DNA of 37,192 nucleotides, taken from positions 1 through 37,192 of the IMG/VR virus record IMGVR_UViG_3300024518_000977. One strand, written 5' to 3'. A program made the position numbers and the translations under genes. Origin of the DNA: a virus. Positions 1-37,192 of this stretch are shown here, one piece after another. The notes beneath the pieces were generated by a model that saw only the letters and a program-made list of their open reading frames with translations, did no database searches and had not been told where the DNA came from. Positions within the stretch are counted from its first letter, which is position 1. Every line of letters begins with the position of its first letter.

Positions 1-234
1 ACATCCAACCCATCGAACAAGAGCCTGAGTTGACAGAGCTTGAACAAGCAAACTACCTTCTAGGTCTAGCTCGTAATGTAGCTAAATGCTGGCTTATAGA
101 TGAGCCGAACATGATTCTCCCTCAAACATTTTTAGATAGGACATCTTATTTAGAGGTAGGTGCAAGCCTCAAGGATGGTGCAGAGTGAAGTGGTCAAGAT
201 GGTGGAGCATATTCTCAGAACCTTACACGTTCAC
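1..234. repeat. Terminal direct repeat, left copy
   Basis: Bases 1-234 match 36959-37192 except at four positions (127 C/A, 161 T/A, 166 G/A, 175 T/C; left/right). This lets the contig be closed into a circle of about 36,958 bp. It may be an assembly overlap of a circularly permuted headful phage, or a true direct terminal repeat. The P22 gp3-like small terminase makes headful packaging plausible. The mismatches are seen directly; their cause is inferred. Confidence 0.93.
3..188 (+). CDS. C-terminal part of hypothetical protein (second copy of the 36709 gene end)
   Basis: Open from the window edge to a TGA at 186-188, giving 61 residues that match the C-terminus of the protein at 36709-37146 except for Thr in place of Lys and Ser in place of Asn. 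It is the same gene read across the contig junction, not a second gene. Its stop overlaps the GTG start of the next gene at 185 (GTGA), so translation is probably coupled. No function is recognised. The segment is acidic at the ends with a hydrophobic helical centre. Confidence 0.8.
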   Translation: MQPIEQEPELTELEQANYLLGLARNVAKCWLIDEPNMILPQTFLDRTSYLEVGASLKDGAE

Positions 235-346
235 ACAACACCAAGAGGAGGCACATGACTACGCAATAAAGTCAACCATTGTCGTGGTTCTTTGGTTACT
301 AGGGTGTCTTGGAATCATTGTTGTAACAGCTTGGATCTGCTCATGA
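185..346 (+). CDS. Small single-pass membrane protein (53 aa)
   Basis: Found by direct translation. The GTG at 185 overlaps the upstream stop as GTGA, and the TGA at 344-346 overlaps the next ATG at 343 as ATGA. Both junctions are standard coupled overlaps, which strongly supports the frame. The N-terminus is Trp-rich and basic (MKWSRWWS), followed by a polar stretch and then a hydrophobic segment over about residues 31-52 (STIVVVLWLLGCLGIIVV), one transmembrane helix. The family is not recognised. It sits in the packaging cluster. A small holin or membrane-targeting peptide is possible but unproven. The gene spans the contig junction; its first 50 bases recur at 37143-37192. Confidence 0.72.
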   Translation: MKWSRWWSIFSEPYTFTQHQEEAHDYAIKSTIVVVLWLLGCLGIIVVTAWICS

Positions 347-675
347 CCAACGAAGAACTAAACAAACTAATGGGTTTAGAGGTAATGAAGTGGACGATAG
401 ATGACTTCTACGATTACCCAATGTTTCATGAAAACAATGAGGATCACTGGAACCCCACCGAGGACATGAATCAGGCGATGATGTGCCTAAAGAAACACTT
501 CGGAGAGATTAGCTCAGACACAATAGATCCATTCTTAGAACACTTAATAGGTGGTGAACAGAAAATGGATGTCTTGACTAAATATGGTGTAGGTCGTGTG
601 GCTGTCACAATGATGATGAATCCAGAGGAAATCTGCAAGTGTATAGCTAAAGCGATTGGAGAATCAGATGAGTGA
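343..675 (+). CDS. Phage ABA-sandwich-domain-like protein (110 aa)
   Basis: The start is ATG 343, which overlaps the preceding TGA (ATGA); the frame is open further upstream but that part would overlap the membrane-protein gene. The protein resembles the small 'phage ABA sandwich' family. It has an N-terminal NEELNKLMGLEVM segment, a central WNPTEDMNQAM segment (the family usually has a WxPSxDI-type stretch), and a C-terminal MNPEEICKCIAKAIGE segment (usually TAPLAICRAAL-like). The molecular role of the family is not established. It ends in ESDE and its last codons form a GGAGAATCAGATGAGT junction with the next gene. Confidence 0.7.
   Translation: MTNEELNKLMGLEVMKWTIDDFYDYPMFHENNEDHWNPTEDMNQAMMCLKKHFGEISSDTIDPFLEHLIGGEQKMDVLTKYGVGRVAVTMMMNPEEICKCIAKAIGESDE
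658..673 (+). promoter_or_regulatory. Gene-junction coupling motif, copy 1
   Basis: GGAGAATCAGATGAGT combines a Shine-Dalgarno site (GGAGAA), the last codons of the upstream gene and the start ATG of the next gene. Identical 16-mers occur at 998-1013 and 36699-36714, with a variant at 1209-1224. Confidence 0.7.
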
Positions 676-1015
676 ACCAACAGACGAAATAGCAATAAGA
701 GCAACTAGACGATTGTATAAAGGGCAAGATAATCTTATGGCACAAGATTTAGCAGAACGATTAGAACAAGCCAACGCCAAGATTGATGAAGTGATATGGG
801 ACTACTATAACCAAAGGAAGGTTATAACTAAATGGATGAATCGGGCTGAATCAGAAGAATGTAAAAAGTACCAAACTCTAGAGGATCTTGACAAAGCCAA
901 CGACCAAAACAAGATCATGCGTGAGACGTTGAGAGGCGTCTTTGAGAACGGATGCTCAGTCCACGACTTTGACGTAGGTGAAGCCCTAAACCAAACAGGA
1001 GAATCAGATGAGTAA
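668..1015 (+). CDS. Hypothetical coiled-coil-rich protein (115 aa)
   Basis: The start is ATG 668, preceded by GGAGAA at 658-663 and overlapping the upstream stop by 8 bp; the in-frame ATG at 656 lies before this ribosome site and is less likely. Residues 1-100 are charged and strongly helical (AERLEQANAKIDEVIWDYY), typical of a coiled coil. There are no enzyme motifs and the family is not recognised. It ends in GESDE, as does the small-terminase candidate at 36195. Its place between small and large terminase genes suggests a packaging or late-operon accessory role, which is inference from position. Confidence 0.7.
   Translation: MSEPTDEIAIRATRRLYKGQDNLMAQDLAERLEQANAKIDEVIWDYYNQRKVITKWMNRAESEECKKYQTLEDLDKANDQNKIMRETLRGVFENGCSVHDFDVGEALNQTGESDE
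998..1013 (+). promoter_or_regulatory. Gene-junction coupling motif, copy 2
   Basis: Identical to the 16-mer at 658-673. It sets the start of the gene at 1008 and supplies the GESDE end of the gene at 668. Confidence 0.7.
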
Positions 1016-1226
1016 GCCCTCCAACGAGGAGCTGATCGAGCAATGGAAGACCACTCCAGCTCAGGCCAACAGCAATGAATGGTTCATCGAGGAGTTCATT
1101 AGACGCCTCAGAGACGCCGTAAGCGAACAGGACCGCATTGTGAGGGACTGCTACAAAGAGATGAAGGTCCAGCTAGATGCCAAGGACGCCGTTATTAGAG
1201 AGCTTAGAGGAGAAGACAGTGAGTGA
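1008..1226 (+). CDS. Small helical hypothetical protein (72 aa)
   Basis: It starts at ATG 1008 behind GGAGAA and overlaps the preceding stop by 8 bp. It encodes 72 residues of mostly charged helix with no cysteines beyond one and no membrane segment. It begins MSKPSNEEL and ends in RGEDSE, a variant of the ESDE ending of its neighbours. Its end overlaps the GTG start of the large terminase by 8 bp. The function is unknown; it is probably co-translated with the terminase. Confidence 0.7.
   Translation: MSKPSNEELIEQWKTTPAQANSNEWFIEEFIRRLRDAVSEQDRIVRDCYKEMKVQLDAKDAVIRELRGEDSE
1209..1224 (+). promoter_or_regulatory. Gene-junction coupling motif, variant before the large terminase
   Basis: GGAGAAGACAGTGAGT keeps the GGAGAA site and the layout of the 16-mer at 658-673, but uses GTG as start. 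It supports GTG 1219 as the large-terminase start rather than the ATG at 1177. Confidence 0.6.
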
Positions 1227-2589
1227 GATCACTCATCTACCATCAGTCCTCAATATGCCAGAGAAGCTACTCCCAGTCATCAAGGACATGAACAAGTACC
1301 GCTACTTCTTAATCGAAGGTGGCCGAGGTGGAGGCAAGACACATGGCATTTCTCGCATAGTTTCCTACATTGCAGAGAAGAGATCGGTCCGAGTATTTTG
1401 TGGAAGAGAGACCCAGAACACCATTGAGGAATCTGTTTACACTGTATTCGGTGATGTCATCAGGGATTACCAGCTCAATTACTCAGTCTTTAAGGACCGC
1501 ATCACACACAGGACAACCCAGTCCACGATCCGATTCAAGGGATTCAAAGAGCAAGGGTCCGTCAATATCAAGGGAATGGAGGGAGTTGACATCCTCTGGA
1601 TCGACGAGGCTCAGGCAATCAGCAAGAATACTCTGGACGTAATCATCCCCACCATTCGTAAAGAGAATGCCAAGGTGATCTTCACCATGAACAGGCATCA
1701 CCGGAATGACCCAGTATTCAAGGAGTTCGCCAGTCGTGAGGATTGTCTCCACATCAAGCTGAACTATTACGATAACCCCTTCATATCAAAGGCTTTACTG
1801 ACAGAAGCAGAGAACTGTAAGGCTGAGAGACCAGACGATTACCGGCATATCTGGCTCGGTGAACCAATGGCCGACGCTGATAACTGTTTATTCAATGAGG
1901 TGGCTCTGGAGGAGACCTTGACCAGAACTTTCCCGCATGATCCAACCAAGTATAACGGCACGATACTGGGTGGAGATGTGGCCAGATTCGGAGCCAATTA
2001 CTCGGCAGCCATCATATTGAGACAGGTAGGACCCAAACACTGGGAGGAGTTTTCCCTTGAGAGATGGAAGAGATACGACACAGTTTATACCTCTGGAAAG
2101 TTTGCAGAGATCATCCACCGTGAGAACCCAGACTATGCTGTTATTGATGGAGATGGCCTTGGTGGTGGAGTTGTTGACATCCTTCGTGAACAGCGAAAGC
2201 CCATCGTTGAGTTCCGTGGTGGCCTTGTTGAAGGTATAGACAAATCGACGTACAAGAACTGGAGAACCTACGGTTATCTCACTTTAGAGAAGCTAGTGAA
2301 CAATGGCTGGCTTAGATTGAAGTCTGAGTTTATAATTGAACAGCTCAAAGAGATCAGATACAGGTATGATAACACCAATAGAAAGTACATAATACCCAAA
2401 GAGCAACTTATAGAGGAAGCTCGGAGGCGTGGTCGCAAGTACGAATCACCCGACGAGGCAGATGCTTTGATGATGGCGGCGACACAGATCGCAGCAGTAG
2501 AGAAGGAACAGGCGAATATGTATACATCCTCCAGAGGTCGGGTCCGAGGTGGAACACAGACATACGCCAAAGAAGATAGGTTAATCTAA
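1219..2589 (+). CDS. terL: Terminase large subunit
   Basis: DNA-packaging motor: an ATPase that drives DNA into the prohead and a nuclease that cuts the concatemer. With the GTG start at 1219 (GGAGAA eight bases upstream, 8-bp overlap with the previous gene) it is 456 residues. Walker A is GGRGGGKT at 34-41 and Walker B is VDILWIDE at 123-130, with a VIFTMNR coupling motif near 153-159. The C-terminal RNase H-like nuclease shows acidic residues in GGDVARFG (Asp253), YAVIDGDG (Asp310) and PDEADALMM (Asp415). Length and order fit the Terminase_3/6-type families. An ATG at 1177 would add 14 residues but ignores the ribosome site. It works with the small-terminase candidate at 36195 and the portal at 3613. 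Confidence 0.95.
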   Translation: MSEITHLPSVLNMPEKLLPVIKDMNKYRYFLIEGGRGGGKTHGISRIVSYIAEKRSVRVFCGRETQNTIEESVYTVFGDVIRDYQLNYSVFKDRITHRTTQSTIRFKGFKEQGSVNIKGMEGVDILWIDEAQAISKNTLDVIIPTIRKENAKVIFTMNRHHRNDPVFKEFASREDCLHIKLNYYDNPFISKALLTEAENCKAERPDDYRHIWLGEPMADADNCLFNEVALEETLTRTFPHDPTKYNGTILGGDVARFGANYSAAIILRQVGPKHWEEFSLERWKRYDTVYTSGKFAEIIHRENPDYAVIDGDGLGGGVVDILREQRKPIVEFRGGLVEGIDKSTYKNWRTYGYLTLEKLVNNGWLRLKSEFIIEQLKEIRYRYDNTNRKYIIPKEQLIEEARRRGRKYESPDEADALMMAATQIAAVEKEQANMYTSSRGRVRGGTQTYAKEDRLI

Positions 2590-2888
2590 TGGCAGCATTC
2601 ACAACAATGGTTCTCACAGCCGCAGCTATGAAAGACAAGAAGGACAAAGAGAAGAAGCAGAAACAGCAGATGCGTGGTCATCAAAGTAAGCTATCTTCTG
2701 AGCAAGCCCACAAGGCAGCCCAAGAAAGAAAAGACCAACACTACGAAGACCAGAAGAACAGGGCTAAGAAATCGGCCTCTATGTCTGGTGGAGCTGTCAA
2801 TGAGATGGCCGCATCGGTCAGCGCAACCGGAGCCACTGGTGTAGCCGGTCAAGCCAACACAGTCAAGAAAACACTTACAGGACAATAA
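2589..2888 (+). CDS. Small Lys/Gln-rich virion-associated protein candidate (99 aa)
   Basis: The ATG overlaps the terminase stop as TAATG. A short hydrophobic N-terminus (MAAFTTMVLTAAAM) is followed by a highly charged Lys/Gln-rich helix and an Ala/Gly/Ser-rich tail ending KKTLTGQ. The next gene has the same plan: MAAYTSMIL start, basic helix, and KNTLLGE end. Genes of this type lie upstream of the portal in many podoviruses and I take it as a virion-associated protein, but no function is established. The pair may come from a tandem duplication. Confidence 0.68.
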   Translation: MAAFTTMVLTAAAMKDKKDKEKKQKQQMRGHQSKLSSEQAHKAAQERKDQHYEDQKNRAKKSASMSGGAVNEMAASVSATGATGVAGQANTVKKTLTGQ

Positions 2889-2897
2889 GGGGGAATC

Positions 2898-3176
2898 ATG
2901 GCAGCATATACATCTATGATTTTAATGGTCGGCGGCGCTATGCAAGGCCAGAAGAAGACCAAAGAAGCAGCTAAGAAAGCTCGTAAAGGAGCTATGTACC
3001 AGACTGAACAGGCTAAAAAGAAAGCTCAGGAAGAAGCCAACCAACTGGCCCAACAGTCCGAGGAACAGAGAGACAAGCGCAAGAGAGCCATCGCTCGTAA
3101 TGAAACAACATTCACCAACCCGCTTGGAACTGCCGAAGAAGCCGAGATCACCAAGAACACCCTCTTAGGAGAGTAA
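2898..3176 (+). CDS. Small Lys/Gln-rich virion-associated protein candidate (92 aa), relative of the preceding gene
   Basis: It starts at ATG 2898 after a clear AGGGGGAA ribosome site. The N-terminal hydrophobic segment (MAAYTSMILMVGGAM) resembles that of the gene at 2589. A basic, Gln-rich helix (residues 17-67) follows, then NPLGTAEEAEITKNTLLGE. An ending with Asn-Pro-Leu-Gly plus a threonine/leucine tail is typical of small podovirus proteins near the portal. It could be a minor virion or ejection component; the sequence does not show which. Its stop overlaps the acetyltransferase start (TAATG). Confidence 0.68.
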   Translation: MAAYTSMILMVGGAMQGQKKTKEAAKKARKGAMYQTEQAKKKAQEEANQLAQQSEEQRDKRKRAIARNETTFTNPLGTAEEAEITKNTLLGE

Positions 3177-3613
3177 TGGAGATCGAGAAGTACGCAGTAG
3201 AACACAGGGATGAGGTGCTTGAACTTATTAAGCAGTTCCATGAGAACTCCCTCGGAGACTATGGCTTTGAGGTCGAGGACGATTTTATATTGAAGTACGA
3301 GGAAACCCACGGAGACACGACCTTTGTAATGCTTGAGGGCGACAAAGTAATCGGCATCTTAGGCGGTCTGGTGGTCACTCATCCAATGGCAGAAGAAAAG
3401 GTTTACCAAGAATCTATCTGGTATGTGGAAGAGAAGCGCAGAAAGCATGGCATTCGATTGTTTAAGCACCTAGAGTTATGGTGCAAGGATCAGGGGATCA
3501 AGCACATTGTCATGGCTTTTATGCACAATTCTATGAGCGATAGGCTACTTGAGTTCTACAAGCGAATGGGATACAAACCGATGGAAACCCATCTAATTAA
3601 GGAGTTACGATAA
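3176..3613 (+). CDS. GNAT-family N-acetyltransferase
   Basis: Predicted acetyl-CoA-dependent acyltransferase of 145 residues, the usual size of a single GNAT domain. The acetyl-CoA-binding region is WYVEEKRRKHGIRLFKHLE at about 82-100, corresponding to motif A (R/Q-x-x-G-x-G/A), but it reads RRKHGI, so the second glycine position is not canonical. The C-terminal LLEFYKRMGYKPMET (124-138) is the usual motif B strand-helix. It is coupled by TAATG overlaps to both neighbours, including the portal. GNAT genes are common at this place in podoviruses. The substrate is unknown. Confidence 0.85.
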   Translation: MEIEKYAVEHRDEVLELIKQFHENSLGDYGFEVEDDFILKYEETHGDTTFVMLEGDKVIGILGGLVVTHPMAEEKVYQESIWYVEEKRRKHGIRLFKHLELWCKDQGIKHIVMAFMHNSMSDRLLEFYKRMGYKPMETHLIKELR

Positions 3614-5244
3614 TGGCCAAAGATGCAATGACAATCATCAAAGAAGGCGCAGCAGCCAAGTCCCAGAGAACAACCATTGAGAGCTACTGGCAAACCCTTC
3701 ACGACTATTACGACATTGAACAGGATGATGTGAACAGATCATATTCAACAGGGTCCGAGCTTACTGTCACCCAGCTATTCGACACATTCTCACTGGATGC
3801 CGCTGACACGCTGGCGTCTGGTCTTATGAATTACATGACCCCCCCAGCTTCCAGATGGTTCTCATTCAGGACCAAAGACCCCTTGAAGATGGAGAAGAAG
3901 AAGGTCCTTCACTATCTCAAGGACGTTGAATCCGAGGTAGCTCACACCCTGAACAAGTCAAACTTCTATGATGTTAAGCCAGACTTCTATAAGAAATCCG
4001 GTGTATACGGTACATCCATCCTCTTCCAAGAGGAGGACCCTTTTGACGTTACCCGCTTTTACTCCATGCCCATGAAGTCGTGTTCTATTAAAGAGGACGC
4101 CAGAGGCCGAGTAGTTGAGTATTTCATTGAGTTCGAGTACACAGCAACGCAAGCCGTCACTCGTTTTGGTCCAGATAAGGTGCATCCAGAAGTTCTTAAA
4201 GAACACATGGGAGGCAAGGGAGACGAGAAGAAGTCCACTTACACCCTTTACATTGGACCCAACTGGCACAGGAATCCTCAAGCACTTGATAGTGGTAACA
4301 AAATGTGGATCTCCCAGTGGGTAGACAACCAGCACAAATTAGAGCTGGACCGTGGTGGATTCGATGAGCTTCCGGCAATGTGCCACCGCTTCTATAAGAG
4401 ATCGAATGAGGCTTGGGGATTCAGCCCAGCCATGAGAGCTTTGACAGATGTAAGGATTCTGAACGCTAAGGCCAAGACACAACTCAGGGCCGAGATGAAG
4501 ATGACAGATCCAGCCGTGGCAATGCCAGACAATGCTTTCCTCATGCCTTACAACGGAAACCCCAGAGGCACGAACTATTACCAGCAAGGCAAGTTATCCA
4601 AAGATGACATCTTCCCCATTGGTAACTATGGCAACCCCAACATCGGTAAAGAATCAATGATGTACTCACAAGAGCGCATCAGGTCCCATATGTTTACGGA
4701 CGTATTCTTGATGTTCCAGAACCTTGATAAGCAGATGAACAACCCAGAGGTGCATGAGAGAATCGCCGAGAAGATGACACTATTAGGCCCAGCCGTTGGT
4801 CGTTATCTTTCAGCCGTTCTTGACCCCACCCTAGAGAGAACAATCGGCATCCTTGAACGTAGAGGTATGCTGCCAGAGAGACCCCAAGAGCTTATTGATG
4901 ATCCCACTTATGAGATCGAATATATGTCCACACTTGCCAAAGCCCAACGTAATGGAGAACTTCAATCACTCCAGAACGCCATGACAATGGTAGGCCAGAT
5001 GGCTCAGTTCTCTCCCGATGTGCTTGATAAGATCGACGCCGACAAGGCTGTTGACATTGTGTTCGGAATTACCGGCGCACCCATCCATATGTTGAGAGAC
5101 GACGATGAGGTCCAGAGCATTCGAGGAGCCAGAGAACAAGCCGCAGCCCAGCAGCAAGAAGCTGAGATGATGGGAGCTGGAGCCGACATTGCTGTCAAGG
5201 CAACTCAGGCTAGTGTTAATGCAGCCCAAGCCGGTGCAATGTGA
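3613..5244 (+). CDS. Portal (head-tail connector) protein
   Basis: The dodecameric portal forms the DNA gate at one vertex, docking the terminase and the tail. The 543-residue length and the N-terminal region (residues about 15-75, TIESYWQTLHDYYDIEQDD and SLDAADTLASGLMNYMTPPA) fit the T7 gp8-like head-to-tail connector family. A Trp/Phe-containing SRWFSF segment follows directly, and a long Gln/Ala-rich helical C-terminus (from about 490) is also typical. It starts at an ATG overlapping the acetyltransferase stop. Its TGA overlaps the GTG start of the next gene (GTGA). Confidence 0.94.
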   Translation: MAKDAMTIIKEGAAAKSQRTTIESYWQTLHDYYDIEQDDVNRSYSTGSELTVTQLFDTFSLDAADTLASGLMNYMTPPASRWFSFRTKDPLKMEKKKVLHYLKDVESEVAHTLNKSNFYDVKPDFYKKSGVYGTSILFQEEDPFDVTRFYSMPMKSCSIKEDARGRVVEYFIEFEYTATQAVTRFGPDKVHPEVLKEHMGGKGDEKKSTYTLYIGPNWHRNPQALDSGNKMWISQWVDNQHKLELDRGGFDELPAMCHRFYKRSNEAWGFSPAMRALTDVRILNAKAKTQLRAEMKMTDPAVAMPDNAFLMPYNGNPRGTNYYQQGKLSKDDIFPIGNYGNPNIGKESMMYSQERIRSHMFTDVFLMFQNLDKQMNNPEVHERIAEKMTLLGPAVGRYLSAVLDPTLERTIGILERRGMLPERPQELIDDPTYEIEYMSTLAKAQRNGELQSLQNAMTMVGQMAQFSPDVLDKIDADKAVDIVFGITGAPIHMLRDDDEVQSIRGAREQAAAQQQEAEMMGAGADIAVKATQASVNAAQAGAM

Positions 5245-5480
5245 ACATAGACCAAGCCAAAGATATTAAACTGGCCGTCCAACGTCTCCTTGAGACTGAG
5301 GAGGGCAAACTCTTTATGGAGTTAATGGAGGCATCTTGTGGTAAATATCAGCCACAGTATGATCCATCCAGCGCCACTTCCATCACACTGGCGGCTGGCC
5401 GTAAGGAGTTCTTATCCACGATTTACAATCTACACAGATTGAATCCACAACAGATAGTTGAAACCTATCTCAACCACTAG
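5241..5480 (+). CDS. Bbp19-like small phage protein (79 aa)
   Basis: A GTG start at 5241 overlaps the portal stop. The sequence matches the short Bbp19-like family plan: an N-terminal helix with TEEGKLFMELMEASCG, a variable middle, then LAAGRKEFLSTIYNLHRLNP in place of the family's A-x-x-EGRR-x-hydrophobic helix. Such proteins sit next to the portal in BPP-1-like and many other podoviruses and siphoviruses. Their role is not established. The neighbouring portal and scaffold genes suggest a head-assembly context. Confidence 0.75.
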   Translation: MNIDQAKDIKLAVQRLLETEEGKLFMELMEASCGKYQPQYDPSSATSITLAAGRKEFLSTIYNLHRLNPQQIVETYLNH

Positions 5481-5491
5481 AAAGGAACATT

Positions 5492-6337
5492 ATGGAAGCT
5501 GATACTCAAGACCAGAACACTGATACTCTTGACCAGCAAGAGCAGACCCCAGCAGCGGAGGCAAGATGGCAAGATTCATTAAGCACCGAACTAAGAGATA
5601 ACCAAACTCTAGGAAAATACACATCAGCCGAGGAAGCCCATAAGGGTCACTTAGAGCTGCAAAAGACACTAGGCTCAGACCGAGTGGCATGGCCCAAAGA
5701 CGCCAATGACCTCGATGGCTGGGGAGAAGTTGACAAGCGCCGTGGCGTCCCAGAGACAGCAGACGGCTACAACTTAGAAGCTGTCAAAGCCCCAGAAGGA
5801 TTGGGTGTTGAAACCCTTGACCGCTTTGCCTTTCAAGAGAAGATGAAGTCAGTCAACGCATCACCGGCCCAAGCTAATGCAATGTGGAAAGACTACACCG
5901 ACATGATTACAGGTAGCGTGGAACAGGCAGCAGCCCAGTTTCAAGGCGAAGTCGAATCCGCTAAGAACACAATGATGCAAGAGTGGGGAGAAGCCTACGA
6001 AACCAAGATCCAACGTGGTCAGGATGTCATAGACACATTCAGTAAGGACCAAGATCAAGCCGACAGATTGACGGCTGGTTTGGCTAAAGATCCATTCGGT
6101 ATGCAGTTCCTCGCCAAAATTGGTGACATGATGGCTGAATCGAATATTGGAGGCTTTCAAGATAAGAAGACCTTTACATATACACCGGATGAGGCTAGAG
6201 TTGAGCTTGACAAGATCAAAGCCAGCTCAGATTATCGAAGCGACGATGATCGTGTCAGAAAACCTTTAGTCGACAGAGCGAATGAGCTTATGAAGATTAT
6301 GAACGTGGGAGCGCAACAAAGGCCATTAGGCTTTTAG
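5492..6337 (+). CDS. Scaffolding protein candidate
   Basis: 281 residues, starting at ATG 5492 behind AAAGGAA. The composition (acidic, Gln/Glu/Asp-rich, helical, no cysteine) and position between portal and major capsid protein are those of a podovirus internal scaffold. The N-terminus is disordered (TQDQNTDTLDQQEQTPA). The WPKDANDLDGW and RGVPETADGYNL segments are typical of phage scaffold-like proteins. It would direct shell assembly and then leave or be degraded. The assignment rests on position and composition more than on motifs. Confidence 0.82.
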   Translation: MEADTQDQNTDTLDQQEQTPAAEARWQDSLSTELRDNQTLGKYTSAEEAHKGHLELQKTLGSDRVAWPKDANDLDGWGEVDKRRGVPETADGYNLEAVKAPEGLGVETLDRFAFQEKMKSVNASPAQANAMWKDYTDMITGSVEQAAAQFQGEVESAKNTMMQEWGEAYETKIQRGQDVIDTFSKDQDQADRLTAGLAKDPFGMQFLAKIGDMMAESNIGGFQDKKTFTYTPDEARVELDKIKASSDYRSDDDRVRKPLVDRANELMKIMNVGAQQRPLGF

Positions 6338-6464
6338 ATCCCTTGAGAGAAGCAGATACCTCCACTGGAGCCTGTAAAAAATAGTGGTTACTAAGACAGC
6401 CCTTTATAGGACACCTGTATTACAACCTTGGAATAGTTGTTTACTTAAATAGGAGGACGGTATC
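6338..6464 (+). promoter_or_regulatory. Capsid-gene leader region (127 bp, noncoding)
   Basis: This is the longest noncoding stretch in the late block, just before the major capsid gene. It contains CTCCACTGGAG near 6360-6370 (short inverted repeat), an AT-rich stretch (TAAAAAATAG) and a strong AGGAGG ribosome site at 6451-6456. No good -35/-10 pair is evident. TTTATAGGA and AGACAGCC also occur in the late-promoter region near 36140-36162, in the opposite order. It may be a leader or promoter boosting capsid expression; this is inference. Confidence 0.4.
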
Positions 6465-7331
6465 ATGCCAGATACTAACAACGTAATTTACGCACAGCAG
6501 TATAGTGAGAACATTATGCAGCTTGCACAGCAGGGCGCATCCAAGTTATGGGGCGCTGCTTACCAGAAGACTAATGTCCGTGGTAAGAACTTTTTTCAGG
6601 ACCAAATCGGTCAATGGACAATGAGCAAGAAGGTCGGCAGAAACTCTGCTACACCTAGCTCTGATCCAGCACTCGCTCGTCGTATGGCCGTAATGGAAGC
6701 ATACAACGACAACGTGATGCTTGACCGTTCTGATGAGCTTAAAGTAATCAGTGACCCACGGAGTTCGTACTCTATGGCCGCTGGTAAAGCTATTGGCCGT
6801 CAGATCGACGACGTTGCTATTGCTGCCCTCGGTGGTAATGCATTCGCCGGAGAATCAGGAGGCACATCAGTTCCGCTTCCTTCTGGTCAGATCATCGTCA
6901 ATGGCGGTACTGGCTTGACCTTTGCCAAGGTTAATCAGGCACAGAGAACCCTTAACGACAATGATGTTGAAGAGGCAGATCGTATCTTTGTTTGCAGCCC
7001 AGCTGGAATCGAAGACCTCATGGCTGAGGACAAAGCCACAAGCTCAGACTATAACACTCTGAAAGCTATCCAGTCTGGTCAGTTCGCTGGCAACACTTGG
7101 ATGGGCTTCCAGTGGATTATGTCTACTCGCTTGGATGTTGCAGCTAACATCCGTGAGTGCTTTGCTTATCACAAAGATGGATTATGCCTCGGCTTGCCCG
7201 AAGGTCCATTCGTCAGAACTGATGAACGTGCAGACCTGTCATACGCATGGCAGATTTATTATGAATTGAACATCGGCGCTACTCGTCTTGAAGAGGATCG
7301 TGTTGTTCGTGTTGACATTGACGAAAGCTAA
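6465..7331 (+). CDS. Major capsid protein
   Basis: 288 residues forming the icosahedral shell. It has an AGGAGG ribosome site and the position scaffold-capsid-decoration. The sequence resembles the BPP-1-type capsid family (Phage_capsid_2): N-terminal YAQQYSENIMQLAQQGASKL, then helical MAVMEAYNDNVMLDRSDELKVISDPRSSY, a Gly-rich region at about 123-150, and C-terminal YELNIGATRLEEDRVVRVDID. These are consistent with an HK97 fold: N-arm, spine helix, P-domain and A-domain. Low use of rare codons and a strong ribosome site fit high expression. Confidence 0.93.
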   Translation: MPDTNNVIYAQQYSENIMQLAQQGASKLWGAAYQKTNVRGKNFFQDQIGQWTMSKKVGRNSATPSSDPALARRMAVMEAYNDNVMLDRSDELKVISDPRSSYSMAAGKAIGRQIDDVAIAALGGNAFAGESGGTSVPLPSGQIIVNGGTGLTFAKVNQAQRTLNDNDVEEADRIFVCSPAGIEDLMAEDKATSSDYNTLKAIQSGQFAGNTWMGFQWIMSTRLDVAANIRECFAYHKDGLCLGLPEGPFVRTDERADLSYAWQIYYELNIGATRLEEDRVVRVDIDES

Positions 7332-7342
7332 AGGAGGCTATT

Positions 7343-7768
7343 ATGAGCGCAGTCAAAGGCGTAAACGTAACTAAGTATGACGCTGGAGGACAAGGCGACA
7401 ATGCAGTAGACCAAGGTTTGGTCAATGCTCGTCCCGAAGTCTGGACAGACACATACGAAGCGGCTGCTTTAACCGCAGCTTCTACCATTGATGTAGCCAA
7501 GCTCCCAGCTGGAGCCAAAGTCCATAGTGTTGAAATGTTTTTCGACGCATTGGGTGCTTCGTCAACTATTGCTATTGGTGATAGCGATTCAACAGCTCGC
7601 TACTTAGCGGCCACTTCGACTGCTGCCGCTGGTAGCGCCAAGTCGAATAAGGTCGACGGTGTTGGCTATGAAGTCGGTACCGCTGATGGTGACGATGTGA
7701 TTCAGCTATTAACCGCTGGTGCTTCCATTACTGGAACTATCAAAGTGGTTACTACTTTCACACGATAG
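7343..7768 (+). CDS. Head decoration/cement protein candidate
   Basis: 141 residues rich in Ala, Gly, Thr and Val with little charge, suggesting a compact beta fold. It starts at ATG 7343 after AAAGGAGG, twelve bases past the capsid stop, and is followed at once by a strong terminator. It therefore shares the capsid transcript and probably its abundance. BPP-1-like phages encode a cement protein at this place. Motif evidence is weak, so the call depends on position, size and composition. Confidence 0.72.
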   Translation: MSAVKGVNVTKYDAGGQGDNAVDQGLVNARPEVWTDTYEAAALTAASTIDVAKLPAGAKVHSVEMFFDALGASSTIAIGDSDSTARYLAATSTAAAGSAKSNKVDGVGYEVGTADGDDVIQLLTAGASITGTIKVVTTFTR

Positions 7769-7778
7769 ACGCATATCA

Positions 7779-7808
7779 GGGAGGGGCTTCGGCCTCTCCC
7801 ATTTCTTT
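7779..7808 (+). terminator. Rho-independent terminator with UUCG loop
   Basis: GGGAGGGGC-TTCG-GCCTCTCCC (7779-7800) forms a 9-bp stem (one G-T pair) closed by a very stable UUCG tetraloop, followed by ATTTCTTT. The weak U-tract suggests partial termination, so capsid and decoration transcripts would exceed those of the downstream tail genes. Confidence 0.85.
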
Positions 7809-7830
7809 ACTTCAATAAGAGGGGCTTAAA

Positions 7831-8262
7831 TTGACAATAGGTTTAGTCGATGATGGAGACTTAAAGTTTCCAAACAACCCACCAACACAAACTTGGGAAG
7901 GTATTCTGGGCCGAGGGCGTGTAGCTCTTAGTGATTCAGCCGGAAACAACATCACAAGTACAGGCGGCGCTCTCGATATAGTTATCCAGAACGTATCCTT
8001 AGCAGTAATTGGTCCACTAACAGATGCCGAACTCAGGGCCACTCCTGTTAGTGTTGTGAACAGTTCTACAGCCCAAGAGGTAATAGAAGCTGTCGACGTT
8101 GTAACGTCCTTCACATGGCTTGATTTCGGCTTAGTAACGGAGAGGCTTGGGGTCCTTACCTATGTCTCGGCTGGAGTGGGCAACACTGTGACAGACACAT
8201 ACGCATACACATTCTTATCTCCAAACTACCGGCTCGACGGAATTACTAGGGTGGTGACTTAA
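7831..8262 (+). CDS. Hypothetical structural protein (143 aa), TTG start
   Basis: The start is TTG 7831 with GAGGGG nine bases upstream; no ATG or GTG in frame fits better. The product is beta-rich and Val/Thr-rich, with no cysteines or membrane helix. The family is not recognised. It lies directly after the capsid-block terminator and overlaps the next gene as TAATG, ahead of the large beta-helix protein. A minor head, tail or fibre-attachment role is likely from context only. Confidence 0.65.
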   Translation: MTIGLVDDGDLKFPNNPPTQTWEGILGRGRVALSDSAGNNITSTGGALDIVIQNVSLAVIGPLTDAELRATPVSVVNSSTAQEVIEAVDVVTSFTWLDFGLVTERLGVLTYVSAGVGNTVTDTYAYTFLSPNYRLDGITRVVT

Positions 8263-8561
8263 TGCCACAGCTTGATCTGACAACTCCATTCCTATGTTGC
8301 GAGGACACTCACACAGTCACAGCCTTTGAGGTGGAATCTTATATCCATTCCCCAAGTGCAGGATTGTTCGGAGTATCGCCACCGACATTAGATGTGAAAG
8401 TAATTGCAGTCACTCAATGCGGTGATGGAAGAATTAGGAAAGCCTTTAGAATTTATGACGCTGACTTGATTGATGCAGGATTCACAGCAGGATTCACAGA
8501 CCAATGGCTACTTGAAAACATAGTGAATGAAAAGTTTGCAGGAGTTTACAATGCCGAGTAG
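8262..8561 (+). CDS. Hypothetical protein with two vicinal cysteines (99 aa)
   Basis: The ATG overlaps the upstream stop (TAATG). It contains a Cys-Cys pair at residues 12-13 and a later Cys in TQCGDG, but no zinc-finger spacing. A 12-bp tandem repeat at 8475-8498 encodes AGFT twice. The 3' end overlaps the start of the 1,021-residue gene by 11 bp. The function is unknown; it may be coupled with, or assist, the large receptor-binding candidate downstream. Confidence 0.6.
   Translation: MPQLDLTTPFLCCEDTHTVTAFEVESYIHSPSAGLFGVSPPTLDVKVIAVTQCGDGRIRKAFRIYDADLIDAGFTAGFTDQWLLENIVNEKFAGVYNAE
8475..8498 (+). repeat. 12-bp tandem repeat (2 units) inside a gene
   Basis: GCAGGATTCACA occurs twice in tandem, keeps the reading frame and adds a second Ala-Gly-Phe-Thr. 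It is probably a slippage duplication. Confidence 0.8.
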
Positions 8562-11500
8562 AGAAGTCCTAGACTTTAAGTCAGTAATCACAGCGGCTCA
8601 AGCTGTTAAAGATTCAACTCAAACTGGTGCTGCTTTTAATATTGTTTATGTTGATGCGGGTAATTTAGGCTCTGCAAATCTTGGCACTTTGGCTGATCCA
8701 TTTAATAATGCTGCGACTGCCTTACAAGATGCGGAGACAGCTTGTGCGGTGAATGTACCGAGCGTTGTTTTTATAAAGCGTTCAGATGCGGCGGCAGGGT
8801 TTGGATTTCTCACAACTTACACCGAATCAATTGTCTCATCGAAGCCTATCTTTTGGCAAGCAGTCGGTGATGTTTGGTGGAAGCCTGTTGATGGAAGCGT
8901 AACAGCTTTGGCAGAGGATAAAATTTGCCTTCATGTCAACGGAGCAACTGTTGGAGCGTGGGGCGTGGCGGGTGTTACGTTTTGGGGTGGAATTGCAGGG
9001 AGTGATTATAGAAAAGGGCGTTGCATCGCTGTCGCTGTCGATGAGTATTTTACAACTGGTTCATCTGAGATGTATAGTAAAGCAGGACAGATGTACCTTC
9101 TGCAAAATATCTTCTTTGCTATAACTTGCCTGATCTACGGCTCACCTTCTTTGGGTCTAGTTGGAACTCTCACTGGTGGAGCTTCAAAAGCATGGTTCGT
9201 TGAAGAAAATTTATTTTTACTTGGATCGGTTTCATACCTAGATCCACCTGATCCTTTAGCAGTGCCACCATCTCCTGAGATTTACAACTACACTCAATCT
9301 TTATATGCGGGTGGTTTAGTGATTGGTGGTGAATCACTGGTTCAAGTTCGCAATAATATCTTTCAAGTATTCAATGGCGATACTGCTAAAGACGTTCCTG
9401 TCAAGGGAAACATTGAAGCCTTTGATGCAGGGCTTTTCACTGTTGATATAGACACAACTGATGTGACAATCGGAACAATGGCAGATGCTAGTATTGAGAT
9501 GTCGATTTACTTTACAGGTTCAGGTAAGACAAAAGGTTCTTGGATTATCACCAATGTTGCAGGGCCTGTTGGAACTGTTTACACATTGACCTTGCAACCT
9601 TGCCGAGCGAAACAAGCGGAGACATTGACAGGTATCTCTGCCACTGAGGGCTTCGTGCTTGGGTATAGGAACAATGGCATTATTAGAAATTACGGACAGA
9701 TCAATTTAGGCGGTGTTTATTCTGAGGGTTTTATAAATGGCTACTTAAATCCTATTGACTTAACTGGTAATACAATTGTGCTTGAACAGGACGGCTATGT
9801 TTTCGATGACTTTTCAATTCTTGAATGTTCTCTTTCGGGGAATGCACTTTGGGGAACGAAGCTAATTGAGGCTAAAGCAAACATTGTCTCAATCTCAGGC
9901 GTGAACTCTATTGAAGATAATTTACTTTCAAAGGCTTCTTTCGGGTTCGATGATGTCACTGATCCAGACCTCCAAAGTTCATACACCAAAGCCGACAATG
10001 CTTATGTCAACCTTGAGCCGATTAGAACGATTGCAGAGACTATTGAGTTTGCAGGAGTGGTAAATATTGATACTAAAGGCAGTGGAACGGCAGGAACAGA
10101 TTATCCAATAGGAACAGCAACCACGCCATCTGACAACATCGCTGACGCAAAAATAATCGCAGACAGAGAAGGTATCAACGAATACATGATTCGAGGCTCG
10201 GTGACACTTCTTGAGAATATGACGGACACGCTCTTTGTGGGCTTCGGTGCTTTAGAATCTCAAGTATTGACAGGTGGCTTTGATGTAGACGGATCAACCT
10301 TCGACCATATTAAAATAGGTGGAGACTGCTCAAGCTCACTGATTGACATTCAACATTGTGAAATCGGAAACGTAACAAACTTAAAATGCAGAGCGATTGA
10401 TACCACCATTTCAGATGATGTCACGATGTCTGGAAATTGCACTTTCATTCATTGTGCTTCCGATGCACTATTAAGCAATGTACCTATAATTGATTTTAAT
10501 TCTGTATCAGCAATTAGCTTGAGGTTAAGTGGACACTCAGGAGCGCTTGAGGTTAGAGGGATTACAAATGGAAGCAACACCGCAACCTGTGACTTCCTCT
10601 CAGGTGCATTGACACTCCATTCATCAAACACACTTGGAACGATAGACGTTAGAGGTGCAGTTTACTTGACTGATAATTCGGTAGGTTCAAGCGTTGCAAC
10701 TAAAGGAATCACAGCAAGAGAAGATGATCTAATCATTGTCGATACAGTGGTAGACGCAATCAAACTCAAGACAGACAACTTGCCAAGTGATCCAACATCG
10801 GAAGCGAATGCCACAACAAACAAAAGCGAAATCATAGATGAAGTAGACTTCAACGAGTTAAAGCTCGATCTTATTCAATCATCACAAGACATCATAGATG
10901 TAAACGTGACCGACATCCTTGTAGATACCGACCAGATGCAGGGCAAGCTACCCACAAATAACATTATGGGTTCATCAGTCAAGACAGACAAAGACGATGA
11001 GATTGACGCCATCCTCGTAGACACAGCCGCTATGCAGCCAACAATCGCAACCAACCTCGATGTCGCAGTATCGACTAGGGCCGTCGCAGGGGATGAGATG
11101 GATCTGCTTTCTACTACCGAGGACACCGTGGTAGATAAGGTTTGGGACGAAGTGATTAGCAACTCAGCACACAATGGAGCGCAATCAGCCGGTAAGAGAT
11201 TACGCCAAGCAGGAACACTGGTCGCAGAAGATGGTCAAGTCAACGGTGGAACACCAGCAGTCTCATCATTTATCACTGATTTAACCCAAGCGACAGATGA
11301 TTTCTATAATGACCAGACACTTGTTTTCGTATCAGGAACATTGACAGGACAGGCAAGGGTAATTACTTCTTACAACGGAACGACAAAGATTGTCACCTTT
11401 GACGAGCCATTTACTTCTGCCCCTGTTAGCACAGATGAGTTCTCAATCTTTGCCGATCACGTTCACCCTGTCAGTCAAATTGTAGATGGTGTTTGGGATG

Positions 11501-11616
11501 AACCTTTGGCTGGACACACCACGGCAGGAACATCAGGCAAGGCCGTCACAGATGTTGAAACTGATGTAACCTTCATCAAGGGCAAATCCAAGAACTTAAT
11601 TAAACCTGTTACATAG
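8551..11616 (+). CDS. Large beta-helix-type tailspike/receptor-binding protein candidate
   Basis: 1,021 residues. ATG 8551 is chosen because GCAGGAG lies eight bases upstream; ATG 8527 lacks a ribosome site. The N-terminal NIVYVDAGNLGSANLG then TLADPFNNAATALQDAE resembles the entry to right-handed beta-helix (pectate-lyase-like) spikes. Residues about 40-700 are short beta-strand-like, Gly/Asn/Thr-rich units. The C-terminal 300 residues hold helical repeats (IDEVDFNELKLDLIQ, DDEIDAILVDTAAMQ) and two VWDE units (VVDKVWDEVISNSAHNG, IVDGVWDEPLAGHTTAG) seen in phage fibre proteins. Codon use over roughly 8580-10730 is markedly T-rich at third positions compared with both neighbours, suggesting recent acquisition of the receptor-recognition part. 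No lyase active site can be identified by eye. Confidence 0.7.
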   Translation: MPSREVLDFKSVITAAQAVKDSTQTGAAFNIVYVDAGNLGSANLGTLADPFNNAATALQDAETACAVNVPSVVFIKRSDAAAGFGFLTTYTESIVSSKPIFWQAVGDVWWKPVDGSVTALAEDKICLHVNGATVGAWGVAGVTFWGGIAGSDYRKGRCIAVAVDEYFTTGSSEMYSKAGQMYLLQNIFFAITCLIYGSPSLGLVGTLTGGASKAWFVEENLFLLGSVSYLDPPDPLAVPPSPEIYNYTQSLYAGGLVIGGESLVQVRNNIFQVFNGDTAKDVPVKGNIEAFDAGLFTVDIDTTDVTIGTMADASIEMSIYFTGSGKTKGSWIITNVAGPVGTVYTLTLQPCRAKQAETLTGISATEGFVLGYRNNGIIRNYGQINLGGVYSEGFINGYLNPIDLTGNTIVLEQDGYVFDDFSILECSLSGNALWGTKLIEAKANIVSISGVNSIEDNLLSKASFGFDDVTDPDLQSSYTKADNAYVNLEPIRTIAETIEFAGVVNIDTKGSGTAGTDYPIGTATTPSDNIADAKIIADREGINEYMIRGSVTLLENMTDTLFVGFGALESQVLTGGFDVDGSTFDHIKIGGDCSSSLIDIQHCEIGNVTNLKCRAIDTTISDDVTMSGNCTFIHCASDALLSNVPIIDFNSVSAISLRLSGHSGALEVRGITNGSNTATCDFLSGALTLHSSNTLGTIDVRGAVYLTDNSVGSSVATKGITAREDDLIIVDTVVDAIKLKTDNLPSDPTSEANATTNKSEIIDEVDFNELKLDLIQSSQDIIDVNVTDILVDTDQMQGKLPTNNIMGSSVKTDKDDEIDAILVDTAAMQPTIATNLDVAVSTRAVAGDEMDLLSTTEDTVVDKVWDEVISNSAHNGAQSAGKRLRQAGTLVAEDGQVNGGTPAVSSFITDLTQATDDFYNDQTLVFVSGTLTGQARVITSYNGTTKIVTFDEPFTSAPVSTDEFSIFADHVHPVSQIVDGVWDEPLAGHTTAGTSGKAVTDVETDVTFIKGKSKNLIKPVT

Positions 11617-11625
11617 GGGATAGAA

Positions 11626-12234
11626 ATGGCAACAACAAAAACACAGATAGTCAATAGAGCCTTTACTCAGATCGGCGCTCGTCATGCTACCAACGTGGAC
11701 ACAGACGACACACCGGAGACAAGGATCGCTCTCAACGTCTATGACATGGCTCTGGAGAACATTCTTACAGATACCCTATGGACATTCGCCAAGAGGCGTA
11801 AACTACTAGCCGCAACGCTAGATACGGTCCCATTCAATACCAACGGAGAGACCCTTGGGATTGTGTACCAGAGACCAGCAGATGCCTTGAGAATCTTTGA
11901 GGTCAGTGATGTCGGAGCAGACTGGTACGAGGAAGAGGACAAGATTGTTTCTGATACTGCCGGATTGGGAGTAATCTACACCTTCCTCAATAAAGACCCA
12001 GCGACATACAAACCATATTTTGCTACAGCTTTCTCGGACCTGTTGGCCTATGAGATGTGCTATGCAATCTTGAACTCTCCATCCAAAGCTAAGGATATGT
12101 TTGAGAAGTACGAAAGTTTATCTCTTCCCAAAGCCAAGTCTGAGAATGCACAGACAGGCAAGGCCAAAGAGATGAACGATGATTACTGGCTCAATGCCAG
12201 ACTAGGTGGACCCAACGTCAAGGAATTCGGATAA
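11626..12234 (+). CDS. Tail adaptor (T7 gp11-like tail tubular protein A)
   Basis: 202 residues. The adaptor forms a ring joining the portal to the nozzle. The N-terminus TQIVNRAFTQIGARHATNVDTD followed by LNVYDMALENILTDTLWTFAKRR is the hallmark of the gp11-like family. Its usual pattern is NxALxxIG, ten-odd residues, then YxxxRdxlLxxhPWxFA. AFSDLLAYEMCYAIL near residue 130 fits the family's second helix. It begins at ATG 11626 after AGGGGATAG and overlaps the nozzle gene start (TAATG). Confidence 0.9.
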   Translation: MATTKTQIVNRAFTQIGARHATNVDTDDTPETRIALNVYDMALENILTDTLWTFAKRRKLLAATLDTVPFNTNGETLGIVYQRPADALRIFEVSDVGADWYEEEDKIVSDTAGLGVIYTFLNKDPATYKPYFATAFSDLLAYEMCYAILNSPSKAKDMFEKYESLSLPKAKSENAQTGKAKEMNDDYWLNARLGGPNVKEFG

Positions 12235-14474
12235 TGAATACAAACCCGATCTATACGAGTTTTAACGCTGGAGAGCTGAGTGAGCTGATCCTTGGACGCA
12301 GCGACCTTGAGCAATATGCTAAGGGTGGCTTGGAGTATTTGAATATGCTCGTCCTTCAATATGGTCCTTTCCTCAGACGATCTGGCTCTATGTATGTGGC
12401 AGACACCAAGGTCCACGCAACCGTATCAAGATTATTAGAGTTCGTTTTCAATCCCACTGATGCCTTTATCATTGAGATGGGCGTGTCATACTTTCGCTTC
12501 TATACAAGTGACGGTCAGGTAGCCGGACCCTACGAAGTGGCCCACACTTACACAGCCTCAGAGATTGACGACATCCACTATGCACAGTCGAATGATGTCA
12601 TCACACTCTCCCACCACGATCACAAGCCAGCCAAGTTGACACGACTGGGAGCTGCATCATGGACACTGGCCGATTATGTATTCAAGGGAAACCCATACCT
12701 AGATGAGAACATTAACGCCGCCGATCTAATGACGGCATCTGTCACAGCCAAGGACGCCACAGGAACATTGACAGCGACAGGCGGTCACACCCCATTCGAC
12801 ACCCTTCACACCGGATCATTTTGGAAAATGGGAAGTCCAACAGGGTCCCCAGAGATTCAGGGATATGTAGAGATCACATCCTTTGTGAGTTCAACAGTGG
12901 TAAACATTAAGGTCATTGAGACCCTTTCAACTGCCGGACCTACAGATGACTGGTCAGAGGCCGCTTGGTCTGATTACAAAGGCTGGCCCTCGAAGGTGGC
13001 TTATCACCAGAACGCTCTTTGGTTTGCCAATTCCCCAGCCGAGCCTAACGGTATCTGGAAGTCTAAGCCATTTATCTATGACAACTTTGACATCGGAACC
13101 GGACTGGACGATGACGGAATCGCCGAGAAGGTCCCAGATTGTTCAGAGATCCGATGGATTCAGGGAGGCAGGACCCTACTTGTCGGAACGGATAAGGGAG
13201 AGTTCAGTGGAGCCTCTGGAGATTTAGCAGCCCTAACACCAAACAGTATTTCATTCAATGCCCAAACTGGCTGGGAGGGTGAGCCAATTCAGCCGAAGGT
13301 TATCGGTAACTATGTGTATCCAATCCAAGCCAAGGGACGGAAGCTGAGAGAAGTCTTCTATGCTTTTGCTGAGGATTCTTATAAGTCAGGCGACACAAAC
13401 TCAGTGGCCGAGCATATTACTTTAAGCGGGATCAAAGCCGTGGCATATCAACGCAATCCCTATTCGATTCTTTATTGCGTATTGAACAACGGCAAAATGG
13501 CCACCATGACCAGAGAAGCAGATCAGCAAGTTCTCGCATGGACACACCTAGAGACAGACGGATTCTACGAGAGCGTGGGAGTTATCCCCCACCCAACAGA
13601 GCCATACGATATGGTTTGGGCAATAGTTCGCAGGAACATAAACGGAACAGATGAGCGCCATGTCGAATACTTTGAAAGCCCAATCATCCCAGACGAACAG
13701 GACAAGTGCTGGTATGTTGACGATGGCCTGAGATATAACGCTTACCCACTTACCGACACCATCACACTGACACTTTCAGCCGTGACAGGTGACGGAATTA
13801 CAGTGACCGCTGGGGCCGCACACTTCGCATCCAATGACGTAGGCCAAAGGGTCCGAGCTATTGACCCAGACACCGGCGAGATCCTTGGAGAGCTGGACAT
13901 TACCGGCTACACATCCACAACCATTGTGACCGGCAATGTAGTGAAAGACTTCTCTTCGACCTCTTATGTTGGGAACGACTGGGGAGTGAGCGTGAACACT
14001 CTATCGGGCTTGGACCACCTTGAAGCCAAGAGCGTACAGATATTGGTAGATGGTGGAACCCATGCCAACAAAACTGTCGCATCTGGAGCAATAACATTAG
14101 ATGCAGAATCAGACGGCTTCGTTATTGCCGTGGGCCTCGGAATGACCAGTCGATGGAGAAGTATGCCCATTGAAGCTGGGAGTGGTCGAGGCACAGCGCA
14201 GGGCCAGAAGAAGAGAATATATCGAATGGACTACAAATTCTTTAAGTCTTTAGGAATGAAGGCTGGCGGGGACGTAGATCACCTTGATACAATAATCCTG
14301 AGAGATCCCGCTACATTGATGGGTCAGGTGGAACCGTTATTCACCGGCTCATATTCTGGGGCCAAACTAGATAGCACTTGGGACAACGAGGGGCAAATTG
14401 TGATCGAGCAAGAACTACCATTACCACTTTGCGTTCTTTCTGTAATCCCCCATGTAACAGTGAACGAGGTTTAG
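12234..14474 (+). CDS. Tail nozzle / tail tubular protein B-like
   Basis: 746 residues. It begins with YTSFNAGELSELILGRSDLEQYAKG and PFLRRSGSMYVADTK, the common FNAGELSP...GR.DL..Y and RR.GT signature of podovirus nozzle-type proteins. The whole protein is beta-rich, matching a beta-propeller nozzle. It is coupled to the adaptor gene by TAATG overlap, as adaptor and nozzle genes usually are. It would form the distal part of the short tail through which DNA and ejection proteins pass. Equivalence to T7 gp12 is functional inference; sequence similarity to gp12 itself is not visible. Confidence 0.85.
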   Translation: MNTNPIYTSFNAGELSELILGRSDLEQYAKGGLEYLNMLVLQYGPFLRRSGSMYVADTKVHATVSRLLEFVFNPTDAFIIEMGVSYFRFYTSDGQVAGPYEVAHTYTASEIDDIHYAQSNDVITLSHHDHKPAKLTRLGAASWTLADYVFKGNPYLDENINAADLMTASVTAKDATGTLTATGGHTPFDTLHTGSFWKMGSPTGSPEIQGYVEITSFVSSTVVNIKVIETLSTAGPTDDWSEAAWSDYKGWPSKVAYHQNALWFANSPAEPNGIWKSKPFIYDNFDIGTGLDDDGIAEKVPDCSEIRWIQGGRTLLVGTDKGEFSGASGDLAALTPNSISFNAQTGWEGEPIQPKVIGNYVYPIQAKGRKLREVFYAFAEDSYKSGDTNSVAEHITLSGIKAVAYQRNPYSILYCVLNNGKMATMTREADQQVLAWTHLETDGFYESVGVIPHPTEPYDMVWAIVRRNINGTDERHVEYFESPIIPDEQDKCWYVDDGLRYNAYPLTDTITLTLSAVTGDGITVTAGAAHFASNDVGQRVRAIDPDTGEILGELDITGYTSTTIVTGNVVKDFSSTSYVGNDWGVSVNTLSGLDHLEAKSVQILVDGGTHANKTVASGAITLDAESDGFVIAVGLGMTSRWRSMPIEAGSGRGTAQGQKKRIYRMDYKFFKSLGMKAGGDVDHLDTIILRDPATLMGQVEPLFTGSYSGAKLDSTWDNEGQIVIEQELPLPLCVLSVIPHVTVNEV

Positions 14475-14476
14475 TA

Positions 14477-15127
14477 ATGGCAATTCCAATAGCAGCACTT
14501 ATGCAGATGGTCGGCTCTGGTATGGGAGCAATGAGCGAATATTCCCAGCTCAAAGAAGAAGCCGCAAGCATGGAGTACGAGGCGTATATCGCCGAGCAAG
14601 ATGCCCAGAACATTGAGAGGGCCGGTAACTTCGAGCAAGGAAAACTCAAAACATCCAGACGTAAAATGCTGGCCAGACAGGTGGCTCTTGCCGCTGCATC
14701 TGGTAAGGACATTTCTGGAGGCAGTCCCTTGGCTCTACTCGAATCAAGCGAGAGAGCTTATCTACTTGATGAGCAGATCCTAGCATGGAACAAACACACC
14801 GCCGTAGGGGCCAAGAGAGCCGAATCATGGATGTTGTATGGAATGTCTAGGGTAGTCAAGAAGTCTGCCAAGATGGGCCTCTATACGTCTCTCCTTGGAA
14901 TGGCGAACAAAGGCGCAACTTCTTGGAAGGGCAAGGCTACCAAGCCAACCACCGCCACCCCTAAGAAGAAGGGTAAGGGCCGACCATACTCAGTAACCAC
15001 GGTGGACCCCGATGAATCAGATGTCTACCAGTACGGTAAAGGCAAGCCAAGCGCCGCTTCGTCAAACATGAGATGGTCTGGATGGAGAGGCCGAAAGCAA
15101 TACGGTGGAAGCAAACAGATTGAATAA
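14477..15127 (+). CDS. Internal virion (ejection) protein, small, T7 gp14-like position
   Basis: ATG 14477 with GAGG upstream is chosen; the frame is open to 14378 but that part overlaps the nozzle gene. The 216 residues start with a hydrophobic helix (MAIPIAALMQMVGSGMGAM). A long charged helix follows (about 20-75), then a conserved AASGKDISGGSPLALLESSERA segment, seen widely in podovirus internal virion proteins. The C-terminal 60 residues are Lys/Gly/Thr-rich and probably disordered. It would be ejected into the outer membrane or periplasm to help form the DNA channel. It is first of three consecutive ejection genes. Confidence 0.82.
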   Translation: MAIPIAALMQMVGSGMGAMSEYSQLKEEAASMEYEAYIAEQDAQNIERAGNFEQGKLKTSRRKMLARQVALAAASGKDISGGSPLALLESSERAYLLDEQILAWNKHTAVGAKRAESWMLYGMSRVVKKSAKMGLYTSLLGMANKGATSWKGKATKPTTATPKKKGKGRPYSVTTVDPDESDVYQYGKGKPSAASSNMRWSGWRGRKQYGGSKQIE

Positions 15128-15136
15128 GGAGCGATA

Positions 15137-16849
15137 ATGCCTCAGTTACCAACTTACGATTCTCAAGCAAGTTACAGCACCCAGTCAGTCGGTCCTCGCA
15201 TGGATCGCTCAGGTGTTAAAGCTCTGGGAGCTATGGCGACATTCGGCGAATCTGTATCCAAGATTGCAGATCAGTGGCTAAAAGCAGAAGTCACCGGCCA
15301 GTACACAACTGCTAAGAACAGCAGAGATCTACAGATGATGCAGCTCATGGAAGATGCTGAGAACGAAGTCGACCATACAAAGAAGCAAGACTACATTGAT
15401 CGAATCGAAGCAATCAGAAAGCAAGAAGTAACAATCAATGATGTTGATGTTCAGGCTCAATACGATTCTGAGAAAGAATTCTCTTTAAGCAAAGCATCTA
15501 TTGAAATTAACTCGGCCTTTAGGCAAAAGGGGATTGTGCATCAACGTGGTCAAATTGTCGTAGACGGTAAGGCGACCAAGAAAAATTATCTGAATTCAAG
15601 GATGCAGGGAGAAAGAGACTTTCATACGCACCAGTGGAAAAACAGACTTGAATCATATAGGGACACTGGGTTTATAACAGAGGCAGAATACCAGTCTGAG
15701 CTTGAGGGAATGGCCGAATGGGAATATGACAGGGCTATGGGCGACATCGGGAAAAGCCCCTCCCTGTTTGCTCAGAGGGTGGCAGCCGGAGAGTACAGTC
15801 TTGGAGAGAAGGACCTTAACGAACTTTCAAATATCGCCACGGCCTCGGCAAAAAGACAAGACAAGATTAAAAAGATCACTCAACTGGAAACCCATGTCCA
15901 GAACGAGGGCCGATCCCTTTATGGATATGTCGATGAAGATAACGTATATCATCATGGAATTGTCAACGATCCAAATATGCCAATGTCTGAGAAGCTCAAG
16001 AAACTCAGGCTCTCGGCTCTGGAAGGAACCATATCTAAAGAATTCTCAAGGGAAGCTATTTCCTATCTAACATCCGAGGAGGAGGCAGCAAGCAACTCTT
16101 CGTCTGAGAAAGTAGCTATGATCGTCAGGCTAATGTACCAAGCCAATGAAGCCAAAGAAGATGGTGGCCACGCTATGTCGTATCTTGAGAAGGTCAAGAA
16201 GATTCAGTTAATGATCGCAGATAAAAGGTCACAACTAACGGAGAAAGACCGCATTAGATTGCAGAAAGAGCTGAACACCATCACCAAGAAAAAAGGTGGC
16301 GAAGCTATTCAAGATGTTAAAAGGGCAACCGTCAAAGGGACCAGACAAAAACTGTATCAAAGTGCCATTGACCATTTTGAAAATTCTCTCGACACCCATT
16401 TAAGAGACGAGGCGTTCATGCAATACTGGAATCTCCTTAATGAAATTGAGGACGATAAAACCCATCCAGACCATGAATCTTTGAAGACCCCAGAGGGTAA
16501 ACTTAAAATCGCTCGGCGGGTCGAGTTTCGCATTAAGAGCGAGAATAATAAGAGGGTTATGAAAAAACTTGACGATTACGATAGCGTCAGGGAGAGAGTT
16601 GCCAAGGAAAGACCTGAGCTTGATATTCATTTAGAACAAACCGAAGACGGCGAGTTTATTTATGGAGCATACGACAAAGAGACTGGCAAGAGAATTGGCG
16701 AGTGGGAAGAAGACAGAGAAGGTGATGCGGGAACAAAGAAGACACCTCCATCAAAAGAATCTAAGCCAAAGATACAAGACGGCTATGGCCAGCGGGACGA
16801 AGGCGACAATCCGTATGGAGGAAGAGGCCGAAGAAGGAAGATTGAATAA
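15137..16849 (+). CDS. Internal virion (ejection) protein, middle, T7 gp15-like position
   Basis: 570 residues, ATG 15137 behind AAGGAGCG. It is almost entirely helical and highly charged, with no cysteine, no membrane helix and no lysozyme-like motif. It starts with a disordered LPTYDSQASYSTQSVGP segment, then GVKALGAMATFGESVSKIADQWLKAEV, a pattern common at the N-terminus of podovirus ejection proteins. The last 60 residues are Lys/Glu/Gly-rich. Its order (gp14-like, gp15-like, giant protein) mirrors T7-type ejectosome genes. The stop overlaps the next start (TAATG). Confidence 0.78.
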   Translation: MPQLPTYDSQASYSTQSVGPRMDRSGVKALGAMATFGESVSKIADQWLKAEVTGQYTTAKNSRDLQMMQLMEDAENEVDHTKKQDYIDRIEAIRKQEVTINDVDVQAQYDSEKEFSLSKASIEINSAFRQKGIVHQRGQIVVDGKATKKNYLNSRMQGERDFHTHQWKNRLESYRDTGFITEAEYQSELEGMAEWEYDRAMGDIGKSPSLFAQRVAAGEYSLGEKDLNELSNIATASAKRQDKIKKITQLETHVQNEGRSLYGYVDEDNVYHHGIVNDPNMPMSEKLKKLRLSALEGTISKEFSREAISYLTSEEEAASNSSSEKVAMIVRLMYQANEAKEDGGHAMSYLEKVKKIQLMIADKRSQLTEKDRIRLQKELNTITKKKGGEAIQDVKRATVKGTRQKLYQSAIDHFENSLDTHLRDEAFMQYWNLLNEIEDDKTHPDHESLKTPEGKLKIARRVEFRIKSENNKRVMKKLDDYDSVRERVAKERPELDIHLEQTEDGEFIYGAYDKETGKRIGEWEEDREGDAGTKKTPPSKESKPKIQDGYGQRDEGDNPYGGRGRRRKIE

Positions 16850-19800
16850 TGGGCGGCATTAACCCCGAAGGAAGAAAACCGGCTGACTTTGAAGAACCTG
16901 TACCAATCACTCAAGATGTTGCGTTGAAGCCTGTTGAACTTGCACCGAAAGAGACCAAGACCAAAAGCGGCGGCGTAAACCAAAACGGCAGAACCGGAGG
17001 ACGCCTAACCTCCAAAGCCATAGATTACTCTAAGATGGCTGCCGATGGTTTCACAGCCGCCACTGTCGAACAGGTGGAGAAGTGGAAAGATCTGGGAGAG
17101 ATCGGCCCTGTTGAGTATTACAAGAGGTACTACAAAGGGACCACCATTGTTCCATTCTTAAACGCCGAGCAAATTGCCGGTGACTATAAGATGTACGATC
17201 TAGCGCAAAAATATCACACCAATGATTACGGACCTGATGAGACAGCTCAAAAGACTAAGGACTATGAAACCCTTAAAGCATACCAACTTCTTCAAGAAGA
17301 ATTGATGGTTAGAGGAACGGCTGTTATGTCCGACATTGTTGAAGGTGGATCTCAGAGCGTGGCCCTAGCCGGAGAGTTTACCCTTGGTCTTGGAGTTGGT
17401 GGCGCTATGTTTAAGACTGGGGCCGTGGCCGCTAAAAAAGCTGCACAAGTTGGCGTGAAGATGATGATTAAAAAAGCTCTCGCTGGTGGAATTAGGAAAT
17501 CAATCGGGAGAGGCGCTAAAGGCTTAGGCAAAGCTGCTCTAAAAACTGCGGGATTCACAGCCGCAGTCACCCCGCACCGAGTATACGCTGGATACAAAGA
17601 AACCCAGCTTAACGATTACATGGTAGCAACCGACAAAGGGGCGCACATACTCGAAGAGATGGACAAGAATCCGACGATGGCAATGTTTCGAGCTTTTCAA
17701 GATGTTTGGATCGAGAACTTGGTGGAGGTCAGTGGCGGTAAATTGATAGGGTCCGTCACTGGGGCTACTAGAACATCAATAGCTCATAGGATGGCCCCCA
17801 AAACCGTAGAGGCCATGAAGAAGTTTATGGGCAAAACGAGGCTCGACAAACTGTTCGCCGTCGATCCGACAGACAGACGAAGAGTATTTAACGGATTTAT
17901 TGAGGAGTTAGGGGAGGAACGTATGGGCGCATTTATTCGCAACCATACTGGTCTTGAGGGCGAAGATCTTGAAGGCGCTACTCGGTGGGAGAAGACAGTC
18001 GGTGCTTTAATCCCAACATGGAGAGAATTTCTAGTTGAGGCTGGCGTTATAACAATGTTCGGAACGGCCTCAGTTTCAAAGAGGGCTTTGACGGAAAAGT
18101 GGAAACAGCGAGGCATGAGTGACACCGAGATCGAACTCCGTCACAAAGGTATGTCAGAGCTGGACATTGTTGGCGCTCTTAGCAAAGAGATTGAGAAAGA
18201 GGAAGCCAAAGGTAAGCTGGTTAATTCTGTTCGACTAGAGAAACTTAAAAAGGGTTTCAACACTAGCTACCAGAAACTATCCAATCGATTCGCTTCCATT
18301 GAGAATTTAAGCAAGTTAGCTAAGGATGCGGGAATAGAATTAAAAGAAGGCGATGATCCTCTTATCTTGGCAAGACAATACCTGAGTATTGGCCGGATGG
18401 TCAAAGCCACTCTTGAGCAAGGAACATACCGCATAAACAAAGACGGCTCAGTAGAAGAGACAGGCGAAGGCTTGAAGCCTATCCTCGATAGCTTTGATGT
18501 AGACACCTTGGACATAGAAGCAGACACCGACACCCGCCACCAAGATCTACAGGATTACATGATTGCCAGACGTTACCTTGAGGACCTTGTGCCTAGAGAA
18601 GACGTTGAAGTATCAGATGCCCAGAAGACAAAAGCTGTTGATGACATCTTTAGGATCGAGCAGAAGTACGGCGACAAACTGGCTAAACTTCAAGAGACAA
18701 CTGAAAGACTTTATGGTTTTCAGTCTAGGGTCCTAGAGAACTTGGTCGAATCTGGCCAGATGACCCAAGAGCAGTATGACAAAATCCTAAGCAACAATAA
18801 GCATTACATTCCTTTTGACAGAATCCTTCCAGAAGACGAAGGGTCCAGCGAGGCAGTTAAGAAGGCATTCACAAAGGCCAAGTCTCCCATCAAGAAGATC
18901 AAAGGCTCAGAGCTTGAGATTGAGAATATATACTCGTCTATGGTCAAGAACACCATCAACATCATGGAGAGGGCGCACCGTAATAAGGTGGCCAAGGCCG
19001 TAGCTCAGTTTGCAGACCTCCTCCCCTCTCAGGTCAGAGAGGTCGAATTACCTCAAGAATTCAAGGATTTAGAGGAAGCTGCCGATAGAGTAGAAGAGGG
19101 ATTTGACACAGATGGCGGTATAAAGGAGAATGGCAAGGATGACACACTCGAAACTGACACCGGAGGAAGAAGCGGAGGAAGAGAGAATATCTCTGGGCAG
19201 ATGGCAGTCACGCCATTTACGGAATCGCTCCAAGGCTCCCCAAAGTCAGACAGAGAATATTCCCAAGACATCAGACAGAACTCCCAAGAGTACGCCTCCG
19301 AAAACGGATTAGACCCGACACCCCTTAAAGAGTATGTCGTAGCCGAAGCAGAGCGTGGAACTAAGATCGCCGAAGAGTATGAGAACGGCGTCCACGATCC
19401 AAACAATCCAGAAGTTAAAGCAGCTTATGACGCTCTGATCCAAGAGACTTTGGCCCAGTATCAACACCTCAAGAAACTCGGTTACACCTTCGAGATGATT
19501 CCAGAAGGTCAGAACCCATATCCTAAAGGTCCAAGAGAAGCCTTAGCGGATATGAGGGACAACAAACATCTATGGGTTTACCCATCCGATTCAGGATTCG
19601 GAACTGAAACCGATGGAACCGGACACCCGCTACTTCAATCAACCGAGGAGTATATAGGCGACCACCAGCTACTTGCCAACGATGTATTCAGAATTGTCCA
19701 CGATGTCTATGGCCACGCTAAAGATGGCAATGGATTCGGTAAGAATGGCGAAGAGACAGCATTCCAGAACCATGTGAGGATGTACTCCCCACTGGCTGCC

Positions 19801-22800
19801 AGAGCTATGGCAACTGAAACAAGAGGTCAGAACTCTTGGGTAAACTTTGGACCTCAAGCTGAACACAACAGGGCCAACCCAGCAGAGACCATCTACGCCG
19901 AGCAAAAGGCTTTCTTAATGCCTGAGTGGGTGATGACCGAAAACCTTAAAGGTAAAAGCAGCTTTGAGATTAAAGATGGGATTATATATAAAACCGTAGC
20001 CAATCAGACATTCGCTATCACAGAGCAACTTCCAACAGAAAAGATTGCTGGACCCCTAGACGAATATGTTTGGATTGATCCAAAGATGAGCGCAGAACAC
20101 AAGGCCATCGCACAAGCCTATGTATCGTATGGAAACAAGCATTACGCAGAACTAGAAAAAGCATACATTGAGCGTATTAAAATTGAGTTCAATGGGGCCG
20201 ACAACGTGGCATCTGGAGACGAAGCCAAGTTTGTATTCCCAGCCGTTAGTGATGGCAACTCTGGATTGATGGCTATAGTCCACCCAGCCGCTTCGGCTAT
20301 GGCTAAGAAATATAACGATAAGTTATTAGATGACCCAGCAAGGGCGCACTTGCCGACAATGATTCTAGGCGGTGGATCTGGAGCCGGTAAGACGTTCAGC
20401 TTGAACAGGGCCGATACTGTAGACCTTTCCGATTACTCTGTTATTGTGGACACGAACTCGGATTCTCTGGATGTTGTGAGACTTCGCTACAATAAGATTA
20501 AAGAGAAGCACCCAGACAGGCCAGTGGCCTTCAACTACGTTGAGCGTGACCCTATTGAGGCTTTCGGAGCTGGCATAGATCCAAAAGATAAAACAGGTAG
20601 CGTTATCTCCAGAGCAATACGAACTGGCAGACCGATCCCGATGGATCTTCACATTAAGCTGCAAGATTCACGCCAAGTAGCCAGAGACATTCATAAAGAA
20701 TTCGCCAAGGAAATAGCTAGTGGAGATTTTGTCCTTATTATTTCTAGCAATGTGACAGGCAGCCAGAAGGCTATAAACCACGAATCAACTTTAGAAGATT
20801 TGAAAATAGCTCACGATTTGTTACTGGACCTTGATTACACACAGTCCACGCCAGAAGGCAAGGCTTTACTAAGAACTAAGTTAGAGGAGGTATTAAATGA
20901 GTGGAGAAAAAGCGGAAGGGTCGGACAAGAACTCGCAGCAGATCTCAATTTCCGAGGCCAAAGCGAAGCAGTTAAAAAAGATCGAGAACTTTCACAAGAA
21001 ACTAGCCAAGAAGATGGGCTGGAAGATTCTGTAAGACCAGTCCCAAGACATCACAACGAAATAATAAAGAAGATGCACCTTGATTCAGAGGGCCACCTTG
21101 ATAATAAAAAAGTTAGGGAAGAGATCTCTAATGAGGCCGAATATTGGGATGAAAAAGATATACCCTTAGACCAGATTAAAATTGGTGATGAAGCTATAGA
21201 TCCGTCAATGGCCAAGCCCGAAAAGGGGTCCATCATTCTTAAAGCCGATGGCACAATTATCGACGGAAGGCATCGGGTAGCTTTAGCCAGACAGAATGGA
21301 GATACCACCATTCGAGCCTTCGTGCCAACCACTCAAACAAAGGGGCAATCATCAAAAACTCAAGAACAGGGATCAGCCGGTTTCGGCGTAAAATCTGTAA
21401 AAGGAAAAATGCAGCCCATCCAACTGACCGCCGAGGAATCGGGTCAGGAAGGTGGCAAAACAATATTCCGGCCATCCCAGTATATGCCCAAAGGCAATGT
21501 CATCGAATACTACGAAGACGGCAAGCGCAAGTTCATTGAGGTAGAGAACGATCTTTACGAGGCCATGACCGGCATGAATGAGGTCCCCCTGTCTTTATGG
21601 GTTAGGATATTATCTGCGCCAGCCCAAGCCCTGAGAATTGGTGCGACAATCACCCCAGACTTTATGATGTCCAACTTTATTCGTGACCAGTTCACCGCAG
21701 CCATCCAGACCGATTTCGGCTTTAGGCCATTCATTGATTCAGCCGGAGCGATTGCCGATGTGATGGGCAAGTCTGACGTATACCTAGAATGGATCAGAGC
21801 CGGTGGTGGCTACTCTGGATTGGTGGAGACATCAAGAAAGAGCGTGGACCAAGCCTACAAAGAATTGACAGGCAGACCCAGCCTACTCAAAAAGCTGAAC
21901 ATCATTTCACACCTCGGAGATTTCTCACAGGTATTTGAGGAGGCCACAAGAGTAGGGATGTTCAAAGCGGCCAAGCGCAAAGGATACAGCGCAGCCAGAG
22001 CAGCCTACGAGAGCCGTGAAGGGACCCTAGACTTTTCTGTTAGAGGATCTACCACTAAAGAAATCAACGCCGCCAAGGCTTTCTTCAACGCACAGATAAG
22101 GGGCTTTGATAAGCTAGTATCCACATTTAAAAAGAACCCAGCCGGAACCACGGTCAAGGGCCTTGCCTACATCACCACTCCCACCGTTCTCCTCTTTATG
22201 ATTAACAAAGATGACGAGGATTATTGGGAGCTGCCACAATGGCGGCGTGATCTGTTCTGGAACATCAAGGCTCCTATGCCCACAGCTATTGGATACGCTT
22301 GGGTTTCCATTCCTAAGCCATTCGGGCTAGGACAGATTTTCGGCACGATCCCTGAGAGGTTTATGCAACACGCTTTTAAGGACGATCCATCTGCCTTTGA
22401 CAATCTCATAGAGAGTACATACAGCAGCATATCACCTCTGGCGTCTACGGATGTCGTCTTGCCTACTGCCTTTGTGCCAGTGATGGAATCATTCCATAAC
22501 AAGAATTTCTTTACTGGTAGAGACATTGTGCCGGAGTACAAGAAGGACCTTGATCCCTTTATGCAATATAACAAAGGGACCTCAACGACAGCCAAGGAGC
22601 TTGGCAGAGTGCTGGGACTTTCTCCGGCCCACCTTGAGAACACTGTCAGGGGATACTTGGGATCTGCCGGAAGATATACACTGGAAGGATCAGACTTCTT
22701 GGTGAATGGGATTAAACGATCAAATGGAGAAGATGTTGTAGAGAAGCCCACCGATGTTACAGATTTACCATTCGTGAGAAGGTTTATCAGGGATGATGCC

Positions 22801-23133
22801 TATGGCTACCAATCCGAGAGCGTCAGGAAATTCTTTGACATTGCCGACGAAGTTGGGGCCAAGCATAAAACTTTATCGGCTTTGAAGAAAAATAAGGAGT
22901 GGGACCGCTATAATGAATATAGAGAACAGCATCAAGAAGAACTGTCTATGTATAAGTTTATAAGCAGAAAAAGACGGCAGATTGTTAGACATGGAAGCAA
23001 CATTGATCGAATCATTGCCTCAGACATGATTGACGAAGAGAAGCTGTCTCAGATTAAAAATGAAGAGATTGCCATGACAGAACTGGCTAGGCAATCAGTA
23101 GACCAATATGAATCATCAGGAGAAGACGAATGA
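16849..23133 (+). CDS. Giant ejection protein with inserted polyvalent/effector domains
   Basis: 2,094 residues, in the position of T7 gp16. The backbone is LPD38-like: residues about 80-735, and from F1540 (FRPSQYMPKGNV) on, with ITPDFMMSNFIRDQFTAAIQ near 1600. Ala/Gly-rich hydrophobic stretches near 165-200 may insert in membranes. Between about 735 and 1535 lies an insert with three recognisable units. First is a region with HDVYGHAKDG (H951, H956) and TETRGQNSWVNFGP, known from phage polyvalent proteins. Second is a zeta-toxin-like P-loop kinase with Walker A GGGSGAGKT at 1174-1182 and a downstream TGRPIPMDLHI. Third is a ParB/sulfiredoxin-like unit with DGRHRVALARQNGDTTIRAF at 1472-1491. 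Polyvalent proteins are injected with phage DNA and carry several activities; action inside the new host is inferred. The stop overlaps the tail-fibre start (ATGA). Confidence 0.85.
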   Translation: MGGINPEGRKPADFEEPVPITQDVALKPVELAPKETKTKSGGVNQNGRTGGRLTSKAIDYSKMAADGFTAATVEQVEKWKDLGEIGPVEYYKRYYKGTTIVPFLNAEQIAGDYKMYDLAQKYHTNDYGPDETAQKTKDYETLKAYQLLQEELMVRGTAVMSDIVEGGSQSVALAGEFTLGLGVGGAMFKTGAVAAKKAAQVGVKMMIKKALAGGIRKSIGRGAKGLGKAALKTAGFTAAVTPHRVYAGYKETQLNDYMVATDKGAHILEEMDKNPTMAMFRAFQDVWIENLVEVSGGKLIGSVTGATRTSIAHRMAPKTVEAMKKFMGKTRLDKLFAVDPTDRRRVFNGFIEELGEERMGAFIRNHTGLEGEDLEGATRWEKTVGALIPTWREFLVEAGVITMFGTASVSKRALTEKWKQRGMSDTEIELRHKGMSELDIVGALSKEIEKEEAKGKLVNSVRLEKLKKGFNTSYQKLSNRFASIENLSKLAKDAGIELKEGDDPLILARQYLSIGRMVKATLEQGTYRINKDGSVEETGEGLKPILDSFDVDTLDIEADTDTRHQDLQDYMIARRYLEDLVPREDVEVSDAQKTKAVDDIFRIEQKYGDKLAKLQETTERLYGFQSRVLENLVESGQMTQEQYDKILSNNKHYIPFDRILPEDEGSSEAVKKAFTKAKSPIKKIKGSELEIENIYSSMVKNTINIMERAHRNKVAKAVAQFADLLPSQVREVELPQEFKDLEEAADRVEEGFDTDGGIKENGKDDTLETDTGGRSGGRENISGQMAVTPFTESLQGSPKSDREYSQDIRQNSQEYASENGLDPTPLKEYVVAEAERGTKIAEEYENGVHDPNNPEVKAAYDALIQETLAQYQHLKKLGYTFEMIPEGQNPYPKGPREALADMRDNKHLWVYPSDSGFGTETDGTGHPLLQSTEEYIGDHQLLANDVFRIVHDVYGHAKDGNGFGKNGEETAFQNHVRMYSPLAARAMATETRGQNSWVNFGPQAEHNRANPAETIYAEQKAFLMPEWVMTENLKGKSSFEIKDGIIYKTVANQTFAITEQLPTEKIAGPLDEYVWIDPKMSAEHKAIAQAYVSYGNKHYAELEKAYIERIKIEFNGADNVASGDEAKFVFPAVSDGNSGLMAIVHPAASAMAKKYNDKLLDDPARAHLPTMILGGGSGAGKTFSLNRADTVDLSDYSVIVDTNSDSLDVVRLRYNKIKEKHPDRPVAFNYVERDPIEAFGAGIDPKDKTGSVISRAIRTGRPIPMDLHIKLQDSRQVARDIHKEFAKEIASGDFVLIISSNVTGSQKAINHESTLEDLKIAHDLLLDLDYTQSTPEGKALLRTKLEEVLNEWRKSGRVGQELAADLNFRGQSEAVKKDRELSQETSQEDGLEDSVRPVPRHHNEIIKKMHLDSEGHLDNKKVREEISNEAEYWDEKDIPLDQIKIGDEAIDPSMAKPEKGSIILKADGTIIDGRHRVALARQNGDTTIRAFVPTTQTKGQSSKTQEQGSAGFGVKSVKGKMQPIQLTAEESGQEGGKTIFRPSQYMPKGNVIEYYEDGKRKFIEVENDLYEAMTGMNEVPLSLWVRILSAPAQALRIGATITPDFMMSNFIRDQFTAAIQTDFGFRPFIDSAGAIADVMGKSDVYLEWIRAGGGYSGLVETSRKSVDQAYKELTGRPSLLKKLNIISHLGDFSQVFEEATRVGMFKAAKRKGYSAARAAYESREGTLDFSVRGSTTKEINAAKAFFNAQIRGFDKLVSTFKKNPAGTTVKGLAYITTPTVLLFMINKDDEDYWELPQWRRDLFWNIKAPMPTAIGYAWVSIPKPFGLGQIFGTIPERFMQHAFKDDPSAFDNLIESTYSSISPLASTDVVLPTAFVPVMESFHNKNFFTGRDIVPEYKKDLDPFMQYNKGTSTTAKELGRVLGLSPAHLENTVRGYLGSAGRYTLEGSDFLVNGIKRSNGEDVVEKPTDVTDLPFVRRFIRDDAYGYQSESVRKFFDIADEVGAKHKTLSALKKNKEWDRYNEYREQHQEELSMYKFISRKRRQIVRHGSNIDRIIASDMIDEEKLSQIKNEEIAMTELARQSVDQYESSGEDE

Positions 23134-23135
23134 GT
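23119..23135 (+). promoter_or_regulatory. Gene-junction coupling motif, divergent copy before the tail fibre
   Basis: GGAGAAGACGAATGAGT repeats the layout of the 16-mers at 658 and 998: Shine-Dalgarno inside the last codons (GEDE ending) and ATGA overlap with the next gene. It is one base longer. Confidence 0.5.
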
Positions 23136-24479
23136 TTAACAACCGTAGCAAACCGTAAAGATTATTCTGGGGATGGAATTGTTGACCAGTTCGCATTTCC
23201 TTACCTATTCTTTTTAGAGACCGATCTGACGGTCTGGCTATACGATACAGTTCTTGCCACCCTCTCCCTTCAAACTCTCACCACTCACTACACAGTTACC
23301 GGCGAGGGCGACGTAGATCTTACCGGCGAGGTGACATTCGTTACTCCCCCAACATCAGACGAAGAGGTTATCATTCTCCGAGAGTTGGTATTCGACCAGC
23401 AAAGTGATTACGAAGATTTCAACAGACTGCCATCAGGCACACTGGAGACCAACCTCGATAGATTGACAATGATGGTCCAACAACTCGAAGAAGTTGTGGG
23501 TCGTGCCATTGTTCAGGATGTCAACTCAACAGTGACAGTTACTTTCCCAGCACCGGACCCTCTCAAGGTTCTACAGTGGAATGCTGGCGGTACAGCTCTT
23601 GAGAATTCTACCATTGATTTATCTGGGGTATCGACTGCCGAGGCTAACGCCGTGGCCGCTGCCGCCAACGCTTCAACATCAGAGACCAACGCCGGAGTAA
23701 GTGAAACGAATGCCGCCGCATCTGCCGTGGCTGCCGCCGGTTCTGCCAGCGCCGCCGCCGCATCTGCCTCAACTTGGGACAGTGGGGGAAGGGACCTTGT
23801 TTACTGGGGCAACACAGAGTTGGAGGCTAACACCCTAACAGTCGAGGCTGGCGCTACCGCCGTCTCTTTAACTGGTGGATACAGAATGACTGTTGCTGGT
23901 TCAACTGTCGTAGATATTACAACCACTGGCCTCAATGGATTGCACACTGGTTCACAGGCAAACAGTACATGGTACGCACTTCTAATGATTGCAGACAGCA
24001 ACGGTGTTGAGGCGACAGGCTACCTCCTAGTTGAAGCTGCCAATTACCCAAGCTCAATAACCCTACCCACGGATTACGATGTTTACAAAAGAGTTGGATG
24101 GGTTAGAAACGGCGGCGGTGGTGGTTTTTTATCTGGGCAGCAAGCTAATGGCGTGTTCTTATATGATGTGGACCAAGTTATTTTAAGCTCCGGTACATCA
24201 ACATCGTGGGCCAGTTTGAGTATGACAGCATCAGCACCACCCACTACCCGACAGAGCGTTTTAAGAATCTATTCTGGGGCGTCTAACGTAGTTAGGTATA
24301 GGCCAACAGGTAGCGTAACAGTAAACGGAATAATTGTAACCAACAGTTCCTTTGCTGGAGATGGAGCCACTACCGCATACATAACAGATTCCAGCCAGAG
24401 CGTTGACTACAAAGTTGATTCTGGAAGTGCCAGCATACTTTGTTGGGGATACGTTGACAATCTAAGTGAGGATAGCTAA
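23130..24479 (+). CDS. Tail fibre with T7 gp17-like N-terminal domain
   Basis: 449 residues. The first ~150 (NRKDYSGDGIVDQFAFPYLFF, then DLTVWLYD, TLETNLDRLTMMVQQLEE) match the T7 tail-fibre N-terminal domain that anchors fibres at the adaptor-nozzle junction. An Ala/Ser/Asn-rich segment at about 165-215 (ANAVAAAANASTSETNAG) is a flexible or coiled-coil shaft. The remaining ~230 residues are beta-rich, with a Gly run (RNGGGGGF), and should be the distal part. It is shorter than T7 gp17, so it may serve as an anchor or a short fibre. The large protein at 8551 could be the main receptor binder. Confidence 0.88.
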   Translation: MSLTTVANRKDYSGDGIVDQFAFPYLFFLETDLTVWLYDTVLATLSLQTLTTHYTVTGEGDVDLTGEVTFVTPPTSDEEVIILRELVFDQQSDYEDFNRLPSGTLETNLDRLTMMVQQLEEVVGRAIVQDVNSTVTVTFPAPDPLKVLQWNAGGTALENSTIDLSGVSTAEANAVAAAANASTSETNAGVSETNAAASAVAAAGSASAAAASASTWDSGGRDLVYWGNTELEANTLTVEAGATAVSLTGGYRMTVAGSTVVDITTTGLNGLHTGSQANSTWYALLMIADSNGVEATGYLLVEAANYPSSITLPTDYDVYKRVGWVRNGGGGGFLSGQQANGVFLYDVDQVILSSGTSTSWASLSMTASAPPTTRQSVLRIYSGASNVVRYRPTGSVTVNGIIVTNSSFAGDGATTAYITDSSQSVDYKVDSGSASILCWGYVDNLSEDS

Positions 24480-24481
24480 TC

Positions 24482-24736
24482 ATGGATAGAAAATATAAAG
24501 TAGTTAGGGATTCTGATGGCAAGGCTGTACGAGCTGGGCTTGAGAATTTTGTACTCGAAGCCGGTGAAACTGTTGAGGAGTATGAATCTGGAGCCGATGT
24601 CCCTACAATAGACAATGACAATATCAAATCAAGACGGCCACCACACGCCAAGGCCGTAATGCAAATTGATGTAGATAGTATTACAGACCCAACGCTCAAA
24701 GCGGTGGTAAGATATTTGAAGAAAATCATAGGATAA
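24482..24736 (+). CDS. Hypothetical small protein after the tail fibre (84 aa)
   Basis: It starts at ATG 24482, two bases after the fibre stop; there is no strong Shine-Dalgarno, so it is probably re-initiated from upstream. The acidic N-terminal half (AGETVEEYESGADVPTIDNDN) suggests a beta fold and the C-terminus is a helix (LKAVVRYLKKIIG). The family is not recognised. Small genes here often encode fibre chaperones or tail accessories; there is no direct evidence. Confidence 0.65.
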   Translation: MDRKYKVVRDSDGKAVRAGLENFVLEAGETVEEYESGADVPTIDNDNIKSRRPPHAKAVMQIDVDSITDPTLKAVVRYLKKIIG

Positions 24737-24747
24737 AGGAGAGCTAG

Positions 24748-25218
24748 ATGTCAGCAACACTAGAAATGAAAGAACTGGTCAATAAGGCAGAGAACCTTGT
24801 GACCTCATTACAAATTAAAATTAACTCTTACGACCAGAAAGAGACTAAGTTAATCAAGGCTCAGTCTGCCGTCGCCAAGAGAGAGGACGCAGCTACCAAG
24901 CTGGAATCTGATCTCGCCGAAAGAGAGAATAAGATCAAGGACTTCGAGGGAGCCAAGAAGCTGGCCGCCGATGCTAAGAAGTCAGCAGCAGCCGAGAAGG
25001 TGGCTGGCGAAGAGAATGCCAAGGCTCACGCTAAGGAACTCAAAGAGATCACCGCCGGACGCAAGGCTTTGAGCGAGGACATTTCTCGCAACGAAGAGGC
25101 CATTGCCAAACTTACAGAAACCAAGGCTTCACTCAAAGAGCAAACAGCCAAGCTCGAAGAAGAGAAGAAGACTTACAAAGACAAGATTATGAAAGAAATC
25201 CAAAAGAAAATTAAATAG
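24748..25218 (+). CDS. Long coiled-coil protein (156 aa)
   Basis: ATG 24748 behind AAAGGAGAG. Almost the whole sequence is Lys/Glu/Ala heptad-like helix without proline, so a continuous coiled coil is expected. There is no signal peptide, membrane segment or catalytic motif. It lies between the fibre gene and the lipoprotein gene, the usual region of lysis genes in podoviruses. Coiled coils also occur in the periplasmic part of i-spanins, but this protein lacks the N-terminal membrane anchor an i-spanin needs. The function is unknown. Confidence 0.7.
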   Translation: MSATLEMKELVNKAENLVTSLQIKINSYDQKETKLIKAQSAVAKREDAATKLESDLAERENKIKDFEGAKKLAADAKKSAAAEKVAGEENAKAHAKELKEITAGRKALSEDISRNEEAIAKLTETKASLKEQTAKLEEEKKTYKDKIMKEIQKKIK

Positions 25219-25231
25219 AGAGAAGAGACCT

Positions 25232-25609
25232 ATGTATAAAACAATCGCTATCCTTCTTATGGCTGTCTTCCTTATGGGAAACACAGGCTGTACGGAGCAA
25301 GAACTAGCAGACGCTCAGAAGAAACTAGACACAGCTCAGGGTGTTGCCACCACTGTCGGCACTACTATCCCAGTGACCCAGCCTTGGGCTACTATCGTGG
25401 CTGGAGTTCTAGGTATTGCCGGAACCATAGTTGGGGCCGTAAAGAGCAAGAAGCACAAATCAAGATCAGATAACTACAGCGAAGCTATTGAGATCGCCAT
25501 GATGGAAGGCGACGACAAGAAGGCTATTGATGTGGCCCATCTGGAGAAATCTTTAGATAAAGATACTAAAGCACATTTCAACGCCACCGGAGGCACGACC
25601 CTCAACTAA
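25232..25609 (+). CDS. Phage lipoprotein (spanin-like candidate, 125 aa)
   Basis: The N-terminus MYKTIAILLMAVFLMGNTGC is a lipoprotein-type signal with the lipidated cysteine at residue 20. Position -1 is Gly as expected, but -3 is Asn, which is atypical. A helical TEQELADAQKKLDTAQ segment follows, then a hydrophobic stretch at about 54-70 (ATIVAGVLGIAGTIVGAV) ending in KSKKHK, probably a membrane helix. Lipid anchor plus later membrane segment recalls single-gene u-spanins, which fuse inner and outer membranes at lysis, although u-spanin membrane segments normally lie at the very C-terminus. It is the last late gene before the terminator at 25662. The role is inferred. Confidence 0.7.
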   Translation: MYKTIAILLMAVFLMGNTGCTEQELADAQKKLDTAQGVATTVGTTIPVTQPWATIVAGVLGIAGTIVGAVKSKKHKSRSDNYSEAIEIAMMEGDDKKAIDVAHLEKSLDKDTKAHFNATGGTTLN

Positions 25610-25621
25610 GTGGTACAATGC

Positions 25622-25646
25622 AAGTCTGAGCCAGCTAAGTCTGAGC
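25622..25646. repeat. 10-bp direct repeat before the convergent terminator
   Basis: AAGTCTGAGC occurs at 25622-25631 and 25637-25646 (15-bp period), in the 50 bp between the last late gene and its terminator. Function unknown. Confidence 0.75.
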
Positions 25647-25661
25647 TTTCTTCTTACACTG

Positions 25662-25692
25662 GGTCCAGCTGTCAAAGGCTGGGCCTTTTTTT
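25662..25692 (+). terminator. Rho-independent terminator of the late block
   Basis: GGTCCAGC-(8 nt)-GCTGGGCC (25662-25685) is an 8-bp stem with one T-G pair, followed by seven T residues at 25686-25692. It ends the rightward late transcript where the two blocks converge. The T-run touches the stop codon of the leftward receiver gene. On the minus strand the hairpin has no U-tract, so it mainly stops rightward transcription. Confidence 0.9.
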
Positions 25693-26107
25693 ATACTATC
25701 TTGCTGAGTAGGTCCGGCTCGTCCTTGCTTAAAAAACGGCCACCTAAAGATACTGCTTCATTGGCGAAGCGGGGATTATCATTCCCTGAGCAGACGACTA
25801 GATCATCGGTCCACTCTGTTAGATTCATTTCTTTGATAAGGTCGAAGCCATCAGCCCCACCAAAGGCTCCGGCTAGGTCTATGTCCATCAGGAGAATGTT
25901 CTTCCCATTCTCACGGACCGCCATCATCAGGTCCTCTTTATTGTAGATCCCTCGGACATTGACATTATCTGGTGCGGTTCTTTTTAGCTCGTCGATAAAG
26001 TCTCTATCGTCGTCGGCAACCCATAAAACTATTTTATCTGGCCTGTATCCCAGACCTTGCATCTGTTCTTTGATACCGGCGAGTATTGCTTTCATCGGGT
26101 CATCCAT
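25691..26107 (-). CDS. Stand-alone CheY-like response-regulator receiver domain
   Basis: With ATG 26107 (TGATG overlap with the upstream gene, GGAG ten bases before) it is 138 residues; the frame extends upstream to 26140 but that start ignores the coupling. The alternating hydrophobic-strand pattern and key residues fit a receiver: acidic cluster ADDD (Asp32-Asp34), phospho-acceptor Asp75 in ILLMDIDL, Ser107 in LVVCSGND, and Lys128 in RFLSKDE. Spacings Asp33-Asp75-Ser107-Lys128 (42, 32, 21) are close to CheY (44, 30, 22). No output domain follows, so it may act by protein binding, as CheY or Spo0F do. It is the last gene of the long leftward operon, directly after a membrane coiled-coil protein. 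Phage-encoded single receivers are unusual. No kinase gene is seen, so a host kinase or acetyl phosphate would have to supply the phosphate. Confidence 0.82.
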   Translation of the reverse strand: MDDPMKAILAGIKEQMQGLGYRPDKIVLWVADDDRDFIDELKRTAPDNVNVRGIYNKEDLMMAVRENGKNILLMDIDLAGAFGGADGFDLIKEMNLTEWTDDLVVCSGNDNPRFANEAVSLGGRFLSKDEPDLLSKIV

Positions 26108-26613
26108 CAACCAGCTCCTAGCATTTTGTTGACAGCCCAAGTTAAAACAGCTCCAGCCGCCACTATAAATAAACCATACATCATTATAGTCTTTGTTGAC
26201 GTTCCCTTGTTGTCAACCCGCATTTCTCCCACTTCATCATCTAGGGAGTTGTGTTTATTTTCCAGATCTGATATTTGATTTCGGGTCACAATCGCCGTCT
26301 GTGCAATGTTATCCCTTAGAATATTCATCTGTTCTGCCAGATTGACACTGTGTTTTATTGATTCAGATTCGATCTTTGAGTAGAGCTTGGTGGCTTCCTC
26401 TGTGAGCTTCTGTCCCATCCTCTCTCTGCCCTGAACTCCCTTTTCGATCACATCGTCAAGGACATCACGGATCTCTTTCTCAAGCTCTCTAACAGCTTTT
26501 GAGAGGTCTTCTTTAGTGACCCTGTTAAGCATCTTCTCGTCCATCACGGCGATACTGGCCAAGAGCTGATTAAGCAAAGTCATCAACTTCTCAAGACGTT
26601 CCTCGACTGTCAC
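26107..26613 (-). CDS. Coiled-coil protein with C-terminal membrane anchor (168 aa)
   Basis: The start is GTG 26613 with AGAGGAG upstream. Residues 1-130 are amphipathic, charged helix (coiled coil); residues 143-162 (IMMYGLFIVAAGAVLTWAVN) form one membrane helix. The topology would be a large cytoplasmic coiled-coil domain with a C-terminal anchor, or the reverse. It lacks kinase (H-box, ATP-binding), HAMP and chemoreceptor hairpin signatures. Translation is coupled to the receiver gene (TGATG), so the two proteins probably act together. Alternatives are a holin-related or membrane-scaffold protein. No family is recognised. Confidence 0.72.
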   Translation of the reverse strand: MTVEERLEKLMTLLNQLLASIAVMDEKMLNRVTKEDLSKAVRELEKEIRDVLDDVIEKGVQGRERMGQKLTEEATKLYSKIESESIKHSVNLAEQMNILRDNIAQTAIVTRNQISDLENKHNSLDDEVGEMRVDNKGTSTKTIMMYGLFIVAAGAVLTWAVNKMLGAG

Positions 26614-26651
26614 TTCAATCTCCTCTCACGGAACTGCTTAATATACCAGAT

Positions 26652-26993
26652 CTAAGATCTAGCCCACTCTCTTGTGTTCACTTCTTCGGCGGCTCTGGCC
26701 TTCTGAATTTGCTCATCTGCCAGCCAGCGGCCCTCTTCGTTCTGGATTTTCTGGCGGGTACGACGAATTGATTCAGGCGAAGGAAGGTCGTGCATGGACG
26801 ATCTCTCGGACATCTTCATCCATATTGGAACCTCTTCGTCTAAAGACTTCATTGACCGCATCAAGAAGTCGATATATTGGTTACGATGATAGTTTTTCCA
26901 AACAGACATAATCAAATACATATCGCAGTCTCTTGTGGCTGGTCGGTGTTCGAGACACCACTCCACTTGTTTCTTCGTTGTCTTCATATCCAT
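26652..26993 (-). CDS. Conserved-type phage protein with SPESIRRTRQKIQ motif (113 aa)
   Basis: The ATG overlaps the NinG-like stop (TAATG), with AGAGGA ten bases upstream. The N-terminal half is helical and holds LEHRPATRDCDMYLIMSVW; the C-terminal half has LPSPESIRRTRQKIQNEEGRWL. That last motif (ESIxRxRxxIQ) recurs in small phage proteins near recombination genes, usually annotated only as hypothetical. Basic residues in this helix may contact nucleic acid; this is a guess. It is in an operon with NinG, RecT and YqaJ, pointing to DNA metabolism. Confidence 0.68.
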   Translation of the reverse strand: MDMKTTKKQVEWCLEHRPATRDCDMYLIMSVWKNYHRNQYIDFLMRSMKSLDEEVPIWMKMSERSSMHDLPSPESIRRTRQKIQNEEGRWLADEQIQKARAAEEVNTREWARS

Positions 26994-27406
26994 TACAGTC
27001 CTCTTGCTTTCTTCATAGCTCTTGATTCTTTACGGTACATCTTCGCCATCTCATCGAACTCAAAGTCGTGGATCTTGGTGAAGCCGGACCTCTTCTTATC
27101 TAAAATTTCTATAACGTCATCCCCCCACTTAGCCTTCAAGCCGATGAGGTATCCAGCGGCATTTCCTTGGAGGTATGTATTGCAATGAGCGCATTGACCA
27201 TTGACGTTTCTCTCATCAAAATACAGAGAGTTGTATGTGACAGACCTTGGATAGTAGTGGCCAGCATGGAGCTTGCCTGTATCATTCGGATAGGTGACGA
27301 GGCGGCCACAAGATATGCACTTGCAGTACCCCCCCTCGGAATCCCTCAGTCTGATGTATTCAGCGAAGGCCCTCCAGCATTTACTTTTAGAGCTGGCTTT
27401 GGGCAT
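26993..27406 (-). CDS. NinG/Rap-like recombination nuclease
   Basis: 137 residues. The Cys/His set CKCISCG (Cys28, Cys30, Cys33), HAGHYYPR (His47, His50) and NGQCAHCNTYLQGN (Cys72, Cys75) is that of the lambda NinG (Rap) family. These zinc-binding, HNH-related proteins act on Holliday and D-loop junctions. The LYFDERNVNGQC segment before the second Cys pair is characteristic. It is shorter than lambda NinG (about 200 residues), lacking part of the N-terminus. It is co-transcribed with RecT and YqaJ and would resolve recombination intermediates or concatemer branches. Confidence 0.87.
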   Translation of the reverse strand: MPKASSKSKCWRAFAEYIRLRDSEGGYCKCISCGRLVTYPNDTGKLHAGHYYPRSVTYNSLYFDERNVNGQCAHCNTYLQGNAAGYLIGLKAKWGDDVIEILDKKRSGFTKIHDFEFDEMAKMYRKESRAMKKARGL

Positions 27407-27566
27407 CCGTCATATCTCTCTGGTGCATGACGACCATAGAATCTACGGCTGTCAGCTCGGCTTTCAGTTCTTGCCTTCTTAGTAACAGGTCTTTTAGTTT
27501 ATCTCTTGCGGCCTCAATTCTGAATCTTGACCGAATATCTTTATCTTGCTTAATTACGTTGTCCAC
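27387..27566 (-). CDS. Small helical hypothetical protein (59 aa)
   Basis: GTG 27566 is preferred: AAGGA lies five bases upstream and it overlaps the zinc-ribbon gene by 13 bp. The ATG at 27611 would overlap that gene by more than 50 bp. The product is a basic, Leu/Arg-rich helix (DKLKDLLLRRQELKAELTAV) without cysteine. It overlaps the NinG-like start by 20 bp. The function is unknown; short helical proteins between replication and recombination genes may be partners of either. Confidence 0.55.
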   Translation of the reverse strand: MDNVIKQDKDIRSRFRIEAARDKLKDLLLRRQELKAELTAVDSMVVMHQRDMTDAQSQL

Positions 27567-27724
27567 TTTTGTCCTTCTCTGACAATCCATGTATGTTTGC
27601 ATTCTTGGCAAAATACGGCTAGTCTCTCGTTGGTTTCATCGACAATAAAGAGTTCGTTAGGGCATCTACACAAATCCACTTCATAGTCTTCTTTACAGGC
27701 ATTATCCCAGAAATAGAGAATCAT
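27554..27724 (-). CDS. Small zinc-ribbon protein (56 aa)
   Basis: Found by translation. The ATG overlaps the stop of the replication-protein gene (ATGA). Four cysteines occur as CRC (19, 21) and CQEC (39, 42), with an extra Cys10 and His44, consistent with a zinc ribbon. The rest is acidic and aromatic. It fills what would otherwise be a 150-bp gap between coupled genes. It may bind nucleic acid or a protein partner; no family is recognised. Confidence 0.7.
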   Translation of the reverse strand: MILYFWDNACKEDYEVDLCRCPNELFIVDETNERLAVFCQECKHTWIVREGQKWTT

Positions 27725-28707
27725 TCTTTTTTATTTGCCAAATTTAGCAGTTCTTTGATTTTGTCTCTGCTCACTGGTCCACCCTGTTCCTCTAGTTCCT
27801 TCTTCCATTGTGCCTCTTGATCTTTCAGATTAGTAGATGACGAATTGACAGCACCTAGATCTGAGGATTTTTTCTTGGATTTCTTGAGACGATCAGAGAC
27901 GGCCCCTGAGATCAAATCTCTAGCATGGTCGACATCTGGTATTGCTTTGGATAGTTTTGGCCAGTAACGCAGCTCTCTGCCCTCCAGACGGTAAGCCTCG
28001 CACTGAGCCTTGACTGCCAAGAGAAGGTCGGACCCAGACAGTCCAGATCCACTGAGCTGGTAGCACCATGCTCTTGAAGCTGAATCCGTGGGCTTGTTCT
28101 CCAGCCACGCAGATACAGCCGTGATTATGTCAGCATCCGGCTCTTTTGCTTTGGGTGGTGTTTGAGTGGGGAACATAGGGTCAATGATCTGAGGTGTTTC
28201 AATCTCTCTCTCTTTTTTTGCTTTAGTTTTTTTAATAGAAGATGAAGAAGAAGAGGAAGATGAAGAGCCATTTTTTGCCATTGGCAAACCAATAGCAGAG
28301 CTATTAGCAGAATCATGGCTTTGCCACCTTGATATGGCTCCCTTTTTTCCAGCCTCAGATTTTGTTTTTGAGAACTCAGCTTGCTTCAATCTCTCTTTCA
28401 AAAGCCTCTTATTCGTCATGTAGTTAGGTTTCTCTGGGTGTTTGACGAACATCTCAGATATGTGCTTGATGATGTCAGAATACTCATCGCCGTCTCTTGG
28501 GGACCCAACCTCATTAAAATGATCGTAGTTTCCTAGCTTCATAAACTTGGTCGGGTCCTTTGGGATTCCGTCGTTGATCCAGTCGTGGCATAGCAGCTTG
28601 ATGTATATGCCAAGACACTCGTTTGACATAAGCATGGCTGTGCTATCGGTTAAAAGATCTTTGGGGTAGAACTGGAAGGCCGGAGCCTTCTGCTTCTCTT
28701 TCGTCAT
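27721..28707 (-). CDS. DUF1376-type replication initiation protein candidate
   Basis: 328 residues. The N-terminal FQFYPKDLLTDSTAMLMSNE then GIYIKLLCHDWINDGIPKDP is the DUF1376 signature (FYP.D...d...Ms..e.G.Y..Ll...W..g.iP), found in phage replication proteins of the lambda O/DnaT type. A run of ten serines (residues about 148-157, AGA-rich codons on the plus strand) and a Lys-rich stretch link it to a C-terminal helical region (ADIITAVSAWLENKP...) like the DNA-binding or helicase-loading parts of such proteins. The linker suggests flexible domains. It probably helps open the origin or recruit the host helicase. No helicase or polymerase gene is seen in the window. Confidence 0.8.
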   Translation of the reverse strand: MTKEKQKAPAFQFYPKDLLTDSTAMLMSNECLGIYIKLLCHDWINDGIPKDPTKFMKLGNYDHFNEVGSPRDGDEYSDIIKHISEMFVKHPEKPNYMTNKRLLKERLKQAEFSKTKSEAGKKGAISRWQSHDSANSSAIGLPMAKNGSSSSSSSSSSIKKTKAKKEREIETPQIIDPMFPTQTPPKAKEPDADIITAVSAWLENKPTDSASRAWCYQLSGSGLSGSDLLLAVKAQCEAYRLEGRELRYWPKLSKAIPDVDHARDLISGAVSDRLKKSKKKSSDLGAVNSSSTNLKDQEAQWKKELEEQGGPVSRDKIKELLNLANKKE

Positions 28708-28735
28708 TGTCTTCTCTTTCTTCTTACAGAATGGG

Positions 28736-29056
28736 TTACTTAACTATTTCAATCTTAGGCGCTTTGACCTTTACATATCTTCCCTCTAAAGCATGAAGCT
28801 CGTCAAGAGATTGTTGTATGTCAGCTTGCGCTCTGATTGATTCGACTGCATAGACCTGTAGGATTGTGGACATACGCCGGATCTTCTGGGCCAGAACATC
28901 ATGGAGGCCATCGGCGACCAGTAGTTGATGTCCAGTGTTCATTGTCCTGTTACAGTTCTCCACGATCCCAGCCGTCAATAAGGCGGTATTCTCCAGAGCC
29001 ATTACATATTCTCCAGCTGCCTCTTGCTTACTCATCTTTTTCATTTCCTGATCCAT
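28736..29056 (-). CDS. Helical hypothetical protein (106 aa) between RecT and the replication gene
   Basis: ATG 29056 has GAGGAG seven bases upstream and overlaps the RecT gene by 29 bp; a later ATG at 29032 is an alternative. The sequence is helical and fairly hydrophobic (EYVMALENTALLTAGIVENCN), with no transmembrane segment or zinc motif. The C-terminus is basic (GRYVKVKAPKIEIVK). The role is unknown, and its place in the operon suggests recombination or replication. Confidence 0.68.
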   Translation of the reverse strand: MDQEMKKMSKQEAAGEYVMALENTALLTAGIVENCNRTMNTGHQLLVADGLHDVLAQKIRRMSTILQVYAVESIRAQADIQQSLDELHALEGRYVKVKAPKIEIVK

Positions 29057-29882
29057 CAGTATTCTCCTCTTCTGTTGGTGTCCAATTTGTTTGATCTGGG
29101 AGATCCAATATCTTCCCAGATTCTAATTGTCTAGGGTCAACGTATCGAGTTGATTCGTCGGCCATGATAGCTTGTTGGCACTCCACTGATAAAGGGAGGG
29201 TCTTCGATAGTTGGATCAGCACAGTCTTTAAACACATTGAATCTGTGGCTGTGACCCAAGGTGATGTTTTGTAAAAACGTCCTTCTTTACTGTCATATGT
29301 CTTTGAGTGATTGCGGCCATGCTCCATACATTCCTCGAAGCTCATCACCTCGAACTCAGCGCCGCCAACCATCTTGGCTAGGACCCAGTAGGCAACTCTA
29401 GGCCCTCGTTCTCCCATTGTGCGCTTATGACGTAGGACTGAGTGAGTACCCTTCTCAAATTCAAAGTCGTCATTCTCATGGACCACTCCCCAAGATAGGG
29501 TCACAGCTTTGGCATGACGATAGAAGAGATCAGCGATTCCTTTGTAACCTAGTACAAATTGAACCTCTCGGATCTTTTTCCACTTTCCGTCTGGCTGCTT
29601 GCGGTTATTCCAGAATGGTAGGAGGTAGGCCCTACCGGCCACTGGCTCCAGCTTCAACTCGGCAGCCGTAAACATGGCTCCCATAAATGAGAGTGGAGTA
29701 CATTCCATAAGATCTGGATTGATCCGACAATCTGTTGAGATGATTCTGGCGAACCTTATAGCTTGGGATTCATCACCATCTAACATCTTTGTCATCTCTG
29801 GTATTGATCTTTCAATTAAGTTCGGGACCGATACCAGTTCAGTACCCTCGGCCTGAGTGGCCAGCTTTTCTGCTTGATTCAT
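29028..29882 (-). CDS. recT: RecT-family single-strand annealing protein
   Basis: 284 residues, the usual RecT size. The family signature is clear: RFARIISTDCRINPDLMECTP, then FMGAMFTAAELKLEPVAGRAYLLPF, VQFVLGYKGIADLFYRH, and SWGVVHENDDFEFEKGT. RecT forms rings and filaments on single-stranded DNA and anneals complementary strands. The acidic C-terminal tail (TPTEEENTDGSGNEKDE) is probably disordered. It lies directly after the YqaJ exonuclease gene, the classic exonuclease-annealase pair. This would give the phage its own recombination system for repairing or concatenating DNA. Confidence 0.96.
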   Translation of the reverse strand: MNQAEKLATQAEGTELVSVPNLIERSIPEMTKMLDGDESQAIRFARIISTDCRINPDLMECTPLSFMGAMFTAAELKLEPVAGRAYLLPFWNNRKQPDGKWKKIREVQFVLGYKGIADLFYRHAKAVTLSWGVVHENDDFEFEKGTHSVLRHKRTMGERGPRVAYWVLAKMVGGAEFEVMSFEECMEHGRNHSKTYDSKEGRFYKTSPWVTATDSMCLKTVLIQLSKTLPLSVECQQAIMADESTRYVDPRQLESGKILDLPDQTNWTPTEEENTDGSGNEKDE

Positions 29883-29883
29883 T

Positions 29884-30804
29884 TTAATCCTCCTTCTTAC
29901 TGGATTTTTCTACAACTCGAAGAACTCTCGTCGAAGTTGTCTTTGTATATCTATCATAAATTCCGTCTTCTTTCATCTTCTTTGTGTCAACAGAATTTCT
30001 TTCTTGGTATTTCCAAGTTATTTTATGCTGGCCTGTTTCGATGCCTACGTTGTCGCCGATCATCTGCTTGAGTGAGTTCTCGGCTTGACTGACATCCACG
30101 TTGATGTCTTTGATCTGGGCCTTGCCTTCCATCCTATCTACAGACAACTGGTTTACATGAAGCTCGATCTCACAGTCATCTACCTGTATCATCTCTTCAT
30201 TGCGTGATTCAGGGTGAAGCTCAATGAGCGTGTCATGGTCAGCAGACAGAGCCATCGGAGCTTGCTTCAATAAAACGAAGTCTTCCCAGAATTCTTTCAC
30301 GGCTGCCACCTGAGTATCAAATAATGCTTGTGAAAAATTAAGCAGCTTATGTCGGAACATCTGGCCGCCGATAAGTACGGCAATGTGTCCCACCTTTTTA
30401 CCCACAATTCCCAGATACCAATTAAGCTGGAGGAAATACTCGTCGGGGATCTCGTCCCCATCCCACTCCTTGGCCTTCCAGCCTGAGCAAGTCTTACACT
30501 CAAGGATCTCTCCTCCCACGATCCAGCGGTCAATGTGCGCTTTCATGTAGGGATATTCTGGATGGGTGAAGTCTCGGTTATCCACTTGGACCTTCTTGCC
30601 TGTAGCCTTGGAGAACTTCTTAGCTACAAAGTCTTCAAGCTCTACTCCCAGCTCCATAGCCTCATTCATTACGAAGTCGTCTGGAATACTCTGGGTCTTT
30701 AAGGCCCACGTTTTAAGTGGAGTGGACCAGCGGCTCAGTCCCATGATGGCAGCCACATCGGACCCGCCTACGAACTCATGCCTATTTACTGTTGGGTCAA
30801 TCAT
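29884..30804 (-). CDS. YqaJ-type viral recombinase (5'-3' exonuclease)
   Basis: 306 residues. GGSDVAAIMGLS (13-24) is the YqaJ-family start. The PD-(D/E)XK nuclease core follows: GVELEDFV (Glu57), KAHIDRWI (Asp92), ILECKT (Glu102, Lys104) and FLQLNWYL (Gln127). The C-terminal 120 residues form an extra helical/beta region not needed for the nuclease. It degrades one strand of double-stranded ends so the adjacent RecT can load. The start ATG overlaps the upstream stop (ATGA) of the small zinc protein at 30801. Confidence 0.95.
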   Translation of the reverse strand: MIDPTVNRHEFVGGSDVAAIMGLSRWSTPLKTWALKTQSIPDDFVMNEAMELGVELEDFVAKKFSKATGKKVQVDNRDFTHPEYPYMKAHIDRWIVGGEILECKTCSGWKAKEWDGDEIPDEYFLQLNWYLGIVGKKVGHIAVLIGGQMFRHKLLNFSQALFDTQVAAVKEFWEDFVLLKQAPMALSADHDTLIELHPESRNEEMIQVDDCEIELHVNQLSVDRMEGKAQIKDINVDVSQAENSLKQMIGDNVGIETGQHKITWKYQERNSVDTKKMKEDGIYDRYTKTTSTRVLRVVEKSSKKED

Positions 30805-30944
30805 TTATCTAAGCCTTTCACAAACTTGTTGATCTTTCGTTTCTCTTTAACCCATCTCTTCTGTTGACACTTCCGGCCACAATATTTTTGCCAGACGGTC
30901 CTCGGAGAGAATGGAGCCTTACACTCTTCGCATTTAGTTGTCAT
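30801..30944 (-). CDS. Small basic zinc-finger protein (47 aa)
   Basis: Found by translation. ATG 30944 has GGGAG nine bases upstream, and the ATG overlaps the previous gene's TGA (ATGA). The stop overlaps the YqaJ start the same way. Cysteines CEEC (5, 8) and CGRKC (22, 26) form a C2-C2 treble-clef-like finger with FSPRTVWQKY between them. The tail is Lys/Arg-rich (KRWVKEKRKINKFVK). This fits a small nucleic-acid-binding protein, perhaps a partner of the exonuclease. The specific family is not named with certainty. Confidence 0.75.
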   Translation of the reverse strand: MTTKCEECKAPFSPRTVWQKYCGRKCQQKRWVKEKRKINKFVKGLDK

Positions 30945-31153
30945 GCTAATCTCCCTAACTTGACTGTAATCCTGTCAGCTCTCTTCTCTTCATCTTCTTT
31001 GATGCGGTCCAGTGTATTGATGACATCATCCCAGTTCGTACAGTAGTGTTCCACTCGGTTAGCCGTGGCTATGATGTTGCTGGAGCTTATGGTCTCCAGT
31101 CGAGCGTTGACCCTCCAGCCAGTCTCCCCCTCAGTGATTTCAATTTTTAACAT
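30941..31153 (-). CDS. Small hypothetical protein (70 aa)
   Basis: The ATG at 31153 overlaps the preceding stop (TAATG). The 70 residues have an N-terminal beta hairpin-like LKIEITEGETGWRVNARLE and a C-terminal charged helix (DRIKEDEEKRADRITVKLG). The central VEHYCTNWDDVINTL segment is typical of small phage early proteins. Both ends are coupled to neighbours. The function is unknown. Confidence 0.65.
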   Translation of the reverse strand: MLKIEITEGETGWRVNARLETISSSNIIATANRVEHYCTNWDDVINTLDRIKEDEEKRADRITVKLGRLA

Positions 31154-31311
31154 TACTTACCTTTCTTTCTTTGGTTTTCGATTACTTCTAGAGCTAGACG
31201 TAGGGCAGTCTTAAACTCTTCTTTGTTCTTTGTACCCTTTTTGCCAAGAACTCGGTACTTATGCGGCTGCCGTACCTCTTGGTTTATGGCTTGCACCTTC
31301 TTAATGGTCAT
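31153..31311 (-). CDS. Small basic hypothetical protein (52 aa)
   Basis: Found by translation. The start ATG overlaps the upstream TGA (ATGA) and the stop overlaps the next ATG (TAATG), so the frame is well supported. The sequence is very basic (MTIKKVQAINQEVRQPHKYR, then GKKGTKNKEEFKTALRLALE) with a C-terminal helix. Nucleic-acid binding is plausible from charge alone. No family is recognised. Confidence 0.7.
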   Translation of the reverse strand: MTIKKVQAINQEVRQPHKYRVLGKKGTKNKEEFKTALRLALEVIENQRKKGK

Positions 31312-31628
31312 ATGGCTACCTCGATTCCGTTGGCTAGTTGAGTGGCTGCCACCTTGGCGTCAGCCTCGTTGGTGAACTGTTGGAACTCGGTCCCATCAGC
31401 GGTTCCTACTTTGCCATCTTCCTTGGCCTCTCGAACACTGTAGAGGCGCTTGCCGGTATGGGTGCTTCCAACAAATTGTTCGCTGGTGATAAAGAAGACG
31501 CCACCCTTGCCATAGAAGGCTTTGTAGTGGGTCTTGCTTTTGAAGAAGTCTATCGTCTCCTTGTCAAAGAAGTGGTGTCCGATAGCGTTGTTCTTTTTGA
31601 TTATCTCTTCGATTGTTTTAGCTTTCAT
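31308..31628 (-). CDS. Conserved-type small phage protein (106 aa)
   Basis: It starts at ATG 31628, overlapping the upstream stop (ATGA). The residue pattern NAIGHHFFDKETIDFFKSKTH, FYGKGGVFFITSEQF, and GKRLYSVREA recurs in small phage and plasmid accessory proteins: a helix, a beta-hairpin with an FFITSE-like stretch, then a YSVRE strand. The domain is about 100 residues in those cases. Its role is not established; related genes occur in early or accessory regions. Confidence 0.68.
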   Translation of the reverse strand: MKAKTIEEIIKKNNAIGHHFFDKETIDFFKSKTHYKAFYGKGGVFFITSEQFVGSTHTGKRLYSVREAKEDGKVGTADGTEFQQFTNEADAKVAATQLANGIEVAI

Positions 31629-31966
31629 GCTTCCACCTTTCCAGCGGCTATGATTACCGCATTAACTAATTTCTTTCCCTTGATGATTTCTTTAGCGGCT
31701 TCAATGGCCTTGGCCCTGTTGCCTTTAGTGTTGCGGCCCTTCATTACAGCGGCCCTTGCTTGGCTGCCGTAGAGTAGTGCCAGTCCGTCGTCGTATTTGA
31801 CGGTTCGGTATCCGGCTCCGGTTTCAATGGTCACTTTGTTGGCCCAGATGTTGAACTGTCCCTTGTTGTGGCCCACCGTATTGAGAATCAGATTCTCCCC
31901 AGTGGTGTTTTTTGCGAGGACATTACCATCAAGGTCTTGGATTTCTTGGTAGATTGTCTTGGTCAT
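31625..31966 (-). CDS. Hypothetical protein (113 aa)
   Basis: ATG 31966 has AAGGAG seven bases upstream, ten bases after the previous stop. The N-terminal half is beta-like (YQEIQDLDGNVLAKNTTGENL), followed by a Lys/Ala-rich helical C-terminus (AKAIEAAKEIIKGKKL) and no cysteines. The family is not recognised. It is coupled to the following gene by ATGA. Confidence 0.65.
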   Translation of the reverse strand: MTKTIYQEIQDLDGNVLAKNTTGENLILNTVGHNKGQFNIWANKVTIETGAGYRTVKYDDGLALLYGSQARAAVMKGRNTKGNRAKAIEAAKEIIKGKKLVNAVIIAAGKVEA

Positions 31967-31976
31967 CTTGGTCTCC

Positions 31977-32153
31977 TTACAGTCCGTGGTTAATGAATAA
32001 TGCGGTTAGGTCAATAAGCTGGCCGTCTTTCGCTTCCTTGGCGAAGTCCTCTCGCTGTTGCTTGAGTTCTTCCTTGGTGTATTCCCGATCTGTGTCGTAG
32101 GTGACTAGATCTTTGCCTTCTTTGGTCTTAACTATCTTCTTACCGTTAGTCAT
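31977..32153 (-). CDS. Small charged hypothetical protein (58 aa)
   Basis: ATG 32153 is chosen: it comes one base after the stop of the gene at 32155 and has GGAAGG upstream. The ATG at 32183 would add 10 residues within the upstream gene. The product is highly charged (KKIVKTKEGKDLVTYDTDREY, helix EELKQQREDFAKEAKDG) and ends hydrophobic (LIDLTALFINHGL). The function is unknown. Confidence 0.6.
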   Translation of the reverse strand: MTNGKKIVKTKEGKDLVTYDTDREYTKEELKQQREDFAKEAKDGQLIDLTALFINHGL

Positions 32154-32154
32154 T

Positions 32155-32322
32155 TTATAAATCCCTTCCATTGTGTTCGACATCAGCTAGGCCGAGGGCT
32201 ATTGTGTAGGCTTTGTTGGCTTTCACGCCGAGAGTGGCCGCCGCCTTTTGTTGTGCTTCGTATTGAGTTTCCGCTTGGATCTCAACTTTCCTTCCGTTGT
32301 GGATTGCGATGTAAGTTCTCAT
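32155..32322 (-). CDS. Small conserved-type phage protein (55 aa)
   Basis: Found by translation. The start ATG overlaps the upstream TGA (ATGA). The sequence MRTYIAIHNGRKVEIQAET, then YEAQQKAAATLGVKANKAYT, resembles a short phage family in which a beta hairpin precedes a SYxAQxKAA helix and a KKxYxV strand. The family has no known function. It is the second gene after promoter P1, so probably strongly expressed early. Confidence 0.72.
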   Translation of the reverse strand: MRTYIAIHNGRKVEIQAETQYEAQQKAAATLGVKANKAYTIALGLADVEHNGRDL

Positions 32323-32516
32323 TTCACACCCAGCATTCTCTTGGCTTCCGTCTCGTCCATCTGGTACTTGGTGGCGATTCCAGTAGCGAACTCCATCATG
32401 CCTTCGGTGTTGGCTCCATAGTGGAGCTTGAGTATTGCCTTGGCTTGGATCATTTTAGTGACCGCTTGTTCAAGGTTTTTTTCCATGAGGCCGACTGCCT
32501 CTTCTTTCTTAGCCAT
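32319..32516 (-). CDS. Small hypothetical protein (65 aa), first gene after promoter P1
   Basis: ATG 32516 with AAAGGAG upstream, about 26 bases downstream of the P1 -10 element, so it is the leader gene of the long leftward operon. The product is helical with no cysteine (EEAVGLMEKNLEQAVTKMIQA) and a C-terminal ETEAKRMLGVK tail. There is no membrane segment. The function is unknown. A first position after a consensus promoter implies high early expression, often seen for host-takeover proteins. Confidence 0.7.
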   Translation of the reverse strand: MAKKEEAVGLMEKNLEQAVTKMIQAKAILKLHYGANTEGMMEFATGIATKYQMDETEAKRMLGVK

Positions 32517-32541
32517 TTTGGCTCCTTTCTCTTACACCTGT

Positions 32542-32570
32542 ATTCTACGCAATGCATAGACACCTGTCAA
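32542..32570 (-). promoter_or_regulatory. Promoter P1, leftward (recombination/replication operon)
   Basis: On the minus strand: -35 TTGACA (32570-32565), 17-bp spacer GGTGTCTATGCATTGCG, -10 TAGAAT (32547-32542). The octamer ACAGGTGT occurs just after the -10 (32541-32534) and again overlapping the -35 (32567-32560). The -35 lies directly after the stop codon of the upstream cluster. Confidence 0.92.
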
Positions 32571-32571
32571 C

Positions 32572-33057
32572 TTATTTCTTTTGGTTTAAGAACATTACCT
32601 GTACCAGCCTTGAATTGTCTCCATCCCCAAAGTTCTCGAAGATGTTCCGAGAGTGGAGGATGTTGGAATCGAATACGAACACGCTGTTGTAGATTCCATT
32701 GTTATCCCGATAGGGAATAGGGTAGCCCCCAAGTTTAGATTTCGAGTATAGAGTGGTCCCAGAACCCTCTGGCCGGACCTTATTAAGATACAGAACGGCT
32801 GTCAGGTCTCCCATCATCTCGTCGCTATGTATGAAGTTTGGTTCCTCTTGGTCCAGTGGCGAGGACCTTGCGAAATTGAATGTGGCCTCATAGTCGGGAT
32901 ATTCCCCCACCATGAAGTCATAGAACTCATCGGACCCTCGGTCCTGTACGTTGTAGAAGATGGTCCCAGCATCATCGGTGAAGTCAACGAACCCTTGGTC
33001 TCGGATCTGCTTAACGTGGGTGTCTGGGTCTCTCAGGACCTTGTAGTAGTTCCTCAC
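32572..33057 (-). CDS. 2OG-Fe(II) dioxygenase-like protein (DUF6445-type)
   Basis: 161 residues with a GTG start at 33057 (GGGGGA upstream, GTGA overlap with the previous stop). It has the double-stranded beta-helix iron site of 2-oxoglutarate oxygenases: His77-x-Asp79 in NFIHSDEMMGDLTAVLYLN, distal His135 in ILHSRNIFENF, and Arg150 in SRLVQVMF, which would bind 2-oxoglutarate. Spacing and the LTAVLYLN strand resemble DUF6445/prolyl-hydroxylase-like proteins, although the usual GGGT loop is replaced by PEGSGTTLY. The substrate is unknown: protein, small molecule or nucleic acid. Its place in an early cluster suggests action on host or phage components soon after infection. Confidence 0.78.
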   Translation of the reverse strand: MRNYYKVLRDPDTHVKQIRDQGFVDFTDDAGTIFYNVQDRGSDEFYDFMVGEYPDYEATFNFARSSPLDQEEPNFIHSDEMMGDLTAVLYLNKVRPEGSGTTLYSKSKLGGYPIPYRDNNGIYNSVFVFDSNILHSRNIFENFGDGDNSRLVQVMFLNQKK

Positions 33058-33458
33058 TCCCCCAGCCCCTCAATACATTGCTTGACGTTCCACATTAGAT
33101 AGTCGGCTTGGTTCAGGTCCTCTTCCTTGGTCCCCACCTTCACCTCAATGTCATCGGCTGCAAAGTATTTGATGATGGTCTCATCATTGGTGTCGAGGAA
33201 AATCTTAGCGATCACCTCTTTGTAGGCCCTCCATGCTTTGACAGTGGCATTGATTCGGATGCCCAGATTGGTGGCATCAGTCTCCCAGTCCAGATCTTCA
33301 ACGGCGTCGGGATCGTAGAACTCCTTTTTCTCGAACTCAGTCAGGTCGAATTCGATCTCTTCATCAACGGCGTTCTCGTAGTCTTCCGTGGTGTAGTTGT
33401 CGTCTCCACAATCCACGGCGTACTTCTTGGCCCTTTGGGCTTCCCAGTTAATCATCAT
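33054..33458 (-). CDS. Very acidic hypothetical protein (134 aa)
   Basis: The first ATG (33458) overlaps the upstream TGA; a second ATG three bases later suits the AAGGAG spacing equally well. Residues 16-60 are extremely acidic (EEIEFDLTEFEKKEFYDPDAV). The rest is mixed with a possible helical ATVKAWRAYKEVIAKIF segment. Such acidity is common among phage proteins that mimic DNA or bind basic host proteins; here it is only a hint. It is coupled by GTGA to the oxygenase gene, so the two may be linked in function. Confidence 0.68.
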   Translation of the reverse strand: MMINWEAQRAKKYAVDCGDDNYTTEDYENAVDEEIEFDLTEFEKKEFYDPDAVEDLDWETDATNLGIRINATVKAWRAYKEVIAKIFLDTNDETIIKYFAADDIEVKVGTKEEDLNQADYLMWNVKQCIEGLGE

Positions 33459-33640
33459 TTACTCCTTACATCACAGTAGATAACTTCATCTTCACCATTC
33501 CAGAATCGGTGGTAATAGCGGATTCCCTTCTCAGTCGTGCCTTTCCAGACTTGGATCTGGAGGACCCTACGGTCACACTCAGGGCATTCCACTGTGTAGG
33601 GATGGGGTATCTGGTCAATCAGTTTTTCGAGGTCTTTCAT
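33455..33640 (-). CDS. Small protein with CPEC motif (61 aa)
   Basis: The ATG at 33640 overlaps the upstream TGA (ATGA). It has one CPEC knuckle (Cys19, Cys22) and a single Cys56 near the C-terminus, so a complete four-ligand zinc site is not evident within one chain; a histidine or a partner could complete it. It contains aromatic and charged stretches (YYHRFWNGEDEV). The function is unknown. Confidence 0.65.
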   Translation of the reverse strand: MKDLEKLIDQIPHPYTVECPECDRRVLQIQVWKGTTEKGIRYYHRFWNGEDEVIYCDVRSK

Positions 33641-33864
33641 TTTGCAGCCCTTCGATGAAGTTCAGTACGAATCTCGTCTTGGCGCTTCATGCTCTGGGTC
33701 TTGTGATACTGGTTATCCAGTTCCTCGTCGGTCAAGGTCAGGACCTCACGGCCATCGGCCATTCGTTGCTCAAGGACGGCGATCTCTTTGCCGTATTCTA
33801 AAGTCTTGATCTTTAGCTTCCTGATTCTGTCTCCGAGTTGGAGGGTTTCTTTTAAGTCTGCCAT
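33637..33864 (-). CDS. Small coiled-coil protein (75 aa), first gene after promoter P2
   Basis: ATG 33864 with AAAGGAAT upstream, about 27 bases after the P2 -10. The 75 residues are mostly charged helix (GDRIRKLKIKTLEYGKEIAVL), probably a short coiled coil, with no cysteine. It leads a four-gene cluster (33864 to 32572) that ends with the oxygenase-like gene. The function is unknown. Confidence 0.68.
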   Translation of the reverse strand: MADLKETLQLGDRIRKLKIKTLEYGKEIAVLEQRMADGREVLTLTDEELDNQYHKTQSMKRQDEIRTELHRRAAK

Positions 33865-33891
33865 TATTATTCCTTTCTTCTTACACTTGTG

Positions 33892-33920
33892 ATTCTATGC
33901 AATCCATAGACAGATGTCAA
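33892..33920 (-). promoter_or_regulatory. Promoter P2, leftward
   Basis: Minus strand: -35 TTGACA (33920-33915), 17-bp spacer TCTGTCTATGGATTGCA, -10 TAGAAT (33897-33892), then CACAAGTGTAAGAAG leader. It shares most spacer bases with P1, P3 and P4. Confidence 0.92.
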
Positions 33921-33947
33921 CCATGAACTATGGTCCTAGCAAGCAGC

Positions 33948-34139
33948 TCACTTGCCCTCTTTGTAGAACACTCCGACGATCTGAAAGCCGAAGGATATGT
34001 CGATCACCACTGTTGACTGGTCATCCCTTATGCCCTTGGTGAGTGCTGTTGCTTGATTGACGGCATCAGATAATCTCTCATGCTTGCCGTCTTGCTCGTA
34101 GGCGATATTGCCTCCGGTGTTGATTCCTGTCATATACAT
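33948..34139 (-). CDS. Small hypothetical protein (63 aa)
   Basis: ATG 34139 is preferred, one base after the stop of the gene at 34141 (TAATATG). The longer frame from 34187 lies inside that gene; ATG 34133 is another option. The product is neutral and beta-rich with an SDAVNQATALTKGI helix and a hydrophobic TVVIDISFGFQIVGVFYKEGK end. It is last in its cluster; the stop is 28 bases before promoter P2. The function is unknown. Confidence 0.6.
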   Translation of the reverse strand: MYMTGINTGGNIAYEQDGKHERLSDAVNQATALTKGIRDDQSTVVIDISFGFQIVGVFYKEGK

Positions 34140-34140
34140 A

Positions 34141-34317
34141 TTATCGTCCGTTCCTTTCTCTGGCCCCAAGGGTGTACCAAGTCTCATCTTCGTAGTCGAA
34201 GATCAGCCCAGCTCTCCCGATGTGGAGTATTTCATTTGTGTAGTCTTCTTTGACAAGGAGGTAGACTTTGCGATCTTCTAAGACCTCTCCTCCATTGACT
34301 TGGCTTTCGTATCTCAT
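34141..34317 (-). CDS. Small hypothetical protein (58 aa)
   Basis: Found by translation. ATG 34317 has AAGGAG upstream and overlaps the preceding TGA (ATGA). The 58 residues are rich in Glu/Tyr with a beta pattern (RKVYLLVKEDYTNEILHIG, then LIFDYEDETWYTLGARERN), no cysteine and no membrane segment. The sequence between two coupled genes would otherwise be empty. The function is unknown. Confidence 0.72.
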   Translation of the reverse strand: MRYESQVNGGEVLEDRKVYLLVKEDYTNEILHIGRAGLIFDYEDETWYTLGARERNGR

Positions 34318-34532
34318 GCGTTCTCCTTTATCTGAGTTCCCAGTCGAATGGTGGCTTCGACAACCCTGTCTGTCACCTGTTGGCCCAGAAAGTCGTGGGT
34401 TACTAGGTACTGGACCCCAACAACTAATCCGGCCTGATTGGTGGTGGTGAGAATGTCCCTCACTGTTTCCACCTTTTTGTTCTTCTTAAAGCTGCGGCGA
34501 ATGAATTGGTCGCCTATTTTAATGTCGGTCAT
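34314..34532 (-). CDS. Small beta-rich hypothetical protein (72 aa)
   Basis: The ATG at 34532 overlaps the upstream stop (TAATG) and the TGA overlaps the next start. Features are DIKIGDQFIRRSFKKNKKVET at the N-terminus, then a VRDILTTTNQAGLVVGVQYL stretch. The overall pattern resembles small SH3-like barrels, but this is only a by-eye impression. The function is unknown. Confidence 0.65.
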   Translation of the reverse strand: MTDIKIGDQFIRRSFKKNKKVETVRDILTTTNQAGLVVGVQYLVTHDFLGQQVTDRVVEATIRLGTQIKENA

Positions 34533-34858
34533 TACTTGGCTCCTTTCCAGTTAAGATCTCTTTTGCCAACCAAGAGCCAGTCAGCGGCTCGGAGATGGAA
34601 GTCGACCAGAGCCTCATCGTAGTTTTCAAAGTAGTGGCCTTGGTAGAGATCTTCGGTGGTGATGGTCTCGGCGATCTCGTCAAGGAATTGGATGTGAGTG
34701 GCGTATGTGCCTTCCCACTTATGGATGATGTCAACACCCTTGACCCCAGTGGCTAGATGCTCTTTCCATTCACCCTTCCATCGGTGGAGGATCACCCGAC
34801 CCTCCCTAGTTGCTCGTTGCTTGATAACCTTTGTTGCTTGGATAATTTCGATAGTCAT
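34532..34858 (-). CDS. Hypothetical protein (108 aa)
   Basis: The ATG at 34858 overlaps the upstream stop (TAG/ATG sharing one base). The protein is Trp/His/Lys-rich, with IKQRATREGRVILHRWKGEWK and a C-terminal FHLRAADWLLVGKRDLNWKG, suggesting a basic surface. No zinc motif or membrane segment is seen. The family is not recognised. It is second in cluster 3 behind promoter P3. Confidence 0.65.
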   Translation of the reverse strand: MTIEIIQATKVIKQRATREGRVILHRWKGEWKEHLATGVKGVDIIHKWEGTYATHIQFLDEIAETITTEDLYQGHYFENYDEALVDFHLRAADWLLVGKRDLNWKGAK

Positions 34859-35037
34859 TAGATGGTCTCCTTTTCCACAGTGATTTCATATCCCAGATCT
34901 TTGATGTACTGGATGTCCAGTTCGGTAAATGTCTTTCGACCCACCAGCTTGAGGAACTTGTTGGCCAGAGCGTTGGCAGCTCGGACCCTTCGAGTTCCGT
35001 AGTCAGTGGTAATTCTTACTTGAAGTTCTTGTTTCAT
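34858..35037 (-). CDS. Small basic hypothetical protein (59 aa), first gene after promoter P3
   Basis: ATG 35037 is chosen because GGAG lies nine bases upstream. The in-frame ATG at 35073 falls between the -35 and -10 of promoter P3 and cannot be on that transcript. The sequence is MKQELQVRITTDYGTRRVRA, then NALANKFLKLVGRKTFTELD, a strand followed by helices, resembling small early phage proteins. The function is unknown. Confidence 0.7.
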   Translation of the reverse strand: MKQELQVRITTDYGTRRVRAANALANKFLKLVGRKTFTELDIQYIKDLGYEITVEKETI

Positions 35038-35057
35038 TTCTTTCTCCTTACACCTGT

Positions 35058-35086
35058 AGTCTATCCAATGCATAGACGGATGTCAA
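35058..35086 (-). promoter_or_regulatory. Promoter P3, leftward
   Basis: Minus strand: -35 TTGACA (35086-35081), 17-bp spacer TCCGTCTATGCATTGGA, -10 TAGACT (35063-35058), then ACAGGTGTAAGGAG. The -35 begins immediately after the stop codon (35087-35089) of cluster 4. Confidence 0.92.
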
Positions 35087-35326
35087 CTATCGATTCTTGA
35101 GATAGTTCTCTTCGGCAAAAAGGCCGTCAATGGCTCGGACAGCAACAGCGCCACCCATGTCCATAATTACAGCGACCTCGGTCTCACCTTCGTAGATTGT
35201 TATTAAGCCAGTCCTGTTGAGGACACCTTTCTGGGTGTATCCCTGATCGGTTAGCATCTTTGCCACCACTAGGCCCTCAGATCTGTTCATCATGCCGATT
35301 AGGCTCATCTTGTCTTTTGTTGCCAT
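35087..35326 (-). CDS. Small hypothetical protein (79 aa)
   Basis: ATG 35326 with AAAGGAG eight bases upstream. Met/Gly/Val-rich, with SLIGMMNRSEGLVVAKMLTDQGYTQ and TEVAVIMDMGGAVAVRAIDG: an alternating strand/helix pattern of a small alpha/beta domain. No zinc or membrane motif. It is last in cluster 4, its stop abutting promoter P3. The function is unknown. Confidence 0.66.
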   Translation of the reverse strand: MATKDKMSLIGMMNRSEGLVVAKMLTDQGYTQKGVLNRTGLITIYEGETEVAVIMDMGGAVAVRAIDGLFAEENYLKNR

Positions 35327-35336
35327 TGTTGCTCCT

Positions 35337-35630
35337 TTAGTTAAAGTTAAAAGTCTTTAGCCAGTCCTCACCGTCGAGGACCGCAGCCTTTTCTTCTTGG
35401 TTTTCGGCCAGAGTGGCGTTGAATGCCTGTTGGGCCTGTTGGACCGCATCATCGAAACATCCCAGACCAACCAGATCGCCGGTGAATCTCGCTCGGATCT
35501 TCACTTTCTCGTACCTAGCTCTACCGCTTCTTTCTTCTTTGTCTTCATATTCGTAGTAGATTCGCTTGTGCCAGTCCATGTAATCATTGACGGCTTTCTG
35601 AACTCTGCCTTCTTCGTATTGGTATTCCAT
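35337..35630 (-). CDS. Hypothetical protein (97 aa)
   Basis: The ATG at 35630 overlaps the upstream stop (TAATG). The N-terminus is rich in Tyr/Glu/Arg (MEYQYEEGRVQ, HKRIYYEYEDKEERSGRARYE), followed by DAVQQAQQAFNATLAENQ helix. One Cys only. The pattern of a strand with Arg/Lys, then helix with DAVQQAQQ, recurs in small phage early proteins. No function is known. Confidence 0.65.
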   Translation of the reverse strand: MEYQYEEGRVQKAVNDYMDWHKRIYYEYEDKEERSGRARYEKVKIRARFTGDLVGLGCFDDAVQQAQQAFNATLAENQEEKAAVLDGEDWLKTFNFN

Positions 35631-35815
35631 TATTTAACCTCGATTTCTTTGTAATAGGTTTCGTCTTCGGCATCATGCTCGAAGATCTGAGTAGTGGCCC
35701 TGATCTCTTTGGCGATCTCCTTGGCCTCTTCAACTGTATTGGCGTGGTCTAGGACAGTGAATCCGCAGCCGTCCCTGTGCTGCTTACCGATTGTGTAGTA
35801 TTTAGTGGTGTTCAT
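35630..35815 (-). CDS. Small hypothetical protein (61 aa)
   Basis: ATG 35815 is preferred: AAGGAG lies eight bases upstream, and the in-frame ATG at 35845 lies inside the preceding gene. The sequence is TKYYTIGKQHRDGCGFTVLD then helix TVEEAKEIAKEIRATT and a final FEHDAEDETYYKEIEV strand. A beta-alpha-beta fold is likely. The function is unknown. Confidence 0.68.
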   Translation of the reverse strand: MNTTKYYTIGKQHRDGCGFTVLDHANTVEEAKEIAKEIRATTQIFEHDAEDETYYKEIEVK

Positions 35816-35828
35816 TGCTTTCTCCTTT

Positions 35829-36044
35829 CTAGTCAAACAGCTCAAGGCCGTCCCAATACTTCTCGGTTTCTTTGACGAGCCTGAACGTGGCGAGGTTTAC
35901 CGTTAGCTTAGTGCCGACGCCATCACCCAGATCTTTGCCGTACTTGAGGGCCTCTTTCTTGGTGAAGGCATAAGTCTGGTTAAACCCTCCTTCGTTCCAG
36001 CCCCATGCGTAAAGTTTCTTTTTCTTGGTGGTTTTCTTTTTCAT
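35829..36044 (-). CDS. Small Lys-rich hypothetical protein (71 aa), first gene after promoter P4
   Basis: ATG 36044 with AAGGAG eight bases upstream, about 23 bases downstream of the P4 -10. It opens with a basic run (MKKKTTKKKKLYAWGW), then a strand-helix-strand pattern (FTKKEALKYGKDLGDGVG). As the first leftward gene beside the late-gene promoter it should be among the earliest expressed. Nucleic-acid or host-protein binding is possible from charge. No family is recognised. Confidence 0.68.
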   Translation of the reverse strand: MKKKTTKKKKLYAWGWNEGGFNQTYAFTKKEALKYGKDLGDGVGTKLTVNLATFRLVKETEKYWDGLELFD

Positions 36045-36067
36045 TGGTAACTCCTTCTTACACCCTC

Positions 36068-36096
36068 AGTCTACGCAATGCATCGACATAAAGCAA
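36068..36096 (-). promoter_or_regulatory. Promoter P4, leftward (weaker -35)
   Basis: Minus strand: -35 TTGCTT (36096-36091), 17-bp spacer TATGTCGATGCATTGCG, -10 TAGACT (36073-36068), then GAGGGTGTAAGAAGGAG. The spacer core matches P1-P3, but the -35 departs from TTGACA, so P4 may be weaker or need an activator. Confidence 0.82.
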
Positions 36097-36142
36097 GGAC
36101 CAATTTAATAATTCTTTTAGAGGGGGTCAGAATGGCGTTGTT

Positions 36143-36174
36143 TTATAGGAATCCAGACAGCCATTATGTATAAT
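36143..36174 (+). promoter_or_regulatory. Rightward late-block promoter candidate
   Basis: A perfect TATAAT at 36169-36174 lies 21 bases before the small-terminase start. No consensus -35 is present at 17 bp (TAGGAA or similar), and TTGTTT is 23 bp away. A promoter with a strong -10 and weak -35 fits activator-dependent late transcription. The region is divergent from P4. Inferred. Confidence 0.5.
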
Positions 36175-36194
36175 GATGGAAATAGGACCTGAAT

Positions 36195-36716
36195 ATGACA
36201 GATACTCCAATTAAGAAGAAGAAAGCAAAGGGAGCCGGTGGCCGTCCCTCCAAGTACAAGCCAGAATACTGTGAAGACATTGTTGAGTATTTCAGCATTG
36301 ACCCAGTAGCCGAGCGTGTTGAATCCACCCGATACGATAAAGACGGAAATGTCTCTGGGGAAACCCTCAAGGAGACAGGACCCATCCTCCCCACTTTCAC
36401 TCGTTACGCCCTAAAAATAGGGGTTTGTGACGATACTCTACTTAATTGGAGCAAAGAGTTTCCTGAGTTTTTAGTCGCTTACAGGAGATGCGAGAAGTTA
36501 CAGGAAGATGTATGGAGGATCAACGCACTTAAAGGAACTTACAACGCTGCCTTCTCAATCTTCTTAGGCAAGAATGTTTTCGGGTACAAGGACAAGACAG
36601 AGATCGAGCAGAACACCACGGTAACGGTGATGCCCACGATCATGCTGGAGAACAAACAAGAGCTATTACTGGACGTTGGGGATGATCCCGACATGATAGG
36701 AGAATCAGATGAGTAA
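36195..36716 (+). CDS. terS: Terminase small subunit (P22 gp3-like) candidate
   Basis: 173 residues. The N-terminal basic KKKKAKGAGGRPSKYKPEYCEDIVEYF segment begins like P22-type gp3/DNA-packaging proteins (GRPSKY.PE...). A GVCDDTLLNWSKEFPEFLVAY helix-turn-helix and a GTYNAAFSIFLGKNVFGYKDK segment follow, the latter typical of the family's end (NA...F.mKN.FGYkD). It would recognise pac DNA and start packaging with the large terminase at 1219. Between residues 33 and 60 it carries an extra charged stretch. It starts at ATG 36195 behind AGGA and ends in GESDE. Confidence 0.88.
   Translation: MTDTPIKKKKAKGAGGRPSKYKPEYCEDIVEYFSIDPVAERVESTRYDKDGNVSGETLKETGPILPTFTRYALKIGVCDDTLLNWSKEFPEFLVAYRRCEKLQEDVWRINALKGTYNAAFSIFLGKNVFGYKDKTEIEQNTTVTVMPTIMLENKQELLLDVGDDPDMIGESDE
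36699..36714 (+). promoter_or_regulatory. Gene-junction coupling motif, copy 3
   Basis: Identical to the 16-mer at 658-673. It joins the small-terminase candidate (ending GESDE) to the gene starting at 36709. Confidence 0.7.
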
Positions 36717-37146
36717 CCCATTCTTTACAGATGATGACGGCATAGATGGGCATGAAGCATCTCAGATGATGAAGTTTTACGACAAAGTTAGGCAACTCCC
36801 TAGAGGGATCGTTTACGGAGCATTGCACAAGTACATCACCATTGCTGATGCCAACCGCATGATCGAAAAACGAGGGATGTTAGTAGATAGTGTTAGTGCA
36901 TCATCATGGTATGAAGGGCGTACTACTGCTGGTGCAGAATATGAAGCCCTTGTAATCAACATCCAACCCATCGAACAAGAGCCTGAGTTGACAGAGCTTG
37001 AACAAGCAAACTACCTTCTAGGTCTAGCTCGTAATGTAGCTAAATGCTGGCTTATAGATGAGCCGAACATGATTCTCCCTCAAAAATTTTTAGATAGGAC
37101 ATCTTATTTAGAGGTAGGAGCAAACCTCAAGGACGGTGCAGAGTGA
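36709..37146 (+). CDS. Hypothetical protein (145 aa) downstream of the small terminase
   Basis: ATG 36709 is set by the GGAGAATCAGATGAGT junction and overlaps the upstream stop by 8 bp. The N-terminus is acidic (NPFFTDDDGIDGHEA); then YDKVRQLPRGIVYGALHKYI, a probable helix-turn-helix-sized helical part; and a C-terminus with LEQANYLLGLARNVAKCWL. The family is not recognised. It ends in the terminal repeat and continues as 3-188. Its place between terminase genes suggests late expression. Confidence 0.75.
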   Translation: MSNPFFTDDDGIDGHEASQMMKFYDKVRQLPRGIVYGALHKYITIADANRMIEKRGMLVDSVSASSWYEGRTTAGAEYEALVINIQPIEQEPELTELEQANYLLGLARNVAKCWLIDEPNMILPQKFLDRTSYLEVGANLKDGAE

Positions 37147-37192
37147 AGTGGTCAAGATGGTGGAGCATATTCTCAGAACCTTACACGTTCAC
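36959..37192. repeat. Terminal direct repeat, right copy
   Basis: Right-hand copy of the 234-bp repeat at 1-234. It holds the 3' end of the gene at 36709-37146 and the first 50 bases of the small membrane-protein gene that is complete at 185-346. Four substitutions separate the copies; two change residues (Thr/Lys and Ser/Asn) and two are silent. Confidence 0.93.

Follow-up and report, generated by a model that had tools for sequence, protein, structure and literature searches.

Two overlapping genes close a minus-strand recombination and replication operon (recE, recT, ninG) in the virus record IMGVR_UViG_3300024518_000977 from IMG/VR, a 37,192-bp record that is classed as linear and that we analyzed over its whole length (the window). 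The downstream gene encodes a stand-alone receiver-domain protein, P0001, and the upstream gene a coiled-coil protein, P0002, with a predicted membrane anchor. The features of the locus are as follows.

25691..26107, minus strand: receiver-domain protein P0001, 138 aa, stand-alone, matching PF00072
25883-25885, minus strand: codon of the predicted phospho-acceptor Asp75 of P0001
26107..26613, minus strand: coiled-coil protein P0002, 168 aa, with one C-terminal transmembrane helix (by hydropathy)
26131..26187, minus strand: predicted transmembrane helix of P0002, residues 143-161 (Kyte-Doolittle, window of 19)
26115..26119, minus strand: Shine-Dalgarno motif AGGAG, 7 nt 5' of the P0001 ATG and within the P0002 gene (read from the sequence)
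26620..26624, minus strand: Shine-Dalgarno motif AGGAG, 6 nt 5' of the P0002 GTG (read from the sequence)
25661..25686, plus strand: terminator-like hairpin followed by a T run (scan: 10 pairs, 6 of them GC, then TTTTTTTATAC)
26652..27406, minus strand: upstream genes of the same operon, encoding a 113-aa protein (phrog_24961) and a NinG-like nuclease (family matches)

An overlap between the start of P0001 and the stop of the coiled-coil gene had been noticed beforehand, and it is real: the P0001 ATG and the P0002 TGA have base 26107 in common (TGATG), which makes an overlap of 1 nt. The hairpin lies between the convergent late (plus-strand) and early-type (minus-strand) operons and terminates the late one, outside which the pair is situated.

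The record carries a direct terminal repeat of 234 nt (positions 1-234 and 36959-37192, 98% identical), and the junction of its two ends is bridged by a second contig (L002). Because of the repeats and of this bridging, we consider the record an essentially complete genome. By the similarity of its portal protein, the phage is a podovirus of the T7/epsilon15/HTVC010P-like type. The GC and GC3 contents of the P0001 and P0002 genes are near those of the other phage genes. A chimera or host contamination was considered as the source of P0001 and rejected, since the gene overlaps its neighbor, lies in mid-record, has phage-like GC and GC3 contents, and belongs to a record with terminal repeats.

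Elsewhere in the window, positions 16849-23133 encode a 2,094-aa polyvalent protein with an LPD38 domain. This protein had no match among the related phage contigs compared, and its C-terminal 610 aa gave no peptide-pattern match in IMG/VR. The late operon is closed by a gene at 25232-25609 for a 125-aa protein without family, which has a lipobox-like signal (LMGNTGC) and one more hydrophobic segment and is a candidate lysis gene. No holin or endolysin was recognized when the genes of the window, many of them without any family match, were scanned against Pfam and PHROGs.

A divergent receiver domain and its putative membrane partner

The profile search proposed for the 138-residue product placed it above the curated cutoff of the receiver family: residues 30-129 of P0001 matched positions 3-100 of the 111 in PF00072 with an E value of 4.2e-7 and a score of 30.6 bits, the gathering score being 30.2 bits. 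The CheY-type key residues named in the original prediction are all present (acidic D32-D34, D75, S107, and K128). Their spacings stay within two residues of those of CheY, as had also been claimed, with 42 residues for D33-D75 (44 in CheY), 32 for D75-S107 (30), and 21 for S107-K128 (22). The receiver spans residues 24-138 and is preceded by an N-terminal helix only, in agreement with the reported lack of an output domain. On the other hand, the loop that follows the phospho-Asp of P0001 is lengthened by a 4-residue insertion, the MP motif is missing there, and no Pro follows K128; we therefore regard the domain as divergent. Mainly by its profile score and residues, P0001 is a genuine but divergent receiver. 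The receiver profiles of PHROGs that were matched comprise 227-1030 positions and correspond in length to complete regulators or hybrid kinases.

Structure prediction agreed with this assignment to different degrees. From the single sequence, AlphaFold2 returned a model with a pLDDT of 63 and five successive beta-alpha elements in order, for which neither Foldseek nor VIA gave a receiver-like ranking. When three remote phage receivers were included in the alignment, the pLDDT was 62 and the order of elements was again correct. With this model, Foldseek placed receivers at each of its first nine ranks (probability 0.99-1.00, TM 0.53-0.59), and all 50 VIA rows were receivers, the best with a Z score of 9.9 and an rmsd of 2.5 over 109 residues. 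These matches are supportive and not independent, because the added alignment rows are themselves receivers.

Another family of divergent receivers occurs in phages, the cREC family (PF20274), described in jumbo phages (PMC7824862). As a member, P0001 would be an enzyme that acts on cyclic nucleotide or ADP-ribose signals when phage and host are in conflict. A weak match to PF20274 (E value of 0.013, 16.6 bits) points that way, but it stays below the family cutoff of 27 bits, the PF00072 match is better, and the gene neighborhood is different, with no NAD- or ADPr-processing gene recognized beside P0001. We consider this reading extremely improbable.

For the 168-residue product, a coiled coil with a C-terminal membrane helix had been predicted, and our analysis bears this out. 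Its hydropathy profile peaks at 2.07 at residue 143 with no second peak, so that there is a single hydrophobic helix (residues 143-161), and the rest of the protein is charged, helical, and coiled-coil-like. P0002 gave no match above noise in Pfam, PHROGs (phrog_937 included), or NCBIfam.

The absence of a histidine kinase, also part of the original prediction, extends to phosphotransfer proteins: searches of the whole record for HATPase_c, HisKA, and Hpt domains found none, with positive controls. The window record thus lacks the cognate kinase or phosphotransfer protein that would make up a complete two-component system. With no kinase of its own, the phage would depend for the phosphoryl group on a histidine kinase of the host or on a small phosphodonor such as acetyl phosphate. 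Two roles considered for P0002 itself were discarded: that of a phospho-site on one of its histidines, as neither Hpt nor HisKA matched, and that of a CheZ-like phosphatase, for which a helix with D-x-x-x-Q was noted and then dropped because the pattern is too common.

Receiver-only proteins of cells include regulators of the CheY, Spo0F, and DivK type, which act by protein-protein contact. They differ from P0001 in being cellular and having cognate kinases, whereas P0001 is devoid of the MP and KP motifs and carries the insertion described above. Stenotrophomonas phage Bhz63 resembles the window in having a response regulator near recombination genes (NinB and Holliday-junction resolvase). 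However, it encodes a complete system, with a full PhoP-like regulator and an overlapping sensor-kinase-like gene (L125:5001-6547).

Recurrence of the gene pair in Alteromonas phages

No orthologue of P0001 was found in IMG/VR (peptide pattern), INPHARED (E values up to 10), PLSDB plasmids, or GTDB (pattern), and none of P0002 in IMG/VR. The PF00072 match was likewise absent from 64 podovirus records related through the portal protein (0 of 24 and 0 of 40), most of which are fragments. The P0001 gene is therefore an accessory gene of the window lineage. Closer relatives sought through RecE and LPD38 were not found, and the 113-aa neighbor has its only relative in an unrelated phage that is without the receiver/coiled-coil pair. 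Two contigs (L121 and L123, ∼40.8 and 37.5 kb) from GTDB metagenome-assembled genomes assigned to Methanoperedens and Saccharibacteria bear a portal gene of the type of the window podovirus and are probably mis-binned phage genomes.

Phage receivers were also sought by searching INPHARED with Spo0F and CheY. Most matches were excluded as host DNA in unannotated or draft "phage" records. Stand-alone receivers were found in the Alteromonas phages H4/4 and R8W (autographiviruses), R9Y1-3 (siphoviruses by name), PB15, XX1924, PT11-V19, R22Y, V22 (myovirus), and A5 (schitovirus) and in the IMG/VR relatives of the R9Y phages (L132-L135). The H4/4 receiver is gp44, and those of PB15 and XX1924 are annotated as "response regulator." Ten of the genomes with such receivers (H4/4, R8W, R9Y2, L134, PB15, XX1924, PT11-V19, R22Y, V22, and A5) were compared for the layout of the locus. 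In all ten, a gene for a coiled-coil-like protein of 93-125 aa lies directly upstream of the stand-alone receiver gene (132-154 aa), at a distance of -11 to +2 nt that is exactly -4 nt in six. In PB15, the annotation omits 21 nt from the 5' end of the receiver gene (L130:3989-4009); a start at the ATG of L130:3989 restores both the 4-nt overlap with the coiled-coil gene and the first beta strand. Hydropathy indicates one membrane segment in 8 of the 10 coiled-coil proteins, the N-terminal hydrophobic stretch of those of V22 and A5 remaining below the threshold. The helix is N-terminal in H4/4, R8W, R9Y2, L134, PT11-V19, and R22Y and C-terminal in PB15, XX1924, and the window; the receivers of PB15, XX1924, and the window also have in common a Lys without a following Pro. 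Hence, the synteny that the original prediction proposed to look for was missing from the related podovirus records, mostly fragments, yet the same layout, in which a stand-alone receiver gene directly follows that of a membrane-anchored coiled coil, recurs in several unrelated groups of Alteromonas phages.

Both genes of the pair are conserved between phages of different families. The receivers of the autographivirus H4/4 and the siphovirus R9Y2 are 47% identical, and their coiled coils match with an E value of 5e-11; V22 and A5 share both pair genes, with 41% and 66% similarity (PMC10579305). Since both genes are homologous in H4/4 and R9Y2, and likewise in V22 and A5, they travel together across phage families. 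We also estimated how often a single membrane segment would occur by chance: 8 of 40 other annotated genes for proteins of 80-170 aa near these loci had exactly one. At this rate, finding it in at least four of five lineages (the window, H4/4-R9Y, PB15-XX1924, PT11-V19-R22Y, and V22-A5, the last counted as failing) has a p value of ∼0.007, which is post hoc and based on few cases. Independently of this value, support comes from the cotransfer of the two genes between families.

The relation of the window pair to the others is more distant. P0001 shares 19-24% identity with the Alteromonas phage receivers, which scored 63-83 bits with PF00072 where tested (29.9 for PT11-V19), versus 30.6 for P0001. 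With a small profile made of phage receivers, P0001 did not score above shuffled sequences, and hhalign and profile comparisons were nonsignificant for it. Because that profile cannot separate P0001 from shuffles, the window pair may not share its origin with the other pairs.

Most of the remote phage receivers keep the residues equivalent to Asp75 and Lys128. In PT11-V19 and R22Y (L129:3998-4450 and L138:2501-2965), the phospho-Asp and the Lys have been lost and the membrane coiled coil has been kept, which shows that not every pair depends on phosphorylation. Pseudo-receivers that lack the phosphorylation residues are known in bacteria, and the two phages would fit an adaptor that works independently of phosphorylation, its receiver fold capping or oligomerizing a membrane coiled coil that may serve as a holin-like, superinfection-exclusion, or structural protein. 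We regard such an adaptor as quite unlikely for the window pair, since P0001 and most other receivers, strongly divergent as they are, have retained all catalytic positions, and this retention would be difficult to account for if the positions were unused.

Published annotations offer a different role. R8W gp48 carries the annotation PhoB, which was discussed in terms of adaptation to scarce phosphate (PMC8228385), and V22 gp30 and A5 gp11 were called CheY-like class II auxiliary metabolic genes (AMGs) (PMC7289586, PMC10579305). These labels would make the proteins auxiliary metabolic regulators that act on host expression as PhoB-like transcription regulators or on motility as CheY-like chemotaxis effectors. 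However, none of them has a DNA-binding domain, all consist of a receiver only (132-154 aa), and this role would not explain why the receivers are so strictly tied to a membrane coiled coil and to lysis genes. We rate it as very unlikely. The product of R8W gp48 (L131:2501-2962) is itself receiver-only, without a DNA-binding domain, and its gene lies inside the holin-terminase interval.

Lysis-gene neighbors and a possible phospho-switch

The Alteromonas pairs, which like the window pair have a single receiver domain downstream of a membrane coiled coil and no kinase seen beside them, adjoin lysis genes. A class II holin gene is adjacent to the pair in H4/4 and R8W, and a GH108 endolysin gene overlaps the receiver gene in the R9Y phages. 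An M15 peptidase and GTA_holin_3TM adjoin the PB15 pair, DUF5675 proteins those of PT11-V19 and XX1924. In V22 and A5, Rz-like spanin genes overlap the 3' end of the receiver gene, and an annotated endolysin is found near the A5 pair. Moreover, the coiled coils of PB15 and XX1924 match the XhlA-type "hemolysin" family phrog_937 (E values of 1.8e-16 and 1.2e-12). XhlA and SPP1 gp24.1 have one C-terminal transmembrane helix and act together with another holin, and it was proposed that the late production of gp24.1 determines the pace of lysis (PMC6316719). P0002 shares this architecture of a coiled coil and one C-terminal transmembrane helix, and its C terminus resembles the XhlA-like coiled coils of PB15 and XX1924 marginally (hhalign E value of 0.0023, probability of 13%). 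It differs from XhlA in that it is longer, has no XhlA profile match, and has no recognized holin or endolysin gene adjacent to it. As the recurrent layout adjoins holins, endolysins, and spanins, we favor a role in lysis or at the membrane over a purely structural one.

The proposal that the pair taps a host phosphorelay for lysis or another membrane event is thus upheld in part. In its favor are the receiver, the lack of a phage kinase, the coupling to a coiled coil, and the recurrence beside lysis genes. The timing of lysis by the window pair itself fares less well, as no lysis gene was recognized in the window and the pair, in contrast to those of the Alteromonas phages, closes a minus-strand operon of early type.

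That operon would suit a receiver acting as a decoy or sink, which takes phosphoryl groups from a histidine kinase of the host, or binds to it, and thereby rewires host signaling, with P0002 as its membrane tether and no role in lysis. The absence of an output domain and of a phage kinase also agrees with this alternative, phage interference with host two-component systems exists (PIT4, PMC10714779), and all the other cases were found in phages of a single host genus, Alteromonas, as a host-specific target predicts. It accounts poorly for the lysis-gene neighbors elsewhere, for the match of PB15-type coiled coils to a holin-partner family, and for the persistence of pairs without the phospho-Asp, and we judge it unlikely.

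Our preferred explanation, held with somewhat less than even confidence, is that P0001 and P0002 form a two-gene phospho-switch module on the membrane, most likely related to lysis or to another envelope event. P0001 is a single-domain response regulator, and P0002 would be its membrane-anchored partner. A host histidine kinase or acetyl phosphate would charge Asp75, and phosphorylation may alter the output face of P0001 and hence how it docks on the coiled coil that P0002 exposes to the cytoplasm. The altered docking would in turn switch the effect of P0002 at the inner membrane. Judged by the recurrent pairs of the Alteromonas phages, that effect would most likely bear on lysis, with P0002 as an XhlA-like holin partner or brake, or else on another envelope event. 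In the relatives, the module would probably target the holin/endolysin step, and in the window either this step or an earlier membrane event. For the window phage, the phosphorylation, the binding between P0001 and P0002, and the role in lysis are inferred. A bolder version, which we put forward as doubtful, is that phages of several unrelated lineages carry a mobile two-gene switch, a stand-alone receiver with an XhlA-like membrane coiled-coil partner, which makes holin function, and with it the time of lysis, responsive to the phosphorelay of the host or to its acetyl-phosphate state, the window phage being a divergent carrier.

In the open-licence literature, we found no description of the pair of a receiver and a membrane coiled coil or of its position in lysis cassettes, nor papers on phage receivers with endolysins or on lysis timing with kinases. 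Within the literature searched, stand-alone phage receivers had been annotated before, and what is new is their pairing with a membrane coiled coil in lysis cassettes.

The timing of lysis is a central trait of phage biology. Input from the state of the host to this timing is known mainly through membrane energization, and quorum sensing contributes in a few temperate phages. The recurrence of the pair in lysis cassettes suggests that some phages wire host-type phosphate signaling into a membrane event. The idea can be tested at once, since pair-bearing phages are in culture (R8W, H4/4, R9Y1-3, PB15, XX1924, V22, and A5). If it is true, two-component signaling would have a direct route to lysis, or at least to a membrane event, in a receiver module that adjoins holins and endolysins, and auxiliary metabolic genes now labeled "PhoB" or "CheY-like" would become candidate regulators of lysis.
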